DNA from: Leptolyngbya sp. SIOISBB
GTDB lineage: Bacteria; Cyanobacteriota; Cyanobacteriia; Phormidesmidales; Phormidesmidaceae
NCBI GenBank assembly: GCA_010671905.1
Contig: JAAHII010000001.1
Location: 5,456,001-5,520,000 of the forward strand
DNA length: 64,000 bases
Reading direction: 5' to 3'
Made by a program: the position numbers and the translations under genes. The notes beneath the pieces were generated by a model, which saw nothing but the letters and a program-made list of their open reading frames with translations, was not told where the DNA came from and searched no databases. Positions 1 through 64,000 of the stretch are shown one piece after another (position 1 is the first letter of the stretch; each line of letters opens with the position of its first letter).

Positions 1-567
1 ACTCCCCATAAGCCTGAAAACCCGGCATACACCAGCACAAATACGCTGATGCCAATGACGCTCCATAGTTTGGCATCAGCCCCTGGTTCAAAGCCGAGAC
101 TTTCCCAGAGCTGCAGCGCGGTAATGACCTTGACCATGGCCAACATGGCGTAGCCAATGCCAATACAGTTAATTGGCACTGCAAAGAGAAAAGCTTTAAT
201 CCCCCGTAGCCAAGCCCCCATCTGCCCGCCGTAGCGCAGCTCGGTCAATTCAGCGTCGGTAACAATTTCCGATCGCCGCCATAGCCGCGAAAACACATAA
301 ATCATCACCACATGGGCAATGCCAAAACTCCACCATTCCCAGTTGCCGGCAATGCCCCGAGTGCCCACAACGCCCGCAATGTATAGCGGCGTATCAATGG
401 AAAAAGTCGTGGCGGCCATGCTGGTGCCCGCCAGCCACCAAGGCAGCGATCGCCCTGACACAAAAAAAGTCTACCAACGACCCCGAGGCGCGACGCGACA
501 AATACAGCCCCAACCAGAGGGTCAGTACGAGATACGTCAACACAATCAGCCAGTCAATCCAAATCAT
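1..567 (-). pseudogene. Sodium:solute symporter (SSS family), N-terminal part, frameshifted, cut by window edge
   Basis: The gene is read leftward from the ATG at 565-567 and runs off the window start, so only the N-terminal part is present. The first residues (MIWIDWLIVLTYL) form a membrane helix. After residue 33 the frame is lost at an A7 run (472-478); removing one base restores the continuation VSGRSLPWWLAGTSMAATTF, then IDTPLYIAGVVGTRG and several hydrophobic segments. This pattern is characteristic of the SSS family of Na+-coupled transporters in the inner membrane. The substrate cannot be told from this part. The open frame continues intact to position 1, so the single extra base is the only lesion seen. 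It may be a homopolymer sequencing error, as in rplB of the same window, rather than true decay. Confidence 0.8.
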
Positions 568-608
568 CGGTAGCTACGGGGAGAAACTCCTGGCTATCTT
601 CTCACAAG

Positions 609-641
609 GTACGGAAGTCAGAATTCGGAAGTCAGAAATGA
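609..641. repeat. Short heptamer-type repeat, GAAGTCAGAA motif
   Basis: Two copies of GGAAGTCAGAA lie 16 bases apart in the gap between the divergent symporter and murI. The same motif family recurs at 30790-30830 and inside mutS (38700-38740). It resembles the short tandemly repeated repetitive (STRR) heptamers known from filamentous cyanobacteria. No function can be assigned. The rest of the 268-base gap shows no gene. Confidence 0.6.
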
Positions 642-838
642 ACACTTCACAGACGTTTCGTTACCGTGCTCTCGGGTACTATGGCCTATCGGCAAACGGC
701 GATCGCCATCTGGTAACCCTAACCCCCAAATCAGTCCTCTGTGATTGATGAGACTTTGCAATCAGTGCGCGATCGCTACTGAAATTTACAAAAACCCGAC
801 TAAACTCTTATAAACCTTGGAGTCGACTCAGATACGTT

Positions 839-1675
839 ATGGCCAACCAGCGTGATACCCTCTCAAATCCAATTAGCACTGCCCCTATTGGCATTTTTGA
901 TAGTGGCGTTGGCGGGTTAACGGTGCTGCGGGAGATCAAACGCCAATTGCCAAACGAATCCATTCTCTATGTGGGTGATACGGCTAGATTGCCCTATGGC
1001 GATCGCACGCCTGAAGAGATCTTGCAGTTCGTCCGCGAAATCATGACTTGGATGATGGCCCAGGGTACCAAGATGGTGATGATGGCCTGCAATACCAGTT
1101 CTGCCCTCGCGTTGGAAGAAGTGCAAGCCGAATTTCCCATCCCAATTTTGGGGTTGATTTATCCAGGCGCTCGCGCTGCCGCTAAGGCGGGCCAACGCAT
1201 TGGTGTCATTGCGACCCCAGCTACGGTGGCTAGCGATGCCTATCGTCAAGCCATTCTAGAAGTCGATGCGAGCAAACAGGTTTGGCAAATCGGCTGTCCG
1301 CAATTTGTGCCGCTGATTGAGCAAGATCGCCTGCAAGATGCCACCACGATTGAAGTGGCTAAAACCTACTTGCAGCCGTTGATAGAAGCTGAAATTGATA
1401 CGTTGATCTATGGCTGTACCCACTATCCGCACTTGGCGCCAGTCTTCAAAACGTTTTTACCTGACGCCATTCAGCGTATTGACCCCGCCCAATCTATGGT
1501 CAAAGCTGCTGCCAAAGAGCTCGAACTGCTAGACCTTAAAAGTGCTATTTCAGGAAGACCCACACAATTTTTTGTCAGTGGTTGCCCAGAGCAATTTGCC
1601 CATAATGCGACCCGCTGGCTGCAAAAAACACCTCAAGTGCAGCAAGTGAACTTTGCCTCGTTTGTGGTTTCATAG
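839..1675 (+). CDS. murI: Glutamate racemase
   Basis: This cytoplasmic enzyme interconverts L- and D-glutamate and supplies D-Glu for peptidoglycan. The 278-residue product has the usual family length. The N-terminal motif FDSGVGGL (residues 20-27) and the GDTARLPYG segment are typical of MurI. The two catalytic cysteines are visible in MACNTSSA (C84) and YGCTHYP (C193), the latter followed by the conserved Thr-His. The ATG is the first in frame, and the gap upstream carries no gene. panB follows 29 bases downstream on the same strand, so the two may be co-transcribed. Nothing in the sequence looks abnormal. Confidence 0.97.
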   Translation: MANQRDTLSNPISTAPIGIFDSGVGGLTVLREIKRQLPNESILYVGDTARLPYGDRTPEEILQFVREIMTWMMAQGTKMVMMACNTSSALALEEVQAEFPIPILGLIYPGARAAAKAGQRIGVIATPATVASDAYRQAILEVDASKQVWQIGCPQFVPLIEQDRLQDATTIEVAKTYLQPLIEAEIDTLIYGCTHYPHLAPVFKTFLPDAIQRIDPAQSMVKAAAKELELLDLKSAISGRPTQFFVSGCPEQFAHNATRWLQKTPQVQQVNFASFVVS

Positions 1676-1704
1676 AACATCCACGTTCTTGCACCCTGGC
1701 GACA

Positions 1705-2523
1705 ATGGTAGCCTCACCTCCGCAACGCATTACGATTCAAACGGTTCGTGCTTATAAGCAGACTGGTAAACGGTTTGCGATGTTGACCGCCTATGATTTT
1801 TTGACGGCGACGGCGTTTGATCGAGCGGGAGTGCCGCTCCTGCTGGTCGGCGACACTTTGGGGATTTTTGTTCAAGGTCACGATACGACCTTGCCCGTCA
1901 CGATGGACGCGATGATGTATCACTGCGAAATCGTGGCCCGAGCGGCGAAACAAGCTCTGGTCGTTGGCGATCTCCCCTTTGGCACTTACCATACTCTGGA
2001 AGCGGGTATCCAAAATGCCGCAACGCTGGTGAAATCAACCGGAGTACAGGCGGTCAAAGTAGAAGGCCGTCAGGATGACTTAATCCAGCGCTTAACTCAG
2101 CTGGGGGTGCCGGTGATGGGGCACTTGGGGCTAACGCCGCAGTCCGTTCATCAGCTGGGTGGCAATAAGGTGCAGGCTCGTACAGTCGAAGCCGCAGAGC
2201 AATTGCTACAGGACGCTTTGACTTTAGAACGTGCGGGAATCTTTGCCTTAGTTCTAGAGGCCGTGCCGACAGCGGTAGCGCAGGAAGTGACGGCGGCTTT
2301 GACCATTCCCACCATTGGCATTGGTGCAGGCCCGCATTGCGACGGTCAAGTCCTAGTAGCTGCCGATCTGCTGGGCCTACATGATGGGCACTCTCCAAAG
2401 TTTGCCAAACGCTATGCCCACTTACAGCCGCAAATCGCTACGGCAGCAGAGCAGTTTATCGAGGAAGTAGATCGCGGTCTGTATCCTAGTCCTGATCATT
2501 CATATGATTGGACCTTGAAATAA
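1705..2523 (+). CDS. panB: 3-methyl-2-oxobutanoate hydroxymethyltransferase
   Basis: This enzyme makes ketopantoate from 2-oxoisovalerate and methylene-tetrahydrofolate, the first committed step of pantothenate and CoA synthesis. The 272 residues match the family. The sequence starts with RITIQTVRAYKQTGKRFAMLTAYD, and the metal-ligand regions VGDTLG, VVGDLPFGTY and VKVEG are present. The motif GIGAGPHCDGQVLV near the C-terminus is diagnostic of PanB. It lies 29 bases after murI in the same direction. The frame is intact, and a complete phosphopantothenate pathway must be encoded elsewhere. Confidence 0.96.
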   Translation: MVASPPQRITIQTVRAYKQTGKRFAMLTAYDFLTATAFDRAGVPLLLVGDTLGIFVQGHDTTLPVTMDAMMYHCEIVARAAKQALVVGDLPFGTYHTLEAGIQNAATLVKSTGVQAVKVEGRQDDLIQRLTQLGVPVMGHLGLTPQSVHQLGGNKVQARTVEAAEQLLQDALTLERAGIFALVLEAVPTAVAQEVTAALTIPTIGIGAGPHCDGQVLVAADLLGLHDGHSPKFAKRYAHLQPQIATAAEQFIEEVDRGLYPSPDHSYDWTLK

Positions 2524-2529
2524 CCTCCA

Positions 2530-2927
2530 CTAGCTATCGTGACGGCTTTCTAAATAAGCTGGTAGCCTGTCGTTTAAGGGAACCCAAGACAACCGACTAC
2601 TGGTGTGAGTATGGTCTTTGGGTGGGAGTAAGTTGGGCTCATCCAAGCTGCAAGTTGTTACATCCACTTCATCAGGAAATGCTTCAAGCTCACAGGTCAG
2701 TGGCGTCCCAGCACTGGGGGGAGAAGATTCGTTTTCCCTTGGAGGCTGAGCGAAATCGAGTTGGGTGCCTGAGGCCAACCGAAAGCTAGATTTCGCGATG
2801 CTAAACCATGCGACAATGGTGCGCCACTAGTGCGACGGCAAATTGCACAGTGGCAATTGATTTCTTGGAAGGGGCTACCTACTGCTTCATAACGGATGGC
2901 TCCACAAAAGCACCCTCCTTGGATCAA
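2530..2927 (-). pseudogene. GFA-family (CENP-V/GFA) zinc protein, decayed
   Basis: The reverse strand encodes, in pieces, a glutathione-dependent formaldehyde-activating-enzyme-like protein of about 130 residues. The N-terminus MIQGGCFCGAIRYEA has the zinc ligands CFC, followed by NCHCAICRRTSG. After GAPL the frame must shift to read AWFSIAKSSFRLASGT, shift again for PTRFRSASKGKRIFSPQC, and shift once more for GTPLTCELEAFPDEVDVTTC through to the stop. At least three indels are therefore needed, none in a long homopolymer. One expected cysteine (FCPQC) is a serine. The combination of several indels with a lost ligand argues for a true pseudogene. Nothing shows which paralogue it derived from. 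Confidence 0.85.
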
Positions 2928-2988
2928 AACTTTGCTCTCCTGATGTTTGGTGACTGCCCACTACTTGTGTAAGGGCTTGGCCTCGTAC

Positions 2989-3916
2989 TTACTGCCCTGA
3001 CAGTTCGGCGACCCGATCAAGCTGAGCTTGGGTATTCGTCGCCCACTGCGGATTGTTTTGGGTAATGTAAAGGCTCTTGGCATGTTCCAATACGCCTCTG
3101 GCTTCGGCATAGTTGCCTAAACGGATAAACGATAAACCCGCGCTGTAATAGGCATTGGCATACACAGGATTGTGGTCAGTTGCCTGACGAAAAGAGTCTA
3201 GCGAGGCGTTGTAGTTTCCCTGGCCGTATTGGGCGACTCCGAGGTTGTAATAAGCTTCTACATACTGCGGAAAGATGGCAATGGCCCGATTAAAGGCTGT
3301 GATCGCCGCTGCATAATTTTGCTGCCTCAAATGAATCCGTCCTTGATGGAATGCGGGTTCTGGCGCGTTGGGAGTGTGGGTTTCAGCGGTTTGCAGAGAC
3401 GTGAGCGCTGCACCATAAGCTTGCTGGTCGAGTTGTACCAGTCCCAAATTGTAGTAAGCATTGCCCAGGTTCGGCTGCAGTTCGATCGCCCGCTCTAGAT
3501 ATTCCTGCGCCTGATCAAGATTGCCACCCTCCCAGAGTGACGCCCCCCAGGTTGGAATAGGCCATCGCAAAGTAGGGATCAGCTTCTAACGCTTGCCAAA
3601 AGGATGTGGCCGCTTCTTGCAATTGCCCCGTCTGTCGCTGCACCAGGCCTAGGTTGTAATAAGCCGCAGCCGAGTTGGGATCGAGTTCAATGGCTTCTCG
3701 AAAGGCGACCGTCGCGGGCTCGACCGCCCCCTGTTGAATTAGTGCCAGCCCTCGGTTGAGCGCTTCTTCTGCGAGGGCCGCATTTGGTGCTTGGGCGAAT
3801 TGAGTGGGAGTTTCAGCGATCGCTGCTGGGGGCAAATTTGGTTGGGCAATTCCCCAGGCCACCACAAAACCAGCAAGACCCACAAGATATAGCCTGCGAT
3901 GTTGCCAAATGCCCAT
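2989..3916 (-). pseudogene. TPR-repeat protein with N-terminal signal/anchor, single frameshift
   Basis: The 928-base locus encodes a secreted or membrane-anchored tetratricopeptide protein of about 308 residues after removing one base. An N-terminal hydrophobic stretch (YLVGLAGFVVAWGIA) acts as signal or anchor. TPR motifs follow, recognisable by repeated AYYNLGLVQ, AYSNLGA, AYYNLGVAQYGQGNY and AYYSAGLSFIRLGNY. The frame breaks at a C6 run (3543-3548) in the middle of a TPR; with C5 the sequence reads YSNLGASLWEGGNLDQAQ and continues to the stop. TPR proteins of this kind mediate protein-protein contacts, and the partner is unknown. The lesion may be a consensus error because the rest of the gene is clean. 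Confidence 0.8.
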
Positions 3917-4037
3917 AACTAAACCCTCCAGAGACCAGATATAGTGTCTCAGTCGTTGATATGCGAAAGTTCGCCTGTAGTTATAGCAAATCTGCGGGAA
4001 TTGGGATCAAGCGCTGGACCAAAAAATTCAGAGAACT

Positions 4038-4754
4038 TTAGGCGGTCGCGGTCAACGACCCGATATCGTCTGGCGTCAAGTTGTCATTCATCACTTCACC
4101 ATCACGAAACCACACAATGCGTCGGGTTAGACGAGCCACATCGGGTTCATGGGTCACCATCACGACGGTGATGCCCGTTGCATTCAGATCGGAAAAGATG
4201 CCGAGGACATCCTGGGTTGTATGGGAGTCCAGGGCACCGGTGGGCTCATCGGCCAGCACCAACAGTGGCTGATTCACAATCGCTCTGGCGATCGCGACCC
4301 GTTGCTGTTGTCCCCCCGACAACTGCGTTGGTTTGTTATTCATGCGATCGGCGAGCTTGACCTGCTTGAGGGCATCGGCGGCGCGATCTCGCCGTTCTGC
4401 TGACGCGACTCCGGCATACACCATCGGCAGCATCACATTTTCAAGCGCTGATAACTGGGGCAACAAATGAAATTGTTGAAAGACAAAGCCAATCTTGCGG
4501 TTACGAATATGGGCTAACGCATCATCATCCAGATGGGCTACGTTTTCACCATCCAAGTAATACTCACCAGAGGTGGGGCGATCAAGGCAGCCAATTAAGT
4601 TCATCGCGGTGGATTTCCCCGAACCTGATGGCCCCATAATTGAGCAATATTCACCTGGGTTGATAATGAGATCAACGTTCCACAAAGCATGGACTTCGGT
4701 ATTGCCGATGCCGTAGACCTTACTAACGCGGTGCAGTTCAATCAGTGGTTTCAT
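4038..4754 (-). CDS. ABC transporter ATP-binding protein, MacB/LolD type
   Basis: This 238-residue cytoplasmic ATPase would power an inner-membrane permease of the MacB/LolD/FtsE class, which works on lipoproteins, peptides or antibiotics. Walker A is GPSGSGKS (residues 41-48), the Q-loop lies in FVFQQFHLLP, the signature is LSGGQ (145-149), Walker B is LLVLADE (164-170) and the H-loop is VTHEPD. The opening (ELHRVSKVYGIGNTEVHAL) is typical of the class. No permease or periplasmic adaptor gene is adjacent: upstream is a type II NADH dehydrogenase and downstream a TPR protein. Its partner must be encoded elsewhere, so the substrate is unknown. Confidence 0.92.
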   Translation of the reverse strand: MKPLIELHRVSKVYGIGNTEVHALWNVDLIINPGEYCSIMGPSGSGKSTAMNLIGCLDRPTSGEYYLDGENVAHLDDDALAHIRNRKIGFVFQQFHLLPQLSALENVMLPMVYAGVASAERRDRAADALKQVKLADRMNNKPTQLSGGQQQRVAIARAIVNQPLLVLADEPTGALDSHTTQDVLGIFSDLNATGITVVMVTHEPDVARLTRRIVWFRDGEVMNDNLTPDDIGSLTATA

Positions 4755-4819
4755 GCTTCCACGTTAGCGATAACGAGTAGCTTTGCGGGCCTGCACTGTG
4801 ACAAATGTTCGCTGTTGCC

Positions 4820-6172
4820 TCACTGCTTCATAAACGCTTGGTTGCTCTTGATTTGGTCGCGTCCCGTGATCAGCCGTGCTCCCTGATTGCGGGTAAAGAA
4901 GTTCCACATCCACTGAGTCATCACAATCATTTTGTTGTCAAACTCGATCAAGAACATCACGTGAACGAGCGCCCACACCACCCAGGCTGGGTAACCTGTG
5001 AGCTTAGTCCAGTTCAAATCCACGACAGCAGAATTGCGACCAATAATTGCTAAACTACCGCTGTCTTTATAGGAGAATGACGGGGTGGTTTTCTCCTTCA
5101 GGCGATCGCGAATCACCCGCGCGACATACTGTCCACCCTGCATGGCGACTGGTGCTACCCCGGGTAGGGGGCTGTCCCCTTGATGGGCATAGTGTGCTAA
5201 GTCACCAATGACAAAAATGTTGGGATGGTTCGGCACGCTGAAGTCTGGCTCGACCATAATGCGTCCGGCGCGATCGCTCGGGGCTCCAGTTTTTTCCGAC
5301 AGCACTTTACCTAAAGAAGAGGCCCGTACCCCCGCAGCCCAGAGGACATTGTGCGACTGAATGGTTTCAATCTGATCACCGGTTTTAAACGTGACTTGTT
5401 CCCCTTCTAACGCCGTCACGAATGTGTTAATGCGAATCTCGACGCCGAGCTTCTTGAGATCTTTGGCCGCTCTCTCTGACAGAGAGGGAGCAAAGGGCGG
5501 CAGCACTCGATCCATCCCTTCCACCAAAATAATGCGGGTTTCGTGGGTATTCACGCTGCGGAAATCGTTCTTCAGGGTGTGGAAAGCCAAATCCGCGATC
5601 GCCCCGGCCATCTCCACCCCGGTCGGGCCAGCGCCGACAATCACAAACGTCAGCAGGGACTTGCGAACGTCTGGATCCGGCTCCAGTTCGGCCTTCTCAA
5701 AAGCCAAAAAGATGCGCCGACGAACTTCTAGGGCATCCTCAATCGTCTTGATACTGGGTGCGATCGCTTCCCAATGATCATTGCCAAAATAGTGGTGGGC
5801 GCTTCCCGTCGCTAAAATCAAGCTGTCGTAGGGCACCGTGTCACCGTCTCTAAGGGTGAGCATCTGCGCCTCCGGATCAAGGCCCCGCACCTCACCCAGC
5901 AGCACCTGAGTATTCTGCTGTCGATTGAGGACAGATCGCAGGGGGGAGGCAATGTCTCCGGGTGACAAGCCGCCAGTCGCCACCTGATATAAGAGCGGCT
6001 GAAATAGATGGAAGTTTCGACGGTCAATGAGCGTCACCTCAACCGGCGATCGCCCCAGCGATTGGGCTGCATACAGCCCGCCAAAGCCGCCCCCGACAAT
6101 CACCACACGATGAGGATGTTCTGCCGTCGCTGGGGCCGACAAATCTGATTTGACTGGGGCCGTATCAACCAT
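4820..6172 (-). CDS. Type II NADH dehydrogenase (NDH-2)
   Basis: This non-proton-pumping flavoprotein passes electrons from NAD(P)H to quinone at the membrane surface. Two dinucleotide-binding motifs are visible: VVIVGGGFGGLYAA (residues 23-36) for FAD and FVIVGAGPTGVEMAG (176-190) for NAD(P)H. NIFVIGDLAHY is the FAD-phosphate motif, and PVAMQGGQYVA is family-typical. The C-terminal hydrophobic segment PAWVVWALVHVMFLIEF fits membrane attachment. An upstream in-frame ATG at 6223 exists, but MVDTAPVKSD at 6172 gives the usual length (450 residues). The pyruvate kinase gene begins upstream in the same direction and ends about 65 bases before this start, so the pair may be co-transcribed. Confidence 0.92.
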   Translation of the reverse strand: MVDTAPVKSDLSAPATAEHPHRVVIVGGGFGGLYAAQSLGRSPVEVTLIDRRNFHLFQPLLYQVATGGLSPGDIASPLRSVLNRQQNTQVLLGEVRGLDPEAQMLTLRDGDTVPYDSLILATGSAHHYFGNDHWEAIAPSIKTIEDALEVRRRIFLAFEKAELEPDPDVRKSLLTFVIVGAGPTGVEMAGAIADLAFHTLKNDFRSVNTHETRIILVEGMDRVLPPFAPSLSERAAKDLKKLGVEIRINTFVTALEGEQVTFKTGDQIETIQSHNVLWAAGVRASSLGKVLSEKTGAPSDRAGRIMVEPDFSVPNHPNIFVIGDLAHYAHQGDSPLPGVAPVAMQGGQYVARVIRDRLKEKTTPSFSYKDSGSLAIIGRNSAVVDLNWTKLTGYPAWVVWALVHVMFLIEFDNKMIVMTQWMWNFFTRNQGARLITGRDQIKSNQAFMKQ

Positions 6173-6237
6173 CTGACTTATCACTATGTGTGAACAACGA
6201 ATGAGAATGTTTGCGAAATGCAAACATGTCTAGACTA

Positions 6238-7665
6238 TCAGCCCTGACCAATGGTTTGAAGTTTGAGGAAATTGGTTCCCTGGGGTTGATTCGAGGGAAT
6301 GCCCCCCATTACCAACACCTGATCCCCTGGACTCGCCATGTTCCCCTTGATCAGGCAAGTTTCGGCCAACTTCGTCATTTCTTCAAACGTGGTGGCTGGC
6401 TCACTAATCAGCACGGGTTTCACCCCCCAGACCAAATTTAAGCGGTGGTAGACATCGCGATCGGGAGTGAACGCCACGACGGGTACCCGTGGTCGTTCGC
6501 CAGCCGCAATCATCGCGGAATATCCCGACTCGGTGTAGGCCACAATGCACTGCAAGTCTAGTACGTGGTCAATCACGTTCAGGGCTTCACTGAGGGCATG
6601 GGTCACGTCGTTGTAATCGGGTGGGTCATTGGCAAATGAGACTTCCGGTTCAACGTCAATCGCGATGCGGGCCAGCATCTGTACTGCTCGCACCGGAAAC
6701 TTGCCGACCGCTGATTCTCCCGACAGCATGACGGCATCGGTGCCATCGATAATTGCGTTGGCCACATCGCTCGCCTCGGCCCGAGTGGGTCGAGCATGAT
6801 CGATCATGCTTTCCAGCATTTGCGTTGCTGTAATTACAGGAATGCTGCGGAAGTTGCAGGCTTTGATGATGCGCTTTTGTAACAAGGGCACTTTTTCCGC
6901 TTTCATTTCCACCCCAAGGTCGCCTCGCGCCACCATGATGCCATCGGTGACTGCGACAATTTCGTCCAGGTTCGCGATCGCCTGGGGCTTTTCAATTTTG
7001 GCAATAACCGGGGTTTGAGGTGCCCCTGCTTCTTTCAGCAGCGTTTTCAACGCTAGGATATCTTCCCCTCGACGCACGAAACTCAGGGAAACCCAGTCAA
7101 CCCCTTGAGACACCCCAAAGCGGAGATCTTCTTTGTCCTTGTCGGTCATTGAGGGCAACTGTAGGCTCAGATCTGGTAAATTCACGCCTTTACGACTTTT
7201 CAGAGGGCCGCCTTGAATGATGCGGCAAGTTACTTTGGCGGGTTCTACGATCTCTATTTTGAGTTCTAGCATGCCGTCGTCCAGTAATACCTGCATGCCC
7301 GGCTCGGCATCGTCGGCTAAGTAAGGGTAATCAATCCCGACACAGTCAGGCTGGCCATTCTCTTGGCCGACGGGAACTAAGATCAGGGTTTCCCCTTCTA
7401 CCAATTCCATGACGCCATTTGGGACCTGCCCGATCCGAATCTTGGGTCCCTGTAAATCTTGCAGCAGTGTAATCGGCGTATCTAATTCTTTCGACACGTC
7501 TCGCAGTAGTTGAATCATGCGAGTGTGATCTTCATAACTGCCGTGAGAAAAGTTCAGCCGTGCCACATTCATTCCGGCTTTGACCATCGCGAGGATCGTT
7601 TCTCGCGAACTACTCGCTGGGCCAATCGTTGCCACAATCTTTGTACGGTGGAGCAGCGGTTTCAT
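6238..7665 (-). CDS. pyk: Pyruvate kinase
   Basis: This cytoplasmic enzyme catalyses the last step of glycolysis, phosphoenolpyruvate plus ADP to pyruvate plus ATP. It has 475 residues. [13 protein letters not shown] opens the barrel, [12 protein letters not shown] (32-43) follows, and the catalytic lysine lies in AKIEKPQAI. The substrate and metal motif GDLGVE and the segment [11 protein letters not shown] are all present. Some cyanobacterial pyruvate kinases carry an extra C-terminal domain of about 110 residues; this one does not, so it is the short type. Downstream on the same strand lies the NDH-2 gene. The frame is intact. Confidence 0.96.
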
Positions 7666-7873
7666 AAGGGATGTTCCCCTCAGTTCGGTTCGGTGCTAAT
7701 GATAGGCAGAGTTTCCTGATCTAGCTGTTACCTGACGCTACATTCACCACAGACTACAGAAAGTCTTATCACTTTGATTGCCTGCTGCTTGACTCGTTGC
7801 TGATAGTGCCCGCTCGGCCCTGAGCTGATAACGGGAATTGCATGCTAGGGAATGAATCCGGGCATACTGAAGC

Positions 7874-9337
7874 GTGTATTTGTTTGGCCATGCTGATTCC
7901 GCGATCGCCCCTATGCTTGATTGGTCCTCATCGACAACTCCCCCGCATGCTGACCATCGGCCGATTGCGCATGCGTCACCTTTGGGAATCGATGCAACGC
8001 TTGAGGCTCTGCCGCTACATGCCGCTCAGCTCGACATCCATTTGCCAAGTCGCGTGGCCGCCGAGCAGTTTAGCCAGTTTCCAGAGCTGCCAGGCATTTT
8101 ATTAAGAGATCAGCAAACGTTTGTAGGAGTGCTCTCACGGCAGCAATTTTCAGAATTCTTGTTGCGGCCGAAAGCTTGCGAGTTGTTTTTGCATGAGTCA
8201 CTGTCAGTAATCTATAGCTATTCACGGCTAAGTCCGCTGGTTTTCCCGGCAGAAACGCCAATTCTTGTTGCGGCACGGGCGGCTCTGAGACGCCCCAGTG
8301 AACGGCAAGGAGAACCCATCTTGGTGACGACTCCTGACGGTGATCGTCTAGTCAGCGCCCATGACCTCAATCAGGCTCACTGGCAGATTCGCGGTATTGA
8401 GACCCAAGTTCGCTACGAACGTACTCAAGCGGCCATGCTGCAATCTCAGAAAATGGCTTCATTGGGCCGACTGGTAGATGGCATTGCCCACGAAATCATG
8501 GATCCGCTGGGCTTTATTTGGGGCAATTTGAGTCATGTGGATCACTATTGTCAGCAGTTACTCGAACTGCTTGCCGCTTATGAAGAAGGGGACGCCGCCA
8601 TCACCGAAACAATTGCTCTGAATGAACTGAAAGAAGCGATTGAACTCGACTACCTACGCCAGGATTTACCACACACTCTGAACAGCATCAAAGGCGGTGC
8701 GGCGCGCCTGAAACAGTTGGCCAGCAGTCTCCAAAATTTTTGCCATATCGACGAAGTTTATCCGAAGCCAGCCGACCTTCACGGGCTCATTGACAGCATT
8801 GTGCTGTTGCTCAAGAGTCGCCTCACGACCCAAATCCAAGTCGTTCGACAATATGATGCTTTACCACCGGTACCTTGCTTTGCCGGGCAACTCAGTCAAG
8901 TGCTGATGAATGTACTGACTCACTGTATTGATGATTTGCTGAGTATGGCGGCGCGGCAGTCAATGGTGACTGATCGCACTTTTGCCACGGCTACCGCGTC
9001 GGCCGCAACTTTGGCTAAAGCGCCGCAAATCGCCATTACTACCCGGTTATATGACGCAAACCCTGATGATCCGATGGGCGATCGCTGGATCATCCTCACC
9101 ATTACTGATAATGGGCCAGGTTTGTCGCCGTCAGCCCTCCAACAAATTCAAGAAGCATTTTCCATTCGCCAGCGCTTAGCCCGAGAAACTGATTTAGCGA
9201 CTTGCTATCGACTCGTCACGGCTAAGCATGGGGGCAAATTTACAGTGCGATCACCCGTTGCTCACGGCCCCCGTCCTGATGACGCGATCGGCACCGAGTT
9301 TGAAATTCAATTACCTCTTTACAGCCCAGAGGGATAA
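7874..9337 (+). CDS. Sensor histidine kinase, cytoplasmic, with cyanobacterial N-terminal sensor region
   Basis: The protein of up to 487 residues contains a phosphorylatable histidine in the H-box GRLVDGIAHEIMDPLG (H206), an N-box-like segment (VLMNVLTHCIDDLL) and the G1 box ITDNGPGLS near residue 415. No transmembrane helix is seen, so it should be cytosolic. The N-terminal region (residues 50-190) has the pattern PGILLRDQQTFVGVLSRQQF seen in front of many cyanobacterial kinases, a CBS-like input of unknown ligand. Translation may start at GTG 7874 or ATG 7913. No response regulator is adjacent, so the partner is unknown. It precedes the ribosomal cluster but is separated from it by about 600 bases. 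Confidence 0.85.
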   Translation: MYLFGHADSAIAPMLDWSSSTTPPHADHRPIAHASPLGIDATLEALPLHAAQLDIHLPSRVAAEQFSQFPELPGILLRDQQTFVGVLSRQQFSEFLLRPKACELFLHESLSVIYSYSRLSPLVFPAETPILVAARAALRRPSERQGEPILVTTPDGDRLVSAHDLNQAHWQIRGIETQVRYERTQAAMLQSQKMASLGRLVDGIAHEIMDPLGFIWGNLSHVDHYCQQLLELLAAYEEGDAAITETIALNELKEAIELDYLRQDLPHTLNSIKGGAARLKQLASSLQNFCHIDEVYPKPADLHGLIDSIVLLLKSRLTTQIQVVRQYDALPPVPCFAGQLSQVLMNVLTHCIDDLLSMAARQSMVTDRTFATATASAATLAKAPQIAITTRLYDANPDDPMGDRWIILTITDNGPGLSPSALQQIQEAFSIRQRLARETDLATCYRLVTAKHGGKFTVRSPVAHGPRPDDAIGTEFEIQLPLYSPEG

Positions 9338-9949
9338 CCCTTGAATCAGGACTGCCACGATCCAGCAAGTGTGGGGTTGGCCCCGAAAGCCCATAGACTC
9401 CACCGAGCTATGACAGATAGGCTAACCCTCAGTGCCTCCCAATTAATTCGCAGTTGGCTAATCATAGAATATGCGCTTGATCCAGTCCGCAGTTGTCTAA
9501 CCATGCCTCCTTGTACTTAATCTTTCTAAAACCCTTCGGAGTCGGCCTTACAGCTTCTGAAAGCGATGTCAAAAGTAAGTGAGTCGTCAAATTAAAACTT
9601 TTTCTAGACATTTCTATGCAGCTTGTGTATCATGGGTAACTGTCGCTGAAACGGAAACTGGATGCTAAGCGTTCTAAGTCTGTAGCGACGATTACCTAAT
9701 TGCCTTGGCTTAATTCTTGTCTACGAACACTGTCACTGAACAGAGTGTTTGGTGACGGTACCTTTTTGTCTGGCAAGCGCTCTTGTAAAGCGTGTTTATA
9801 TGGGTTGCCTGTTCGCGGGTGGCTCGTACGTTTGTGGCGAGATTCTGCAAACGTGGCTCACAAGTGTGATCAATGCTCTGCTATTTGGTTTTGGCATTGC
9901 GGTTAGTCACTCCTCTATTAGTAACGTGTAGCAACGGAGACCGGTAAAA
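9338..9949. other. 612-base non-coding leader region before the ribosomal cluster
   Basis: No convincing gene is present; the short frames here lack any family resemblance. As the only long gap before twenty-one collinear genes, it should hold the promoter and untranslated leader of the cluster. An AT-rich stretch near 9590-9615 (AAATTAAAACTTTTTCTAGA) is a plausible promoter region. No leader structure of a known autoregulatory r-protein could be recognised by eye. Confidence 0.5.
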
Positions 9950-10582
9950 GTGTCAGTTGGGATTCTTGGAACCAAGTTGGGCATGACCCAAATATTTGAC
10001 GAAGAAGGGAACGCTGTTCCCGTTACCGTTATTCAAGCTGGTCCGTGTGTCGTAACTCAAGTTAAGACGGCACAGACCGACGGCTACACTGCGGTTCAGA
10101 TTGGTTATGCAAGCGTTGCGGAAAAAGCGCTGACGAAGCCAGAGCTTGGGCATCTTGCCAAGGCTGGCGCAACTCCAATGCGGCACTTGAAAGAGTATCG
10201 CGTCGATCAAGCAGATGAGTTTGAGTTGGGTCAAAGCCTGACTGCTGAGTGGTTTGAGCCTGGGCAGCTGGTGGATGTCACCGGCACCAGTATCGGTAAG
10301 GGGTTTTCGGGTAACCAGAAACGTCATAACTTTCGGCGAGGACCGATGTCCCACGGTTCTAAGAACCATCGCCTTCCGGGTTCCATTGGTCCGGGTACAA
10401 CTCCCGGTAGAGTCTACCCCGGCAAAAAAATGGCTGGCCAACTAGGCAGCAAGCGAGTGACTACTCGCAAGCTCCAAGTCGTTAAAATCGACGCTGAGAA
10501 CAACTTGCTGGTGATCAAAGGTGCGATTCCTGGTAAGCCTGGGGGGGTATTGAGTATTGCGCCGACGAACGTCGTGGGCTGA
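9950..10582 (+). CDS. rplC: 50S ribosomal protein L3
   Basis: L3 binds 23S rRNA early in 50S assembly near the peptidyl-transferase centre. The 210-residue product begins [20 protein letters not shown] and contains [20 protein letters not shown] and the [14 protein letters not shown] loop, all L3 signatures. The start is GTG, as cyanobacterial rplC genes can have. It is the first gene of the cluster and is followed after 57 bases by rplD. Cyanobacteria usually keep rpsJ outside this cluster, which fits its absence here. Confidence 0.98.
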
Positions 10583-10639
10583 GCTATTAATTTCGACAAC
10601 GGCAACGCTGTCCGGGAACGTAAGTAAGAGACAAAAGTC

Positions 10640-11275
10640 ATGGTTGAGTGTGTTGTTCAAGATTGGCAGGGGCAAGAAGCGGGTAAGACTTCTGTCGATC
10701 TAAAAGTTGCTAAACCCGAGAGCGCTTCTCATATTCTGCACCGAGCCTTGGTGCGTCAGATGCACAACGCTCGGCAGGGCACTCTGTCGAGTAAGACGCG
10801 TTCTGAGGTCAGAGGTGGTGGCAAGAAACCTTGGCGTCAGAAGGGGACTGGACGAGCTCGCGCGGGTTCTAGCCGCTCTCCTTTATGGAAGGGTGGGGGC
10901 GTGATCTTTGGTCCCAAGCCTCGAGATTTTAGCGTCAAAATGAATCGTAAAGAGCGCCGTCTCGCCCTTAGAACCGCATTCCAAAGCCGCCTAGAGGCAG
11001 ACACGATTGTGGTTCAGGATTTTGCTGAGCAACTTGCTCGACCTAAGACGCGTGAAATGATTGCGGCGATGGAACGTTGGGGAGTTGGCACCGATGACAA
11101 GGTTTTATTTATTCTCGATGAACAGCCGGAAAATGTTGTTCTCTCCCTGCGTAACATTGAGCGCGTGAAGCTGATATCGGCTAAAAATTTGAACATTTTT
11201 GACCTGCTGAACGCTGATCGCCTGGTCGTGACAGCTGCAGCAATGGAAAAAATCCAGGAGGTTTACAGTGACTAA
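10640..11275 (+). CDS. rplD: 50S ribosomal protein L4
   Basis: L4 is an early-assembly protein lining the exit tunnel. The 211-residue protein shows the extended loop motif [20 protein letters not shown] and [13 protein letters not shown], typical of L4. Its last codons overlap the GTG start of rplW by 8 bases, and the rplW ribosome-binding site (CAGGAGG) lies inside its coding sequence, which suggests translational coupling. Confidence 0.98.
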
Positions 11276-11573
11276 GGTTTTTAACGAGGGTGAGTTAGCG
11301 GATTTAATTCGTCGTCCCCTCATCACTGAGAAAGCGACCTTGCTGCTAGAGAATAACCAGTATGTTTTTGAAGTCGCCCCGAAGGCGAAAAAGCCCCATA
11401 TTAAAGCGGCGATTGAATCTTTGTTTGACGTCAAGGTGACCGGCATCAGTACGGTTAATCTGCCTCGAAAGAAGCGTCGTGTCGGTCGTTTTGAAGGGTT
11501 TCGACCGCGCTATAAGCGAGCGATCGTGACTCTGGCTGAGGGTGACAGTATCACCTTATTCCCCGATGTATAG
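11268..11573 (+). CDS. rplW: 50S ribosomal protein L23
   Basis: L23 sits at the tunnel exit and docks trigger factor and SRP. The 101-residue protein contains [16 protein letters not shown] at the start and [21 protein letters not shown], typical for bacterial L23. The start is GTG at 11268, overlapping rplD by 8 bases, preceded by AGGAGG at a good distance. rplB follows after 55 bases. Confidence 0.98.
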
Positions 11574-11628
11574 AAGCCCCCTGCTTCCGTGTTTAGCAGT
11601 TGATGCAGTTTATTGAGTGAGTTGAGCA

Positions 11629-12493
11629 ATGGGCATCCGTTCCTACCGACCCTTGACCCCCCGGTACTCGTGAGCGTTCAGTCTCGGAATTTTCTGAAAT
11701 TACGCGTTCCGAACCTGAGAAGTCTTTGACTGTCTCGGTTCATCGCGCTAAGGGCAGAAATAATCGTGGTGTAATCACTTGTCGTCATCGTGGTGGTGGT
11801 CATAAGCGCCTCTACCGGATTATTGATTTTTACCGCAACAAGCATAGCGTTCCGGCTACGGTTGCGGAGATTGAATACGATCCCAATCGCAACGCTCGCA
11901 TTGCTCTACTGCATTATGAAGACGGCGAGAAGCGCTACATCCTACATCCGGCTTCTCTTGTGGTCGGGACAACTGTAATGTCCGGCCCCGACGCCCCGAT
12001 TGAGATCGGCAATGCCTTGCCGCTGCATAAAATTCCTTTAGGGACATCTGTACACAATGTGGAATTGCAGCCCGGTAAAGGTGGCCAAATCGTGAGGGCC
12101 GCTGGCACCTCTGCCCAAGTTGTGGCGAAAGAGGGTAACCACGTCACGCTGAAACTGCCTTCGACTGAGGTACGCATGGTTCGCCGTGAGTGTTATGCCA
12201 CGATTGGTCAAGTTGGCCATGGTGAAGCTCGCAACATCACCCTGGGAAAAGCAGGCCGTAAGCGCTGGTTAGGCAGACGTCCCGAAGTTCGCGGTAGTGT
12301 GATGAACCCAGTCGATCACCCTCACGGTGGGGGTGAAGGGCGTGCCCCTATTGGCCGCAGTGGTCCGGTAACCCCTTGGGGTAAGCCTGCTCTTGGCCTC
12401 AAGACCCGCAAGAAGAAAAAGGCTAGCAGTAGTTTAATTGTTCGTCGTCGTCGTCGTACCTCGAAGCGGGGCCGAGGCGGACGGAATACTTAA
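11629..12493 (+). CDS. rplB: 50S ribosomal protein L2 (frame interrupted by one extra C)
   Basis: L2 is needed for subunit joining and peptidyl transfer and is essential. The ATG at 11629 reads [11 protein letters not shown], then a C6 run (11657-11662) throws the frame into a stop (TGA at 11671-11673). Reading C5 gives [13 protein letters not shown] and joins the long downstream frame [17 protein letters not shown] to the stop. The corrected protein is 287 residues, the normal cyanobacterial length, with the conserved [14 protein letters not shown] near the active-site histidine. Because a cell cannot live without L2, the extra C is most likely a sequencing or consensus error, although a corrected frameshift cannot be excluded. 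Confidence 0.95.
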
Positions 12494-12575
12494 GGCCTTC
12501 AAATCTAGTAGGGCTGGTTGACGTAGTTGGGCATCAAATCCACAGAGACGGAAGAAGTATGAGGTTGTAAGGCTT

Positions 12576-12887
12576 ATGTCGCGTTCCTTAAAAAAAGGGC
12601 CGTTTGTAGCGGATCATTTAATGCGCAAGGTAGAGGCGCTCAATAGCAAGGGAGATAAGCAGGTCATTAAAACCTGGTCGCGAGCATCCACGATCATTCC
12701 TCAGATGATTGGGCACACCATTGCTGTGCATAATGGTCGGCAGCATGTGCCGGTTTACATCACCGAGCAAATGGTGGGACATAAGCTCGGTGAATTTGCC
12801 CCGACTCGAACTTTTCGGGGACATGCCAAAAGCGATAAAAAAAGCGCGTCGATAATTTTCAGAGTCGGAGAATCTAATGGCTGTTGA
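12576..12887 (+). CDS. rpsS: 30S ribosomal protein S19
   Basis: S19 forms a complex with S13 in the head of the small subunit. The product is 103 residues, slightly longer than the usual 92 because of a C-terminal tail. Motifs [19 protein letters not shown] and [23 protein letters not shown] are diagnostic. The stop overlaps the start of rplV by 11 bases, so translation is probably coupled. Confidence 0.98.
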
Positions 12888-13233
12888 TACTACTGAACAG
12901 GTTAAAGCGGTTGCTCGCTACATCCGTATGTCTCCCCATAAGGTGCGGCGAGTACTTGACCAAATTCGAGGTCTGTCTTATCGGGAGGCGCTTATTATCC
13001 TTGAGTTTATGCCTTATAGGGCTTGTGACCCCATACTCAAGGTGCTGCGCTCAGCTGTTGCCAACGCGGAAAATAATAATGGGCTAGACCCGGCTTCTCT
13101 GGTGATTAGTGAAGCCTTTGCTGACGCTGGGCCGACGTTGAGACGATTCCGCCCTCGAGCACAAGGGCGAGCTTACCAGATTCGTAAACCGACTTGCCAT
13201 ATTACGATCGCGGTTGCACCAGCTGAGTCTTAG
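12877..13233 (+). CDS. rplV: 50S ribosomal protein L22
   Basis: L22 lines the nascent-peptide tunnel. The 118 residues include [20 protein letters not shown] and the loop [20 protein letters not shown] with the conserved C-terminal THITI-like segment (CHITIAVA). The ATG overlaps the end of rpsS. rpsC follows 54 bases later. Confidence 0.98.
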
Positions 13234-13287
13234 TAGATAAAGGTCGATAGGTCATTCACAGTAGAGCGTATAACTGAGGGATTACGA

Positions 13288-14022
13288 GTGGGACAGAAAA
13301 TACATCCAACCGGTTTTCGACTAGGCATTGTGCAAGAGCATCGCTCACGGTGGTTTGCGGATAGCAATCGTTATCCTCAGCTCCTGAAAGAGGATCACAT
13401 CATTCGTGAATACATTGAGAAAAACCTCAGCAATGCAGGGATCTCTGATATTCGCATTGAGCGGAAAGCTGATCAGATCGATTTGGAAGTTCGCACTGCT
13501 CGTCCCGGAGTCGTCGTTGGTCGCGGGGGCAGTGGCATTGAAGCACTGCGAGTTGGCCTGCAGAAAGCCCTCAAAGATTCTAGTCGGCAGATTCGGATCA
13601 ATGTAGTTGAGGTCACCCGAGTTGATGCTGACGCACCTCTAGTTGCTGAATACATTGTGCAGCAACTAGAGCGACGAGTTGCTTTCCGCCGAGTTGTGCG
13701 TCAAGCCTTGCAGCGCGCTCAAAGAGCCGGTGTAGAAGGCATCAAAATTCAGGTGAGTGGCCGTCTCAACGGTGCTGAGATTGCGCGGACTGAATGGACT
13801 CGTGAGGGTCGCGTGCCGTTGCACACATTGCGGGCAGATGTGGATTACGCTTATCGCACTGCTCAGACTACTTATGGTGTATTAGGTGTCAAGGTTTGGG
13901 TTTTCCGAGGTGAAGTTATCCCCGGTCAAGAGGATCAGCGAGCGACTCCTGAAGCGGCCCAACCTCGTCGTCGCCAGCCTCGTCGTCGCCAACAGTTTGA
14001 GGATCGTTCGAACGAGTCCTGA
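13288..14022 (+). CDS. rpsC: 30S ribosomal protein S3
   Basis: S3 lies at the mRNA entry channel and contributes helicase activity. The 244-residue protein starts at GTG with [19 protein letters not shown], contains the KH-domain motif [13 protein letters not shown], and continues [20 protein letters not shown]. The C-terminal tail is Arg- and Gln-rich ([18 protein letters not shown]). It precedes rplP by 71 bases. Confidence 0.98.
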
Positions 14023-14093
14023 AGCTGTTGAACTGAATGTTTGGATGACAAGCCATCCCGTTTTTGAATGTGAATCGTAGGCAAAGTTGAGCC

Positions 14094-14510
14094 ATGTTAA
14101 GTCCTAGACGTACAAAATTCCGTAAACAGCACCGGGGCCGGATGAGAGGCATGGCCCAGCGGGGAAACAAAATTAATTTCGGGGAGTTCGCGTTGCAAGC
14201 AACCGAGCCTTCATGGCTCACTTCTCGGCAGATTGAAGCAGCTCGACGAGCGATGACGCGTTATGTTCGCCGAGGCGGCAAAATTTGGATCCGAGTGTTT
14301 CCAGATAAGCCCGTTACGATGCGCCCGGCAGAAACTCGGATGGGTTCTGGTAAGGGCAACCCTGAGTTCTGGGTGGCAGTGGTCAAGCCTGGTCGCGTCG
14401 TGTTTGAAATTGCGGGTGTTCCAGAAGAGGTTGCCCGTGAAGCCATGCGCTTAGCCTCCTTCAAACTGCCCTTCAAAACCAAATTTATTGCTCGTCAGGA
14501 GGAGTCTTAA
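14094..14510 (+). CDS. rplP: 50S ribosomal protein L16
   Basis: L16 organises the A-site region of the 50S subunit. The 138-residue protein begins [19 protein letters not shown] and has [17 protein letters not shown]-like ([16 protein letters not shown]) and [19 protein letters not shown] segments. It is followed after 3 bases by rpmC, with GGAGG overlapping the end of the gene as the ribosome-binding site for rpmC. Confidence 0.98.
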
Positions 14511-14513
14511 GTT

Positions 14514-14798
14514 ATGGCATTACCAAAGATACAAGAGGCTCGTGAACTAGACGATCAGGCGCTGGAGCAAGCGATCGCAGATACTCGACGCAAGTTGTTC
14601 GACCTGCGATTTCAGCAAGCTACGCGTCAGTTGCAAACCGGACTCCATCAGTTTAAACACGAGCGTCACCGGTTGGCTCAACTCATGACTGTCTTAAGGG
14701 AGCGTCAGCTTGTCGCTGTGGCTTCATCAACTATTGACTCCGACGCACTTCCGGCAGTCTCTGCCAGCGCGACGGATAGCGTCACAGAAGAGGAATAG
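14514..14798 (+). CDS. rpmC: 50S ribosomal protein L29, extended C-terminus
   Basis: L29 sits near the tunnel exit. Residues 1-65 match the family ([21 protein letters not shown], then [12 protein letters not shown]). The protein is 94 residues, longer than the usual 65-75; the extra tail after residue 68 ([19 protein letters not shown], then acidic) is low-complexity and probably disordered. rpsQ follows 13 bases downstream. Confidence 0.96.
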
Positions 14799-14811
14799 GG
14801 AGGAAAGTTGT

Positions 14812-15063
14812 ATGGCAGTTAAAGAACGTGTGGGTCTTGTCGTTAGTGACAAGATGCAGAAGACGATAGTGGTAGCGGTGGAAAACCGAGTGCCTCATCC
14901 CAAGTACGGCAAAATTATGGTTCGTACTAAGCGTTATAAAGTTCACGATGAAGAGAATGCCTGTCAGGTTGGCGATCGCGTGCGCATTCGCGAGACTCGA
15001 CCTTTGAGCAAGACCAAACGGTGGACTGTGGCCGATATTCTTAATCGCACCATCGAGGTCTAA
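14812..15063 (+). CDS. rpsQ: 30S ribosomal protein S17
   Basis: S17 is a primary 16S rRNA binder. The start is placed at ATG 14812 because GGGAGGAAA lies just upstream and [20 protein letters not shown] is the family N-terminus; a longer frame from 14710 overlaps rpmC and is not credible. The 83-residue product contains [20 protein letters not shown] and [18 protein letters not shown]. Confidence 0.97.
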
Positions 15064-15074
15064 GGAGGCACAAA

Positions 15075-15440
15075 GTGATTCAGCAGGAAACTTATTTGAA
15101 TGTGGCCGATAACAGCGGCGCCCGCAAGCTCATGTGTATCCGAGTTTTGGGCGGTAATCGCACTTACGCCGGAGTGGGCGATGTCGTGGTCGCTGTGGTC
15201 AAGGATGCGATTCCAAATATGGCGGTCAAGAAGTCTGACGTCGTTAAGGCCGTCATTGTTCGCACTAAAAAGTCTTTGCGACGCAATAGCGGTATGAGCA
15301 TTCGATTTGATGATAACGCCGCTGTCATTATTAACCCGGACGGCAACCCTCGCGGTACTCGGGTTTTTGGCCCTGTAGCTCGTGAACTCCGTGATAAGAG
15401 CTTTACCAAGATTGTTTCACTCGCACCGGAGGTTCTGTAA
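15075..15440 (+). CDS. rplN: 50S ribosomal protein L14
   Basis: L14 lies at the subunit interface. The 121-residue protein starts at GTG 15075 with an AAGGAGG sequence upstream, reads [20 protein letters not shown] and contains [15 protein letters not shown] and [14 protein letters not shown]. Its stop codon shares one base with the ATG of rplX, indicating coupled translation. Confidence 0.98.
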
Positions 15441-15784
15441 TGCCTCAAGCTAAAACTAAAAGTAAAGTACGGATGCATGTCAAGTCAGGCGACACCGTTC
15501 AGGTTGTTGCGGGGCGCGATAAGGGCAAAGTTGGCGAAGTGCTAAAGGTGATTCCGAAGGCCAGCCAAGTGATTGTCAAAGGCGCAAATATTCGCACTCG
15601 CCACATGAAGCCACAGCAAGATGGCGAGTCTGGGCAAATTATTACTGAAGAAGCGCCCATCCATAGCTCTAATGTCATGCTCTATTCCGAAAAGGAAAAG
15701 GTTGCTAGTCGCGTTGGTTACACGTTTACTGAAGACGGTAAAAAAGTGCGTGTACTGAAAAAAACCGGCGAGGTGATTGACTAA
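15440..15784 (+). CDS. rplX: 50S ribosomal protein L24
   Basis: L24 starts 50S assembly. The 114 residues contain the KOW motif [20 protein letters not shown] and [21 protein letters not shown]. It overlaps rplN by one base. The 93-base gap to rplE is the longest within this part of the cluster. Confidence 0.98.
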
Positions 15785-15877
15785 CCATTGCTGATATTTG
15801 CTGTGGGATAGGCACAATCCTTTATTGTTTTAAATCGCTTTCTGACTAAGCCCAGAGAGCTTGAGAGGATATCTGAA

Positions 15878-16423
15878 ATGGCGGAACAACTCAAAACGTT
15901 TTACACCGATAAAGTTGTACCCAAGCTAATGGAACAGTTTGAGTACAGTAACATTCATCAAGTTCCTAAACTTGTCAAAGTGACAGTCAACCGGGGACTC
16001 GGTGAAGCATCACAAAATGCTAAGGCTTTAGAAGCTTCAGTCGCTGAATTGGGGACAATCACCGGCCAGCGACCAGTTGTGACGCGGGCTAAGAAAGCCA
16101 TCGCAGGATTCAAGATTCGTCAGGGTATGCCGGTTGGTGCCATGGTGACTTTGCGATCAGAGCGGATGTATGCCTTTCTGAATCGCTTAATTAATTTGAC
16201 CTTGCCGCGCATTCGTGACTTTCGAGGGGTTAGTGGCAAAAGCTTCGATGGCCGCGGTAATTACACTCTAGGTTTACGAGAACAGCTCATCTTTCCGGAG
16301 ATTGAGTATGACAGCATCGACCAGATACGCGGCATGGACGTCACCATTGTGACGACAGCAAATACAGACGAAGAAGGACGCGCCCTCCTGAAGGAGTTGG
16401 GCATGCCCTTCCGCGAGAACTAG
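15878..16423 (+). CDS. rplE: 50S ribosomal protein L5
   Basis: L5 binds 5S rRNA in the central protuberance. The 181-residue product has [41 protein letters not shown] and [20 protein letters not shown], all family motifs. GAGAGGA upstream is the likely ribosome-binding site. rpsH follows after 21 bases; as in other cyanobacteria no rpsN lies between them. Confidence 0.98.
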
Positions 16424-16444
16424 GTTTAATCACTGGAGAGGACT

Positions 16445-16846
16445 ATGGCGGCTAACGACACAATCGCAGATATGCTGACGCGAATTCGAAATGCGAATTT
16501 GGCGCGTCATCAAACTGTGGATATCCCCTCTACAAGGATGACCCGCAGCATTGCCCAAGTACTGCAAGAAGAGGGGTTCATTGAAAGCTCTGAACTCGTC
16601 GATGAAGGCGTGCGGCGTAAGCTGGTAATTAAGCTTAAATATCGCGGCAAAACGAGAGATCCCATCATCAAAAACTTGAAGCGCGTCAGTCGTCCTGGGT
16701 TGCGAGTTTATTCCAACCGTAAGGAATTGCCCAGAGTTCTAGGCGGCATTGGCATTGCCATTATCTCTACGTCTAGTGGCATCATGACTGACCGTGATGC
16801 TCGTCGGCAAGGCATTGGTGGGGAGGTGCTTTGCTATGTCTGGTAG
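16445..16846 (+). CDS. rpsH: 30S ribosomal protein S8
   Basis: S8 binds the central domain of 16S rRNA. The 133-residue protein begins [19 protein letters not shown] and ends with the characteristic [20 protein letters not shown] and EVLCYVW. The frame is intact; a 48-base gap leads to rplF. Confidence 0.98.
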
Positions 16847-16894
16847 TTTAGGACGTTTGCCAAGATTTGCGGTTGTTAGGGAGAAAGCTTAGTC

Positions 16895-17434
16895 ATGTCC
16901 CGAATTGGAAAAAAGCCCATATCAGTGCCGGCTAAGGTCAGTGTGACTATTGATGGCCAGGCAGTGACAGTCAAAGGGCCAAAAGGTGAATTGTCTCGGG
17001 TCTTGCCTGAGGGTGTGGTGGTTTCCCAAGAAGAGTCTGCTGTTCTGGTCGTGCCGGAAAACGAATCGCGGCGTTCTAGAGAGCGCCACGGTCTTTGTCG
17101 GACTTTGATCGCTAACATGATTGAAGGAGTGACTAACGGTTACCAGAAGCGTCTGGAAATCCAGGGAGTGGGTTATCGGGCTCAGGTACAAGGCCAGAAG
17201 CTCAACATGAGTTTGGGATATAGCCACCCAGTCATTTTTGATCCTCCTGAAGGTATTCAGTTTGCCGTTGAAAACAACACCAATGTAGTTGTCAGCGGTA
17301 TTGATAAAGAGGTAGTTGGTAACATCGCCGCCAAAATTAGAGATGCGAGGCCTCCCGAACCTTATAAAGGCAAGGGCGTTCGTTATGCAGGCGAGTACAT
17401 TCGGCGTAAGGCTGGTAAAGCAGGGAAGAAATAA
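16895..17434 (+). CDS. rplF: 50S ribosomal protein L6
   Basis: L6 lies near the factor-binding site. The 179 residues start [20 protein letters not shown], include [19 protein letters not shown] and the signature [19 protein letters not shown] near the C-terminus. rplR follows after 2 bases. Confidence 0.98.
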
Positions 17435-17436
17435 TC

Positions 17437-17796
17437 ATGAAGGCAAGTCGGAAACAACTTACCCGTCGCCGTCATGCTCGTGTTCGGCGGCGTGTATTTG
17501 GGACTCCCGAAAAACCAAGATTAGCGGTTTTTCGTTCTAATCAGCATATTTATGCGCAAATTATTGACGATACAGCTCATCATACGTTGGTAGCTGCATC
17601 AACTTTAGAGTCCACCATCAAGTCTGATGGGGCTACAGCGAGTCAGGATGGAGCCAAATCTGTTGGCCAGTTGCTTGCTGAACGCGCTAAGGAAAAAGGG
17701 ATCAGCCAAGTGGTTTTTGATCGTGGTGGTAAGTTGTATCACGGTCGTGTGGCTGCGTTGGCTGAAGCTGCTCGAGAGGGTGGGTTGTCCTTCTAA
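17437..17796 (+). CDS. rplR: 50S ribosomal protein L18
   Basis: L18 binds 5S rRNA. The 119-residue protein has [36 protein letters not shown] and the C-terminal [19 protein letters not shown]. The start is 2 bases after rplF. rpsE follows 46 bases later. Confidence 0.98.
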
Positions 17797-17842
17797 GGTT
17801 CAGGCTTTGTAATTACTAAGTTGATGCGATAGGAAGAGAATC

Positions 17843-18367
17843 ATGGCAAACAATCGTCGTAAAAATACGCGTAGCAAAGAAAAAGAGTCTGAATGGCAGG
17901 AGCGAGTTGTGCAGATTCGCCGCGTCACCAAGGTCGTTAAGGGTGGTAAAAAACTGAGCTTTCGGGCGATCGTCGTCGTTGGTAATGAGCGTGGTCAGGT
18001 TGGCGTTGGCGTTGGTAAAGCCGGCGATGTAATCGGTGCCGTTAAAAAAGGAGTCGCTGATGGGAAAAAGCATCTCGTTGATGTTCCTTTGACTCGCTCT
18101 TATTCTTTGCCCCAGCAAGCAACCGGTTACGGCGGTGGTGCCAAGGTATTTATGCGTCCTGCTGCTCCGGGTACTGGTGTAATTGCTGGTGGAGCTGTGC
18201 GTACGGTACTGGAACTAGCAGGTGTGCGTAATGTTTTGGCCAAGCAACTTGGGTCGAACAATCCCTTGAATAATGCTCGGGCCGCTGCCGATGCGTTGGC
18301 TTCTTTGAGGACTCTGGCAGACGTTGCTGAAGAGCGGGGCATTCCGGTCGAAAAGTTGTATGCCTAG
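17843..18367 (+). CDS. rpsE: 30S ribosomal protein S5
   Basis: S5 takes part in decoding accuracy and mRNA unwinding. The 174-residue protein contains the double-stranded RNA-binding segment [20 protein letters not shown] and [20 protein letters not shown], with the C-terminal GIPVEKLYA. rpmD, found between rpsE and rplO in many bacteria, is absent, as expected for cyanobacteria. Confidence 0.98.
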
Positions 18368-18408
18368 CCTAGAGCTTCCTATTGAAATTTCATTGTCAGG
18401 AATAAGTC

Positions 18409-18855
18409 ATGCGAATTAATGACGCTCAGCCTCAAGCAGGCTCAAAAAAGCGCAAGCGGCGCGTTGGTCGAGGAATTTCCGCTGGTCAGGGTGCTAGCTG
18501 TGGTTTTGGTATGAGGGGTCAAAAGTCTCGCTCTGGTAGTGGTACGCGCCCTGGGTTTGAAGGTGGTCAGCTACCGCTTTATCGTCGTGTGCCAAAGCTC
18601 AAGCATTTTCCCATCGTTAATCGAAAGATTTTTACCATTATTAACGTTGGAGATTTAGTCGCTTTAGATGCAAACTCTGAAGTAACTTTGGAGTCTTTGT
18701 TGGAGGCTGGCATTTTGACCACTGCCAAAGGGCCGCTCAAAATTTTAGGTAATGGTGAGATCGCGAGTCCCCTGACTGTCAAAGCGGCTGCCTTCACCAA
18801 ATCGGCTCGTGAGAAGATCGAAGCTGCTGGCGGAACTTGCGAATTACTTTCCTAG
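18409..18855 (+). CDS. rplO: 50S ribosomal protein L15
   Basis: L15 is a late-assembly 50S protein. The 148-residue product shows [20 protein letters not shown], the Gly-rich [20 protein letters not shown] and PKLKHFP. It precedes secY by 97 bases. Confidence 0.98.
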
Positions 18856-18952
18856 GGGTTCCCTAGTCGCTATGATCACTCCTAGGGGCTATGCATATGT
18901 TGTGAGATCGCTCTTGATTTTGTTCGCTAATGCCGAAGAGGTAGTTTGAGAT

Positions 18953-20266
18953 ATGGTTGTGAGCCGTGGCAAAACGCCTAGTGCCCAGGAAACTTTTATG
19001 CAGATGGCTCAAGCTGCTGGCTTGAGAAGTCGTCTTCTGCTGACTTTGGGCTTGTTAGTCCTAGTGCGATTGGGAGTTTTTATCCCAGTGCCGGGAATTG
19101 ACCGGGACGGTTTTGGTCAAGCTATTCAGAGTGGTAGCCTCGGAGGCTTTGTTGGCTTCATCGACATCTTTGTCGGTGGTGGTTTGTCAGCTTTAGGCAT
19201 TTTTGCGTTGGGGATTCTTCCTTTCATTAATGCCTCAATCATTATGCAGCTGCTGACGGCAGCTATACCTCAGCTAGAAGACCTTCAGAAAAATGAGGGT
19301 GAAGCTGGTCGACGTCGCATTTCCCAAGTTACTCGTTATGTTGCCTTCGGCTGGGCGATTTTGCAGAGCACGCTGCTGTCATTGTTTTTATTGGCTCCTT
19401 TCGCGGAGCAGCCTGGGTTTCTCTTCATTTTTCAGACGGTGATTGCGCTTACCACTGGTTCCATGTTTGTTATGTGGGTGGGCGAGCTGATCACTGAGCG
19501 AGGATTGGGCAATGGTGCATCTTTGCTAATCTTCTTGAATATTGTCTCTACTTTGCCACGATCGCTTAACCAAACCGTTGAACTTGCTCAGAGTGGCGAT
19601 CGCAACTTGGTGGGCGGTGTCATTATCTTGTTGCTGGTTTTCCTGGCCATGATTGTAGGCATTGTGTTTGTCCAAGAAGGCACCCGGCGTATCCCGATTA
19701 TTTCTGCCCGTCGCCAGGTAGGCCGCAAACTTTATTTGGAGCAGAGCAACTATCTCCCGCTGCGGCTGAATCAGGGTGGGGTTATGCCGATTATCTTTGC
19801 CTCGGCTGTCTTGGTACTGCCGTTGTCTCTGACGCAATACGTCAGTAATCCAACCTTTGTTAACTTTGTCAGTAACTATCTGAACCCGACTTCGCTACTG
19901 TATGTCGCCATTTACTTATTACTGATTTTGTTTTTTAGTTATTTCTATGCTTCCTTGGTTGTCAATCCTGAAGATATGTCCCGTAATCTGAAAAAGATGG
20001 GGGCAAGTATTCCCGGAATTCGACCGGGTAAGGCTACGACTGATTACTTGGGTCGTGTGCTGAATCGACTTACTTTTTTAGGGGCGATTTTCTTGGGGCT
20101 GGTAGCAGTAATTCCGAGTGCTGTTGAGAGTGCAACCCGAGTGCAAACTTTTCGGGGCTTAGGAGCAACATCTCTGCTGATTCTGGTTGGCGTCGCTATC
20201 GATACGGCCAAACAGATTCAAACTTACGTGATCTCTCAACGTTACGAAGGAATGGTGAAACAGTAG
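18953..20266 (+). CDS. secY: Preprotein translocase subunit SecY
   Basis: SecY is the channel subunit of the Sec translocon, serving both plasma and thylakoid membranes in cyanobacteria. The 437-residue protein has about ten transmembrane helices; the plug and first helices include VLVRLGVFIPVPGID, followed by GALGIFALG-like (LGIFALGILPFINASII) and the cytosolic loop QEGTRRIPIISARRQVGRK. The stop codon TAG at 20264-20266 shares its last base with the GTG of adk, so the two are translationally coupled. Confidence 0.98.
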   Translation: MVVSRGKTPSAQETFMQMAQAAGLRSRLLLTLGLLVLVRLGVFIPVPGIDRDGFGQAIQSGSLGGFVGFIDIFVGGGLSALGIFALGILPFINASIIMQLLTAAIPQLEDLQKNEGEAGRRRISQVTRYVAFGWAILQSTLLSLFLLAPFAEQPGFLFIFQTVIALTTGSMFVMWVGELITERGLGNGASLLIFLNIVSTLPRSLNQTVELAQSGDRNLVGGVIILLLVFLAMIVGIVFVQEGTRRIPIISARRQVGRKLYLEQSNYLPLRLNQGGVMPIIFASAVLVLPLSLTQYVSNPTFVNFVSNYLNPTSLLYVAIYLLLILFFSYFYASLVVNPEDMSRNLKKMGASIPGIRPGKATTDYLGRVLNRLTFLGAIFLGLVAVIPSAVESATRVQTFRGLGATSLLILVGVAIDTAKQIQTYVISQRYEGMVKQ

Positions 20267-20832
20267 TGGCTCGTCTAATTTTTCTGGGATCACCTGGGGC
20301 TGGTAAAGGGACACAAGCAAAGCGTCTTTCTCAGGCTTGTCAAGTGCCGCATATTTCTACGGGAGATATTTTCCGTACAGCGGTGGCTATGCAAACCGAT
20401 TTAGGTAAGAAAGCTAAGTTCTATTTAGATTCTGGTGAACTTGTACCCAATGAGTTGGTATTGAGCTTAGTAGAGGAGAGGTTGACAGCAGACGATATTT
20501 CTAGCGGATGGATCTTGGATGGGTTTCCTCGTAATGTCGACCAAGCGACTTTTTTAGATGAACTTCTGCAAAAGTTCAACAAGCCAATTGACTGTGTTGT
20601 GAATTTAGAGGTGCCTGACGAGGTAATCATTTCGCGGCTTGTTCAAAGAGGGTTGCAAGAGGGGCGATCTGACGATACTGAAGAGACAATTCGACATCGA
20701 TTGGATGTATATCTAGCTCAAACTGAACCTTTAATTGATTTCTATCGTCACCGTCAAAAGCTGGTTTCCGTTGATGGTAATCAACCCGTCGATGAAGTGA
20801 CTGCCGAACTTACAAAAGTCTTGCAAGTTTAG
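20266..20832 (+). CDS. adk: Adenylate kinase
   Basis: Adenylate kinase interconverts ATP plus AMP with two ADP in the cytoplasm. The 188-residue protein is the short type without a zinc LID. The P-loop GSPGAGKGTQAKRL lies at residues 8-21, the AMP site includes HISTGDIFR, and WILDGFPRNVDQA follows. The start is GTG overlapping the secY stop by one base, the usual linkage in this cluster. A probable terminator hairpin follows at 20855-20882. Confidence 0.97.
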   Translation: MARLIFLGSPGAGKGTQAKRLSQACQVPHISTGDIFRTAVAMQTDLGKKAKFYLDSGELVPNELVLSLVEERLTADDISSGWILDGFPRNVDQATFLDELLQKFNKPIDCVVNLEVPDEVIISRLVQRGLQEGRSDDTEETIRHRLDVYLAQTEPLIDFYRHRQKLVSVDGNQPVDEVTAELTKVLQV

Positions 20833-20854
20833 TCAAGGCTAGGCTTTTCTGTCT

Positions 20855-20882
20855 GAGAGTCTCATCTTAGTGAGACTTTTCT
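20855..20882 (+). terminator. Hairpin with T-run after adk
   Basis: AGTCTCA (20858-20864) pairs with TGAGACT (20871-20877) around a six-base loop, with weaker pairs outside, followed by TTTTCT. It sits 25 bases after the adk stop and 180 bases before infA. This looks like a Rho-independent terminator or attenuator, so infA may have its own promoter in the remaining gap. Confidence 0.55.
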
Positions 20883-21058
20883 AGAAACGTGGATTTGTCA
20901 AGAGTGTTCTGGCTATGCTCAGTTTGCCAACAAGTATTGCGCTGAACCTTACCGCAGCTATAATTTCTGACAAATCTGTTACGCTTAATGAGGTTTCTTC
21001 ATGTTTGTGAGCTTTCTTGATGCGTTAGCTCTGCTGCCATTTTTCTGGAGGTATTCGT

Positions 21059-21283
21059 TTGTCTAAGCAAGATCTGATTGAAATGGAAGGTACTGTTACA
21101 GAGTCTTTGCCGAATGCGATGTTTCGCGTTGACCTAGACAATGGGTTTAATGTGCTAGCCCACATTTCTGGTAAGATTCGCCGTAATTACATCAAGATCT
21201 TGCCAGGCGATCGTGTAAAAGTAGAACTAACACCCTACGACCTAAGCAAAGGGCGTATTACTTATCGATTACGCAAAAAGTAA
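21059..21283 (+). CDS. infA: Translation initiation factor IF-1
   Basis: IF-1 blocks the ribosomal A site during initiation. The 74-residue S1-fold protein reads [20 protein letters not shown] and contains [20 protein letters not shown] and [15 protein letters not shown]. The start is TTG at 21059, chosen because a strong TGGAGG lies just upstream and the family N-terminus begins there. The usual followers (rpmJ, rpsM, rpsK, rpoA) are not next; the next gene is on the other strand only 8 bases away. Confidence 0.97.
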
Positions 21284-21291
21284 GGCATTCG

Positions 21292-22353
21292 CTAATTAGG
21301 CATTGAGGCTGTCAAAATTGCCTCCATTAATGGCTCAGCACCAAAGCGAATAACATCAGTCGTCGGCAAGCCGGTTTCTTGACCCACCTTTGCAATCGCT
21401 TCTTGAGCAGTCACTTCATCGAAACCGTAGGTATTGAGGGCAATGCCTACAGTTTTCGCTTGAGTAAAACATCCACCGGCTGTTGCGATCGCCTCATATA
21501 GTGCGATGGCCTGAGAAAGCGGTGGAATTGAAATTGTCGGATTATTCCTGATCTGAGCTTGGCCCCATCGATGTACCAGGATCAGGTGAGTGGGTTGAGT
21601 ACCCCGCATGAGTGGCAATGTTGCCGTTGAGCCAGGATGAAAGATGGAGCCTTGACCTTCGATGAACAAGACGTCGTGATCGCGGCCATACTGCATGACT
21701 TGTTGCTCCACAGCCCCGGCAGCAAAGTCAACTCGGATCGTGTCGAGCGGAATGCCGGGGTCTCCGAGCATGAGGTTGGTTTGTCCGGTGGCGATGACCT
21801 TAGATCTTAGGCCACGCTGCAATGCTAGTTTATGGAGCTCGAGGTTGGTCGACATTTTCCCAATTGCCATATCCGTCCCTACCGGCAACACTCGGCGGCA
21901 GGTGAGGGATTTCGCAGCGGCACTCGCAATGCCCAACCCAGCGGGTTCTTGACGCACATCCCAAATCCATTGAGGCGGTTGCACTAAGTCTGCAAGCGCA
22001 GGATCGGTTGCCATCGACGTATGGAGTCCATTGACGACACATAGCCCTGCTTTAACGCCTGCTTTGACTTCCTCATACCAAGGCTCTGGCAGGGCACCGC
22101 CGGAGGGGGCAATGCCGATCATTAGCACGGATGGCTGCCAAGCCATCGCGTCTTGAACAGATCCGACAATCGGCACGTTACGGTCGATGCCTGTGACCGC
22201 TTTCAGCGCTTTCCCAGTTTGCTGTTGGTCGATCACTGCCACGATATTAAGGGGACTGTATCGCAAGATCGATAACCCTGTTTTACCGCCAGGATTGTCC
22301 GTGCCCTCATGCATGAGCAGAGCAATCCGATGGTTAGCCGTAAGGTAATTCAT
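21292..22353 (-). CDS. DUF1611 family protein, DgcN-like
   Basis: The 353-residue protein belongs to the DUF1611 family, P-loop-like NTPase-related proteins that include DgcN, described as a D-glutamate N-acetyltransferase. Visible features are HEGTDNPGGKTGLSILRYSP at the N-terminus, VNGLHTS, the GTDMAIGKMSTNLELHK loop with a glycine-lysine-Met/Ser turn resembling a P-loop, and GQGSIFHPGS. Its start overlaps the end of the downstream-encoded epimerase gene (22334-23389) by 20 bases, and this pairing is the strongest clue to function. The exact substrate in this organism is inferred only. Confidence 0.8.
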   Translation of the reverse strand: MNYLTANHRIALLMHEGTDNPGGKTGLSILRYSPLNIVAVIDQQQTGKALKAVTGIDRNVPIVGSVQDAMAWQPSVLMIGIAPSGGALPEPWYEEVKAGVKAGLCVVNGLHTSMATDPALADLVQPPQWIWDVRQEPAGLGIASAAAKSLTCRRVLPVGTDMAIGKMSTNLELHKLALQRGLRSKVIATGQTNLMLGDPGIPLDTIRVDFAAGAVEQQVMQYGRDHDVLFIEGQGSIFHPGSTATLPLMRGTQPTHLILVHRWGQAQIRNNPTISIPPLSQAIALYEAIATAGGCFTQAKTVGIALNTYGFDEVTAQEAIAKVGQETGLPTTDVIRFGAEPLMEAILTASMPN

Positions 22354-23389
22354 GATGGGTCAATCCTAAACCGGGAGAATCGTTGGGCATCAAGCAACCT
22401 GCTTGCATCGTAGCGCCGTGGAACGGATCGTCTGTCAGGTTGAGATGACTGTCTAAATCAAGGTGATCGGCTAATGGCGCAAGGTGGGCCAAGGCTGTAT
22501 TGGAAATGGCGCTGTCAGAGTAGCAGCCAAACATGATACCGAGATCATGGGCTCGGGCGGTATGAATCATTTGCAAAGCCTCGCTGAGGCCACCGGCTTT
22601 CATCAGTTTGATATTGATGCCATGGACTTTGCCGACTAACCGTGCGACGTCTTTAGCGGTAAAGCAGCTTTCGTCCACAAAAATGGGTAGGGGCGATCGC
22701 GCCGAGAGTTCTTCCAACTGTGAATCTAGTTCAACGGGAAGCGGCTGCTCCAGATAGGCGATACCGTGTTCTGCTAGCCAATTGGCCATCGCGATCGCGG
22801 TGGCTAAATCCCAACCCCCATTCGCATCAATGCTGACCTTTGTGTCAGCGGGGATCTCTGCGAGTAAGGCTGCCATCATGGCTTGATCGGCCTGCATACC
22901 GGCCGGACTGCCTAATTTAATCTTGACTGATGGCAAATCTGTTAACTGGGCCTGCCATTGCTGCAGTCGGTGGACTGCTTTTTCAGGCGAATTAATGCCC
23001 ACGGTGATTGCTGTCGGTCCAATCCGGTTGCGGTCCAATCCCCATAACTGCCACAGCGGCAACTGCGCCTGCTTACCTAACCAATCATGCAGGGCAACAT
23101 CCATCGCGGCTCTGGCAGCAGTACTTAGGTTGGCTAACACTGGGGCAAGACGTTGCCGTTCTAGGGGATGAAAGTCGGCTAACTGGGGGGCTAAGGCGGT
23201 GAGTTCGGCAGTGAGTTGCTCAGTCGTCTCCGTATGGGTACCGACGGAAAACGCGGTGGCTTCTCCCCAGCCCTCAATGCCATCAGCCTGCACCCGGACC
23301 CAGAGGTTGACCGACTGAGCTGACGTCCCGCGACTGATGGTGAGGGCCACCCGTTTATGGACTGTGAAGGGGGTGATCGAAACTTGCAT
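22334..23389 (-). CDS. Dipeptide epimerase, L-Ala-D/L-Glu epimerase type (enolase superfamily)
   Basis: This 351-residue cytoplasmic enzyme probably epimerises L-Ala-D-Glu from recycled murein peptides. The enolase-superfamily catalytic pattern is visible: KIKLG (KxK lysines), SIDANGGWD, YLEQPLP and FVDES (three metal acids), and INIKLMKAGGL (second base lysine). The C-terminal barrel segment has GCYSDSAISNTALAHLA. It is transcribed ahead of the DUF1611 gene with 20 bases of overlap, so the two are co-expressed. This arrangement occurs in several bacteria as a D-glutamate catabolic or recycling pair. The frame and active-site residues look intact. Confidence 0.9.
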   Translation of the reverse strand: MQVSITPFTVHKRVALTISRGTSAQSVNLWVRVQADGIEGWGEATAFSVGTHTETTEQLTAELTALAPQLADFHPLERQRLAPVLANLSTAARAAMDVALHDWLGKQAQLPLWQLWGLDRNRIGPTAITVGINSPEKAVHRLQQWQAQLTDLPSVKIKLGSPAGMQADQAMMAALLAEIPADTKVSIDANGGWDLATAIAMANWLAEHGIAYLEQPLPVELDSQLEELSARSPLPIFVDESCFTAKDVARLVGKVHGINIKLMKAGGLSEALQMIHTARAHDLGIMFGCYSDSAISNTALAHLAPLADHLDLDSHLNLTDDPFHGATMQAGCLMPNDSPGLGLTHHELPYG

Positions 23390-23395
23390 AAACGT

Positions 23396-24634
23396 CTACT
23401 GCAATCGCGTTTTGGAGACGATGCGGGTGCGTTTGCGATCGCGCTCAGACAGGTCTTTGCCCGCTTGCAATTGAGTTGCGTTCTGTTGTAGCACAGTGGC
23501 AGCACCCTGATCACCCATTTGTAGAGCCGTCTTGGCAGCGGATTGGAGTAAGGTGGCAGCGCCTTGACGATCTCCCTGAGCGAGCTTTTGCTCAGCAATC
23601 TGAGTTTGCCGATATTTTGCTAGGGTCAGAACGTGTTTTTGCACCTGTGGGTCTGGTGCGGCTTGGTATGCACTCTGTACGGTGACGCTGATATTTACGC
23701 TGTCTGACTGCAGTCCCGTTTGGTCAGCCGCAGGGGCGTCATAGCGAATGTAAGCCTTGGCAATGGGAAAGGTGCCTTCCCCTTGGGCCCCGATGTAGAG
23801 ATTGGTGAGGACGACGCGCGGCGTGTCGGAGAGTAAATCGCCCAAACGCATGACCACTTCATTGCCAGACTGTTCGAACGTTAACTCGATGGTTTCTGGT
23901 GCGACCTGGGCAATGGGTTTGAGTTCCGCAAGTCTTACCCCTGGCAGCAGTTCTAGATGCAGATAGGCATTGGTGAAGAAAATCGACTGGGCACGACTTA
24001 AAAGCCGATTGAATTCATCCACCGCCGTGTCAGGGGCTTCGATATAAGAGAGCGTACCACCGCCCGCATCGGCAATCTGCTCTAATACGTCTTGATTCCA
24101 GTGGTCGCCAAAACCGAGAGCATTCATTGTCAAGGTATAGTCGGCTGCGACTTGAGCCAGTTTGAGACAACGCTCGTTGGAGCCATGCTCATTTTCGCCA
24201 TCGGTGAGTAGCAACATCTGCGAGACTTTGCCTGGCCTGCCTTGGGCGGCTTCCTCAATGCCAAGTTTCATGCCTTCGTCGATCGCGGTGCCCCCACTGG
24301 GCTTTAGGGTGCTGATTTTGCGCTTGATAATGTCGCGATCGCTGACTGACTGCAGAGGTAACAAGACCTTGGCTCGATGGTCGAATACCACGATCGAGAG
24401 CGAATCTTGTTCAGAGAGCTGCTCGACTAAACGTCCAGCAGCCTCTTTCACAATGGTTAGAGGTGGGCCATTCATCGACCCGCTGTGGTCCAAAATTAGC
24501 CCGAGGTTCAACGGTGCATGCCCTGCGCCTGAACCGGCAGTTACCTGCACCGAAATAGCTAACTGACGTTGACTCGCAGTTTGTTGACTATCGAGAAAAG
24601 GATCACTCAGGGCACAGTGCAGAGCGACACTCAT
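23396..24634 (-). CDS. von Willebrand factor A domain protein
   Basis: The 412-residue protein has one vWA domain (about residues 40-215) with a complete MIDAS motif DHSGS (49-53), the Thr in SGGTAIDEG and LLLTDGENEHG. A beta-rich region follows, then a helical Ala/Gln-rich tail (QGDRQGAATLLQSAAKTALQ). No signal peptide is seen, so it is probably cytosolic and mediates metal-dependent protein contacts. The ATG at 24634 is preferred over 24658 because GGAGAA lies nine bases before it. It ends 6 bases before the epimerase gene begins on the same strand, and it is divergent from clpR. Confidence 0.88.
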   Translation of the reverse strand: MSVALHCALSDPFLDSQQTASQRQLAISVQVTAGSGAGHAPLNLGLILDHSGSMNGPPLTIVKEAAGRLVEQLSEQDSLSIVVFDHRAKVLLPLQSVSDRDIIKRKISTLKPSGGTAIDEGMKLGIEEAAQGRPGKVSQMLLLTDGENEHGSNERCLKLAQVAADYTLTMNALGFGDHWNQDVLEQIADAGGGTLSYIEAPDTAVDEFNRLLSRAQSIFFTNAYLHLELLPGVRLAELKPIAQVAPETIELTFEQSGNEVVMRLGDLLSDTPRVVLTNLYIGAQGEGTFPIAKAYIRYDAPAADQTGLQSDSVNISVTVQSAYQAAPDPQVQKHVLTLAKYRQTQIAEQKLAQGDRQGAATLLQSAAKTALQMGDQGAATVLQQNATQLQAGKDLSERDRKRTRIVSKTRLQ

Positions 24635-24751
24635 AGAGCAGTTCTCCGAAACAATCAATTGCAGGAAGTAGGGATATCTCGCCCGCTGACAGCTTCCTCA
24701 CACACGTTACTATGTAAAGAACTGGGAAGCCTAAGTTATTACATTCCGTTT

Positions 24752-25447
24752 ATGAGCTCAACAATTCGTGCTGTACAAGCCCCTTATGGGGGCGGTGGTG
24801 GTGCCTATTATCGGACACCCCCACCAGACTTACCCTCTTTGCTACTCAAAGAACGCATTATTTACTTAGGGCTACCCCTGGTATCTGCGGACGAGTATAA
24901 GCGGCAACTAGGTGTTGATGTCACTAAGCTGATTATTGCGCAGCTATTGTTCTTACAGTTTGACGACCCCGATAAGCCAATTTACTTCTACATCAATTCT
25001 ACGGGGACATCCTGGTATACGGGCGATGCGATCGGTCAAGATACCGAAGCTTTTGCGATTTGCGACACGATTGGCTATATCAAACCCCCCGTACATACGA
25101 TTTGTATCGGTCAAGCTATGGGGACTGCGGCCATGATTCTCTCGGCGGGCACGAAAGGGTATCGAGCCAGTCTGCCGAATGCCACCATTGTGCTCAACCA
25201 GCCGCGGATTGGGATGGGACGCGGCCAGGCGACCGATATCCAAATCCGAGCGCAGGAAGTCTTGGATAACAAAGCAGCGATGCTCGATATCCTGTCTCGT
25301 AACACGGGGCAATCGGCTGACAAAATTGCGCAGGATACCGATCGCACCTTTTACCTGACGCCCGACCAGGCGAAAGAGTATGGCTTGATTGATCGCGTGC
25401 TCGAGAGCACCAAAGACTTGCCCAAACAGATGCCTGCAATGGCTTAG
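24752..25447 (+). CDS. clpR: ClpR-type inactive ClpP homologue
   Basis: The 231-residue protein has the ClpP fold but lacks all three triad residues. The catalytic Ser position in CIGQAMGTAAM is Gly124, the His position in IVLNQP is Asn149 and the Asp position in DTDRTFY is Thr199. It also carries the extra loop (GDAIGQDTEAFAICDTI) typical of ClpR. In cyanobacteria and plastids ClpR forms mixed heptamers with an active ClpP in the Clp core. The ATG at 24752 gives MSSTIRAVQAPYGGGG; a longer frame from 24569 overlaps the divergent gene and is rejected. It is followed after 8 bases by a second inactive subunit. Confidence 0.9.
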   Translation: MSSTIRAVQAPYGGGGGAYYRTPPPDLPSLLLKERIIYLGLPLVSADEYKRQLGVDVTKLIIAQLLFLQFDDPDKPIYFYINSTGTSWYTGDAIGQDTEAFAICDTIGYIKPPVHTICIGQAMGTAAMILSAGTKGYRASLPNATIVLNQPRIGMGRGQATDIQIRAQEVLDNKAAMLDILSRNTGQSADKIAQDTDRTFYLTPDQAKEYGLIDRVLESTKDLPKQMPAMA

Positions 25448-25455
25448 GATGCCCT

Positions 25456-26091
25456 ATGTCCGTCGATGGAATTTTACGCGTTCCGTATCAAGTGCGGGGA
25501 AGCCAGAACTGGCAATGGATTAACATCTACACCCGCTTGAGTCAGGAGCGCATTATTTTTCTCAACCAGCCGGTCTCTATGGGCTTGGCCAACTCGGTGA
25601 TTTCGGCGCTGCTGTATCTCGATTCTGAAGATCAGGGCAAGCCGATCAACCTGTACATTAACTCGATGGGCGATCCCGTTACGGCTGGCATGGCCGATGC
25701 CTTTTCGGGGATGGCTGGGGTAACCGCAACCTTAGCGATTCTCGATACGATGCAGCACATCAAATCGGAAATCACGACGATTTGTATGGGGCAATGCTTT
25801 GGCGTTGCTACGGTATTACTGTCTGCAGGCACCCCTGGGAAGCGGGTCAGCTTGCCTCACGCCATGATTACCCTAGCCCAACCTAAAGCGGCAACTCAGG
25901 GGCAAGCTACGGATATCCAGATCAATGCGGACGAAGTCATTGCCAAACGTCAGCTCATGATGGAGGTGTTGTCTCGGAACACGGGGCAATCACTGGAAAA
26001 ACTGACCCAAGATATGGATCGGACCTTTTACCTAACGCCTCAAGAAGCGATGGAATACGGGATTATCGATCGCGTTCTTGGCGACACCTAA
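25456..26091 (+). CDS. Second inactive ClpP-like subunit
   Basis: The 211-residue protein is a ClpP homologue whose triad is also lost: Gly116 in MGQCFGVAT replaces the nucleophile, Ala141 in ITLAQP replaces the His, and Thr190 in DMDRTFYL replaces the Asp. A ClpR-like insertion (AFSGMAGVTATLA) precedes DTMQHIKSE. The handle region GQATDIQINADEV is conserved. It lies 8 bases after clpR and 70 bases before an active clpP, so the three are probably one operon. It may be a structural subunit of the Clp ring or a regulator of its gating. The name ClpR could apply to it as well. Confidence 0.88.
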   Translation: MSVDGILRVPYQVRGSQNWQWINIYTRLSQERIIFLNQPVSMGLANSVISALLYLDSEDQGKPINLYINSMGDPVTAGMADAFSGMAGVTATLAILDTMQHIKSEITTICMGQCFGVATVLLSAGTPGKRVSLPHAMITLAQPKAATQGQATDIQINADEVIAKRQLMMEVLSRNTGQSLEKLTQDMDRTFYLTPQEAMEYGIIDRVLGDT

Positions 26092-26161
26092 ACTCTCTTA
26101 AGCCCTGATTTGGCTACAACGCTTTTTTCAACCGCACCAACTGTTTGAGGAGAATTTGATT

Positions 26162-26782
26162 ATGCCGATTGGAGTCCCTAGCGTGGCTTACCGGATGCCC
26201 GGCAGCCCCTACGAGCAGTGGATCAACATTTACGAGCGACTGTTTCGCGAGCGGATTATCTTTTTGTCAGAAGAAGTGAACGACAACATCGCGAATGCGA
26301 TCGTTGCTTATCTGCTGTATCTCGATTCTGATGACAATAGCAAGCCGATCTATTTGTACATCAACTCTCCTGGTGGCTCGGTCACGGCTGGCATGGCTAT
26401 TTACGACACCATGCAGCATATCAAGTCGGAAGTGATCACCATTTGTGTGGGACTTGCGGCTTCCATGGGGGCGTTTTTGTTGGCGGCGGGTTCCCCTGGG
26501 AAGCGCATGGCCCTACCCCATGCCCGGATCATGATTCACCAGCCCTTAGGCGGTGCCCGTGGGCAGGCAACAGATATCGAAATTGAAGCCAAAGAAGTTG
26601 TCCGAATTAAGCATACGCTCAACGAAATGCTGGCTAAGCACACTGGCAAAACGCTAGAAGAGATTGAGCGTGACACCGATCGCGACAACTTTATGTCGGC
26701 TCAGGCGGCGATGGAATACGGCTTGATTGACCGGGTGATTGAAGAGCGAACTCCAGAAGCGGCGGCTGTAGCCACGGTCTAG
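26162..26782 (+). CDS. clpP: ATP-dependent Clp protease proteolytic subunit
   Basis: This is the active serine peptidase of the cluster (206 residues). The triad is complete: Ser101 in VGLAASMGA, His126 in IMIHQPLGG and Asp175 in [27 protein letters not shown] and the handle [15 protein letters not shown] are typical. The ATG at 26162 is chosen because GAGGAGA lies nine bases upstream; TTG 26156 is an alternative. It is expected to form mixed rings with the two inactive subunits upstream and to work with ClpC or ClpX. A strong terminator follows at 26822. Confidence 0.96.
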
Positions 26783-26821
26783 AGCAGTCTCAAATTCATC
26801 CAATGACTGATGATTTTTTGC

Positions 26822-26854
26822 ATTGACTGGGGCGATCGCCTCAGTCAATTTTTT
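26822..26854 (+). terminator. Rho-independent terminator built on a HIP1 palindrome
   Basis: ATTGACTGGGGCGATC pairs with GATCGCCTCAGTCAAT, giving a hairpin with one G-U pair whose centre is a HIP1 sequence (GGCGATCGCC), followed by TTTTTT. It lies 40 bases after clpP and closes the clp operon. Confidence 0.8.
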
Positions 26855-27073
26855 ATGGCTGAGTGCTATACCATCAGGCAAAATACTGGCTTAAGGAAGA
26901 CTCAATTTTGAGGAAATCGCCAGCCTCCATCGTGATCGCTTTGGCTTGCCCTTACACATCATCTTCGTTGCGACACGCTCGGCGAAATTTCGAGTGAGTA
27001 CAACATCGCCTTGAGAAGAATCCGATACACTAGGGCTAAAGATTAATCTCTCTTCACCTACAGCATATCCACA

Positions 27074-27397
27074 ATGACAGTCTCCCCTTCAGTGATCATC
27101 AGCGCGGCTTCGTCTCCGACTGTAGCTCCCGAAAAGACTCGTCAGGTCGTCCGCCAGCCGTATCCCAATTACAAAATCATTGTGCTGAATGATGATTTCA
27201 ACACCTTTCAGCACGTGGTTGAGTGTTTGACTAAATATGTTCCGGGTATGAACAGCGATCAGGCGTGGGACTTGGCGCACAAAATCCACAATGAAGGTCA
27301 GGCGATCGTCTGGGTAGGTCCTCTAGAACAGGCTGAGTTGTACCACAGTCAGCTGAGCCGGGCGGGTCTTACCATGGCCCCACTAGAGCAGGCCTAG
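27074..27397 (+). CDS. clpS: ClpS adaptor (ClpS2-like)
   Basis: ClpS delivers N-degron substrates to the Hsp100 partner of ClpP. The 107-residue protein has the family core YKIIVLNDDFNTFQHVVECL, with the Asp-Asp that contacts the N-terminal amine of substrates, and AHKIHNEGQAIVWVGPLEQA, then ELYHSQLSRAGL. The N-terminal 35 residues are low-complexity. Sequence detail (VLNDDFNTFQ, WVGP) recalls the second cyanobacterial ClpS type rather than the canonical one. Its position just after the Clp protease operon supports a shared pathway. DUF2103 follows 35 bases downstream. Confidence 0.9.
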   Translation: MTVSPSVIISAASSPTVAPEKTRQVVRQPYPNYKIIVLNDDFNTFQHVVECLTKYVPGMNSDQAWDLAHKIHNEGQAIVWVGPLEQAELYHSQLSRAGLTMAPLEQA

Positions 27398-27432
27398 GGC
27401 GTGACTTGCCCCCGCTGTAGAAGTAAGTCAAT

Positions 27433-27747
27433 ATGGGAGATATTGTGGGTAAGCAAACACCAGGACGACTCGTCTGGAATCACTCGACCCACGTTCCCGG
27501 TCTGATCGCCGTTTTGGAAAAGCTGCTGGAATTATCTGCCGACGTTCGGACTGTCACGCCTGGTCGATTGTCGACGGTGCGTAGTAACGCGCCGAAATTG
27601 CGACTCAAGGTTTCCGTACCCATTCGAGGTGGCTACAAACTGATTGCCCGCAAAGGTAAGTCGGCTCAAGAAGTCTTTGTGATCGCCGACGTGACGCAAC
27701 AGCAGCTTGAGGAGGTGATCGCCCAAGCACTCGCGTCCCGCTCATGA
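27433..27747 (+). CDS. DUF2103 protein (predicted metal-binding)
   Basis: The 104-residue basic protein matches the cyanobacterial DUF2103 family, with GRLVWNHSTHVPGLIAVLEK, then PKLRLKVSVPIRGGYKLIARKG and VFVIADVTQQQLEEVI. The family has been described as predicted metal-binding, but no clear ligand set other than His residues in NHSTH is seen. The stop overlaps the ATG of the next gene (trm1) by 4 bases, so the two are translationally coupled. That suggests a link to tRNA or nucleic acid metabolism, which is inference. Confidence 0.8.
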   Translation: MGDIVGKQTPGRLVWNHSTHVPGLIAVLEKLLELSADVRTVTPGRLSTVRSNAPKLRLKVSVPIRGGYKLIARKGKSAQEVFVIADVTQQQLEEVIAQALASRS

Positions 27748-28898
27748 CCGCCGAGAAGTCGCCAACACTAAGCTCTGAAGGTCAGGCTCACTTTCAAGTT
27801 GGGAAGGCGTTTTACCGGGTGAAAAGTCGTATAGGGCGAGATTTAGCTGTGCTCGCTGCTACTGTTGATCGACAAGAGCGAGGCACTTTGCGGATCCTTG
27901 ATGCGATGTCAGGCTGTGGGGTGAGATCGCTGCGTTACGCTCTGGAAGCGAAGGTCGATTTTGTCTGGGCGAACGAAGGGAATCCTGATTTGCATGATCT
28001 GTTGGCCCAAAATCTGGCTGACAGCCTGCAAGATGACACCTTTCGTATTACCCACCGTGATGCCAATGAAGTCTTCTTTGAGTGTTATCAGCAACGGGAC
28101 TTTTATGACCTGGTGGATATCGATAGTTTTGGCGGGGGCGCGCCTTATCTCTCGACTGGGCTCTGGGCAACTAAGCTCGGGGGCTTGCTTTACGTCACTA
28201 GCACAGATACCCGCACTACCGGTGGGCACAATCCTGACCAGAGTGTGCAACTCTATGGCGCCTACGCCCGTCCTCACCCGGCGAGTCATGAGCAAGGGGC
28301 CAGGCTGCTGATTGGGAGTGCCATGCAACAGGCTGCGGCCCGAGGCTTAGCGGTTCGACCGATTTTTGCCTACTACAATGGGCAGGTGCATCGGGTCATG
28401 CTGCGCCTAACCGCAGGCGAGCCCTGGCCCGCAGAGCAGTATGGCTTTTTGGGTTACTGCCACCATTGTGGGCACTACCAAACCTTGTCTTGGCGACAAT
28501 TGGGCCGGGCGATCTGTGACCATGGTGAGCGTGCCGCAGACCTAATGCCTCAACCCATGGTCATCAGTGGACCGATGTGGTTAGGCCACTTACACGATCG
28601 CCCTTTTCTGAATCAGATGAGAGCTTTAGCTCAGACTTGGAACTGGCACCCGCAAGTCGATCTGCTAACCCTCATGGAGAGCGAGGCGACTCTGCCGCCC
28701 TACTATTTCACCCTGCCGGAAATTGGCCGTCGGGGTCGCATGGACATTCCTAAACGAGAGGACTTGATGGCAGGGTTGCGCGATCGCGGCTTTCAGGTCA
28801 GCCGCACCCATTTCGATGCTCAGGCGATCAAAACGGATGCGGCGATCTCCGATTGTATTGCTGTAGCGCGCCACTGCCATGTGGCCTCTCGTTCCTAA
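27744..28898 (+). CDS. trm1: tRNA (guanine26-N2)-dimethyltransferase, Trm1 family
   Basis: The 384-residue protein resembles Trm1, which methylates G26 (and neighbours) of tRNA with SAM. VKSRIGRDLAVLAATV, the SAM-binding LDAMSGCGVRSLRYALE, the catalytic-type motif VDIDSFGGGAPYLS and the zinc-ribbon-like CHHCGHYQTL near residue 232 are visible. Trm1 is mostly archaeal and eukaryotic but is known in cyanobacteria and Aquifex. It overlaps DUF2103 by 4 bases. No terminator is obvious; a small stem (AACCAC/GTGGTT) occurs at 28927-28947. Confidence 0.88.
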   Translation: MTAEKSPTLSSEGQAHFQVGKAFYRVKSRIGRDLAVLAATVDRQERGTLRILDAMSGCGVRSLRYALEAKVDFVWANEGNPDLHDLLAQNLADSLQDDTFRITHRDANEVFFECYQQRDFYDLVDIDSFGGGAPYLSTGLWATKLGGLLYVTSTDTRTTGGHNPDQSVQLYGAYARPHPASHEQGARLLIGSAMQQAAARGLAVRPIFAYYNGQVHRVMLRLTAGEPWPAEQYGFLGYCHHCGHYQTLSWRQLGRAICDHGERAADLMPQPMVISGPMWLGHLHDRPFLNQMRALAQTWNWHPQVDLLTLMESEATLPPYYFTLPEIGRRGRMDIPKREDLMAGLRDRGFQVSRTHFDAQAIKTDAAISDCIAVARHCHVASRS

Positions 28899-29348
28899 GG
28901 AAGTGCTCGCCATCATTGTTCAGTGAAACCACGGGAGGGTGGTGGTTCGTTAGCGTTGGCATGAAATCCGCTAAAACTCTGACTGGAAGGGCTTTTTGAA
29001 CAAGAGGTGAGCGACTGTTCATGACCCAAGTTCGCTGTTTGGGTGCCATTCAATTAACTTGCTCTACTCTTCATATTGTTTGCCTGTGAGTTTACGGAAA
29101 ATTAACCCATTGCGTCTTGGGCAAGGCTAATCTTGATTCATATACGAAACCAATATAGTTACTTACCCCCCACCGCAAGGATGGGGGGTAACTTATTTTT
29201 GCCCCTCAACGCAGGGCATCGAGCTGATGTAGCCGACCCAATATCTGTCAGTCTCTTGTCGGTCATCGCTGGGTTTCCTCGGCATACTCAAGACAACTTC
29301 CCGCGATCGCCGATGGTGGGGAAGATCGACCAGTAGCTGGGGAACATC
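28899..29348. other. 450-base gap without a gene
   Basis: Neither strand carries a credible coding frame. The stretch contains the small stem at 28927-28947 and the stronger hairpin reported at 29163-29200. Otherwise nothing is recognised. Confidence 0.5.
29163..29200 (+). terminator. GC-rich hairpin with GNRA loop and T-run
   Basis: TACCCCCCACC (29164-29174) pairs with GGATGGGGGGTA (29179-29190) with one bulged A and a GCAA loop, followed by ACTTATTTTT. It fits a Rho-independent terminator on the + strand, but it is 265 bases after trm1, so it may instead be an attenuator or a dispersed palindrome. Confidence 0.5.
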
Positions 29349-30575
29349 ATGCTCAACTCACTGCAGCGCCATGTGCGCCGTTTCTTTCGCAAAAGTAATC
29401 AGGTTAACAACGAGCCGATCAACAAGGTCAGCTTAGTCATCATCATTTTGGTTGACTTGTTTATTTTGTCGAATGTGTTTTGGGGACTTCATGATGTGGG
29501 TAATTGGCCCATTACTCCTCAGCAGCAACATCCCTGCTATAGCGATTGGTCTAACTATCGTCAGCAAACTGAGGACGACAAAGCGTTTGAGTTTTTGCAA
29601 AGCGCGTTGGGGCGATCGCAAGTTGACCTTGCTCTCCAAGAGAATTATCAGCAAATCTCCCGCGATCACCTCGGCCAGGTTTCGGAGCTTTGTACCGAAT
29701 ACGCTAGCCGCTATGAGCAGGTGGATACGTCCGCCAATCAACAGCGACTCGCGGATATTAATCAGCGTCAAAATACGATCGCTGAGTTGGCAGTGGCAAA
29801 CCAGCAAATTCGCGAGCAATACGACTCCACCCTGCTGGAATCGTTGGCGGGCCAACCTGAAGAACTCTCCATCAATACGGTGGAAGCGGCTGAAGCGAAG
29901 CGGGAACTCGATCGGAATACTGCTCAGATCGCTACTTTGGAGGCCGAGATTGGCAGCCTAGAGGCCGAGATTGTCGCCGATCCGAACAGTCAACCCATCC
30001 TCGATTTGCTGATGGATGAAGCGCAGTTTGCCCAGTTAGAACAGCAATATGAGCGCGCAACTTTTTGGCATCCTACCCTCGAAATTTTCTTGCAGGGTCT
30101 CTTTTTAATCCCGCTGCTGGCGATCGCTTGGGCGGTACATCAGTTGGCCCAGCGTCGTGGTTATGGTTTAGTCGCTCTCTTGAGTTGGCATCTGCTGGTG
30201 ATTTTCACCGTGCCGCTGATTGTGAAGGTCTTCCAGATTTTTCAGGTGGGGGCACTCTTCACCGTCCTGACAGAGATTGCGCTTGTGCTGTTGGGCGGGC
30301 TGCAATTTTTGGTCAGCTACTTCTATATCTTTTTAATTCCGCTGTTGGGCTTTGGCCTGATCAAGTTCTGCCAAAAGGTGGTCTTTAATCCCAAGGTGCA
30401 GGCCGCCGGACGGGTGCAAAAGGGGCGCTGCATTCGCTGTGCGAAAAAAATCCATCGCCATGAACACCACTGTCCCCACTGTGGTTACGGACAACTGCGG
30501 GAGTGTCCGGTCTGCCATGAGTCTACCTATCGACTGTTGCCTCACTGTCGTGCTTGTGGCGCTAAGGTGTCGTGA
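29349..30575 (+). CDS. Membrane protein with coiled coil and C-terminal double zinc ribbon
   Basis: The 408-residue protein is not a named enzyme. A transmembrane helix lies near residues 27-48 (VSLVIIILVDLFILSNVFWG). A long helical, Gln- and Glu-rich region follows (about 110-240, probable coiled coil), then three hydrophobic segments (about 245-345). The C-terminus has two zinc ribbons: CIRCAKKIHRHEHHCPHCG and CPVCHESTYRLLPHCRACG. The ribbons probably face the cytosol and bind protein or nucleic acid. The ATG follows a plain upstream region. Its neighbours give no clue to its job. Confidence 0.75.
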   Translation: MLNSLQRHVRRFFRKSNQVNNEPINKVSLVIIILVDLFILSNVFWGLHDVGNWPITPQQQHPCYSDWSNYRQQTEDDKAFEFLQSALGRSQVDLALQENYQQISRDHLGQVSELCTEYASRYEQVDTSANQQRLADINQRQNTIAELAVANQQIREQYDSTLLESLAGQPEELSINTVEAAEAKRELDRNTAQIATLEAEIGSLEAEIVADPNSQPILDLLMDEAQFAQLEQQYERATFWHPTLEIFLQGLFLIPLLAIAWAVHQLAQRRGYGLVALLSWHLLVIFTVPLIVKVFQIFQVGALFTVLTEIALVLLGGLQFLVSYFYIFLIPLLGFGLIKFCQKVVFNPKVQAAGRVQKGRCIRCAKKIHRHEHHCPHCGYGQLRECPVCHESTYRLLPHCRACGAKVS

Positions 30576-30925
30576 GTGCGGTGACGGGTTTTTGGGAGAT
30601 TGCCGTGGGGTTGAGGTATTGGATGCCCGGGTTTATGAGGAGTGGGGCGGGGTATGAAAATGGGGTCGCCCGAAAGCTGGGTGGAGGATCGTTGGAGTCT
30701 GGAGAACCTGGGAGCACATCCAATTTGCGGCTAATCAAGCGGTAGAATACGGGCGGTATTCGGAGCCTCTTGAGTGGGAGGCATCGTATAGCAGAATTCG
30801 GAATGCAGAAGTCGGAATTCGGAATTGAAAGGTTTGTCAGACGGCGATTACAGCGATCTGGAGTAATCTAACCAAACTGCGGATCGCTATAGTGCAAGCG
30901 CGATACAGCAACCGTTGAGGTAAGG
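30576..30925. other. 350-base gap containing heptamer-type repeats
   Basis: No gene is seen. At 30792-30830 the sequence carries AGAATTCGGAATGCAGAAG followed by TCGGAATTCGGAATTGAAAG. This is the same repeat family as at 609-641 and in mutS, with extra GAATTCGGAAT units. The promoter of the following pstS-like gene should lie at the right end of the gap. Confidence 0.55.
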
Positions 30926-32011
30926 GTGATGGGGCGTCAGTTTGATTGGTTCAAGGGGCTGGTATTCGCGATCGCCGCGCTCATCTTAGTAGTGGCCTGC
31001 CAACCACCGATGTCAGAATCGCCCACCCCAGCTCCAGAGGCCTCCGCAGCGACCACACCCATCGTCTTGAATGGCACGGGAGCCAGTTTTCCGCTGTTCA
31101 TTTACGAGCGCATCTTTACGGAATATCGCCAGCAGGTCGATCCCAATCTGCAGGTTAACTTTCAGCCGACAGGCAGTGCTGCGGGCATTCAGCAACTGTT
31201 GTCGCAAACGGTCGATTTTGGCGCTAGCGATGTGGCGATGACCGATGAGGAGATGGCCCAAGTGGAAGCGGGTGTCGTATTGGTGCCCATGACGGCGGGC
31301 ATGGTGGCGATCGCTTACAATCTGCCGAGCGTTAACACCGGACTGCAGCTGACTCGTGAGGCCCTAGCCGGGATCTTTTTAGGTCAGATTACCCAGTGGA
31401 CGGATCCGCTCATTGTCGAGGCTAACCCCGATGTGTCATTGCCTGATCTGCCCATTACCTTGGTGCATCGCTCTGATGGCAGCGGCACAACCGCAACCCT
31501 GACCGCGCATCTCAGCGCCATCAGTCCTGAGTGGCAATCTCAGGTTGGTGCGGGTCTCAATGTACAGTGGCCTGCTGGGTTCGGTATCAAGGCTAATGCG
31601 GGCGTGAGTGCCCAAATTCAGCAGGCGGAGGGGGCGATCGGATACGTGGAATATAGCTACGCCCAAAAGTTAGATATGGCCATCGCCGCCTTAGAAAATC
31701 AGACTGGTACTTTTGTGGAACCGAATCCGACTACGGGGGCGACCGCGCTAGCCGCCGTGACCCTGCCAGAAAATCTCAAAGCTTTTATTGCTGATCCAGC
31801 TGGGGCAGAGGCTTATCCGATCGTCACCTATAGCTGGATTTTGGCTTACGGGCAGTATGCCGATGCCGACAAAGGGAATGCCCTGAAGCAGATTTTGACC
31901 TGGGGGCTGTTGGAAGGTCAACAGTTTAGTGAAGAACTGGGCTACATCCCTTTGCCTGTGTCAGTGGTGGAGCAGGCGATCACGGCTGTCGAAAGCATCC
32001 AAGCTGGCTAG
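30926..32011 (+). CDS. pstS: Phosphate ABC transporter substrate-binding lipoprotein (PstS-like)
   Basis: PstS binds phosphate outside the inner membrane for the PstCAB permease. The 361-residue product starts with a lipoprotein signal (FAIAALILVVAC, lipid cysteine near residue 25). NGTGASFPLFIYERI, the binding motif PTGSAAGIQQLL, DFGASDVAMTDEE and VHRSDGSGTTATLT are typical PstS ligand loops. GTG 30926 and ATG 30929 are both possible; GAGG just upstream suits either. No pstC, pstA or pstB lies nearby, so this may be a solitary extra copy, as is common in cyanobacteria. Confidence 0.92.
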   Translation: MMGRQFDWFKGLVFAIAALILVVACQPPMSESPTPAPEASAATTPIVLNGTGASFPLFIYERIFTEYRQQVDPNLQVNFQPTGSAAGIQQLLSQTVDFGASDVAMTDEEMAQVEAGVVLVPMTAGMVAIAYNLPSVNTGLQLTREALAGIFLGQITQWTDPLIVEANPDVSLPDLPITLVHRSDGSGTTATLTAHLSAISPEWQSQVGAGLNVQWPAGFGIKANAGVSAQIQQAEGAIGYVEYSYAQKLDMAIAALENQTGTFVEPNPTTGATALAAVTLPENLKAFIADPAGAEAYPIVTYSWILAYGQYADADKGNALKQILTWGLLEGQQFSEELGYIPLPVSVVEQAITAVESIQAG

Positions 32012-32033
32012 TGGACACCAAAATCCAGCCAGC

Positions 32034-32744
32034 TCAACGCATCGCGATGGTGATTTGATTTTGCACTAAGAAATCTTGGATCTGGTCGAGTTGCTGAACG
32101 GTGGCTGCCAAATTGGCGAGAAATTTGCCGTCGGCCACCTGATTGAGAAAGACAAAGAGTTGGTCGTAGTAGTCGCGAAATAGCTCATCTTCATAGAGTT
32201 TGTAGATGAACTCTGACATCGTCATGGGGCGATCGCCCGCCGCGGCGATGAGTAATTCGCCCATGCCGTTGACGTAGTGAAACCAGAGAATACTGCCATC
32301 ACTCGACAGCGTATTTTTGAAACCCTCGATGAGGTCAAAAAATTGCTTAGTGAGGGACGAGCGCCCAAATTTCAAAAATACGACGTCCCGTTCATAAAGC
32401 TGAATCCAGCAGGAGACCAGGGCAATCAAATAGGCTGTTGAGGTAAGGTAGTAACCCTCTTTGGTGAACCAGTCGATGGCCTTAGCCTGCCGGGGTGAAA
32501 GACTGAGGGCGGCGCGAGTCTCATTCATCGCTTGCGGCATTTTGGGCAAAAATGCCTGCAGGCGATAGGCCAGTTCGTGGCAGGCATGACTCAGGGGGCG
32601 AGCATACAGAAACAGCTTTTTGCGGGCTTCAACGGACTCCGTAAAGCGGGGGGCGAGCCAGTAGGTTTCAGCCAGACGAAAACCGGTGGCTACCAGTCCC
32701 CCGCCCAAAACGCCAAACAAAAAATTTGCCCAATGTTCGTTCAT
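32034..32744 (-). CDS. Hypothetical membrane-anchored protein
   Basis: No family was recognised. The start is set at ATG 32744 (MNEHWANFLFGVLGGGLVAT), which begins a single membrane helix; a longer frame from 32858 adds an unlikely polar N-terminus. The rest is predominantly helical and soluble, with about 236 residues in all, containing AIDWFTKEGYYLTSTAYLIA and VNGMGELLIAAAGDRPMTMS. It is convergent with pstS (22 bases apart) and is followed upstream on the same strand by the GDSL hydrolase. Function unknown. Confidence 0.6.
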   Translation of the reverse strand: MNEHWANFLFGVLGGGLVATGFRLAETYWLAPRFTESVEARKKLFLYARPLSHACHELAYRLQAFLPKMPQAMNETRAALSLSPRQAKAIDWFTKEGYYLTSTAYLIALVSCWIQLYERDVVFLKFGRSSLTKQFFDLIEGFKNTLSSDGSILWFHYVNGMGELLIAAAGDRPMTMSEFIYKLYEDELFRDYYDQLFVFLNQVADGKFLANLAATVQQLDQIQDFLVQNQITIAMR

Positions 32745-32880
32745 GCCGCGTGTTTTCCATCCTGACTGCCCATCAGCATAAAGGCTATGGGAATGCACCT
32801 TCGCCACGGCGGGAAAATCTGTAGAGCGCGCGATCTCGATGGTCTGCTTCAACCTCAATTCTGGTTCAGGACTGAAGCCA

Positions 32881-33570
32881 TCACATGACGTCGCGAAAAG
32901 CAGACCAATTCATAATGTCGTCGAGTAGGGAACGATAGCCGAGCACGTTGGGATGTAAGCCATCGGTGGAGATGCGCGATCGCCACCAGGCATCACCACG
33001 CTTGAGCCACAAGTCCAACACGTCCAAATAGGGAATGTTGCGCTGTTCGCAAGCTCGCCGGGTGAATTCCTTACAGCGGTGTTGATCGGTGTGGTTGTAA
33101 TGCAAGATTTCCGCGAAGGGCATACGTTCTTCAAGCACCGGTGTCATGCCGATAAACATGACGGGACATTGGGACTGGGCCGTTTCTAACAGCTCAAACA
33201 TCTGCGCTTGAAACATTTCAAACTCGGTGAAGGGACGACCGTTGGGCTTCCCCACTCGACATGTATCGTTTAAGCCTACGGAAAGAAACATTAAGTCAGG
33301 AACGCGGTTACGAAATTCACCTCGGGTCTGAAATTCTTGCACGAGCCGTTGGGAAACGCGCTGGGTCGTGTCGGCTCTGACGCCTAGGTTATACATGGCA
33401 TGGCCCGGAGTCTCTGGCTGTAGCCACTGTCGCCTTAAGCGCTCGACCCAGCCGCCACCTTCAGGGTCACCAAAGCCATACACTAGGCTATCTCCGATCG
33501 CGACGATACGTTTTTCGGTCCGCTGCTGTAATGTGCTCAGCGATCGCGTAAACGGAGAAGCCGCTACCAT
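32881..33570 (-). CDS. SGNH/GDSL-family hydrolase
   Basis: The 229-residue protein carries the four SGNH blocks: block I IVAIGDSLVYGFGD (catalytic Ser in GDSL), block II with Gly in NLGVRADTT, block III with Asn in SVGLNDTC and block V DGLHPN (Asp and His). It is therefore a probable esterase or lipase; no signal peptide is evident. The frame may start at 33570 or slightly downstream. It is transcribed in the same direction as the unknown membrane protein that follows. Substrate unknown. Confidence 0.88.
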   Translation of the reverse strand: MVAASPFTRSLSTLQQRTEKRIVAIGDSLVYGFGDPEGGGWVERLRRQWLQPETPGHAMYNLGVRADTTQRVSQRLVQEFQTRGEFRNRVPDLMFLSVGLNDTCRVGKPNGRPFTEFEMFQAQMFELLETAQSQCPVMFIGMTPVLEERMPFAEILHYNHTDQHRCKEFTRRACEQRNIPYLDVLDLWLKRGDAWWRSRISTDGLHPNVLGYRSLLDDIMNWSAFRDVM

Positions 33571-33791
33571 GTCAGATTGCTCATTAACATCAAAGAGAGT
33601 ACGTAACTTTCCGTTACGTCTCTAACGGAACTTACCATTCTAAAGATTTCTTTTCAAATCATTATTAGGACGCAGGTCGTTACTGTTGGCGATCGCGACG
33701 CCCTTTTAACCCTCTCAGAAGGCAGCTTGCGGCGTAGCAGACGAATTCAAAAATTGGGTATTGACCTCTCCCATAACCCGGTAAGGTTGAT

Positions 33792-34769
33792 TTGGCACAG
33801 ATGGATGGATTAGCGATCGTGGCGGCAACTTTTTTTGAGCGAGATACTCATCTACAAACAGTTTTAGACAACGTGTTGGACGCTACCTGGGAGGCCTTTC
33901 CTAAACTGGCCCGCAATCAAATTGCGGCCACCTGGCTGATCTATGATCCACCCTTTCCCATCAATACCGGTGGAGCCATTAGTGTGTCAGATTTTTGGCA
34001 ACACCGACCCCGTGGAGCCAGCTACCGAGGCGTGGAACTGATTTATCCCGCTAGTGTGGTGAAGCTGTTTTATCTGGTCGCGGCGCACGAATGGCTGGAG
34101 CGTGACATGGTGCCAACCACGCCGGAGTTAGAGCGGGCGTTGCGAGACATGATTGTCGATTCGAGCAACGATGCCACTGGCTTTGTGATCGATGTGTTGA
34201 CGGGCACCACCAGTGGCCCGGAACTGCCCCCTGGCCCATTTGAAACGTGGCAGACCCAACGCAACATCATCAACCGCTTTTTGCAATCTCTGCAGTGGCC
34301 GGAGCTGGAAACTATCAACGCGAACCAAAAAACCTGGTGTGATGGCCCCTATGGTCGGGAGCGGATTTTTCTGGGGGAAACCTATGAAAATCGCAACCTG
34401 CTGACGACGGAAGCGACCTCTCGTTTATTGCACAGTATTATCGGTGGAGTGGCCGTCAGTGGAGCGCGATCGCAAACCATGATGAACCTGATGCGGCGTT
34501 CTCTAGACCCCCGCGCCCGCGCCGCCGACCCCGAAAATCAGGTCACGGGCTTCCTCGGGACCGGGTTACCGCTAAATGCCGCCGTATGGTCAAAGGCCGG
34601 ACTCACCAGCAAAGTACGACACGATGCAGTTTACGTCGAGTTGGATGGTTACTCACCCTTTCAGTTAGTCGTATTCACCGAAGGCGCAGAACACAGTCAG
34701 AACGAAGCGATTTTACCCTTTGTCATGCAAACACTACTCACTCAGAGCAACACCACCAGTGGTGGCTGA
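33792..34769 (+). CDS. Serine hydrolase, class A beta-lactamase-like fold
   Basis: The 325-residue protein shows the penicillin-recognising enzyme motifs in degenerate form: SxxK in PASVVKLFYLVAAHEW, an SDN-like DSSNDATGFVID and the KTG-like WSKAGLTSKVRHD. An upstream hydrophobic signal is lacking. This architecture is common in cyanobacteria as beta-lactamase-related serine hydrolases whose substrates may be peptidoglycan-related rather than drugs. The start is TTG 33792 or ATG 33801. There is no evidence of resistance function. Confidence 0.8.
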   Translation: MAQMDGLAIVAATFFERDTHLQTVLDNVLDATWEAFPKLARNQIAATWLIYDPPFPINTGGAISVSDFWQHRPRGASYRGVELIYPASVVKLFYLVAAHEWLERDMVPTTPELERALRDMIVDSSNDATGFVIDVLTGTTSGPELPPGPFETWQTQRNIINRFLQSLQWPELETINANQKTWCDGPYGRERIFLGETYENRNLLTTEATSRLLHSIIGGVAVSGARSQTMMNLMRRSLDPRARAADPENQVTGFLGTGLPLNAAVWSKAGLTSKVRHDAVYVELDGYSPFQLVVFTEGAEHSQNEAILPFVMQTLLTQSNTTSGG

Positions 34770-34826
34770 GTCTTTATAGGTCTATCTCCTGAGTTCGGTG
34801 GCATTTGAGGCAATGCAAACGATTTG

Positions 34827-35654
34827 TTATCTAGTGGCCTTTTCCCTCTGATATGCATATGTATCGAACAAGAAATTACATACGGACTTTGCAGAATTGC
34901 ACACAAGTATGGCGTGGTGCCTCGATGGCTTGTAGGTACGGACATGACGATCTCCCATTTTGTTGCTGAGGCCGGACAAACCCTGAATGATATTCACGAG
35001 GCCCGACAGGACCTGTTTCAAAGATTGATTGATGTCCGGGCGGCCCGGATCAAGATGCAGCAGTTTCTGAACTCGCTTATACAACTTCGGCAGATCGCCG
35101 TCGTATTTGGGGGGCTCTGGGTTCAAGTCCGACTCGATCTGGGTCAGAACTGCCTCGACAAGTGATCTGGCGTTGGTGATTGCCCCATCATAGTCTTCAT
35201 CTTGGATTTTCCGTTCGGACTTCTCAACTTGTTCGTTGATAAATATATGTGCCTGTTCCTTCGACCCTTCAAATGGATGTCTGGCCTCTACGTGAACCCC
35301 TTGTTGGTTAAGAACTTTGGCCAACCCGCCTTCCAGGACAATTTCAAATCCGTCGTAGCTGAGGCGCTTGTTTATGTACTCAAGGGCAGGGCCAAGCTCG
35401 TGTTCAGTGTCCATGAACTCGCGTGGATCGAGTACTTCACGCAGTAGCGCTGCTAGGGCAGGCGTGCCGTTCAATTCTCTGAGCTTCTGCTCGGCATATT
35501 GCCACCGCGAGGGAAATCCTTGGCCATACTCGTCGTTGGAGCCGTAGTCGTTGAAAAGGCGCACAAGGTCTGGTCCGCTTCGATACGTGGAGATGCCTTC
35601 GTCACCAGTCACGATTCGGCCGATTGCAGTGATTGTTCTGGCAGCTACTTGCAA
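34827..35654 (-). CDS. Abortive-infection family protein (Abi_C-like)
   Basis: The 275-residue protein resembles a family of phage-abortive proteins with a C-terminal Abi_C domain. In its C-terminal part are ARSLVEAVLTQIES, LYKRVQKLLHL, then GLSGLSNKMGDRHV and RTYKPSRHHAILVCNSAKSV. The R..H pattern (NKMGDRHV, PSRHH) recalls HEPN-type RNase motifs. The N-terminal half (about 1-130) is of unknown role. It stands alone between a serine hydrolase and an AT-rich gap, with no toxin partner or other defence gene adjacent. Family assignment rests on sequence memory, so homology should be confirmed. Confidence 0.68.
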   Translation of the reverse strand: MQVAARTITAIGRIVTGDEGISTYRSGPDLVRLFNDYGSNDEYGQGFPSRWQYAEQKLRELNGTPALAALLREVLDPREFMDTEHELGPALEYINKRLSYDGFEIVLEGGLAKVLNQQGVHVEARHPFEGSKEQAHIFINEQVEKSERKIQDEDYDGAITNARSLVEAVLTQIESDLNPEPPKYDGDLPKLYKRVQKLLHLDPGRPDINQSLKQVLSGLVNIIQGLSGLSNKMGDRHVRTYKPSRHHAILVCNSAKSVCNFLFDTYAYQREKATR

Positions 35655-36081
35655 GGTGGCACCTGACAGCTATCTATATGATTAGAGAGAAAAGTTCCGC
35701 ATAAATCACCTATTTAGGTTATGAGGTGGAAATCTTTCAGGCTAATATCCTGGCGCGGATGATTAGATGACGATTTCAGTATAATCACCTAGCTTGTGGG
35801 TGCCTGGAATTGCTTAGAGTTTGTTGATCATCGTTGCTGGTTTCCTGACCGATGCAATCTGAACCTTGACCCCAAAAACTTTTAGAGCAAGTGCACAAGG
35901 TAATTCGGATGAAGCACTATTCCTATTGTTCAGAGCAAGCATATTTCGGATTCCCCCAACGCAATTGTCAAGCGGTGAATACAGACCTAACAGATTCCTA
36001 AAGTCTTGGACGGAGGTTGAAAGCTTGCCTACAAAATGGAGGTAGGCACATTTGCTAGCTCACCCAATCCCAACACCCACT
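35655..36081. other. 427-base AT-richer gap
   Basis: No gene is seen. The left part is visibly richer in A and T than its neighbours and contains two related short motifs (AATCACCTA at about 35705 and 35782) and an imperfect inverted CACCT/AGGTG. The promoters of both flanking genes probably lie here. Confidence 0.4.
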
Positions 36082-36687
36082 ATGGCTTACACCTGTGAAC
36101 TCGGCTCTGGACAACGATTGTATTTAGACAATGTGGGGGAGCAAACTGCTGTCACCCTCGCTTCGAGCAGTGCCGGACAGCAGCAACAGTCTGGGAGTCA
36201 GTTTGCTACCGGGGCTTGGACGGCTCCGCCAGAAATGTTTCGCACACCCCAGGGAGTTGTCATCAAGCTCACCACCACTCAGGGAATGCACCATTTGCAG
36301 TTGCAGGGTAGTCAACTCGGGGTGATGTCCCAAAGTCCGGCTTTGGGTAATGCGCAACAGATGCAGATGAGTTCTGGGGTGGCGATGCCGGGAACTGCTA
36401 TGCCCCCGATGGAGCCCATGCAGCCGATGCAACCCATGCAGCCGATGACCCCAATGGAGCCGATGCAACCCATGCAACCGATGAAAATGGGCGATATGGA
36501 GATGAATGCCAATCCGATGCAGATGCGGATGGGCAATATGGAAATGCAGATGGGCAGTGCGGCTGCCAGCAGCATTGCAAGTGGTTCATCCACTGCTGGC
36601 AAGGCGAAATTTTGCAGTCAGTGTGGGACTCCGGTAAAGCCCAGCGATCGCTTTTGTGCCAACTGCGGTCATCAGCTCAACGGCTAG
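36082..36687 (+). CDS. Met-Pro-Gln-repeat protein with C-terminal zinc ribbon
   Basis: The 201-residue protein has a beta-rich N-terminal region (residues 1-85, TCELGSGQRLYLDNVGEQTA), then a low-complexity Met-rich stretch (about 95-165) with repeated MQPM and MEPMQPM units, and a C-terminal zinc ribbon FCSQCGTPVKPSDRFCANCG. The DNA of the Met-rich stretch consists of near-exact repeats of CAGCCGATG and CCCATG. Met-rich stretches can bind Cu(I), but that is only a possibility. ATG 36082 is preferred over TTG 36052. Cellular role unknown. Confidence 0.7.
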   Translation: MAYTCELGSGQRLYLDNVGEQTAVTLASSSAGQQQQSGSQFATGAWTAPPEMFRTPQGVVIKLTTTQGMHHLQLQGSQLGVMSQSPALGNAQQMQMSSGVAMPGTAMPPMEPMQPMQPMQPMTPMEPMQPMQPMKMGDMEMNANPMQMRMGNMEMQMGSAAASSIASGSSTAGKAKFCSQCGTPVKPSDRFCANCGHQLNG

Positions 36688-37082
36688 GCGTTGGCGCGAT
36701 CGCTTTTCATTTCCGCCTTGATCGGATCAAACCCCATCGGAAAGTGAGTTTCCGCCGGATCATAGTCGGCGCCATGGAAATTAGTTTCAGTCACAGTGGC
36801 CCCGAGCAAATCAGTGCCAATCAGCATGGCTCCTCGCAGGTCTGCCTGAGTCAGATTCGCCTCGCGCAGGGAGGCATAGCTGAGGTCACAGCCCCGTAAG
36901 TTGGCTTGGCTGAGATTCGTCTCATTCAGGTCGGCATAGCTCAGGTCCGCCCCTTTGAGATCGACCCCGCTGATATCGACACCAGCCAGCGCCAACCCCG
37001 AAAATGCCCGTTGTCCGGCCTCGTAAGCTGCGATTAACTCATCGCGATTGAGAATTTCAGAAGTTGCCTTACGGTCAGCCAT
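36684..37082 (-). CDS. Pentapeptide-repeat protein
   Basis: The 132-residue protein has a short N-terminal helix (AAYEAGQRAFSG) and about thirteen consecutive pentapeptides of the A(D/N)LxX class, visible as LALAGVDISGVDLKGADLSY, then ADLNETNLSQANLRGCDLSY and ASLREANLTQADLRGA. These form a right-handed quadrilateral beta-helix. The function is unknown; such proteins are abundant in cyanobacteria. Its stop lies against the stop of the zinc-ribbon gene (convergent, 4-base overlap). Confidence 0.85.
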   Translation of the reverse strand: MADRKATSEILNRDELIAAYEAGQRAFSGLALAGVDISGVDLKGADLSYADLNETNLSQANLRGCDLSYASLREANLTQADLRGAMLIGTDLLGATVTETNFHGADYDPAETHFPMGFDPIKAEMKSDRANA

Positions 37083-37260
37083 AACAATCAGTTCGCTACG
37101 TTGAACTCATCAATACTACATTGCACCACTCCCCACCGAGGCAGACTTTAGCCCGCAATGTCATGCGATTTAAAGTTTAAGCGCTCCAGAAAGTTTAATA
37201 GATCAAGGTGGCCTATTGTGTCTAAGCCATTCGGCCAAAAGTGGTTCGGTGAACGATGCG

Positions 37261-37797
37261 CTAGGCGATCCAAGATTCGTCAATTGCGGTCATCATCACC
37301 AGATCTCGCTGCGGATCATTGCCAAACTGAAAGACATGCTCACCCACAGCTTGGAATCCGTATTTGCGATAGAAAGCGATCGCCCTCGGATTTTCTTCCC
37401 AGACACCCAGCCAGATGGCATCGGCGCCCGCCTTTGCGGCGATGGATAGACTCCGAGACATGAGTTCATGGGCTACGCCTCGGCCCTGCCATTCCTGAGT
37501 AACGTATAGCCGGTGGAGTTCTGATGAATGCTGGGCAGTAACGCAAGCTTTTGGTGAGCACAGCCAAACTTGGGCAAAGGCGACTAGCTGGTCTGCCGTC
37601 TCGGCTAAGAGCGTGACAGAGTTGTCATCTAGCAGCTCTTGCCTTTGCACATCGACCCCGAAATTCTCAGCACAATGGAGCTCCATATCGGTGAGATTGT
37701 TATTCGTTGCAAACGTATCTCGAAATGTATATTCGGCTAGATGCGCTAAGCCTGCGGCATCTTCTAAATTGGCTGGTCTGATGGTTACCGTTGACAT
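37261..37797 (-). CDS. GNAT-family N-acetyltransferase
   Basis: The 178-residue protein has the GNAT acetyl-CoA-binding motif A, LYVTQEWQGRGVAHELMSRS, and the C-terminal IWLGVWEENPRAIAFYRKYG, then FQAVGEH. It likely acetylates a small molecule or protein alpha-amine; the substrate is unknown. The start ATG 37797 (MSTVTIRPANLEDAAGLAHL) is preferred over longer frames to 38139, which run into the mutS 3' end on the same strand. Confidence 0.88.
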   Translation of the reverse strand: MSTVTIRPANLEDAAGLAHLAEYTFRDTFATNNNLTDMELHCAENFGVDVQRQELLDDNSVTLLAETADQLVAFAQVWLCSPKACVTAQHSSELHRLYVTQEWQGRGVAHELMSRSLSIAAKAGADAIWLGVWEENPRAIAFYRKYGFQAVGEHVFQFGNDPQRDLVMMTAIDESWIA

Positions 37798-37891
37798 GGT
37801 GCATTTTGAGTAGAGGAAACGAGCAGGAAAATCATGGATGAGTGCCGATCTTGTTGAGGCAAGCACCGATCGAGCATGCTCTACCAGGCGT

Positions 37892-40694
37892 TTAGGAACT
37901 AAAAATGTCGAGCTGCTCAGCGGGATCTTCTTGCACGCTGCGACGTTTGCGCCGCCTGCCGTTGCCGTTGAACTGTGCCCCCTGGCGGAGACCGACAGCA
38001 ATTTTGCTGTGCTTTTCAATTTGGGACATGACCTCCCGTGCCCGCTGGATAACCGTGGGGGGCAAGCCCGCCAAACGTCCCGCCTCGATACCGTAGGAGC
38101 GATCGGCTCCCCCCGGTCGCACCTGATGCAAAAAGACAATTTGGTCAGGCATTTCTTTCACCGTTACCTGATAGTTAGCGACATTGTCGAGGATGCCTGC
38201 CAGTTCATTCAGCTCGTGATAGTGGGTGGCAAAAATCGTGCGGGCCCGGATCTCGCTCGCCAAATATTCCGCCACTGACCAGGCAATGGAAAGACCGTCA
38301 AAGGTGGCTGTGCCGCGGCCAATTTCGTCCAGCAGCACCAGGGAGCGATCGCTGGCATGATTCAAAATATTTGCCGTCTCGTTCATCTCGACCATGAAGG
38401 TGGATTGTCCGGTGGCGAGGTCATCAACCGCGCCGACCCGGGTAAAGATGCGATCGCAAATACCCAACCGGGCGGTACTGGCCGGAATGAAACTGCCGAC
38501 TTGTGCCATCAGCTGAACCAGACCAACTTGGCGGAGATAGCAGCTTTTGCCGCTAGCGTTGGGGCCGGTGAGGATGATGAGGTCGGGATGTTGGGGAGAT
38601 GGGGGGATGGGGGGATAGGGGGATGAGGATTGGGTTGCTGAGTGGCTGGGTGGCTGGGTATTAGGTGCTGGGTCTTGGGTTGCGGGTGCTGACTGCTGAC
38701 TGCCATTTTCTGACTTCTGACTTCTGACCTCTGACTTCTCAGCCCCACCGAGTTCCGTTGAGTTGGGGACGAAGAAACCAGCGGGGAGCAGCTGTTCCAC
38801 CACGGGGTGGCGGCCATCGGCAATCGCGATATCGCGGCCATTGGTCATCTGGGGACAGCAGTAGCCTTGGTAGATAGCGACTTCGGCGAGTCCGGCGAGC
38901 ACATCAGCGGCGGCGACGCCTTGGGCGACTTGACGGATGAGGTCAGCGTGTTGGCCGACGAGTTCCCGCAGCTGTTGAAAGATTTCGTATTCCAGGCTGT
39001 GAATCTGTTCTTGGGTGTTAAAGACGCGGGCTTCCCGTTCTTTGAGTTCGGGGGTGATGTAGCGTTCTTCGTTGGTTAGGGTTTGTTTGCGAATGTAGTC
39101 GTCAGGGGCCTGACTCGACTTGCTGCGAGAGATGCTGATGTAGTAGCCAAAGGCTTTGTTGAAGCCGACTTTTAGGGTGGAGATGCCGGTGCGTTCTCGT
39201 TCGGCGGGCTCTAGCTTGGCGATCCAGTCCTGATCGCCTTTGATCTGATCTCGTAGTTTGTCCAGATCAGCGTTCACCCCGGGGCGAATGAGATTGCCTT
39301 CGGTGAGGTAAAGGGGCGGGCTCTCGACCAGGTGCGATCGCAGCGTGTCCCCCCAGTTTTTCTAGATCCGGAGGCACATGCTGCAGCGCCTGCAAATAAG
39401 GCGACTCGACGGCTTCCACCAGAGCCGCGAGGATGGGCAACCGGGCAAAGGAATCAGCGAGAGCCACCAAGTCGCGGCCATTGGCAGTGCCGGAACCAGC
39501 GCGTCCCGCCAGCCGCTCTAGATCGTAGATTTGCTTCAGCTGCTGCTGTAGAGACGTGCGGAGGGAACCGTCGTCCACCAACTCTTGAATCGTGGTTTGG
39601 CGCTCTTGAATTTTCTCTACAGACAACAGCGGTTGCAACAACCAGCGCCGTAGCGCCCGTCCGCCCATCGCCGTCACGGTGCGATCGAGCGCCCACAGCA
39701 AGGAACCGTTGTAGGTGCCGTCGCGACAGGTTTGGGTGATTTCCAAGTTGCGGCGAGTTTGGTGATCGAGCACGAGGAAGTCGCTGAGCACATAGGTGCT
39801 GAGCAGTTGTAGCGGCACCTGGGTATCTTTTTGGGTGTCTTCCAGGTATTCCAGCAGGCCACCGGCAGCACGGACGGCCAGGGGCAGGTGATCACAGCCG
39901 ATGCCTTCGAGAGATCGCAGCCGAAAGGTCTGCAGCAGTCGCTGACGCGCTTCGGTGTGGGAAAAGGAGCCCTGCGATCGCAGCGTGTAGCAAAACTGAC
40001 GGGGCAAGCATTCCGGCAGTTGATCCGACGCTTCTCCTGGACGCAACATGGCTCGCAGGTCGGGAGTATCGGTGGGGAACAGGGTTTCCGAGGGTTGCAG
40101 GCGCATCAGCTCCTGACCCACTTGGTCAAGATCAGTGTGCTGGGTGGTAAAAAACTCGCCGGTGGACACGTCGGCGTAGGCCAGTCCCCAGCTTTGTCCG
40201 GCCAGTACGACTGCAGCGAGAAAGTTATTGCGGCGGGCGCTCAGCATCCCTTCTTCAATGACGGTGCCGGGGGTAATGACGCGGGTAACTTCCCGTTTTA
40301 CCAAGCCTTGAGCCTGAGCCGGGTCTTCCACTTGATCGCAGATGGCGACGGCGTAGCCTTTTTCCACCAGTTGGATGCAGTAGCGATCCAGCGCATGGTG
40401 AGGAATGCCCGCCATCGGCACCCGCCCGACCACTTTGCCGCACTCTTTGCTGGTCAGGACCAGTTCGAGTTCGCGAGCAATAGTGATGCCATCTTCAAAA
40501 AAGGTTTCAAAAAAGTCGCCGACCCGATACAGCAGCAGCGCGTGGGGATATTCCTGCTTGACCTGCACGTAGTGACGCATCATCGGCGTCAGGTCGTCGA
40601 TGTTCACGTCCTGACAGTTGGCATAGCGGACGGTGTGTTTCGCCAGGCGTTCGGGGATGCCGTGATTGGCTTCGTTGTCGGCAGGCGCGATCAT
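37892..40694 (-). CDS. mutS: DNA mismatch repair protein MutS (one extra base)
   Basis: MutS recognises mismatches and starts repair. The mismatch-binding part starts at ATG 40694 with GAGAGG upstream; [17 protein letters not shown] carries the Phe-x-Glu mismatch motif. The clamp and lever regions follow, then the frame breaks at C6 (39349-39354); one base fewer reads [14 protein letters not shown] and leads into the C-terminal ATPase. Walker A is GPNASGKS, ahead of EMNETANIL and the Walker B region [16 protein letters not shown]. After correction it encodes 933 residues. An in-frame low-complexity insertion (repeat feature at 38594-38740) lies just before Walker A. Errors in consensus are the simplest cause of the frameshift. 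Confidence 0.93.
38594..38740. repeat. Low-complexity heptamer repeat inserted in frame in mutS
   Basis: Between conserved VPNSTELGG and HPDLIILTG, the mutS frame carries about 50 residues rich in Ser, Gln and Pro ([20 protein letters not shown], then ATQDPAPNT). The DNA consists of tandem TCTGACT/TCTGACC units, TGGCTGGG units and GGGGGAT units, the same GAAGTCA family as at 609-641. Length is a multiple of three, so the ATPase frame survives. Confidence 0.8.
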
Positions 40695-41017
40695 AGCCCT
40701 CTCAAGGATGCACAAATATTCCCCCCGATTGTAGGGCTCACCTTTGAATGCTGACAGGGAAATGGGGTAAACAATTGCGATCGCCCCCTCCCACTGGTTT
40801 ATACCAGTTCTTCAGGATAGAGCTACAGATTGTAGTGGAGGGCTACGGGGGCAAGGGGGCGAAGGGGAAAGGATGTGTGGCTAGATTTAGAGAATCGGTA
40901 TTACTGGCGCTCGCGATCGCACTTTCCGAGCCAACATCAGCCATTTTCTCTAACTCAGCTCCATGACGGCAGCCAATCGCTTTAAATGCTGAAGCTGCTG
41001 ACCGGATACAAAAAAGC
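40695..41017. other. 323-base gap between mutS and the NACHT gene
   Basis: The gap separates two divergent genes. It contains a G-rich stretch and no credible protein. The right end should hold the promoter and ribosome-binding site of the downstream NACHT gene. A short frame from ATG 40987 (MLKLLTGYKKAWLSWKQ) ends at 41070 in another frame and could mark a frameshifted N-terminus of that gene. Confidence 0.35.
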
Positions 41018-44000
41018 TTGGCTATCTTGGAAACAAGTTTTGAGCCGAGACGAGCAATGCAGGCATTGAAAGGGTTCTGGCAGTTTCTCAACACTGATGT
41101 GCGGAAGATTCCCTGGGGGGAGCTGGCGGAACAAGGCATCGACGCTGTCACCGCGACCAGCGACCTGGGCACCACCCTGCGCGAGCAAGCCCCGAACCTG
41201 AAGCGGCTGCAACCCCATCTCCAGCAGATCGAGCCCTTTCTGCAAACGCTGGAATCGCCCGTGACCCAGCTCGCCGTCTCCGGCTTACCCTTCGTCTCTA
41301 TTGGCATCGACTTGCTGCGGATCTACCTGGATTTGTCGAAAACTGACCCCACTTATGAAAGTGCGGTGGCTATCGCTGCGCAATTGGCCTATCTGCAGAG
41401 TTTAGAAGCGGTGTTGGCACGGGTAGAGGATGACGCTGTTAACGCTAAGCTCCAGCACGTCTCGCTGCAAACGCTCATTGAGCGGCAGTTGGCGGGGTTA
41501 AAGACCGACCTGACCAACCGAGAAGCCGAAACCGTGACCAGCCGCTTTCGGGAGTCGGTGCTGGCGGAGCAGTTTAGTGAAGCACTGCAAGTCGTCTTGG
41601 TGCAGGCGGGACTCGCCCCGGCGACGGCGCAACGCTTGGCAGAGCGCATCAAGTGGGAAACTCCGCGCTATCTGTATCGTGCCATTGCGGAAGCGGGGGA
41701 CAGCGTCGCCCCGCTGGCGGCGATTTATCGCGCGGGAGGACAAGCCACCCTTGAGCGCTACGACAGCATCGAAAATTACCTCGAAACCCAGATAGCGCCC
41801 CTGCCGCAGCAGCAGGTATTTGACGAAGAAAATCCTCGCGTGACCTTCGCAGATCTGTATGTGGAGCTGAATGTGCAGCCGCTGACCCAGTCCGGCGAGG
41901 TTGACCGCAAGGCCGAGCCCATCAACATCCACGCTTGGGCGCAGGGGATTTTAGACGCAGCCGATCAGCAGCCCGACCAGCCGCGCCAGGTTATGTTTAT
42001 TGAAGGGGAAGCGGGCCGGGGTAAGTCGGTGTTTTGTCGCATGTTGGCGGATCGCGTGCGGCGGGAGCTGACTTTTGCTTACATTCCCATCGTGATTCGC
42101 TTGCGAAACTTGCGAGAGCTGGCCAATAACCTGACAGAAACCTTGGAAGACTGCCCCGATCTGGAACAATGGAGCTTTGTGCGGGGCGATCACGACTGGC
42201 TGGCAGATCGCAATACCCGCTTTTTGCTGATTTTGGACGGCTTTGATGAGCTGCTGCTAGAAGGGCGTGCCAGCGGCGGGCTGAAGGAATTTTTGCAGCA
42301 GGTGGCACTCTTTCAAGTACACAGTCACCATCAATGTGTGGTGACGGGTCGCCCTTTGGCGTTGCAGGGAGTAGATAAACTGATTACCCAGACCAAAAAT
42401 TTAGCCCGCGTGCGGCTTAAGCCGATGGGAGATCCTCTGCGGGAGCAGTGGCTGACGAATTGGCAACGCTGCTTTGGGGCCGCAGAAACCGCCAAATTTA
42501 GAGGGTTTCTGCAGGCGTGCCCAAAGGATATCAATGACACCCTGGCGCGGGAGCCGCTGCTGCTGTACCTGTTGGGGCGGCTTCATCGGGAAGGCCAATT
42601 GACGAAGACGATGTTTGCCGGGTCCAATGAGCAGCCCGGCAGCCCCACCGCCGCCAAGGTGTGCATCTATCGCGAATCGGTGAATTGGGTGCTGGCCAAG
42701 CAGCGTCAGGACGAAAACCTGCGGCTGTCGGGCCTGGAGGATTTGGAGGATTTGCGGGAGGTGCTACAAGAGGCGGCCCTGTGCGTGGTGCAGTCGGGCA
42801 ACGAAACGGCCCGAGTGACCATGCTGAAGCAGCGCTTTCAGGATACGACCAACCCGATCCGGCAATACTTAGAAATGGCCCAAACGGAAACGGCTCAGTC
42901 GGATGATGACGCCTTGAATAATCTGCTGACGACGTTTTACCTAAAGCCGAAGGAGGGGGAGCAGGGTTCAGTGGAGTTTGCCCACAAAAGCTTTGGGGAA
43001 TATCTATTGGCCGAACGGCTGATTTGTGCCTTTGAGGACTGGACAGAGTTGAACAAACGCCAGCGGCTGGTGATGGACGAAGGAGCTGTGAATGCCCAGA
43101 TTTATGACCTGTTGGGCTATGGCGGCTTGACGGTCGAAATTGTGGAGTATCTATTTGAGCTACTGAGCAAAAGTGATATTAATCGAGTGCAGCTCTTTGA
43201 GCGCCTGCACGGTTTTTATCAGCGCTGGCACGAGGGGGCGTTTATCAACCAGGGGTCCGTGGATGACCTGCCCCAGCAGGAAAATTTGCCCCTAAAGAAG
43301 ATGTTGCAGCTAAGGAATCAAGGCATTCCCATCGGGCTGAAGCAGGTCGACGTGTTTGCAGGGCTAAATGTGCTGATTTTGCTGTTTAAACTGCACGCCC
43401 AGGCCCAGCCCGACAGCTATCACACCCTGCCTGACGATGCGCCCGCCCCGACCATCACCTTTCACCCCTGCGGCACCCCGGACACCGAAACCTGGGACGC
43501 AGATCGGCTGCTCAACATCATTCACTATGCCGATTCCTTAGGGTTAGCTACGTTTACCCGCACGGTCGGGCCACATCTCGCGCGCGCCAACCTCACTCTC
43601 GCCAACCTCAGGAACGCTGTCCTCAGGAACGCCAACCTCACTCTCGCCAACCTCAGGAACGCCGTCCTCACGAGTGCTAACCTCCTTGGCGCCAGTCTTG
43701 TTAGCGCCGACCTCACGAGCGCCCAACTCGCGATCTCCCAACTCTTTGATACCAACCTCACGAGCGCCAACCTCACGAGCGCCTATCTCTTCAGCGCCTA
43801 TCTCGATAACGCCGTCCTCACGAGCGTCAACCTCACGAGCGCCAACCTCACGAGCGCCAACCTCACAAGCGTCCACCTCAGGAACACCGTCCTCACGAGC
43901 GCCAACCTCACGAGCGCTAACCTCACGAGTGCCGTCCTCACGAGCGCCAACCTCACGAGCGCTAACCTCACGGGCGCCTATCTCGATAACGCCGTCCTCA

Positions 44001-44272
44001 CGAGCGCTAACCTCACGAGCGCTAACCTCACGAGCGCCATTTTGCTGAATACACAGTTAGGAAATGCCCAAAACCTCTCACAGGAACAACTAGCGGGCGC
44101 ATCGCCGCCACTACTGTGTGGTGCAACCCTGCCTGCCGATATCGCCCTTGACCCCAACCGCGACTGTGGCCAACTGCCCCAGGTGATGGCTGATCGCTAT
44201 CCTAAGGCTTTCGAGTCGGTCGAAGCCGCTGCGGAGTATGTGCGGCAGCAGGTGTCGTCAGCCGAGGTGTAG
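41018..44272 (+). CDS. NACHT-type STAND ATPase with pentapeptide-repeat C-terminus
   Basis: The 1084-residue protein has three parts. Residues 1 to about 300 are helical with a hydrophobic stretch (GLPFVSIGIDLLRIYLDLS). The NACHT ATPase follows, with Walker A GEAGRGKS (330-337) and Walker B FLLILDGFDEL (402-412), then a helical arm (FAHKSFGEYLLAERLI). The C-terminus has 32 uninterrupted pentapeptides (855-1014), ten of them TSANL. In bacteria NACHT proteins of this layout are STAND switches that oligomerise on sensing a signal, often for phage defence. A DUF6883/DUF4926 pair follows 186 bases downstream. Start is TTG 41018 or ATG 41057. Trigger and output are unknown. Confidence 0.9.
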   Translation: MAILETSFEPRRAMQALKGFWQFLNTDVRKIPWGELAEQGIDAVTATSDLGTTLREQAPNLKRLQPHLQQIEPFLQTLESPVTQLAVSGLPFVSIGIDLLRIYLDLSKTDPTYESAVAIAAQLAYLQSLEAVLARVEDDAVNAKLQHVSLQTLIERQLAGLKTDLTNREAETVTSRFRESVLAEQFSEALQVVLVQAGLAPATAQRLAERIKWETPRYLYRAIAEAGDSVAPLAAIYRAGGQATLERYDSIENYLETQIAPLPQQQVFDEENPRVTFADLYVELNVQPLTQSGEVDRKAEPINIHAWAQGILDAADQQPDQPRQVMFIEGEAGRGKSVFCRMLADRVRRELTFAYIPIVIRLRNLRELANNLTETLEDCPDLEQWSFVRGDHDWLADRNTRFLLILDGFDELLLEGRASGGLKEFLQQVALFQVHSHHQCVVTGRPLALQGVDKLITQTKNLARVRLKPMGDPLREQWLTNWQRCFGAAETAKFRGFLQACPKDINDTLAREPLLLYLLGRLHREGQLTKTMFAGSNEQPGSPTAAKVCIYRESVNWVLAKQRQDENLRLSGLEDLEDLREVLQEAALCVVQSGNETARVTMLKQRFQDTTNPIRQYLEMAQTETAQSDDDALNNLLTTFYLKPKEGEQGSVEFAHKSFGEYLLAERLICAFEDWTELNKRQRLVMDEGAVNAQIYDLLGYGGLTVEIVEYLFELLSKSDINRVQLFERLHGFYQRWHEGAFINQGSVDDLPQQENLPLKKMLQLRNQGIPIGLKQVDVFAGLNVLILLFKLHAQAQPDSYHTLPDDAPAPTITFHPCGTPDTETWDADRLLNIIHYADSLGLATFTRTVGPHLARANLTLANLRNAVLRNANLTLANLRNAVLTSANLLGASLVSADLTSAQLAISQLFDTNLTSANLTSAYLFSAYLDNAVLTSVNLTSANLTSANLTSVHLRNTVLTSANLTSANLTSAVLTSANLTSANLTGAYLDNAVLTSANLTSANLTSAILLNTQLGNAQNLSQEQLAGASPPLLCGATLPADIALDPNRDCGQLPQVMADRYPKAFESVEAAAEYVRQQVSSAEV
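43580..44059 (+). repeat. 15-bp tandem repeat encoding pentapeptides
   Basis: Thirty-two copies of a 15-base unit (consensus CTCACGAGCGCCAAC) code for TSANL and variants. Some neighbouring units are identical at DNA level, which indicates recent expansion or homogenisation. The repeat is also open in other frames, producing false reading frames on both strands. Confidence 0.9.
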
Positions 44273-44458
44273 CCGCCCGCAAGCGCGACGTCCTGGCTGA
44301 CGACACCGCCAATTCAGCCCAAGCGGCATCGCTACAATATCCTCATCCTGACATTGCCTAGCTAAAGCCAGTCACCATGCCCGAATCGAGCTGAATCTCG
44401 CGAAGGTCGTTCTTCAACCCCAAAAAAACGTGTAGAGCAGCAAAAAAGTTCAACGTAC

Positions 44459-44791
44459 ATGAAACTGTCAAACCCAGAACGAGCGGTGATTCCTGCCGAC
44501 AAGCTAGAAGGCTATGTCCTGAATCCCAACCATTCAGAAGGTCGCCATAAAGCGGTTGTTTTCCGCTCTGCCCTGGGTCTTGATCGAGCAAATGCTGATG
44601 AACTGCGGGAGGCACTGCGACAAGCCCTCAAATACAAAGACGCCACACCCACCAAACGCAATCCCTATGGTCAGAAATACCAAATTGATTTTGAGATGAT
44701 CCGCAAGGGTAAAAGCGCCATCATTAGAAGTATCTGGATTGTCAAAGATACTGAAAATTTCCCTCGACTGATCACCTGCTACATCCCCTAA
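44459..44791 (+). CDS. DUF6883 protein (toxin-like)
   Basis: The 110-residue protein matches DUF6883, a domain often found at the C-terminus of polymorphic toxins and also as a stand-alone gene. NPERAVIPADKLEGYVLNPN, HKAVVFRSALGLDRANADEL and GQKYQIDFEMIRKGKSAIIR are typical. It is read from ATG 44459 and is followed after 17 bases by a DUF4926 gene. This two-gene order recurs in other genomes by memory. A toxin activity is inference; the reaction is not known to me. Confidence 0.75.
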   Translation: MKLSNPERAVIPADKLEGYVLNPNHSEGRHKAVVFRSALGLDRANADELREALRQALKYKDATPTKRNPYGQKYQIDFEMIRKGKSAIIRSIWIVKDTENFPRLITCYIP

Positions 44792-44808
44792 CGTCAGGAG
44801 AACTGCCC

Positions 44809-45018
44809 ATGAAACACTTAGACGTCGTCGCCCTCACCCAAGACCTGCCTGAACTCAACCTACATAAAGGCCAAGTTGGCACCATTGTCGAAGTCTATGA
44901 GCCGACTGCCTTTGAAGTTGAATTTGTGGATCTCAATGGTCAAACCTATGCGGTCGAAACACTGACTGCGAGCCAGCTAATGCGACTATACTATGCCCCC
45001 TTGCCGCAAACAGCCTGA
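44809..45018 (+). CDS. DUF4926 protein
   Basis: The 69-residue protein fits DUF4926: LDVVALTQDLPELNLHKGQV, then GTIVEVYEPTAFEVEFVDLN and TASQLMRL. It is a small all-beta SH3-like protein. It follows the DUF6883 gene after 17 bases with a CAGGAGAA ribosome-binding site. The partner relation suggests an immunity or antitoxin role, which is an inference from position only. Confidence 0.78.
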   Translation: MKHLDVVALTQDLPELNLHKGQVGTIVEVYEPTAFEVEFVDLNGQTYAVETLTASQLMRLYYAPLPQTA

Positions 45019-45042
45019 AGATTTGATCGATTAGCTAACGTC

Positions 45043-45651
45043 TTAATAGCCCCGCGATCGCACCCCTTGTACCAACTTCACCGCCACATAGCTCAGCGCA
45101 ATGGTCAGCAGACCGGCCCCAATCCAGACCCGACCGACGTCTGCTAGCCACAGCCCCACCAAGGCCAAAGCTAACCCGTCCGCTAGCAGCACACCCGATC
45201 GCTCCCGCAAGCTAACCGATCGCAGTGGCGGATCGGCCTCGGGTTGCAGTTGGAGCCCTGCCGCCAGATTAAACCCAATGATGCTAATCATGATGGCTCC
45301 GGCCCCATACCCCAGCCAGCCCACTGCGGCCAGGTAGAACCCGATGAGTTGCCCCGCGATCGCCAGCAGCAATACGTAGTAGAACCGCACCAACCGGCGA
45401 TCGTCGACTAATTGCCCCACTGCCGCGACCTGGCGCAGATCCACCATGGCCATCCGCCCTTGTTCCATCCCGGTTAATAGGAGCCCTAACGCGAGCAGAC
45501 TGTGACTTAACCCCTGCTGAGAAAAAACTTGCCAGCCCAGGCCAATGATCGCAGGCCCGAAGAGGGGACCGCTGAGCCAGATCAGCGCTGGTGTCGGTTG
45601 GGGAGATCGAGTCGCAGCGGGAGGAGGTAGAGCGTCGGCCACGGTGGTCAA
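45043..45651 (-). CDS. Hypothetical multi-pass membrane protein
   Basis: The 202-residue protein has a Pro-rich N-terminus and about five hydrophobic segments, for example LIWLSGPLFGPAIIGLGWQV, FYYVLLLAIAGQLIGFYLAA and IGAGLLTIALSYVAVKLV. No family was recognised. It lies between DUF4926 (convergent, 24 bases apart) and the divergent tenA gene. Function unknown. Confidence 0.6.
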   Translation of the reverse strand: MTTVADALPPPAATRSPQPTPALIWLSGPLFGPAIIGLGWQVFSQQGLSHSLLALGLLLTGMEQGRMAMVDLRQVAAVGQLVDDRRLVRFYYVLLLAIAGQLIGFYLAAVGWLGYGAGAIMISIIGFNLAAGLQLQPEADPPLRSVSLRERSGVLLADGLALALVGLWLADVGRVWIGAGLLTIALSYVAVKLVQGVRSRGY

Positions 45652-45888
45652 GAACGTTTGTAGAGCAAAGGTTCAGTCAGCGTTATCACTAAACATAGGC
45701 ATGAAGCCATCGCCATTTTACTGACGGCTGTGCTGCAGCGATCGCTTTTTCTTCGCGACCACCCGTCCACATGGATCAATATGGCTCCTACTCACGCACG
45801 CTGGAATCCTGAACTTTGCAGAGTGATGAGTGTCTCTGATGCCGATACTTTGTCACAATCAACAGTGTTGTTTGCGATGCGGTTTACG

Positions 45889-46515
45889 ATGCCTTTGACC
45901 TGTGAAGCTCTACTCTCTCAATATCCTGATGCTTGGCAGGAGGCGACGGTTCATCCTTTTTTGACCCAGTGCCAAGCGGGGACGATTCGTCCGACGCAGT
46001 TTAATACCTGGCTGGTGCAGGATTATCGGTTCGTGACTGAGTTCACGCGGTTTGTCGGGCGCACGTTGGCGGCAGCTCCCGATGGCGATTTAGATGTGCT
46101 GCTGAGTGGCTTAAATGCGCTGCAGGATGAGTTGAACTGGTTTCGAGAGAAGGCGGCGGAGCGATCGCTTGACTTAGCTACCCCGCGCCAAAACACCTGC
46201 CAGAGCTACTGCGAGTTTATGGGGAGTTTGGTCAATGCTCCCTATGCGGTGCAGGCGACTGCCCTGTGGGCGATCGAATATGCCTATAACCAGGGCTGGC
46301 AGTTACCTGGGGCGATGCCTGCCCCCTATGGTGAATTTGCTGATCGCTGGGGGAATCCAGGCTTTACCGACTATGTAAAACTATTGGCGCAACAGGCCGA
46401 TGCGGCGCTCGCGATCGCCCCGCCAGCTAAACAACAAGCTGCAACCGCCGCTTTCCTGCGAGTCGCTGCCCTCGAAAAAGATTTTTGGCAGATGGCTTAC
46501 AATGCGGCAGCTTGA
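45889..46515 (+). CDS. tenA: TenA/THI-4 family protein
   Basis: TenA-family proteins salvage thiamin pyrimidine by hydrolysing aminopyrimidines. The 208-residue form starting at ATG 45889 (MPLTCEALLSQYPDAWQEAT) has the family length; a frame from 45730 adds an unlikely N-terminus. FNTWLVQDYRFVTEFTRFVG, a Cys-containing QSYCEFMGSLV and the C-terminal EKDFWQMAYNAA with the conserved Glu fit the family. Other cyanobacterial members act elsewhere, so the exact substrate is inferred. Confidence 0.85.
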   Translation: MPLTCEALLSQYPDAWQEATVHPFLTQCQAGTIRPTQFNTWLVQDYRFVTEFTRFVGRTLAAAPDGDLDVLLSGLNALQDELNWFREKAAERSLDLATPRQNTCQSYCEFMGSLVNAPYAVQATALWAIEYAYNQGWQLPGAMPAPYGEFADRWGNPGFTDYVKLLAQQADAALAIAPPAKQQAATAAFLRVAALEKDFWQMAYNAAA

Positions 46516-46748
46516 GTTCCCATAATGTCGCGCTTAGCTTGGCCCACCAGCGTTCTGTGGTGCCTGATGGGGGCTGTGACTATCTGATCTCAGATCGGCC
46601 TCCTCAGTCGATCCCTCAAATCCTTGCCAGAAGCCGATTTGGTGAGTCCTGTTCATTAGTGTATTTTTGTTTCATAATGAGGGCTGTTCTCGGGTTGTTC
46701 GCCAAAATTAGCCCCATTATCCTGTCTTCAGTGATGTGAGTAGCGTTT

Positions 46749-47219
46749 ATGTCCTTGCCTCAACCAGCCCTTGACGTTGAGCCTTCCGAAAAAGTATTGT
46801 CTCTGCGACGCCAGCGCCAACAGCAACACCAGCGATCATTACGATCAGCTCGTTTTCGCGCTACCGGTTGGGAATTGACTGGACGCCTCACTGTCAATCT
46901 GATGCTGACCCTGGTGGCACTGGCAGCCTTGGCGAAATTGATCCCTTATTACCAAACTCAGCGGCAGGTCTTGCAAGAGTTAGAAGCCTCTATTGGCACC
47001 TTGCAAATTCATAATCAGCGGCTTCGCAGCGACTTTATCCGGTATTTTGACCCGGCCCAAACCAGCCAAGTTTTGCAAGAAAACGGTGCCCGTGAATCGG
47101 CTCAGCATGTGCCGATTGTTTGGGTCGATCAGCTCCCGACCCAGTTGAATGATCCCGCCGCTAGCTCCCCTGAAGCATCTGCAGAGGTCGCTCCAACGGA
47201 GACCGCCCCTATCGACTAG
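46749..47219 (+). CDS. Hypothetical single-pass membrane protein with coiled coil
   Basis: The 156-residue protein has a basic cytosolic N-terminus (LRRQRQQQHQRSLRSARFR), one membrane helix (VNLMLTLVALAALAKLIPYY), then a short heptad-like coil (QVLQELEASIGTLQIHNQRL) and an acidic tail. The topology is like FtsL/DivIC-type septation proteins, but sequence similarity is not enough to name it. The next gene is convergent, 13 bases away. Confidence 0.6.
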   Translation: MSLPQPALDVEPSEKVLSLRRQRQQQHQRSLRSARFRATGWELTGRLTVNLMLTLVALAALAKLIPYYQTQRQVLQELEASIGTLQIHNQRLRSDFIRYFDPAQTSQVLQENGARESAQHVPIVWVDQLPTQLNDPAASSPEASAEVAPTETAPID

Positions 47220-47232
47220 CTGGTTACGAACT

Positions 47233-47949
47233 TTATTCAGTATCCGGGATTTGAATATCTGCTTGATGTTCGCAGCTGAAGCCAGTAGCGGTCCACTCGG
47301 CTAAGTCAACGTCTGTGAGCGGAAAGACGGTCGCACATGCCGGTTGGTAGATCTGGCTAATGATGGCCCAGCCCAGCGATCGCCCTACGTCGAGCAGGGT
47401 TTTCAGCGGGTTCTCCACATTGGCGGGGATGCCGATTTCCTCCACTAGCTGCATCTCTACCCAGATACCGTGACTGCCCAATAAAATCTGCGCCAACCAC
47501 TGGGCGCGGGGCAGATGAGTGGGCGAGGTCACGACGACGACATGCTGTACTCCCCATTGCTGCAGCGTCGGTAAGCTGTAGCGGTAATTATCAAATGTCG
47601 ACTCGGCACAGGTTTCGAGCCAGACCTGATCGATCGGAGCGGCTACTCGGTCAAATACTAAGCGAGTACAGGGGGGCGTTGCTCCGTGAGAGATCAACAC
47701 GGGTAAGTCGCTGCCCTGGGCGACGGCATCCGCCACGACAATTTCGCGGCGAATGCTGCCGCCCAACACGAGCACCGCATCAGGCGGTTGCTGAGCGTGG
47801 CGATACAGCTGAGTCGCTAAGCTGCTGAACCAAATCATGCCCCCGGCTAAGATCACTAGCCACAGCCAGCGCGGGCAGCGATATCTAGGACGCCAGAGGC
47901 GTCTTACCTGGGCAACTAGGCGTCGATATAGAGGCGATAAAAGACTCAT
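47233..47949 (-). CDS. YdcF family (DUF218) membrane-linked protein
   Basis: The 238-residue protein has an N-terminal membrane helix (WLWLVILAGGMIWFSSLA) and a DUF218/YdcF domain with AVLVLGGSIRREIVVADAV, CAESTFDNYRYSLPTLQQWG and VVVVTSPTHLPRAQW. The family includes ElyC/SanA, which affect envelope integrity and peptidoglycan or lipid carrier metabolism. The domain lies in the periplasm by topology. Confidence 0.85.
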   Translation of the reverse strand: MSLLSPLYRRLVAQVRRLWRPRYRCPRWLWLVILAGGMIWFSSLATQLYRHAQQPPDAVLVLGGSIRREIVVADAVAQGSDLPVLISHGATPPCTRLVFDRVAAPIDQVWLETCAESTFDNYRYSLPTLQQWGVQHVVVVTSPTHLPRAQWLAQILLGSHGIWVEMQLVEEIGIPANVENPLKTLLDVGRSLGWAIISQIYQPACATVFPLTDVDLAEWTATGFSCEHQADIQIPDTE

Positions 47950-47964
47950 GCAAACCGCCCGAGA

Positions 47965-48768
47965 TCAGGGCAATAGGGCCACGACCTGATCGTTCGTTTT
48001 GGGGCGATAGGATTTGGCGACATACTGGTCTAAATGGCGAAAGATAGCGACTGGGGGCACTACCCGACAAGAGAAAAACTCGACCGCGACCATTTTGTCA
48101 TCTTTAATTTGTACCTTGGGGGCGAGATTGGCGAGCGGTTTGGGGGTGCGCCATTGCCAGGGTTTATTGGGGGAGGCGGTAATTAAGCGATGATGCCGCC
48201 AGCGGCAATTATGCCCGCTGCGACCGAACTCCTTAAACTCTCGTAGCAGAATCGACGCGGAAAGATAGGAGGCGGCGGAGCGATCGCCGGTCACCCCCTC
48301 CATCACATTGCCTAATGCACCCTTGGGATGAGGCGGAATGGCCCCCTCCCCAGCACTTTCAATTGCGGCTTCTAGCTCCGCCGTGGTACTCATGAGCTCT
48401 GGCAACGCCCAGGTCACCCCCATGCCCCCGGTCGATTGTCGCTGCAGATAGGTAATCAGTCTAACTTTGTTTTTGAGGTCTAAACCGGGTAATTTAGCCA
48501 GTGCCGCCGCCGGATCGATCGTACTGATAAACCAGCGCCCTTCTGCATTGGGGGCAACCCCTTCGTCATCCCCAAACCCCCCCACTCGAAATAAATCACC
48601 GAGAGCATCTAAGGACTCCGGGGCGAACGCCTCTACCGCTATGGCTCGCTCCTGACTATCACTGACCGGTTGTTGCTCGGAGTCAGGTAAGGTCAGTTGC
48701 AATTGAATATACTGTTGTACTTTTTGTACAACTTCTAACGAAAACTTTTGCAGAGCCATATTGGGCAA
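47965..48768 (-). CDS. Hypothetical protein
   Basis: The 267-residue soluble protein was not recognised. Segments such as VRLITYLQRQSTGGMGVTWA, KPWQWRTPKPLANLAPKVQI and NDQVVALLP are seen, with no signal peptide or membrane helix. Possible starts are MPNMALQKFS (48768) and the second Met, 9 bases downstream. It precedes the YdcF gene on the same strand by 15 bases and may be co-transcribed. Confidence 0.6.
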   Translation of the reverse strand: MPNMALQKFSLEVVQKVQQYIQLQLTLPDSEQQPVSDSQERAIAVEAFAPESLDALGDLFRVGGFGDDEGVAPNAEGRWFISTIDPAAALAKLPGLDLKNKVRLITYLQRQSTGGMGVTWALPELMSTTAELEAAIESAGEGAIPPHPKGALGNVMEGVTGDRSAASYLSASILLREFKEFGRSGHNCRWRHHRLITASPNKPWQWRTPKPLANLAPKVQIKDDKMVAVEFFSCRVVPPVAIFRHLDQYVAKSYRPKTNDQVVALLP

Positions 48769-48975
48769 TCAGCGATCCTTAATTCCTAAGTTATCCCCAG
48801 TAGATAGCGATCCTCAATTTATAGTTATCCCTATTGAGTCAGTTAAATGCTCATAGGGTGCAGCGATCGCCTATTTTTGCAGGCTGCTGTCATGGCCTAG
48901 CCCCAGAGTAGAACAACCGAGCAGGAACCACAACAGACTTAAGTGTGTCTCAAATCGCTGCGGCAGGTCTTCGGG

Positions 48976-50070
48976 TTAGGCCTGAACAGTCATCCCCATC
49001 CCTTGCTCATGGGAAGCTTGAGCTAAATCCATCAGCCATTGTGAATAAACGCCCTCGGCAATGGCGGGGGCGTCAGCACAGCCTCGATCAATGCAATTGA
49101 CCCAGTGATCAACGACGCGAATAAAGGGTGCTAACCTGCCATCGTCATAGGTTTGAGGAAAGGCTAAGGCGGGTGAAATGGGGAGTTCGGCCAAGGGTTG
49201 TCCGGCCGGTGCGCCCCAGAGTTTAAACCCGTGAACGTAGTCCTTGAGATTGTCGCTACCGAGGATTAGCGTGCCGCGATCGCCATATACCTCAACCCAG
49301 TGTCCCCGTCCGGCATAAGTGACGGAACTAATCGTTACCTGGCAAGGGGTGCCGTCCTGCATCTCCAGCATGAGGGTACAGGTGTCGTCCGCATCCACCG
49401 GCTTCAGTTCTCCGGTTTGGGGATCCGGCCGCTGAGGAATCGCCGTCGTCAAATTGGCACTGAGCCGCTGCACTGGCCCAAACAGCCAGGCCAGATAGTC
49501 AAACGTATGGGAAGCAAAAGCTCCTAACGCGCCCCCACCCTGGTCTTTGCGGGCGTACCAGTTCCAGGCGCGCTGTGGATCGGCCCGACCCGGCACCATC
49601 CAGTCCACTTTGATCAGGCGAGTGTTGCCGACGTAACCTGCGTCAAGCTGGGCTTTGAGCTGCTGCCAGGCCGGTACAAAGCGAAATTCAAAGTCGAGTC
49701 CTACCACCTTTTGCTGCTGTTGTGCGACCTGCTCAATTTCCCGCGCTTCTTCGACATTGAGGGCAGTGGGCTTTTCGAGCAGGACGTGCTTGCCTGCTTT
49801 GAGGGCGGCGATCGCCATCTCCTTCCGCAAAAATGGCGGTGTCGCGACACTCACGGCATCGACCTCGGGCAGCATCAAGAGTTCCTTGAGCGAGCTGCAG
49901 CCGTGGGGAATTTGGTGTTGCGCGGCGATCGCTTGCGCCTTGGCGTCATCCCGATGGTAAACCGCCACCACCCGCGTTCGGTGGTGTGCCTGAAACCCCG
50001 GAATATGGATCTTTTGCCCAAACCCCGTCCCGATCACCGCTACCCCAATCTGTTCCCCAGCCATACTCAT
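48976..50070 (-). CDS. Gfo/Idh/MocA family oxidoreductase
   Basis: The 364-residue protein is an NAD(P)-dependent oxidoreductase. A Rossmann motif IGVAVIGTGFGQKIHIPG opens the protein, and the family motif HVLLEKPTALNVEEA with the catalytic Lys (EKP) follows near residue 98. A C-terminal alpha/beta domain includes QGGGALGAFASHTFDYLAWL. The substrate is probably a sugar or cyclitol but cannot be told. It is divergent from cysS with 261 bases between them, which hold an inverted repeat. Confidence 0.88.
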   Translation of the reverse strand: MSMAGEQIGVAVIGTGFGQKIHIPGFQAHHRTRVVAVYHRDDAKAQAIAAQHQIPHGCSSLKELLMLPEVDAVSVATPPFLRKEMAIAALKAGKHVLLEKPTALNVEEAREIEQVAQQQQKVVGLDFEFRFVPAWQQLKAQLDAGYVGNTRLIKVDWMVPGRADPQRAWNWYARKDQGGGALGAFASHTFDYLAWLFGPVQRLSANLTTAIPQRPDPQTGELKPVDADDTCTLMLEMQDGTPCQVTISSVTYAGRGHWVEVYGDRGTLILGSDNLKDYVHGFKLWGAPAGQPLAELPISPALAFPQTYDDGRLAPFIRVVDHWVNCIDRGCADAPAIAEGVYSQWLMDLAQASHEQGMGMTVQA

Positions 50071-50199
50071 TTCCTCAACCCTTCATCCCTGGACAGATCA
50101 ATGTCATCACCCCAGCGGGCGAGGCATTTTCGCCATGCCCCAACGGCACAGCATTTACGATACCTCCAAAATACTTCACCCCTTATCCCCAACCCGTAC

Positions 50200-50265
50200 G
50201 GGCGAGGCAGACTCGAAGTCACATATTGGTTAAATTGGCACTGTTATCTTGAGTCTGCCTCGCCC
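50200..50265. repeat. Perfect 15-bp inverted repeat with 36-base spacer
   Basis: GGGCGAGGCAGACTC (50200-50214) and GAGTCTGCCTCGCCC (50251-50265) are exact reverse complements. The element lies 66 bases before cysS. GGGCGAGGCA also occurs at about 50119. It could form a large stem in a leader RNA or be a dispersed REP-like palindrome. Confidence 0.7.
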
Positions 50266-50331
50266 CTGCGTCCTTGCCTACAACCCCCATTCAGTGTTGA
50301 ATCAATCTGTGACCTTGCTAGCAAAACCACC

Positions 50332-51807
50332 ATGAGCCTTGTTCTCTACAACACCCTGACTCGCAAAAAAGAAGCGTTTGCCCCCCTAGAGCCCGGTAAG
50401 GTCAAAATTTATTGCTGTGGCGTCACGGTGTACGACTATTCGCACCTGGGCCATGCCCGCAGTTCCATCGCGTGGGATGTGATGCGCCGGTATCTGCTGT
50501 GGCGCGGTTACGACGTGACCTACGTGCAAAATTTCACTGACATTGACGACAAGATTCTCAATCGGGCCAAAACGGAAGCGTCGTCGATGCAGACCGTGGC
50601 CGAAAAATATACTGCCGCCTATTTAGAAGATATGGAACGGCTAAACGTCATGGAGGCTGACGAATATACCTACGCCACCAAAACCTTGGATGGCATTCAG
50701 CGTTTGATTGCCGAACTGGAACAAAAGGAGTACGCCTACCCAGCCAACGGGGATGTGTATTACGCCGTGCGCAAATTTGACGGCTACGGCAAACTCTCGG
50801 GGCGCAAACTAGAAGACATGCAGGCCGGAGCTGGGGGCCGCGTCTCTACCGAGACTGACATTAAGCGGGATCCCTCTGACTTTGCCCTGTGGAAAGGAGC
50901 CAAACCGGGTGAGCCGTCTTGGGAATCGCCGTGGGGACCGGGTCGGCCCGGTTGGCATATTGAATGCTCCGCGATGATTCGCGATCGCTTAGGCGACTCC
51001 ATCGACATTCACGTCGGCGGCAGCGACCTGATCTTTCCCCACCATGAAAATGAAATTGCCCAGTCCGAAGCGGTGACGGGGCATCCCTTGTCTCGCTACT
51101 GGCTGCACAACGGCATGGTGAACGTCGGCGGCGAAAAGATGTCCAAATCTCTGGGCAACTTCACCACGATTCGGCAACTGCTAGACTCCCCGGATGCGCC
51201 TGACCCCATGGCCGTACGCCTGTTTTTGCTACAGGGCCAGTATCGCAAGCCCGTGGACTTTACGGACGCAGGGATTACCGCCGTGAAAAACGGCTGGCAG
51301 ACCCTGCTAGATGGGCTGCGGTTCGGCAGCGAGTACGGTGCTAAGCTCGGCTGGGCAGACGCTGACGATCCAGACTTTTTGAATCCGGCCGCGATGCGGA
51401 TTGATCGTGAGAGTGCCCCCGTCCAACAATTTCAAACTGCGATGGACGATGATTTCAACACCTCTGGCGGGCTAGCAGTGCTGTTTGAACTCGCGAAGGA
51501 ATTGCGACGGGCGGGCAACCTGATCACCCACACCGGCCAAGCCGACACCCCCAGCGACACGCTGCGCCAGCAATGGCAAACGCTGATATGCCTCGCTGCA
51601 GTCCTCGGCCTCAAGACCCCGGCAGTTGATGAATCTGAGCCTTCAGACGGACTCGCTGATGATGATGTGAACGCGCTGATCGAGCAACGCAAAGCCGCAC
51701 GGGCCGCGAAGGATTTTGCGGCGAGCGATCGCATTCGTGACGAGCTGCAAACCCAGGGCATTACCCTGATCGATAAACCCGGTGGCGTCACCGAGTGGCA
51801 TCGCTAA
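50332..51807 (+). CDS. cysS: Cysteine--tRNA ligase
   Basis: This class I synthetase charges tRNA-Cys. The 491-residue protein from ATG 50332 starts MSLVLYNTLTRKKEAFAPLE and contains the HIGH-type motif SHLGH (residues 37-41), zinc ligands in YCCGVTVYDY and in the WHIECSAM region, and the KMSKS motif VGGEKMSKSLGN. The frame extends upstream to 49711, but that part overlaps the Gfo/Idh gene on the other strand and lacks family similarity. No other synthetase is nearby. Confidence 0.97.
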   Translation: MSLVLYNTLTRKKEAFAPLEPGKVKIYCCGVTVYDYSHLGHARSSIAWDVMRRYLLWRGYDVTYVQNFTDIDDKILNRAKTEASSMQTVAEKYTAAYLEDMERLNVMEADEYTYATKTLDGIQRLIAELEQKEYAYPANGDVYYAVRKFDGYGKLSGRKLEDMQAGAGGRVSTETDIKRDPSDFALWKGAKPGEPSWESPWGPGRPGWHIECSAMIRDRLGDSIDIHVGGSDLIFPHHENEIAQSEAVTGHPLSRYWLHNGMVNVGGEKMSKSLGNFTTIRQLLDSPDAPDPMAVRLFLLQGQYRKPVDFTDAGITAVKNGWQTLLDGLRFGSEYGAKLGWADADDPDFLNPAAMRIDRESAPVQQFQTAMDDDFNTSGGLAVLFELAKELRRAGNLITHTGQADTPSDTLRQQWQTLICLAAVLGLKTPAVDESEPSDGLADDDVNALIEQRKAARAAKDFAASDRIRDELQTQGITLIDKPGGVTEWHR

Positions 51808-51867
51808 CCGCTGCTGTGAAACCGATTCTGCGATAGTGTTGATTGCTGATCGGCCAAGACCTACGCT

Positions 51868-52188
51868 ATGAAACTACCTAACTCTCGCCGTAACGCCATC
51901 CGCGAACTCGATCGCGTGGTCAGTAAGGTAATCAAAACTGTTGATGCTGCTGACACGGTGGACAAACAAACCTTTGAACGGTTGCTGGATGGCGTGATTG
52001 TGCAAGTCGCTAAGAATCGCCGGATGGATATTAATCAGGTCGCGATCGCAACGGAACAAGTCGTGGATGAGATGCCTGAAGAATACGATCGGTTGGCTGA
52101 TGAGATGAAGAGTTGGGAAACCTACATTGCCTTTCTGTACCTGAAGTACCAGAAAGTGCTGGGCGTTGACACCTCGATGTTTGAGTAA
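51868..52188 (+). CDS. Hypothetical protein
   Basis: The 106-residue acidic-to-neutral helical protein (RRNAIRELDRVVSKVIKTVD, then QTFERLLDGVIVQVAKNRRM) was not recognised. The ATG at 51868 follows cysS by 60 bases in the same direction, so it may be co-transcribed. No membrane helix or signal is seen. Function unknown. Confidence 0.6.
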   Translation: MKLPNSRRNAIRELDRVVSKVIKTVDAADTVDKQTFERLLDGVIVQVAKNRRMDINQVAIATEQVVDEMPEEYDRLADEMKSWETYIAFLYLKYQKVLGVDTSMFE

Positions 52189-52284
52189 TGCAGATCCCCA
52201 GCTGCTGCTGGAGAATTCGTGACTGCTGAGCCGGTCCAAGCAACCGGGAATCTGGGCGCTAATTCTTGATACTCCTGCTGCGCC

Positions 52285-53424
52285 TTACCCGGATGTGCGC
52301 CCAAGTAAGCCGCGACTCAGTCGATTAATGGCCCGTTGAGTTACCGAAGCATAAGTTTGTTTGCCATTAAAGAGTTTGATTAACTGCTGAGTGGCATTGG
52401 GCCGCTTGACTGCCGCCTGATAGGCCATTTTCGGGGCATTGTAGAAAATCGTGGCGAGCCGCTTAGCCCAGGCCATTTCCTGTCCCCATTCTGCTTGCAT
52501 TGTCTGGGTATAGCGGACGAGAGCGTCCCTATCCCCCCCCAGCGCTTCGTGAATGGCTTCGGAGGCTTTGAGACCACTGAAAATCGCTGGGCGAATGCCT
52601 TCGGCCGTAAAGGGATCAACGACGCGGGCCGCTTCTCCTGCCAATAATGCCTGCTGGGTATGCAGGGTGCGATGTTTATCCCAGATCAAAATCGGGTGAC
52701 CATAGGCTTTTTCTTGAGCGAGGTCGACGCCAAACTGATCCGCATAATCCGCGATCGGGGGCCGCAAATCGTACCGACGTTTTTTGTCGGCTAAAAACAT
52801 GCCGCCGCCAATGGAATAGCCGTCTGCCTTGGGGAAATTCCAGAGATACCCGTAGGGCAACATGCCAAACTCTAGGTGAATGGGCACACCGTCTGGCATG
52901 GTGACACGAGGCTCGATTTCAACTGCGGCGGCCATTTTGTCATGGCGTTGGCTTAAGCCGAGCCAGCGAGACATCGCGCCGCGTCCGCCATCTGCCGCAA
53001 TCAGATAGCGTCCCTCAACCGGACCCTGGGAAGTCTCGACCCGCCAGCGATCGCCCGCAAACTGAATGCCTCGGGCCTTGGTCGCTTGCCAGAGTTCGGC
53101 TCCCTGTTTCTGAGCCTGCTGCACCAAAAAATAGTCAAATTCATCCCGCCGCACCATCCAGATGGCCTCGTCCTCGGGGACTTCGGCTTCCACCTCGTCT
53201 TCCAATTGCCAGGTACAGCGAATGTGCCGCACCCGTTTAGAAATCACGGGAGAAAAATCGAAGTCAAACCACTCTGCCACCTGGGGAGAAACGCCACCGC
53301 CGCAGGGTTTGTAGCGGGGCAGGCTTTCTCGCTCGATCAGTAGCACCGAGTGACCTTGTTTCGCCAGATGATAAGCTGCCGTGCTACCGCTGGGGCCAGC
53401 CCCGACAATAATGCAGTCGTACAT
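52285..53424 (-). CDS. Geranylgeranyl reductase family FAD-dependent oxidoreductase
   Basis: The 379-residue flavoprotein starts MYDCIIVGAGPSGSTAAYHL (dinucleotide-binding motif GAGPSG), followed by KPCGGGVSPQVAEW, a family signature, and the GD-like LLAGEAARVVDPFTAEGIRP near residue 280. The family includes ChlP, which reduces geranylgeranyl-chlorophyll and tocopherol precursors, but its N-terminus differs from ChlP, so it is probably a distinct paralogue. The reduced substrate is unknown. Confidence 0.85.
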   Translation of the reverse strand: MYDCIIVGAGPSGSTAAYHLAKQGHSVLLIERESLPRYKPCGGGVSPQVAEWFDFDFSPVISKRVRHIRCTWQLEDEVEAEVPEDEAIWMVRRDEFDYFLVQQAQKQGAELWQATKARGIQFAGDRWRVETSQGPVEGRYLIAADGGRGAMSRWLGLSQRHDKMAAAVEIEPRVTMPDGVPIHLEFGMLPYGYLWNFPKADGYSIGGGMFLADKKRRYDLRPPIADYADQFGVDLAQEKAYGHPILIWDKHRTLHTQQALLAGEAARVVDPFTAEGIRPAIFSGLKASEAIHEALGGDRDALVRYTQTMQAEWGQEMAWAKRLATIFYNAPKMAYQAAVKRPNATQQLIKLFNGKQTYASVTQRAINRLSRGLLGRTSG

Positions 53425-53938
53425 AAGAATTCCAATAGGAGGGGTGCCAGGCCGAGGATACCCTGAGCGTGGCCTAATTTCTCATCATATAGGGCAATTT
53501 GATCGGTATAAACGGGCCGCGATCGCTGCCGGATGGACGAAAAGAGGCACGATATCACGCTTTTGGAAAAAAGGAGCATGGTTTTAAGACGATAGTGAAG
53601 GTCAAGGGCATTACGCTATCGAGCCGAACCCTTGGGGGCTTGCCCCCAACCCCCCGCTGTGGGGACCTGACTTCCCCACGCCCCTCGAAAGTATGTATTC
53701 ACATTGTGAAAGCCGGGGGGCGGGCCGCGATCGCCCGAAGGGGATTAGATTCTGAATCGCTTAGCCGAGATATCCATCAGGGGTGTCATCAACGGGCGAT
53801 CTCTATCGGCGCAGCAGCCAAGCCACATTCGCGATTGTCCCGTTCCCCCTCATACTCTGCGGACGGTCTTGATTTCAGGCGTTTTTCCCACAGGGCATAG
53901 CCAGTTATGACCGTTTTCGTAACACTAGAGAGAGCGCA
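53425..53938. other. 514-base gap with GC-rich palindromes
   Basis: No convincing gene exists on either strand. TTGGGGGCTTGCCCCCAA (about 53630-53650) is a perfect palindrome, followed by CCCCGCTGTGGGG and TTCCCCACGCCCC hairpin-like segments; this combination looks like a dispersed cyanobacterial repeat. HIP1 sites flank it. Confidence 0.55.
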
Positions 53939-53950
53939 ATGGGGAGTGGT

Positions 53951-55489
53951 ATGAAAGCGGACGTGATCGTGGTCGGCAGCGGCATTGGGGGGCTGAGTTG
54001 TGGAGCTTTGCTAGCGCGCTACGGCTTGGATGTGGTGGTTTGTGAAAGTCACACGATTCCTGGCGGGGCGGCCCACGGCTTTGAGCGCGACGGCTTTAAG
54101 TTTGATTCCGGGCCATCGCTGTACTCGGGGCTTTCCTACAGTCCGTCACCGAATCCGCTGCGGCAGGTGCTTGATGCCATTGGCGAAGAGCCCGAGTGGA
54201 AAACCTACGACACTTGGGGTTGCTGCCTGCCCGAAGGGACGTTCGACACCCAAGTGGGGGCCGAACAATTTTGTGAGGTGTTAGGTAAACTGCGCGGGCC
54301 AGCCGCGATCGCCCAATGGCAGGATCTGCAAGCGCTCATGAAACCGTATGGTGAAGCCGCGATCGCTCTGCCCCCCGCCGCTCTCCGCTTCGATTTCGGT
54401 GCATTGCAAACCGTGTCACCGTTCGCTTGGAACCTGCTGGGGCATTTGCCGCGCCTGTTTGACCTGACTGGCCCCTTCAGCAAACTGATGGATCGCGTGG
54501 TTAGCGATCGCTTTTTGCGGTATTGGCTAGATCTGCTGTGCTTTTTGCTGTCGGGCCTGCCAGCCTCCGGCACCAGCACCGCCGAAATGGCCTTTATGTT
54601 TGCCGATTGGTATCGCCCTGGCGTCAAGCTTGATTATCCCGTCGGGGGTAGTGCCGCCCTGGTGGATGCCCTCGTGCGCGGTCTCGAAAAGCCGGGGGGA
54701 CAACTGCGGTTAGGAGCCCACGTCGAGCAGATTGAGCTGACGAGCGATCGCGCCACGGGCGTGCGGCTGCGATCGGGTGAACTGCTCACCGCTCGTCGAG
54801 CAGTGGTGTCCAACACCTCTATCTGGGACACGCTGAAACTGCTGCCTGAACATCCAGCAGCGACGGCTCTCCGGCAACAGCGCGAACAAATGCCCCCGTG
54901 TGAAAGCTTCATGCACTTACATTTAGGCATCGACGGCACCGGCTTACCGGCTGATTTGGCCTGTCACCACATTGTGGTAAACGATTGGGAGCAAGGCGTC
55001 ACCGCGCCCCAAAACGTGGTTTTAATTTCCATCCCCTCCCGGCTTGACCCCTCAGTGGCACCTGCCGGAAAAGAGACCATTCATGTGTACACGCCGGGGA
55101 ATGAACCCTACTCGCGATGGCAAGGGCTCGATCGCCGCAGCGAGCATTACCAAACCCTGAAAGCGCAGCGGGCTGAGGTGATGTGGCAAGCACTGGAGCG
55201 GGTGATTCCCGATATTCGCGATCGCGTCGAAGTCTCTCTAGTCGGCACCCCTTTGACTCACGAACGCTTCTTACGACGGCATCGGGGTAGCTATGGCCCG
55301 GCGATCGCGGCTGGCAAAGCCGTTTTTCCTGGCCCAACGACTCCCATTCAGGGCCTATTGTGCTGCGGCGATTCCACCTTTCCCGGCATTGGCCTCCCGG
55401 CGGTGGCCGCCAGTGCCTTTCTCACCGCTAACACGCTGGTGCCCCTCAAAGACCACTGGCGGCTCATGCAAACCATCGGCCTGCGTTAA
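53951..55489 (+). CDS. CrtISO/phytoene-desaturase-like FAD-dependent oxidoreductase
   Basis: The protein of about 512 residues has a dinucleotide-binding fold ADVIVVGSGIGGLSCGALLA followed by a Gly-rich VVCESHTIPGGAAHGFERDG and FKFDSGPSLYSGLS. The C-terminal CCGDSTFPGIGLPAVAASA is typical of carotenoid isomerase and desaturase-like enzymes (CrtISO, RetSat). It could act on carotenoids or on other polyene lipids. MKADVIVV (53951) is preferred over MGSGMK (53939). It is divergent from the geranylgeranyl-reductase-like gene. Confidence 0.83.
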   Translation: MKADVIVVGSGIGGLSCGALLARYGLDVVVCESHTIPGGAAHGFERDGFKFDSGPSLYSGLSYSPSPNPLRQVLDAIGEEPEWKTYDTWGCCLPEGTFDTQVGAEQFCEVLGKLRGPAAIAQWQDLQALMKPYGEAAIALPPAALRFDFGALQTVSPFAWNLLGHLPRLFDLTGPFSKLMDRVVSDRFLRYWLDLLCFLLSGLPASGTSTAEMAFMFADWYRPGVKLDYPVGGSAALVDALVRGLEKPGGQLRLGAHVEQIELTSDRATGVRLRSGELLTARRAVVSNTSIWDTLKLLPEHPAATALRQQREQMPPCESFMHLHLGIDGTGLPADLACHHIVVNDWEQGVTAPQNVVLISIPSRLDPSVAPAGKETIHVYTPGNEPYSRWQGLDRRSEHYQTLKAQRAEVMWQALERVIPDIRDRVEVSLVGTPLTHERFLRRHRGSYGPAIAAGKAVFPGPTTPIQGLLCCGDSTFPGIGLPAVAASAFLTANTLVPLKDHWRLMQTIGLR

Positions 55490-55565
55490 GTTAAGCAGGC
55501 TAGAACTCAGTTTCTCCGGGCGATCGCCACGCTGGCAAGAAAGGTAAGGTTAACCCCTTTCCCGT

Positions 55566-56687
55566 TTGCTCATGTTGTCTGCTTGCCCTGCCCCCACTCC
55601 GTTTGCCGACGCCAATCCTTGGTCCCTTGCAGAAAGCCTAGACGGCTGGCAGCGGTTCCTCCAGTCAGAACCGCTGAACCGACTGCCGGAGTTAGCAGTT
55701 GGGGAGGCGGCGATCACGGTTCAGGAGGATGCTGGGAGCGCATCGGTGTTAGCTCCTATTCTCGACACTCTCCATGGCTTTACTGGCAGCTGGTTGCTGG
55801 GAATGTTGCTCGCTGGCGGCTCCAGCACCTTGGTCATGTGGGCGTTTTCTGAGGTTGTTACCGTACCTTCCGCCCCGAACTGCTCGAACTTGCCGGATGA
55901 TCCCCTAATTCGCGATCAGGTGACTTGCTGGCAAACGGCGATTACTACCGGAGACACCCAGGCCCGGCAGCAGGGGCTCACCGAGGTCGGGAATTGGTTG
56001 CCCACCAATCCGCTATTTGGTGAAGGGCAAGATTTGCTTGATCAATGGTCGCGGGCGGTGCTACGAGAGGCGCAACAAGCTGAGGCCGCAGGTGACTGGA
56101 TCATCGGGATCTCCCTGGTCGCCCAGGTGCCCCATAGCAGCCCTCACTTTTATGAGGCTCGAACCCAATTAGCGCGCTTACAGAACCATCAACAGGCCCA
56201 AGCTCAAGCCCTGAATGAGACGGCGCAAGCCGCTCTCCAATCGGCCGATTGGGCCACCGCGTATCAGTCGCTAGAGCAGCTACAAGCCTTAGATCATGTG
56301 GCTGCTCCTCTAGACTTGCCAGATCAACTTGCCCGCCAGATTAGCGCCGAGCGCCGAGCCGTCCGTTTATGGAATGATGCTCGCTGGCAGTGGCAGGCAG
56401 GAACGGTGCCTGACCAGGCATCAGCGATCGCGATCGCCCACCAAATCGACCCCAACACCTATCGGTGGCAAACGGTGCAGCCCCAAGTTGATCGCTGGCA
56501 AAACGAACTACTGTTAGCCCAAACGCGCTGGTCTCAAGACGATCAGAGTGCAGCGATCGCCTCAATTCAGACCACTGCCGAAGCTCCAGTGCGTTCCCCG
56601 CAGGGGCGGGACTGGCGATCACTGGCCCGTGTCCGGCCCTTTGCTACAGTTAAGCCTCAGCCGCAGTTTGCCCGCGATCTCCCATAG
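55566..56687 (+). CDS. Hypothetical protein with membrane helix and helical repeats
   Basis: The 373-residue protein has one membrane segment (GSWLLGMLLAGGSSTLVMWA, about residue 74) and a long helical region with TPR-like or coiled helices (QAQALNETAQAALQSADWAT, then AYQSLEQLQALD). The C-terminal tail ends RVRPFATVKPQPQFARDLP. Related sequence occurs as a fragment at 56992-57153. No named family was recognised. The start is ATG 55566 or the second Met at residue 3. Confidence 0.65.
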   Translation: MLMLSACPAPTPFADANPWSLAESLDGWQRFLQSEPLNRLPELAVGEAAITVQEDAGSASVLAPILDTLHGFTGSWLLGMLLAGGSSTLVMWAFSEVVTVPSAPNCSNLPDDPLIRDQVTCWQTAITTGDTQARQQGLTEVGNWLPTNPLFGEGQDLLDQWSRAVLREAQQAEAAGDWIIGISLVAQVPHSSPHFYEARTQLARLQNHQQAQAQALNETAQAALQSADWATAYQSLEQLQALDHVAAPLDLPDQLARQISAERRAVRLWNDARWQWQAGTVPDQASAIAIAHQIDPNTYRWQTVQPQVDRWQNELLLAQTRWSQDDQSAAIASIQTTAEAPVRSPQGRDWRSLARVRPFATVKPQPQFARDLP

Positions 56688-56778
56688 CGGCAGGGTTTGA
56701 AGGCGATCGCCCGACAGCAACAGTGAGTGATTTCTACTCAAGCATGGTCGCTCTAATCTACAGCAGTATGAGATCGCT

Positions 56779-56852
56779 CTAAGGTGGGTGAATAAGCTGG
56801 AGCATTAGAGGCTGAGTTTTTGAGTGGATGATTGTGGGCAATGCCCACCCTA
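56779..56852. repeat. REP-like repeat, copy A
   Basis: CTAAGGTGGGTGAATAAGC and GAGCATTAGAGGCTGAG are nearly the same as 60671-60709 beside the RAYT gene. The palindrome-like GGGCAATGCCCACCCTA just after resembles GGTGGGCACTGCCCACC at 59824-59840. The sequence is therefore a remote copy of the RAYT-associated repeat. Confidence 0.6.
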
Positions 56853-56938
56853 CTTGCTCTTCTCTGAGGATTCCGTCGCTTATGGCCGCTACGACCTGCT
56901 AGCTCTGAGGGTTGACAGATAGCGGTGTGATTGAACAT

Positions 56939-56981
56939 TTGGGTGTTGGGTTTCTTGGCATCAACCTAACCTACGGCTAGG
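56939..56981. repeat. Short TTGGGTTTC/CAACCTACGG repeat
   Basis: GTTGGGTTTCTTGGCATCA and ACCTAACCTACGGCTAG match the core of the repeats at 61939-62091 and 62784-62936. It appears to be a shortened copy of that dispersed element. Confidence 0.5.
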
Positions 56982-56991
56982 GGCGATCGCT

Positions 56992-57153
56992 CAAGACAAT
57001 CGGGGTGTAGCGATCGCCTCGATTCGAAAAATTGCCGAAGAACGAGTGCCGACTGCGCCAACACCAACTGGGCTAACGCGCTTTGCCCACAACCCTCAAT
57101 TTACCCGCGATCTTTCAGAATCCCGGATTTTGAGTAACCTGGAACGCGGTTAG
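56992..57153 (+). pseudogene. C-terminal fragment paralogous to the 55566-56687 protein
   Basis: The open stretch reads QDNRGVAIASIRKIAEERVP, then TAPTPTGLTRFAHNPQFTRD and L, and closes at TAG 57151-57153. It resembles the last 55 residues of the upstream protein (SQDDQSAAIASIQTTAEAPV, then QPQFARDLP). No start codon or upstream part remains, so it is a remnant of a tandem duplicate or a recombination product. Confidence 0.65.
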
Positions 57154-57310
57154 CAAGATACTGCCTAACCGTGACAGGCTCTAATGCAGGTTAATTATCG
57201 CCAGCGTTAGGCCCAATCACGTTGATCCAGACAATTAAGGAAAAAGGCGATGGTTGTGTTTCAGCGCACCCATAACGGCGAAAAGACACCTACAGGTTAG
57301 ATATTAAGCG

Positions 57311-59698
57311 TTAGTTTCTTTCATCTGTGGCTAGAGTGATGAGCTGTTGCATTCGCAAAGCCTCAAATTGTCTATCACTCAAAAAGATATATCCCTCCGT
57401 ACCATGCCCGTAGTAAGACAGTGGGTAAAATCGTCCTTGAGGTACTTCAATAGCAGCAACGCTTTCCACAAATTCAAAGAAGCTAGGATCTAGCCAATCA
57501 CCGTCAAAGACTAGATCAGTGCTGTATCGAGTGCCATTCAAAGTAAACGCCACACTAGCGATCTGGTTTTCCCAATCGAAGCCATCATCAATATCGGTGG
57601 GATTGAAATTGCCCTGGGAAAGCCGAGCAAGTTCCTCAAGGAAATATTTATATGGATTTTCGCCTTCAGCACTTTCCCAATCGAACAGCACAATCACATC
57701 TTTAAAGGCCGATAGTAGCTGGTAAGGGTGAGTAATATATTGGCGGGCAATCTGCTTTTTGCCCTCAGAGATTTCTGCCTCACTGAGATGATCTAAAAGC
57801 TCAATATCTTCAAGGAGCGTGATGATTTCTGCGATGCGATCGCTAGTAAACGTATTTGCATAATCTGTGCCATGCCAGCCTCTTTCCCAGTAAACATCGG
57901 CTTGCGCTTCAGTTAACGCAATAACTCCAAACTCAGAGGAAACCACATTACCTATGAATGTGTAATCAAAGCTCGGAATCGAGAATAGTCGATACGGCGA
58001 TGATTGATCACGCAAAACTTTGTTGAATAAATCAACCAAGCCTTCCCTGTCTATAAGACTTAGAAAATCTCGCTCGCTGATCGGGGGGCTATAGTAATTG
58101 CTCTGTTGATAGGTGCGATCGTCGATTTGAACTGATACCACAGCATCATAGGTACGCCATTCGTTCGCAAACGTTTCCGAGAGATTTGATAAACCGCTTT
58201 GATTAAACTCGTACACCTCATCCAAGATCAGCTCAAGGTTAAATTCACCAATTTCGCCGTTGATGAGACCACCTTGATACAGCATTTGAGCCACTGACTG
58301 ATAAATCGCCGGAAAATATTGCTGAGGATCAAGAGAATAGTCGTTCAAATCAAGCACTTGAGCTCGATCAATATACCGCAAAAACTCAATCGGATTCGGT
58401 AACTCCGAGGCTTCAAGGGCTTCTAACAGCGATGTATACCCTTGGGCAGAGAGGATGCCGACTGATTGGAAATCATCCAACTGCGGTTTCACTAATTCAG
58501 GATCAACGGCTTCTTCACGTCTTGATAGAGAAACTGCTGCTCGATAAAGCACCGATGCATGAGGCACATACCCAGAGTTAATTTCGTTTTGCAGCTGGTT
58601 ATAAACAGATTCCCTGAGAACACCTGTGTTGTTCAGTTGCTCAAGCTGATGATGCATTTGTGCCAGCAGAGCTTGTACTTCTGGTGAATTAGCTGACTCA
58701 GAAGAGGGCGATATCACACTGACGAAAAGGCGGGCTCCACTTTGCTCCACTACTAGCTTTTGGAGGAGACTAGAACGCGCTCTAATAATTCCTTGTTCCA
58801 CCTCACGCAGCGTTCTGTTGTAAGCCTTGCCATCGAGGAGGCCCGCTTCATTAAGATTGTGTACTACCGCAACGAGAGACCCGTCGTCATCATTAGCGAC
58901 AGGTTCCTCCACTCCTTCAATGACATTGCCGAAAATTTGAATATTCAAATCCGCAGACTTATTCCAACCCTCTTCCGCATCAATAATGTATAAAAACTCT
59001 CCAATGTGACTAAAAGCAGACATCAAATCATCGGCACCTTGCTGAGGCGTGCCGCTAAGGGCAGCATTGGACGCATGGTTGTACCAAGCATGGCTATATT
59101 CTGTCTCCAGAAATTGACGACCGATTCCCTGCACCGAAAAGTTGTATCGACGGCCGCCTTCGATCACCCAGTTAAGGTTGTGAAAGTCAATTTGCCAGAT
59201 CGGGATCGTCGGGCCAAAGTTGAAATAGTTAGAGCTTCCAGGATTAGGATACGTCACTGGCGTGATGACTATATCAGAATTACTCGTTGCGCTACTGCCC
59301 TGAAGGAGTTCACCCGATGTCCGGATGGCCAATGGCTCATCCGAGGCTGTTCCCCCGAGCAATCTGATGTGGTTAAACCAGTCGCCCACGGCTGCAGGTA
59401 CAGATGGCCCTTCTTCTCGATATCCGAGGACTGCCCAGGTACGAATGTGGTTGATGACATAACGCTCTCCTGGGTTACCAATGATGAAATCATCGCCAGA
59501 AAAACGCTCATTGTCAGACCCCGCAGTCCAACGGATATTACTGCGTTCTGGATCCGGCTCAATGTTGAGATTCGTTGATGGCAGCCCTCGATCAAACAGC
59601 ATATTCTCGTCGCTAGCTTGTGCAGCACCAGCGATCGACAAGGTTAGCAAGAGAATGCCTCCCGCTTTCAACCAGTGAGCAAGCACTGCCATGAACAT
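57311..59698 (-). CDS. Large secreted protein, family unknown
   Basis: The 795-residue protein has a clear signal peptide (WLKAGGILLLTLSIAGAAQA, cleavage near residue 29). The mature N-terminal 250 residues look beta-rich (SNIRWTAGSDNERFSGDDFI, WFNHIRLLGGTASDEPLAIR). The middle is helical, with repeated Gly-Leu-Leu turns (LNEAGLLDGKAYNRTLREVE), and the C-terminus includes the segment LSYYGHGTEGYIFLSDRQFE. No named domain was recognised, and no export or anchor motif is seen at the end. The upstream and downstream genes belong to the mobile-repeat region. Confidence 0.75.
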   Translation of the reverse strand: MFMAVLAHWLKAGGILLLTLSIAGAAQASDENMLFDRGLPSTNLNIEPDPERSNIRWTAGSDNERFSGDDFIIGNPGERYVINHIRTWAVLGYREEGPSVPAAVGDWFNHIRLLGGTASDEPLAIRTSGELLQGSSATSNSDIVITPVTYPNPGSSNYFNFGPTIPIWQIDFHNLNWVIEGGRRYNFSVQGIGRQFLETEYSHAWYNHASNAALSGTPQQGADDLMSAFSHIGEFLYIIDAEEGWNKSADLNIQIFGNVIEGVEEPVANDDDGSLVAVVHNLNEAGLLDGKAYNRTLREVEQGIIRARSSLLQKLVVEQSGARLFVSVISPSSESANSPEVQALLAQMHHQLEQLNNTGVLRESVYNQLQNEINSGYVPHASVLYRAAVSLSRREEAVDPELVKPQLDDFQSVGILSAQGYTSLLEALEASELPNPIEFLRYIDRAQVLDLNDYSLDPQQYFPAIYQSVAQMLYQGGLINGEIGEFNLELILDEVYEFNQSGLSNLSETFANEWRTYDAVVSVQIDDRTYQQSNYYSPPISERDFLSLIDREGLVDLFNKVLRDQSSPYRLFSIPSFDYTFIGNVVSSEFGVIALTEAQADVYWERGWHGTDYANTFTSDRIAEIITLLEDIELLDHLSEAEISEGKKQIARQYITHPYQLLSAFKDVIVLFDWESAEGENPYKYFLEELARLSQGNFNPTDIDDGFDWENQIASVAFTLNGTRYSTDLVFDGDWLDPSFFEFVESVAAIEVPQGRFYPLSYYGHGTEGYIFLSDRQFEALRMQQLITLATDERN

Positions 59699-59792
59699 GC
59701 AAAAGGGTCGAGTGTACTACTAGAAAATCATATCTTTTACACTGGCATCTCGTAGTACCTTAAGTCGGTCTTGTCTTGCGACAGTAGAGCAA

Positions 59793-59845
59793 GTTACGGT
59801 GGCGACACTTTTCTGCCCTGTAGGGTGGGCACTGCCCACCGTAAC
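59793..59845. repeat. REP-like nested palindrome left of RAYT
   Basis: GTTACGGTGG (59793-59802) is the reverse complement of CCACCGTAAC (59836-59845), and inside the right part GGTGGGCA/TGCCCACC forms a further hairpin. Such palindromes flank RAYT genes and are their recognised substrates. Confidence 0.65.
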
Positions 59846-59907
59846 GTTTGCTGATGCTTTATTCCTTTAATGGGCAATCTGTCTAGGCAACCCCACCCGT
59901 CGCCGCT

Positions 59908-60661
59908 ATGCCCAACTATCGCCGCGTTTACATCCCAGGCAGTACCGTTTTCCTCACTTGGGTCACCTATTGCCGCACCCCGCTGTTCCATGAGCCTGAC
60001 AACATCAATTTGCTTCGCCAAGCTGTCCAACAAACTCAGCAAGAAGCTCCGTTTAAAATCGTGGCCGCTGCCATTTTGCCTGATCATACGTGAGTTCGAT
60101 GAAATAAAAGCTCAAAACCCCTAGAAATACGTGCGCTTGGAGATCAGCTATCCCAAAAGGGTTCTCATCAAATTTCCCTTGTTGAGAAAAATCGTCAGAT
60201 TCTCAATAGATTGCCTTTATTGCGAATATATTTTAGAGCAAGCTTTTCCAAAGACCTTGATTTGCCTGGATTGCAGCCACAAAATCCCGTCGAACTCACG
60301 TGATCATGTGCATTTCATCTGGACCTTACCTGATGGGGACAGCAACTATTCCATACGAGTCGGCAGAATTAAAGTCCTGTTTACGCGGGCTCTGCGTGGA
60401 CAAAATACTCAGCCGTTTGACCTATCTTCTTCTCGCCGGAAACATCGAGAAAGTGATGTTTGGCAACGTCGATTTTGGGAACACACCATCCGCAGCGACG
60501 AGGCGTTAGCCCATTCCCTTGATTATGTCCATTACAATTCGGTCAAACATGGGTTGGTCAGTTGTCCTCATTTGTGGCGCTATTCAAGTTTTGCCAAATG
60601 GGTGAGTGAGGGCCATTATTCTGGCGATTGGGCCTGTCAATGTGTCGGCCAATTGATTTAG
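59908..60661 (+). pseudogene. REP-associated tyrosine transposase (RAYT, Y1/HUH) split by an insertion
   Basis: The N-terminal part starts MPNYRRVYIPGSTVFLTWVT and runs to ILPDH at 60087. The gene is then interrupted by a 214-base insertion, and the sequence resumes HVHFIWTLPDGDSNYS, continuing to WACQCVGQLI at 60661. The metal-binding HUH-type motif DHVHF (His-x-His) and the catalytic Tyr region VHYNSVKHG are both encoded. Excising 60088-60301 and one copy of the 6-base duplication restores one open reading frame. RAYTs move REP palindromes, seen here on both sides. Confidence 0.85.
60088..60301. mobile_element. 214-bp MITE-like element inside the RAYT gene
   Basis: The insert has 12-base perfect terminal inverted repeats (ACGTGAGTTCGA ... 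TCGAACTCACGT), extended by further partial matches, and is flanked by GATCAT on both sides (60082-60087 and 60302-60307), a 6-base target duplication. It encodes no transposase and should be moved in trans. Confidence 0.85.
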
Positions 60662-60670
60662 AAGCGTTTT

Positions 60671-60709
60671 CTAAGGTGAGTGAATACGCTGGAGAATAAG
60701 AGGCTGAGC
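60671..60709. repeat. REP-like repeat, copy B, right of RAYT
   Basis: CTAAGGTGAGTGAATACGC followed by TGGAGAATAAGAGGCTGAG matches copy A at 56779-56817. It begins 10 bases after the RAYT stop, the usual position for the associated repeat. Confidence 0.6.
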
Positions 60710-60850
60710 TGTTACATGGCGTATTAGAGATGGTGAAACAGCCCAAAGATTAGCACAGTTGTTTAGAGAGAAAAATCTCCCAATTATTGTTAGACAATAC
60801 GATAATGGAGTATTGAGTGATCCAATCATCCCATAGCAAATTAGATTGAT

Positions 60851-61594
60851 TTGGAGACAGGAATCTTGAAGAAATTAGATAGAGAGTATGAATACACTCT
60901 AAGTCTGTCATCTTACTTCCCTCACTCAGAGGCAGCATTCTACGATGTCTTGAAGTGCAAAACTCTCAAGGATCTTATTTTTCCAGCAAGGTCACCAGTA
61001 TCAAGCTGGGAAAAATTCATCAATATTTCTTCGATTAATGATGTAAAGTCGAGAGATTTGATAGGTGAGCAAAGTTCTAGTAGTGACTTTTGTCTTTACC
61101 TATATGGCGACTCAGGAGTTGATTTAGTGATAAGAGTAATCGTTGAGTCAATATTAGGTAGCAGTAACTTAGTTATCAAGTTTTGTAAGCAGGAAAATGC
61201 TTTTCATAGCTTGGGGGTTGAATTAATTGAGAATCTTCTTTCAGAACTTGTACCTGTTTTTCGGCCATATTATGCTTCAGCCTACAGTAAAACAACTGGT
61301 TCAACATATCTTCCATCGGGGCAACCTAAATATTTCATGGATAAGCTGAGTAAAAGGCACTACCCATTACATGTTTGTTGGGTTTCCTACTTCGGCATAG
61401 ATATGCTCGATTTCTTAGGTGTCGAACGGTTTGATAGACTTGAGACTCATTATAAAAAGTATGAGTTGTTTCAAGGTATTTTGGTTGTCTTGCAGAAAGA
61501 CTCTCCTTTAGTAAATATTTCCTCGTACCAGAAGAGGCGAGATCAAGCAGAAATGGAGCTGGGTTTTCTGGAGTTACTTAATGGAAAACTGTAA
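60851..61594 (+). CDS. Hypothetical protein in AT-rich DNA
   Basis: The 247-residue protein has no signal peptide or membrane helix. Its C-terminal half (PVFRPYYASAYSKTTGSTYL, then LHVCWVSYFGIDMLDFLGVE) is vaguely like immunity proteins of polymorphic toxin systems, but I cannot name a family with confidence. Base composition is visibly AT-richer than that of the flanking core genes, suggesting recent acquisition. TTG 60851 or TTG 60866 is the likely start; there is no ATG near. Function unknown. Confidence 0.6.
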   Translation: METGILKKLDREYEYTLSLSSYFPHSEAAFYDVLKCKTLKDLIFPARSPVSSWEKFINISSINDVKSRDLIGEQSSSSDFCLYLYGDSGVDLVIRVIVESILGSSNLVIKFCKQENAFHSLGVELIENLLSELVPVFRPYYASAYSKTTGSTYLPSGQPKYFMDKLSKRHYPLHVCWVSYFGIDMLDFLGVERFDRLETHYKKYELFQGILVVLQKDSPLVNISSYQKRRDQAEMELGFLELLNGKL

Positions 61595-61796
61595 ATTTAA
61601 TCTTTATTGTATGTGTAATTATTCCTTGTGATAGGTTTAGTGCAAGTTCCTCTCGCTGCACATCGCATTTTCATAAAAAACTAACCCGCAAGCGAGCCTA
61701 GTCGTAGGTTGGGTTGCCGCTAGAAAACCCAACACACAAATGTTTGATTACGAAACTATCCGTCAATCCTAATGGCACGAATCAATCGCCATTAAC
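61595..61796. other. Gap with partial REP-like copy
   Basis: No gene is seen. GTAGGTTGGGTTGCCGCTAG and AAAACCCAACACACAAATG at 61704-61742, continuing to about 61773, match the left part of the 153-bp repeat at 62784. It is a third, partial copy of that element. Confidence 0.6.
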
Positions 61797-61938
61797 ATGC
61801 ACTACCGCCGTGCTAAAGCACCCAGAACGACCTATTTCTTTACTGTCGTCATCTACAACTGTCAGCACCTCTTCAAGCATCCTGAAACCATACGACTCCT
61901 TCGGCAGTCCTTCCACGCAGTCAAGCAACAGATCACTC
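61797..61938 (+). pseudogene. N-terminal fragment of a second RAYT transposase
   Basis: The frame from ATG 61797 reads MHYRRAKAPRTTYFFTVVIY, then NCQHLFKHPETIRLLRQSFH and AVKQ, matching the RAYT N-terminus. It then runs into the repeat sequence and stops, without the His-x-His or Tyr motifs. This is a truncated and inactive copy unrelated in reading frame to the one at 59908. Confidence 0.7.
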
Positions 61939-62091
61939 CTCGCCACATATTGAATTTCCGTCAAAAAACCCAACTTGTAGATGTTTAATTAAGACGCCAT
62001 TCGTCAATACTAAAAGCGTGTGAATAATGGAGAATTCACATTAGGAATGTTGGGTTTCGTTTGCTTAACCCAACCTACGGCGAGGTGCGAT
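61939..62091. repeat. 153-bp direct repeat, left copy
   Basis: This copy and 62784-62936 are equal in length and differ at about 19 positions by hand count (roughly 88% identity). Both contain AACCCAAC and GTTGGGTTTCG as an internal inverted repeat. They lie on either side of the lipoprotein gene. Confidence 0.85.
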
Positions 62092-62172
62092 TTTACTTTA
62101 GTATTTTTCAATACTTGCTTAAGCGAGTTTTCTACAAGACCTTTAAGTAGTCAAAATCGAGGCATGAGACAT

Positions 62173-62772
62173 ATGAAAAAAATATTGCTAATACATGCAT
62201 GCATGTTCTCTTTCATATCGATTTGGCAGGTGAGTTGCGCATCGCATGAACTCACGTCAAATGAATCCTTATTGACGAATGACTCTTTTCAATCAGGATC
62301 CAGCAGATTGGAGTCAAACATGCCAGAAAGATCAGAGGAAAATACCTCAGGGAATTTTCACGTTGAGCATTCCCCAGTATGTGAAAGTACTTTGTCTGGA
62401 ACTTATAAAAATAGCATCGGGGACATAGCAACTGTTGAATCTGTAGAAGGAAAATCTATTCCGCAGGACAAAGTTAGTATTTTTCTTGAGCAAGAAGACT
62501 TTCAGGAATCTTTGAGTTTTACCTACACTACTCCTATCGGTTATGGAATACGAGAAACGATCAGCGACGATATACGTAATGAATCACCTGCGGGCAACCA
62601 AGAACGTTCAATATACTATTCAAATTTAGGCAGTTGGAAAACTGCAGTGTTTGGAGAAGGAAATCCTTTCTGGTATTCGGATAGAAGAGTGAACCTCCAG
62701 GATTCTATTTGGTTTCGAGTGTTATGCACAATTGATGTTGAAGCAGCTAAAAACTTATCAGTTCCAATCTAG
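62173..62772 (+). CDS. Putative lipoprotein, family unknown
   Basis: The protein of about 199 residues starts with a signal peptide MKKILLIHACMFSFISIWQV and a lipobox VSC, giving a lipid-anchored cysteine. The mature part is Ser- and Asn-rich without a recognised domain, ending in WFRVLCTIDVEAAKNLSVPI. ATG 62164 (MRHMKK) is an alternative start; the longer frame from 62020 lies partly in the repeat and is unlikely. It is flanked by direct repeats and may have been moved with them. Confidence 0.7.
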   Translation: MKKILLIHACMFSFISIWQVSCASHELTSNESLLTNDSFQSGSSRLESNMPERSEENTSGNFHVEHSPVCESTLSGTYKNSIGDIATVESVEGKSIPQDKVSIFLEQEDFQESLSFTYTTPIGYGIRETISDDIRNESPAGNQERSIYYSNLGSWKTAVFGEGNPFWYSDRRVNLQDSIWFRVLCTIDVEAAKNLSVPI

Positions 62773-62783
62773 TGCGATCGCCC

Positions 62784-62936
62784 CTCGCGACATATTGAAT
62801 TTCCGTCAGAAAACCCAACACACAGATGTTTAATTAAGACATCATCCGTCAATACTAAAAGCATGTGAATAATGGAAGATTCATATTAGGAATGTTGGGT
62901 TTCGTTTGCTCAACTCAACCTACAGCGATATGCGAT
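62784..62936. repeat. 153-bp direct repeat, right copy
   Basis: Right partner of the repeat at 61939-62091, in the same orientation. The core GTTGGGTTTCGTTTGCT and the CTCAACTCAACCTAC that follows is typical of cyanobacterial RAYT-linked repeats. A partial third copy is at 61721-61773. Confidence 0.85.
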
Positions 62937-63038
62937 CTCTGAGGAGGTGGTACCTGGCGTTACATCTGCGATAAATAGAGATGTTACTGGAAACTCTGAG
63001 CGGCCTTGGGGGCGAACAACGGATTAAGGGTAAACAAC

Positions 63039-64000
63039 ATGTGTCGGCTTAAGTGGAAATTGACATATACATTCATCTGTAGCTTTTTGGTGGCGATTAT
63101 TACTGCCTGCACAGTTTCAATGCAGAACTCACCGGCAACAGGATCGGAAGCATCATCGAATTATCACAATGCATCCCCTACTAAGATTGAATTTCCTGTT
63201 TCTGAGCAAGATGATGCTTCATTAATTTCACTAGAATGCTTTACTCCACCTCGTCAGTTTGAAGGCTTGGAATCTGTAAAGAAAGGCTATATGGATGTTA
63301 CCGGGCAGCTGGTGATTCCTATCTGCTTTGATACAGCTTTTCCATTTTCAGATGGCCTTGCATTAGTTGGGATTAGCGAGTTTTCTTCTGACTCAGCTCA
63401 TTTTGGTTTCTATGGAGTCATTACTCCAGAAGAAACATTCAGCATCCCTCCAGTTATTGACGGAACGCAGAGGGCTGGAAAGCGAGCTTTTTCAGAGGGA
63501 TTGCTTCCCCTCAAGAAAGAGAAGGATGGCAAGATTGGCTATATTGATAAGCGCGGAGAGTTTGTCATTGAACCACAATTTGTTCAAGCAGCCTCTTTTC
63601 ATGAAGGACTTGCCGCAGTCTGTGTAGCAGAAGCAGCTTGCGGCTACATTGATCGGGCAGGTTCAATCGTTGTTGAGCCTAGATTTAAGTCTGCCAGTGA
63701 TTTCTTTGAAGGCGTTGCGTTAGTTTCAATTCCTGGACCTGGAAATTTTGAGGAAACTGCCAATCTCGAAATCATCGATTATCTATATGGACTGATTGAT
63801 CGCCAAGGTAATTTTCTTTTGGAGCCTGAGGTTCATGCAGTAGGTGGAGTATCGATGGATAACCAAACGTCTAACGGTCTACGACTAACTGCCTTCAGTC
63901 CAGAAGGGCTTCTGCCTGTAAGAGTTTCCACGACAGACACAAATTTTCCAATTCAGGGAATTGACGCTCGCGACCCCATTGATGGGGAAGGTGGGATCTT
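63039..64000 (+). CDS. WG-repeat lipoprotein, cut by window end
   Basis: The gene starts at ATG 63039 and runs beyond the window. The N-terminus has a signal with lipobox (FLVAIITAC), so the protein is lipid-anchored. The mature part shows WG-type beta repeats: GYMDVTGQLVIPICFDTAFP, then GYIDKRGEFVIEPQFVQAAS and GYIDRAGSIVVEPRFKSASD, each followed by a (F/E)GLA-like turn. WG-repeat proteins are common in cyanobacteria, with unknown binding roles. At least five repeats are present before the end. Confidence 0.82.
   Translation, partial: MCRLKWKLTYTFICSFLVAIITACTVSMQNSPATGSEASSNYHNASPTKIEFPVSEQDDASLISLECFTPPRQFEGLESVKKGYMDVTGQLVIPICFDTAFPFSDGLALVGISEFSSDSAHFGFYGVITPEETFSIPPVIDGTQRAGKRAFSEGLLPLKKEKDGKIGYIDKRGEFVIEPQFVQAASFHEGLAAVCVAEAACGYIDRAGSIVVEPRFKSASDFFEGVALVSIPGPGNFEETANLEIIDYLYGLIDRQGNFLLEPEVHAVGGVSMDNQTSNGLRLTAFSPEGLLPVRVSTTDTNFPIQGIDARDPIDGEGGI

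Follow-up and report, generated by a model that had tools for sequence, protein, structure and literature searches.

A MITE with IS982-type ends interrupts a RAYT transposase gene in Leptolyngbya sp. SIOISBB

Near the right end of the window, the whole 64,000-nt stretch of Leptolyngbya sp. SIOISBB DNA that was analysed, a RAYT transposase gene is broken by a short insert (59908–60661; positions without a contig label are those of the window). What is this insert, which transposase brought it there, and what is left of the gene that it entered? The two flanks match successive parts of the RAYT model NF047646 (model length 146). The 5′ half, 60 codons ending in Asp-His (59908–60087, plus strand), covers model positions 1–58 at 56.7 bits; the 3′ part, in which the D-H-V-H-F motif is complete (60302–60661, plus strand), covers positions 57–146 at 108.6 bits, and, taken singly, the 5′ half falls short of the cut-off of 80 bits while the 3′ part exceeds it. 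RAYT homologues from six loci, the best-scoring of 30 fetched, align to both halves with no gap at the insertion point. The flanks are one RAYT gene, contiguous on the model and on the six homologues. The best of these, from a congener (L091), matches the 5′ half at 68% over 60 aa and the 3′ part at 78% over 116 aa, with dN values of 0.24 and 0.15, respectively, and saturated synonymous sites. To another homologue (L095) it is the 5′ half that is more similar, at 62% versus 58% for the 3′ part. In Pfam, the 5′ half alone was matched, weakly, by Y1_Tnp, and the 3′ piece and the ORFs next to the gene had no match; the RAYT identity was settled by the NCBIfam model NF047646.

The insert is a 214-bp MITE at 60088–60301 (plus strand). 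Its left terminal inverted repeat, ACGTGAGTTCGA, occupies 60088–60099 on the plus strand, and the same 12 bases are found on the opposite strand at 60290–60301; the two arms are 12 nt long, 100% complementary and spaced by 190 nt. The element is bounded by direct copies of GATCAT (60082–60087 and 60302–60307, plus strand), which at 6 bp are the longest exact direct repeat at its two edges. Repeat analysis of both edges thus confirmed the original prediction of a 214-bp element with 12-base inverted ends and a GATCAT duplication, and the split RAYT gene is itself of mobile-DNA kind, as the original description of mobile DNA nested in mobile DNA had it. In being short, in ending in terminal inverted repeats and in having no transposase gene, the element corresponds to a bacterial MITE. 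Six-frame translation revealed no long frame common to the MITE copies, and a search of 59600–61000 against Rfam gave no match up to E 1. Folding of the MITE DNA is better than that of shuffled versions (z −3.15), 1 of 200 of which folded as well.

A lone 12-base end is weak evidence, as single matches occur at chance level. At up to two mismatches the end is found 7 times in the window against 4.07 expected, and at up to one mismatch 41 times in the genome against 44 for the reversed control. Exact matches number ten in the genome; seven of them are assigned to elements, and the others lie at C1:671143, 946878 and 1957407. Because single ends are found near chance, the MITE call rests on the pairing of the ends, on the duplication and on the existence of further copies. 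For end pairs, the shuffled control gave 0 pairs versus 8, a rough yardstick only because the shuffle was mononucleotide and the loci were selected and partly overlapping. The chance level of single ends could also be read as a sign that the inverted repeat is fortuitous, or the assembly wrong, and that no mobile element exists here. We regard this as practically negligible: the RAYT gene is contiguous across the insertion, and the genome of another species holds a complete copy of the MITE with a duplication of its own.

Other copies exist in the genome itself. BLAST returned five places, which represent four locations: the window, a complete copy at 87% (C1:124553–124765), an interrupted copy with both ends present (C1:783318–783659; L007:1819–2160) and an 84-base end fragment (C1:437776–437859; L008:1777–1860). 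The complete copy in the congener, at 83%, came from one of the 94 other genomes searched, and a 25-base degenerate end pattern found one contig in the genome collection, probably the congener's record again. The 6-bp duplication differs at each of the three full-length copies that are uninterrupted (GATCAT, TAAATA and TGTCCA); the interrupted copy has no target-site duplication. The MITE is therefore dispersed at a modest copy number, with four locations in its own genome and one in the congener. The original prediction had staked its reading on the existence of other copies with the same ends, and with complete copies in both genomes that reading survived.

Two of the other copies have features of their own. 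The copy at C1:783318–783659 is split by a repeat of ~127 bp that seems to have duplicated 3 bp (TAG), and a similar repeat is located close by in the same locus; here, mobile DNA is nested within the MITE. A 470-aa Pro/Glu-rich ORF, TonB-like to the eye, takes its final codon and its stop (ACG TGA) from the 84-base fragment at C1:437776–437859. The MITE end brings a ready-made stop codon both to this ORF and to the gene in the window.

Which transposase could have moved an element that encodes none? The check proposed for the original prediction, a search for an element that has the same ends together with a transposase, led to the other contig of the genome, where an IS982-family element of 1008 bp lies at C2:78983–79990. 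Its ends form an inward-facing pair with 1 and 0 mismatches in 12 and are flanked by a 6-bp duplication, CGAACA; its 306-aa transposase scores 246 bits against the IS982 model NF033520 (cut-off 130). The MITE and this same-genome element agree in their ends and in duplication length. We inspected 24 IS982 loci from this and related genomes, some of them clipped by contig ends. Both ends were within three mismatches of the MITE end at 13 of the 24, one end at 7 (weakly so at L050 and L051) and neither at 4; the clipped L072 was counted with one GG-type end. In the congener that bears the MITE, one IS982 locus (L064) retains a single end on its contig, and this end matches exactly. An IS982 element from another genus of the family (L061) has the same 12-base ends and 6-bp duplication as the MITE.

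End type and duplication length can be compared among these elements. Five IS982 elements have GA-type ends like those of the MITE, with an exact 6-bp duplication in two and none in three. Among the seven with GG-type ends, the duplication is 7 bp in five, 8 bp in one and only 2 bp in one; the single element with mixed ends has a 2-bp duplication. On these small numbers, a 6-bp duplication is what the end type of the MITE would lead one to expect. As a separate observation, the base that follows the shared ACGTSAGTTCG tracks duplication length among related IS982 elements (L066, L089 and L068–L071 versus L049 and L061): A-type ends go with 6 bp (2 of 2 elements with a duplication), and G-type ends with 7 or 8 bp (all 6 of those whose duplication exceeds 2 bp).

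The end search also returned elements other than the MITE. A 143-bp element (L044:1433–1575; C1:1853932–1854074) has like ends, with one mismatch each, and a TATCTG duplication; its internal sequence is unlike that of the MITE, making it a second MITE with IS982-type ends. A 105-bp pair in L021 was rejected as a MITE copy on account of its GG-type ends and the absence of an exact duplication. An end pair in L114 was taken as chance, with 3+3 mismatches and an imperfect duplication.

We consider it very probable that the insert is a non-autonomous MITE with IS982 ends that an IS982-type DDE transposase, of a jumping-gene family common among cyanobacteria, moved in trans into the RAYT gene, most likely inactivating it. 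This reading builds on the MITE and its duplication, the other copies with duplications of their own, the uninterrupted RAYT homologues and the IS982 element whose ends and length of duplication match. Counting against it are the three GA-type IS982 elements and the interrupted MITE copy that lack a duplication, and the want of convincing similarity to IS982 elements inside the ends. The transposase of the C2 element, or of a near relative, would have moved the 214-bp element, its source acting in trans. Insertion duplicated the 6 bp that encode Asp-His of the HUH motif, and the first bases of the MITE add Thr-stop behind them, most likely leaving the RAYT inactive. The genome also contains a second, more distant group of IS982 elements; its ends, of the type ACGCGATGTGC, differ from those of the MITE, and it was therefore dropped as a source.

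An alternative is that the MITE is genuine but is mobilised by a DDE transposase from a different family, with ends that only look like those of IS982. Interior sequence gives this idea some room. MITE and IS982 elements were compared at 56 ends, with 5 comparisons at p <0.05 (lowest 0.003; ~3 expected), and over whole elements in 10 comparisons, with 1 at p <0.05 (0.04); convincing kinship beyond the 12–15 terminal bases was not found in these comparisons. In addition, matches to IS5 and IS4 family models overlap weakly with the IS982 protein. Against another family stand the shared 12-base ends and the 6-bp duplication length, which recur both in the IS982 element of the same genome and in L061 of another genus; moreover, the end matches inspected, to uneven depth, across the 41 revealed none that belonged to an element of a different family. 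We therefore judge a foreign transposase family to be unlikely. Under the preferred IS982 reading, the lack of convincing common sequence beyond the ends suggests that two captured ends, and not a simple internal deletion, may have given rise to the MITE.

What did the insertion do to the gene? It fell at the Asp-His codons of D-H-V-H-F, and those six bases are the ones duplicated. The insert and the duplication add 220 bp, which shifts the RAYT frame. The frame of the 5′ half closes inside the MITE at 60091–60093, and the 5′ piece ends D-H-T-stop. The right copy of GATCAT re-supplies Asp-His, so the 3′ piece regains the whole HUH motif (D-H-V-H). The predicted split within the His-x-His motif is thus correct as to place, but the duplication restores the first His and the motif stays complete in the 3′ piece; it is the frame that is broken. 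The 3′ piece lacks the 58 residues that precede the motif. All six aligned homologues have these residues, and E. coli TnpA-REP (4er8) has its motif starting at the same distance from its N-terminus. Most likely, the MITE insertion inactivated the RAYT gene.

The original prediction further held that an in-frame start inside the insert restores a long hybrid frame. Such a frame does exist (60131–60661, plus strand): it starts at a GTG inside the insert and runs for 176 aa, with 57 MITE codons followed by the 3′ part of the RAYT. It lacks the first 58 RAYT residues, and it looks accidental. Over four comparisons of MITE copies, substitutions in the MITE part of the frame are spread evenly over codon positions 1, 2 and 3 (34, 26 and 27), the congener's copy has a stop within the frame, and the other complete copy in the same genome has a 1-bp deletion within it. 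No sigma-70-type promoter was found in 59750–60400. The hybrid frame is probably accidental, its MITE part bearing no sign of coding selection, and 60131–60661 is likeliest a pseudogene whose 3′ part has yet to gather stops.

These data also bear on the idea that the insert made a working gene, in which either the hybrid frame, with a MITE start joined to the HUH/Tyr domain, or two co-expressed pieces would act on REP DNA. The 3′ frame is indeed open for 176 codons with an in-frame GTG, and it keeps D-H-V-H and the conserved C-terminal part. We nevertheless find a working gene very improbable in view of the missing pre-motif residues, the even substitutions, the stop and the deletion in other copies, and the promoter search. 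Still less credible is the idea of a new gene, whether a chimera started within the MITE or a RAYT in two pieces, that would keep the HUH motif, bind or nick REP DNA and now regulate or repress the spread of REPs.

REPs lie on both sides of the gene, as the original prediction had it, yet they belong to two different families and hence do not form a matched pair. The upstream REP, GTAGGGTGGGCACTGCCCACC (59820–59840, plus strand), is of the GTAG type and has 19 genome matches at up to two mismatches, with 0 in the control; these represent 15 places, as four palindromes were matched on both strands. By eye, a similar repeat is located beside the RAYT homologue in the congener. Downstream of the RAYT, the window contains no match to this family at up to two mismatches, and the gene is thus not flanked by its own REP family on both sides. 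The downstream REP (61704–61733, plus strand) is a GTAG-type repeat of a second family, with 14 genome matches at up to two mismatches and 0 in the control. It lies ~1 kb past the RAYT stop codon, beyond a 247-aa ORF with no family match in Pfam or NCBIfam, and adjoins the 5′ remnant of a second RAYT (61797–61985, plus strand), which matches NF047646 positions 1–44 at 34.3 bits, below the cut-off of 80. This second REP family (GTAGGTTGGGTTG..AACCCAAC) is clustered, with 9 of its 14 genome matches falling within 14 kb (C1:5517704–5532085); the cluster (61704–62923 of the window and onward) starts beside the second RAYT remnant.

The closest described parallel is MITECca01 of Cardinium cOegib, whose parental element is reported to be ISCca4 of the IS982 family and which disrupts other mobile elements (PMC9769881). 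As described there, MITECca01 is ~240 bp long, has no transposase gene, ends very like an IS982 element with intact copies in the genome, and sits in intergenic regions and inside other mobile elements (PMC9769881). It differs from the present MITE in its number, 169 copies compared with four own-genome locations, and in a short parental sequence beside its left end, whereas the present MITE has no convincing shared interior (PMC9769881). IS982 elements are given as ~1 kb long, with 57 of 69 beginning with AC, and ISNsp1 of Nostoc as having a 6-bp direct repeat (PMC7335449). The C2 element fits this description (PMC7335449); the MITE, having no transposase gene, can share only its ends with the family. 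REPtrons, RAYTs with GTAG REPs, have been described, and GTAG REPs are known in cyanobacteria (PMC3733652, PMC2817692). The interrupted gene resembles them in matching the RAYT model and adjoining a GTAG-tagged palindrome (PMC3733652, PMC2817692), but is split by a DDE-type MITE and has REPs of two families nearest to it.

Disruption of other mobile elements by a MITE with IS982 ends is thus already on record (PMC9769881). Within the material searched, we noticed no case of a MITE inserted in a RAYT and claim novelty no further than that. The locus offers a clean cyanobacterial case, in which one genome contains both a MITE bearing IS982-type ends and the element that probably supplied its transposase. 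A search of this genome with the RAYT 3′ half, which could miss more distant RAYTs, gave a single degraded copy as the only other RAYT of the same type, and on this ground we read the break in the RAYT as part of REP/RAYT decay. The insertion is of an ordinary kind and changes no general idea; for this genome, it is a step in REP/RAYT decay that can still be read from the sequence.
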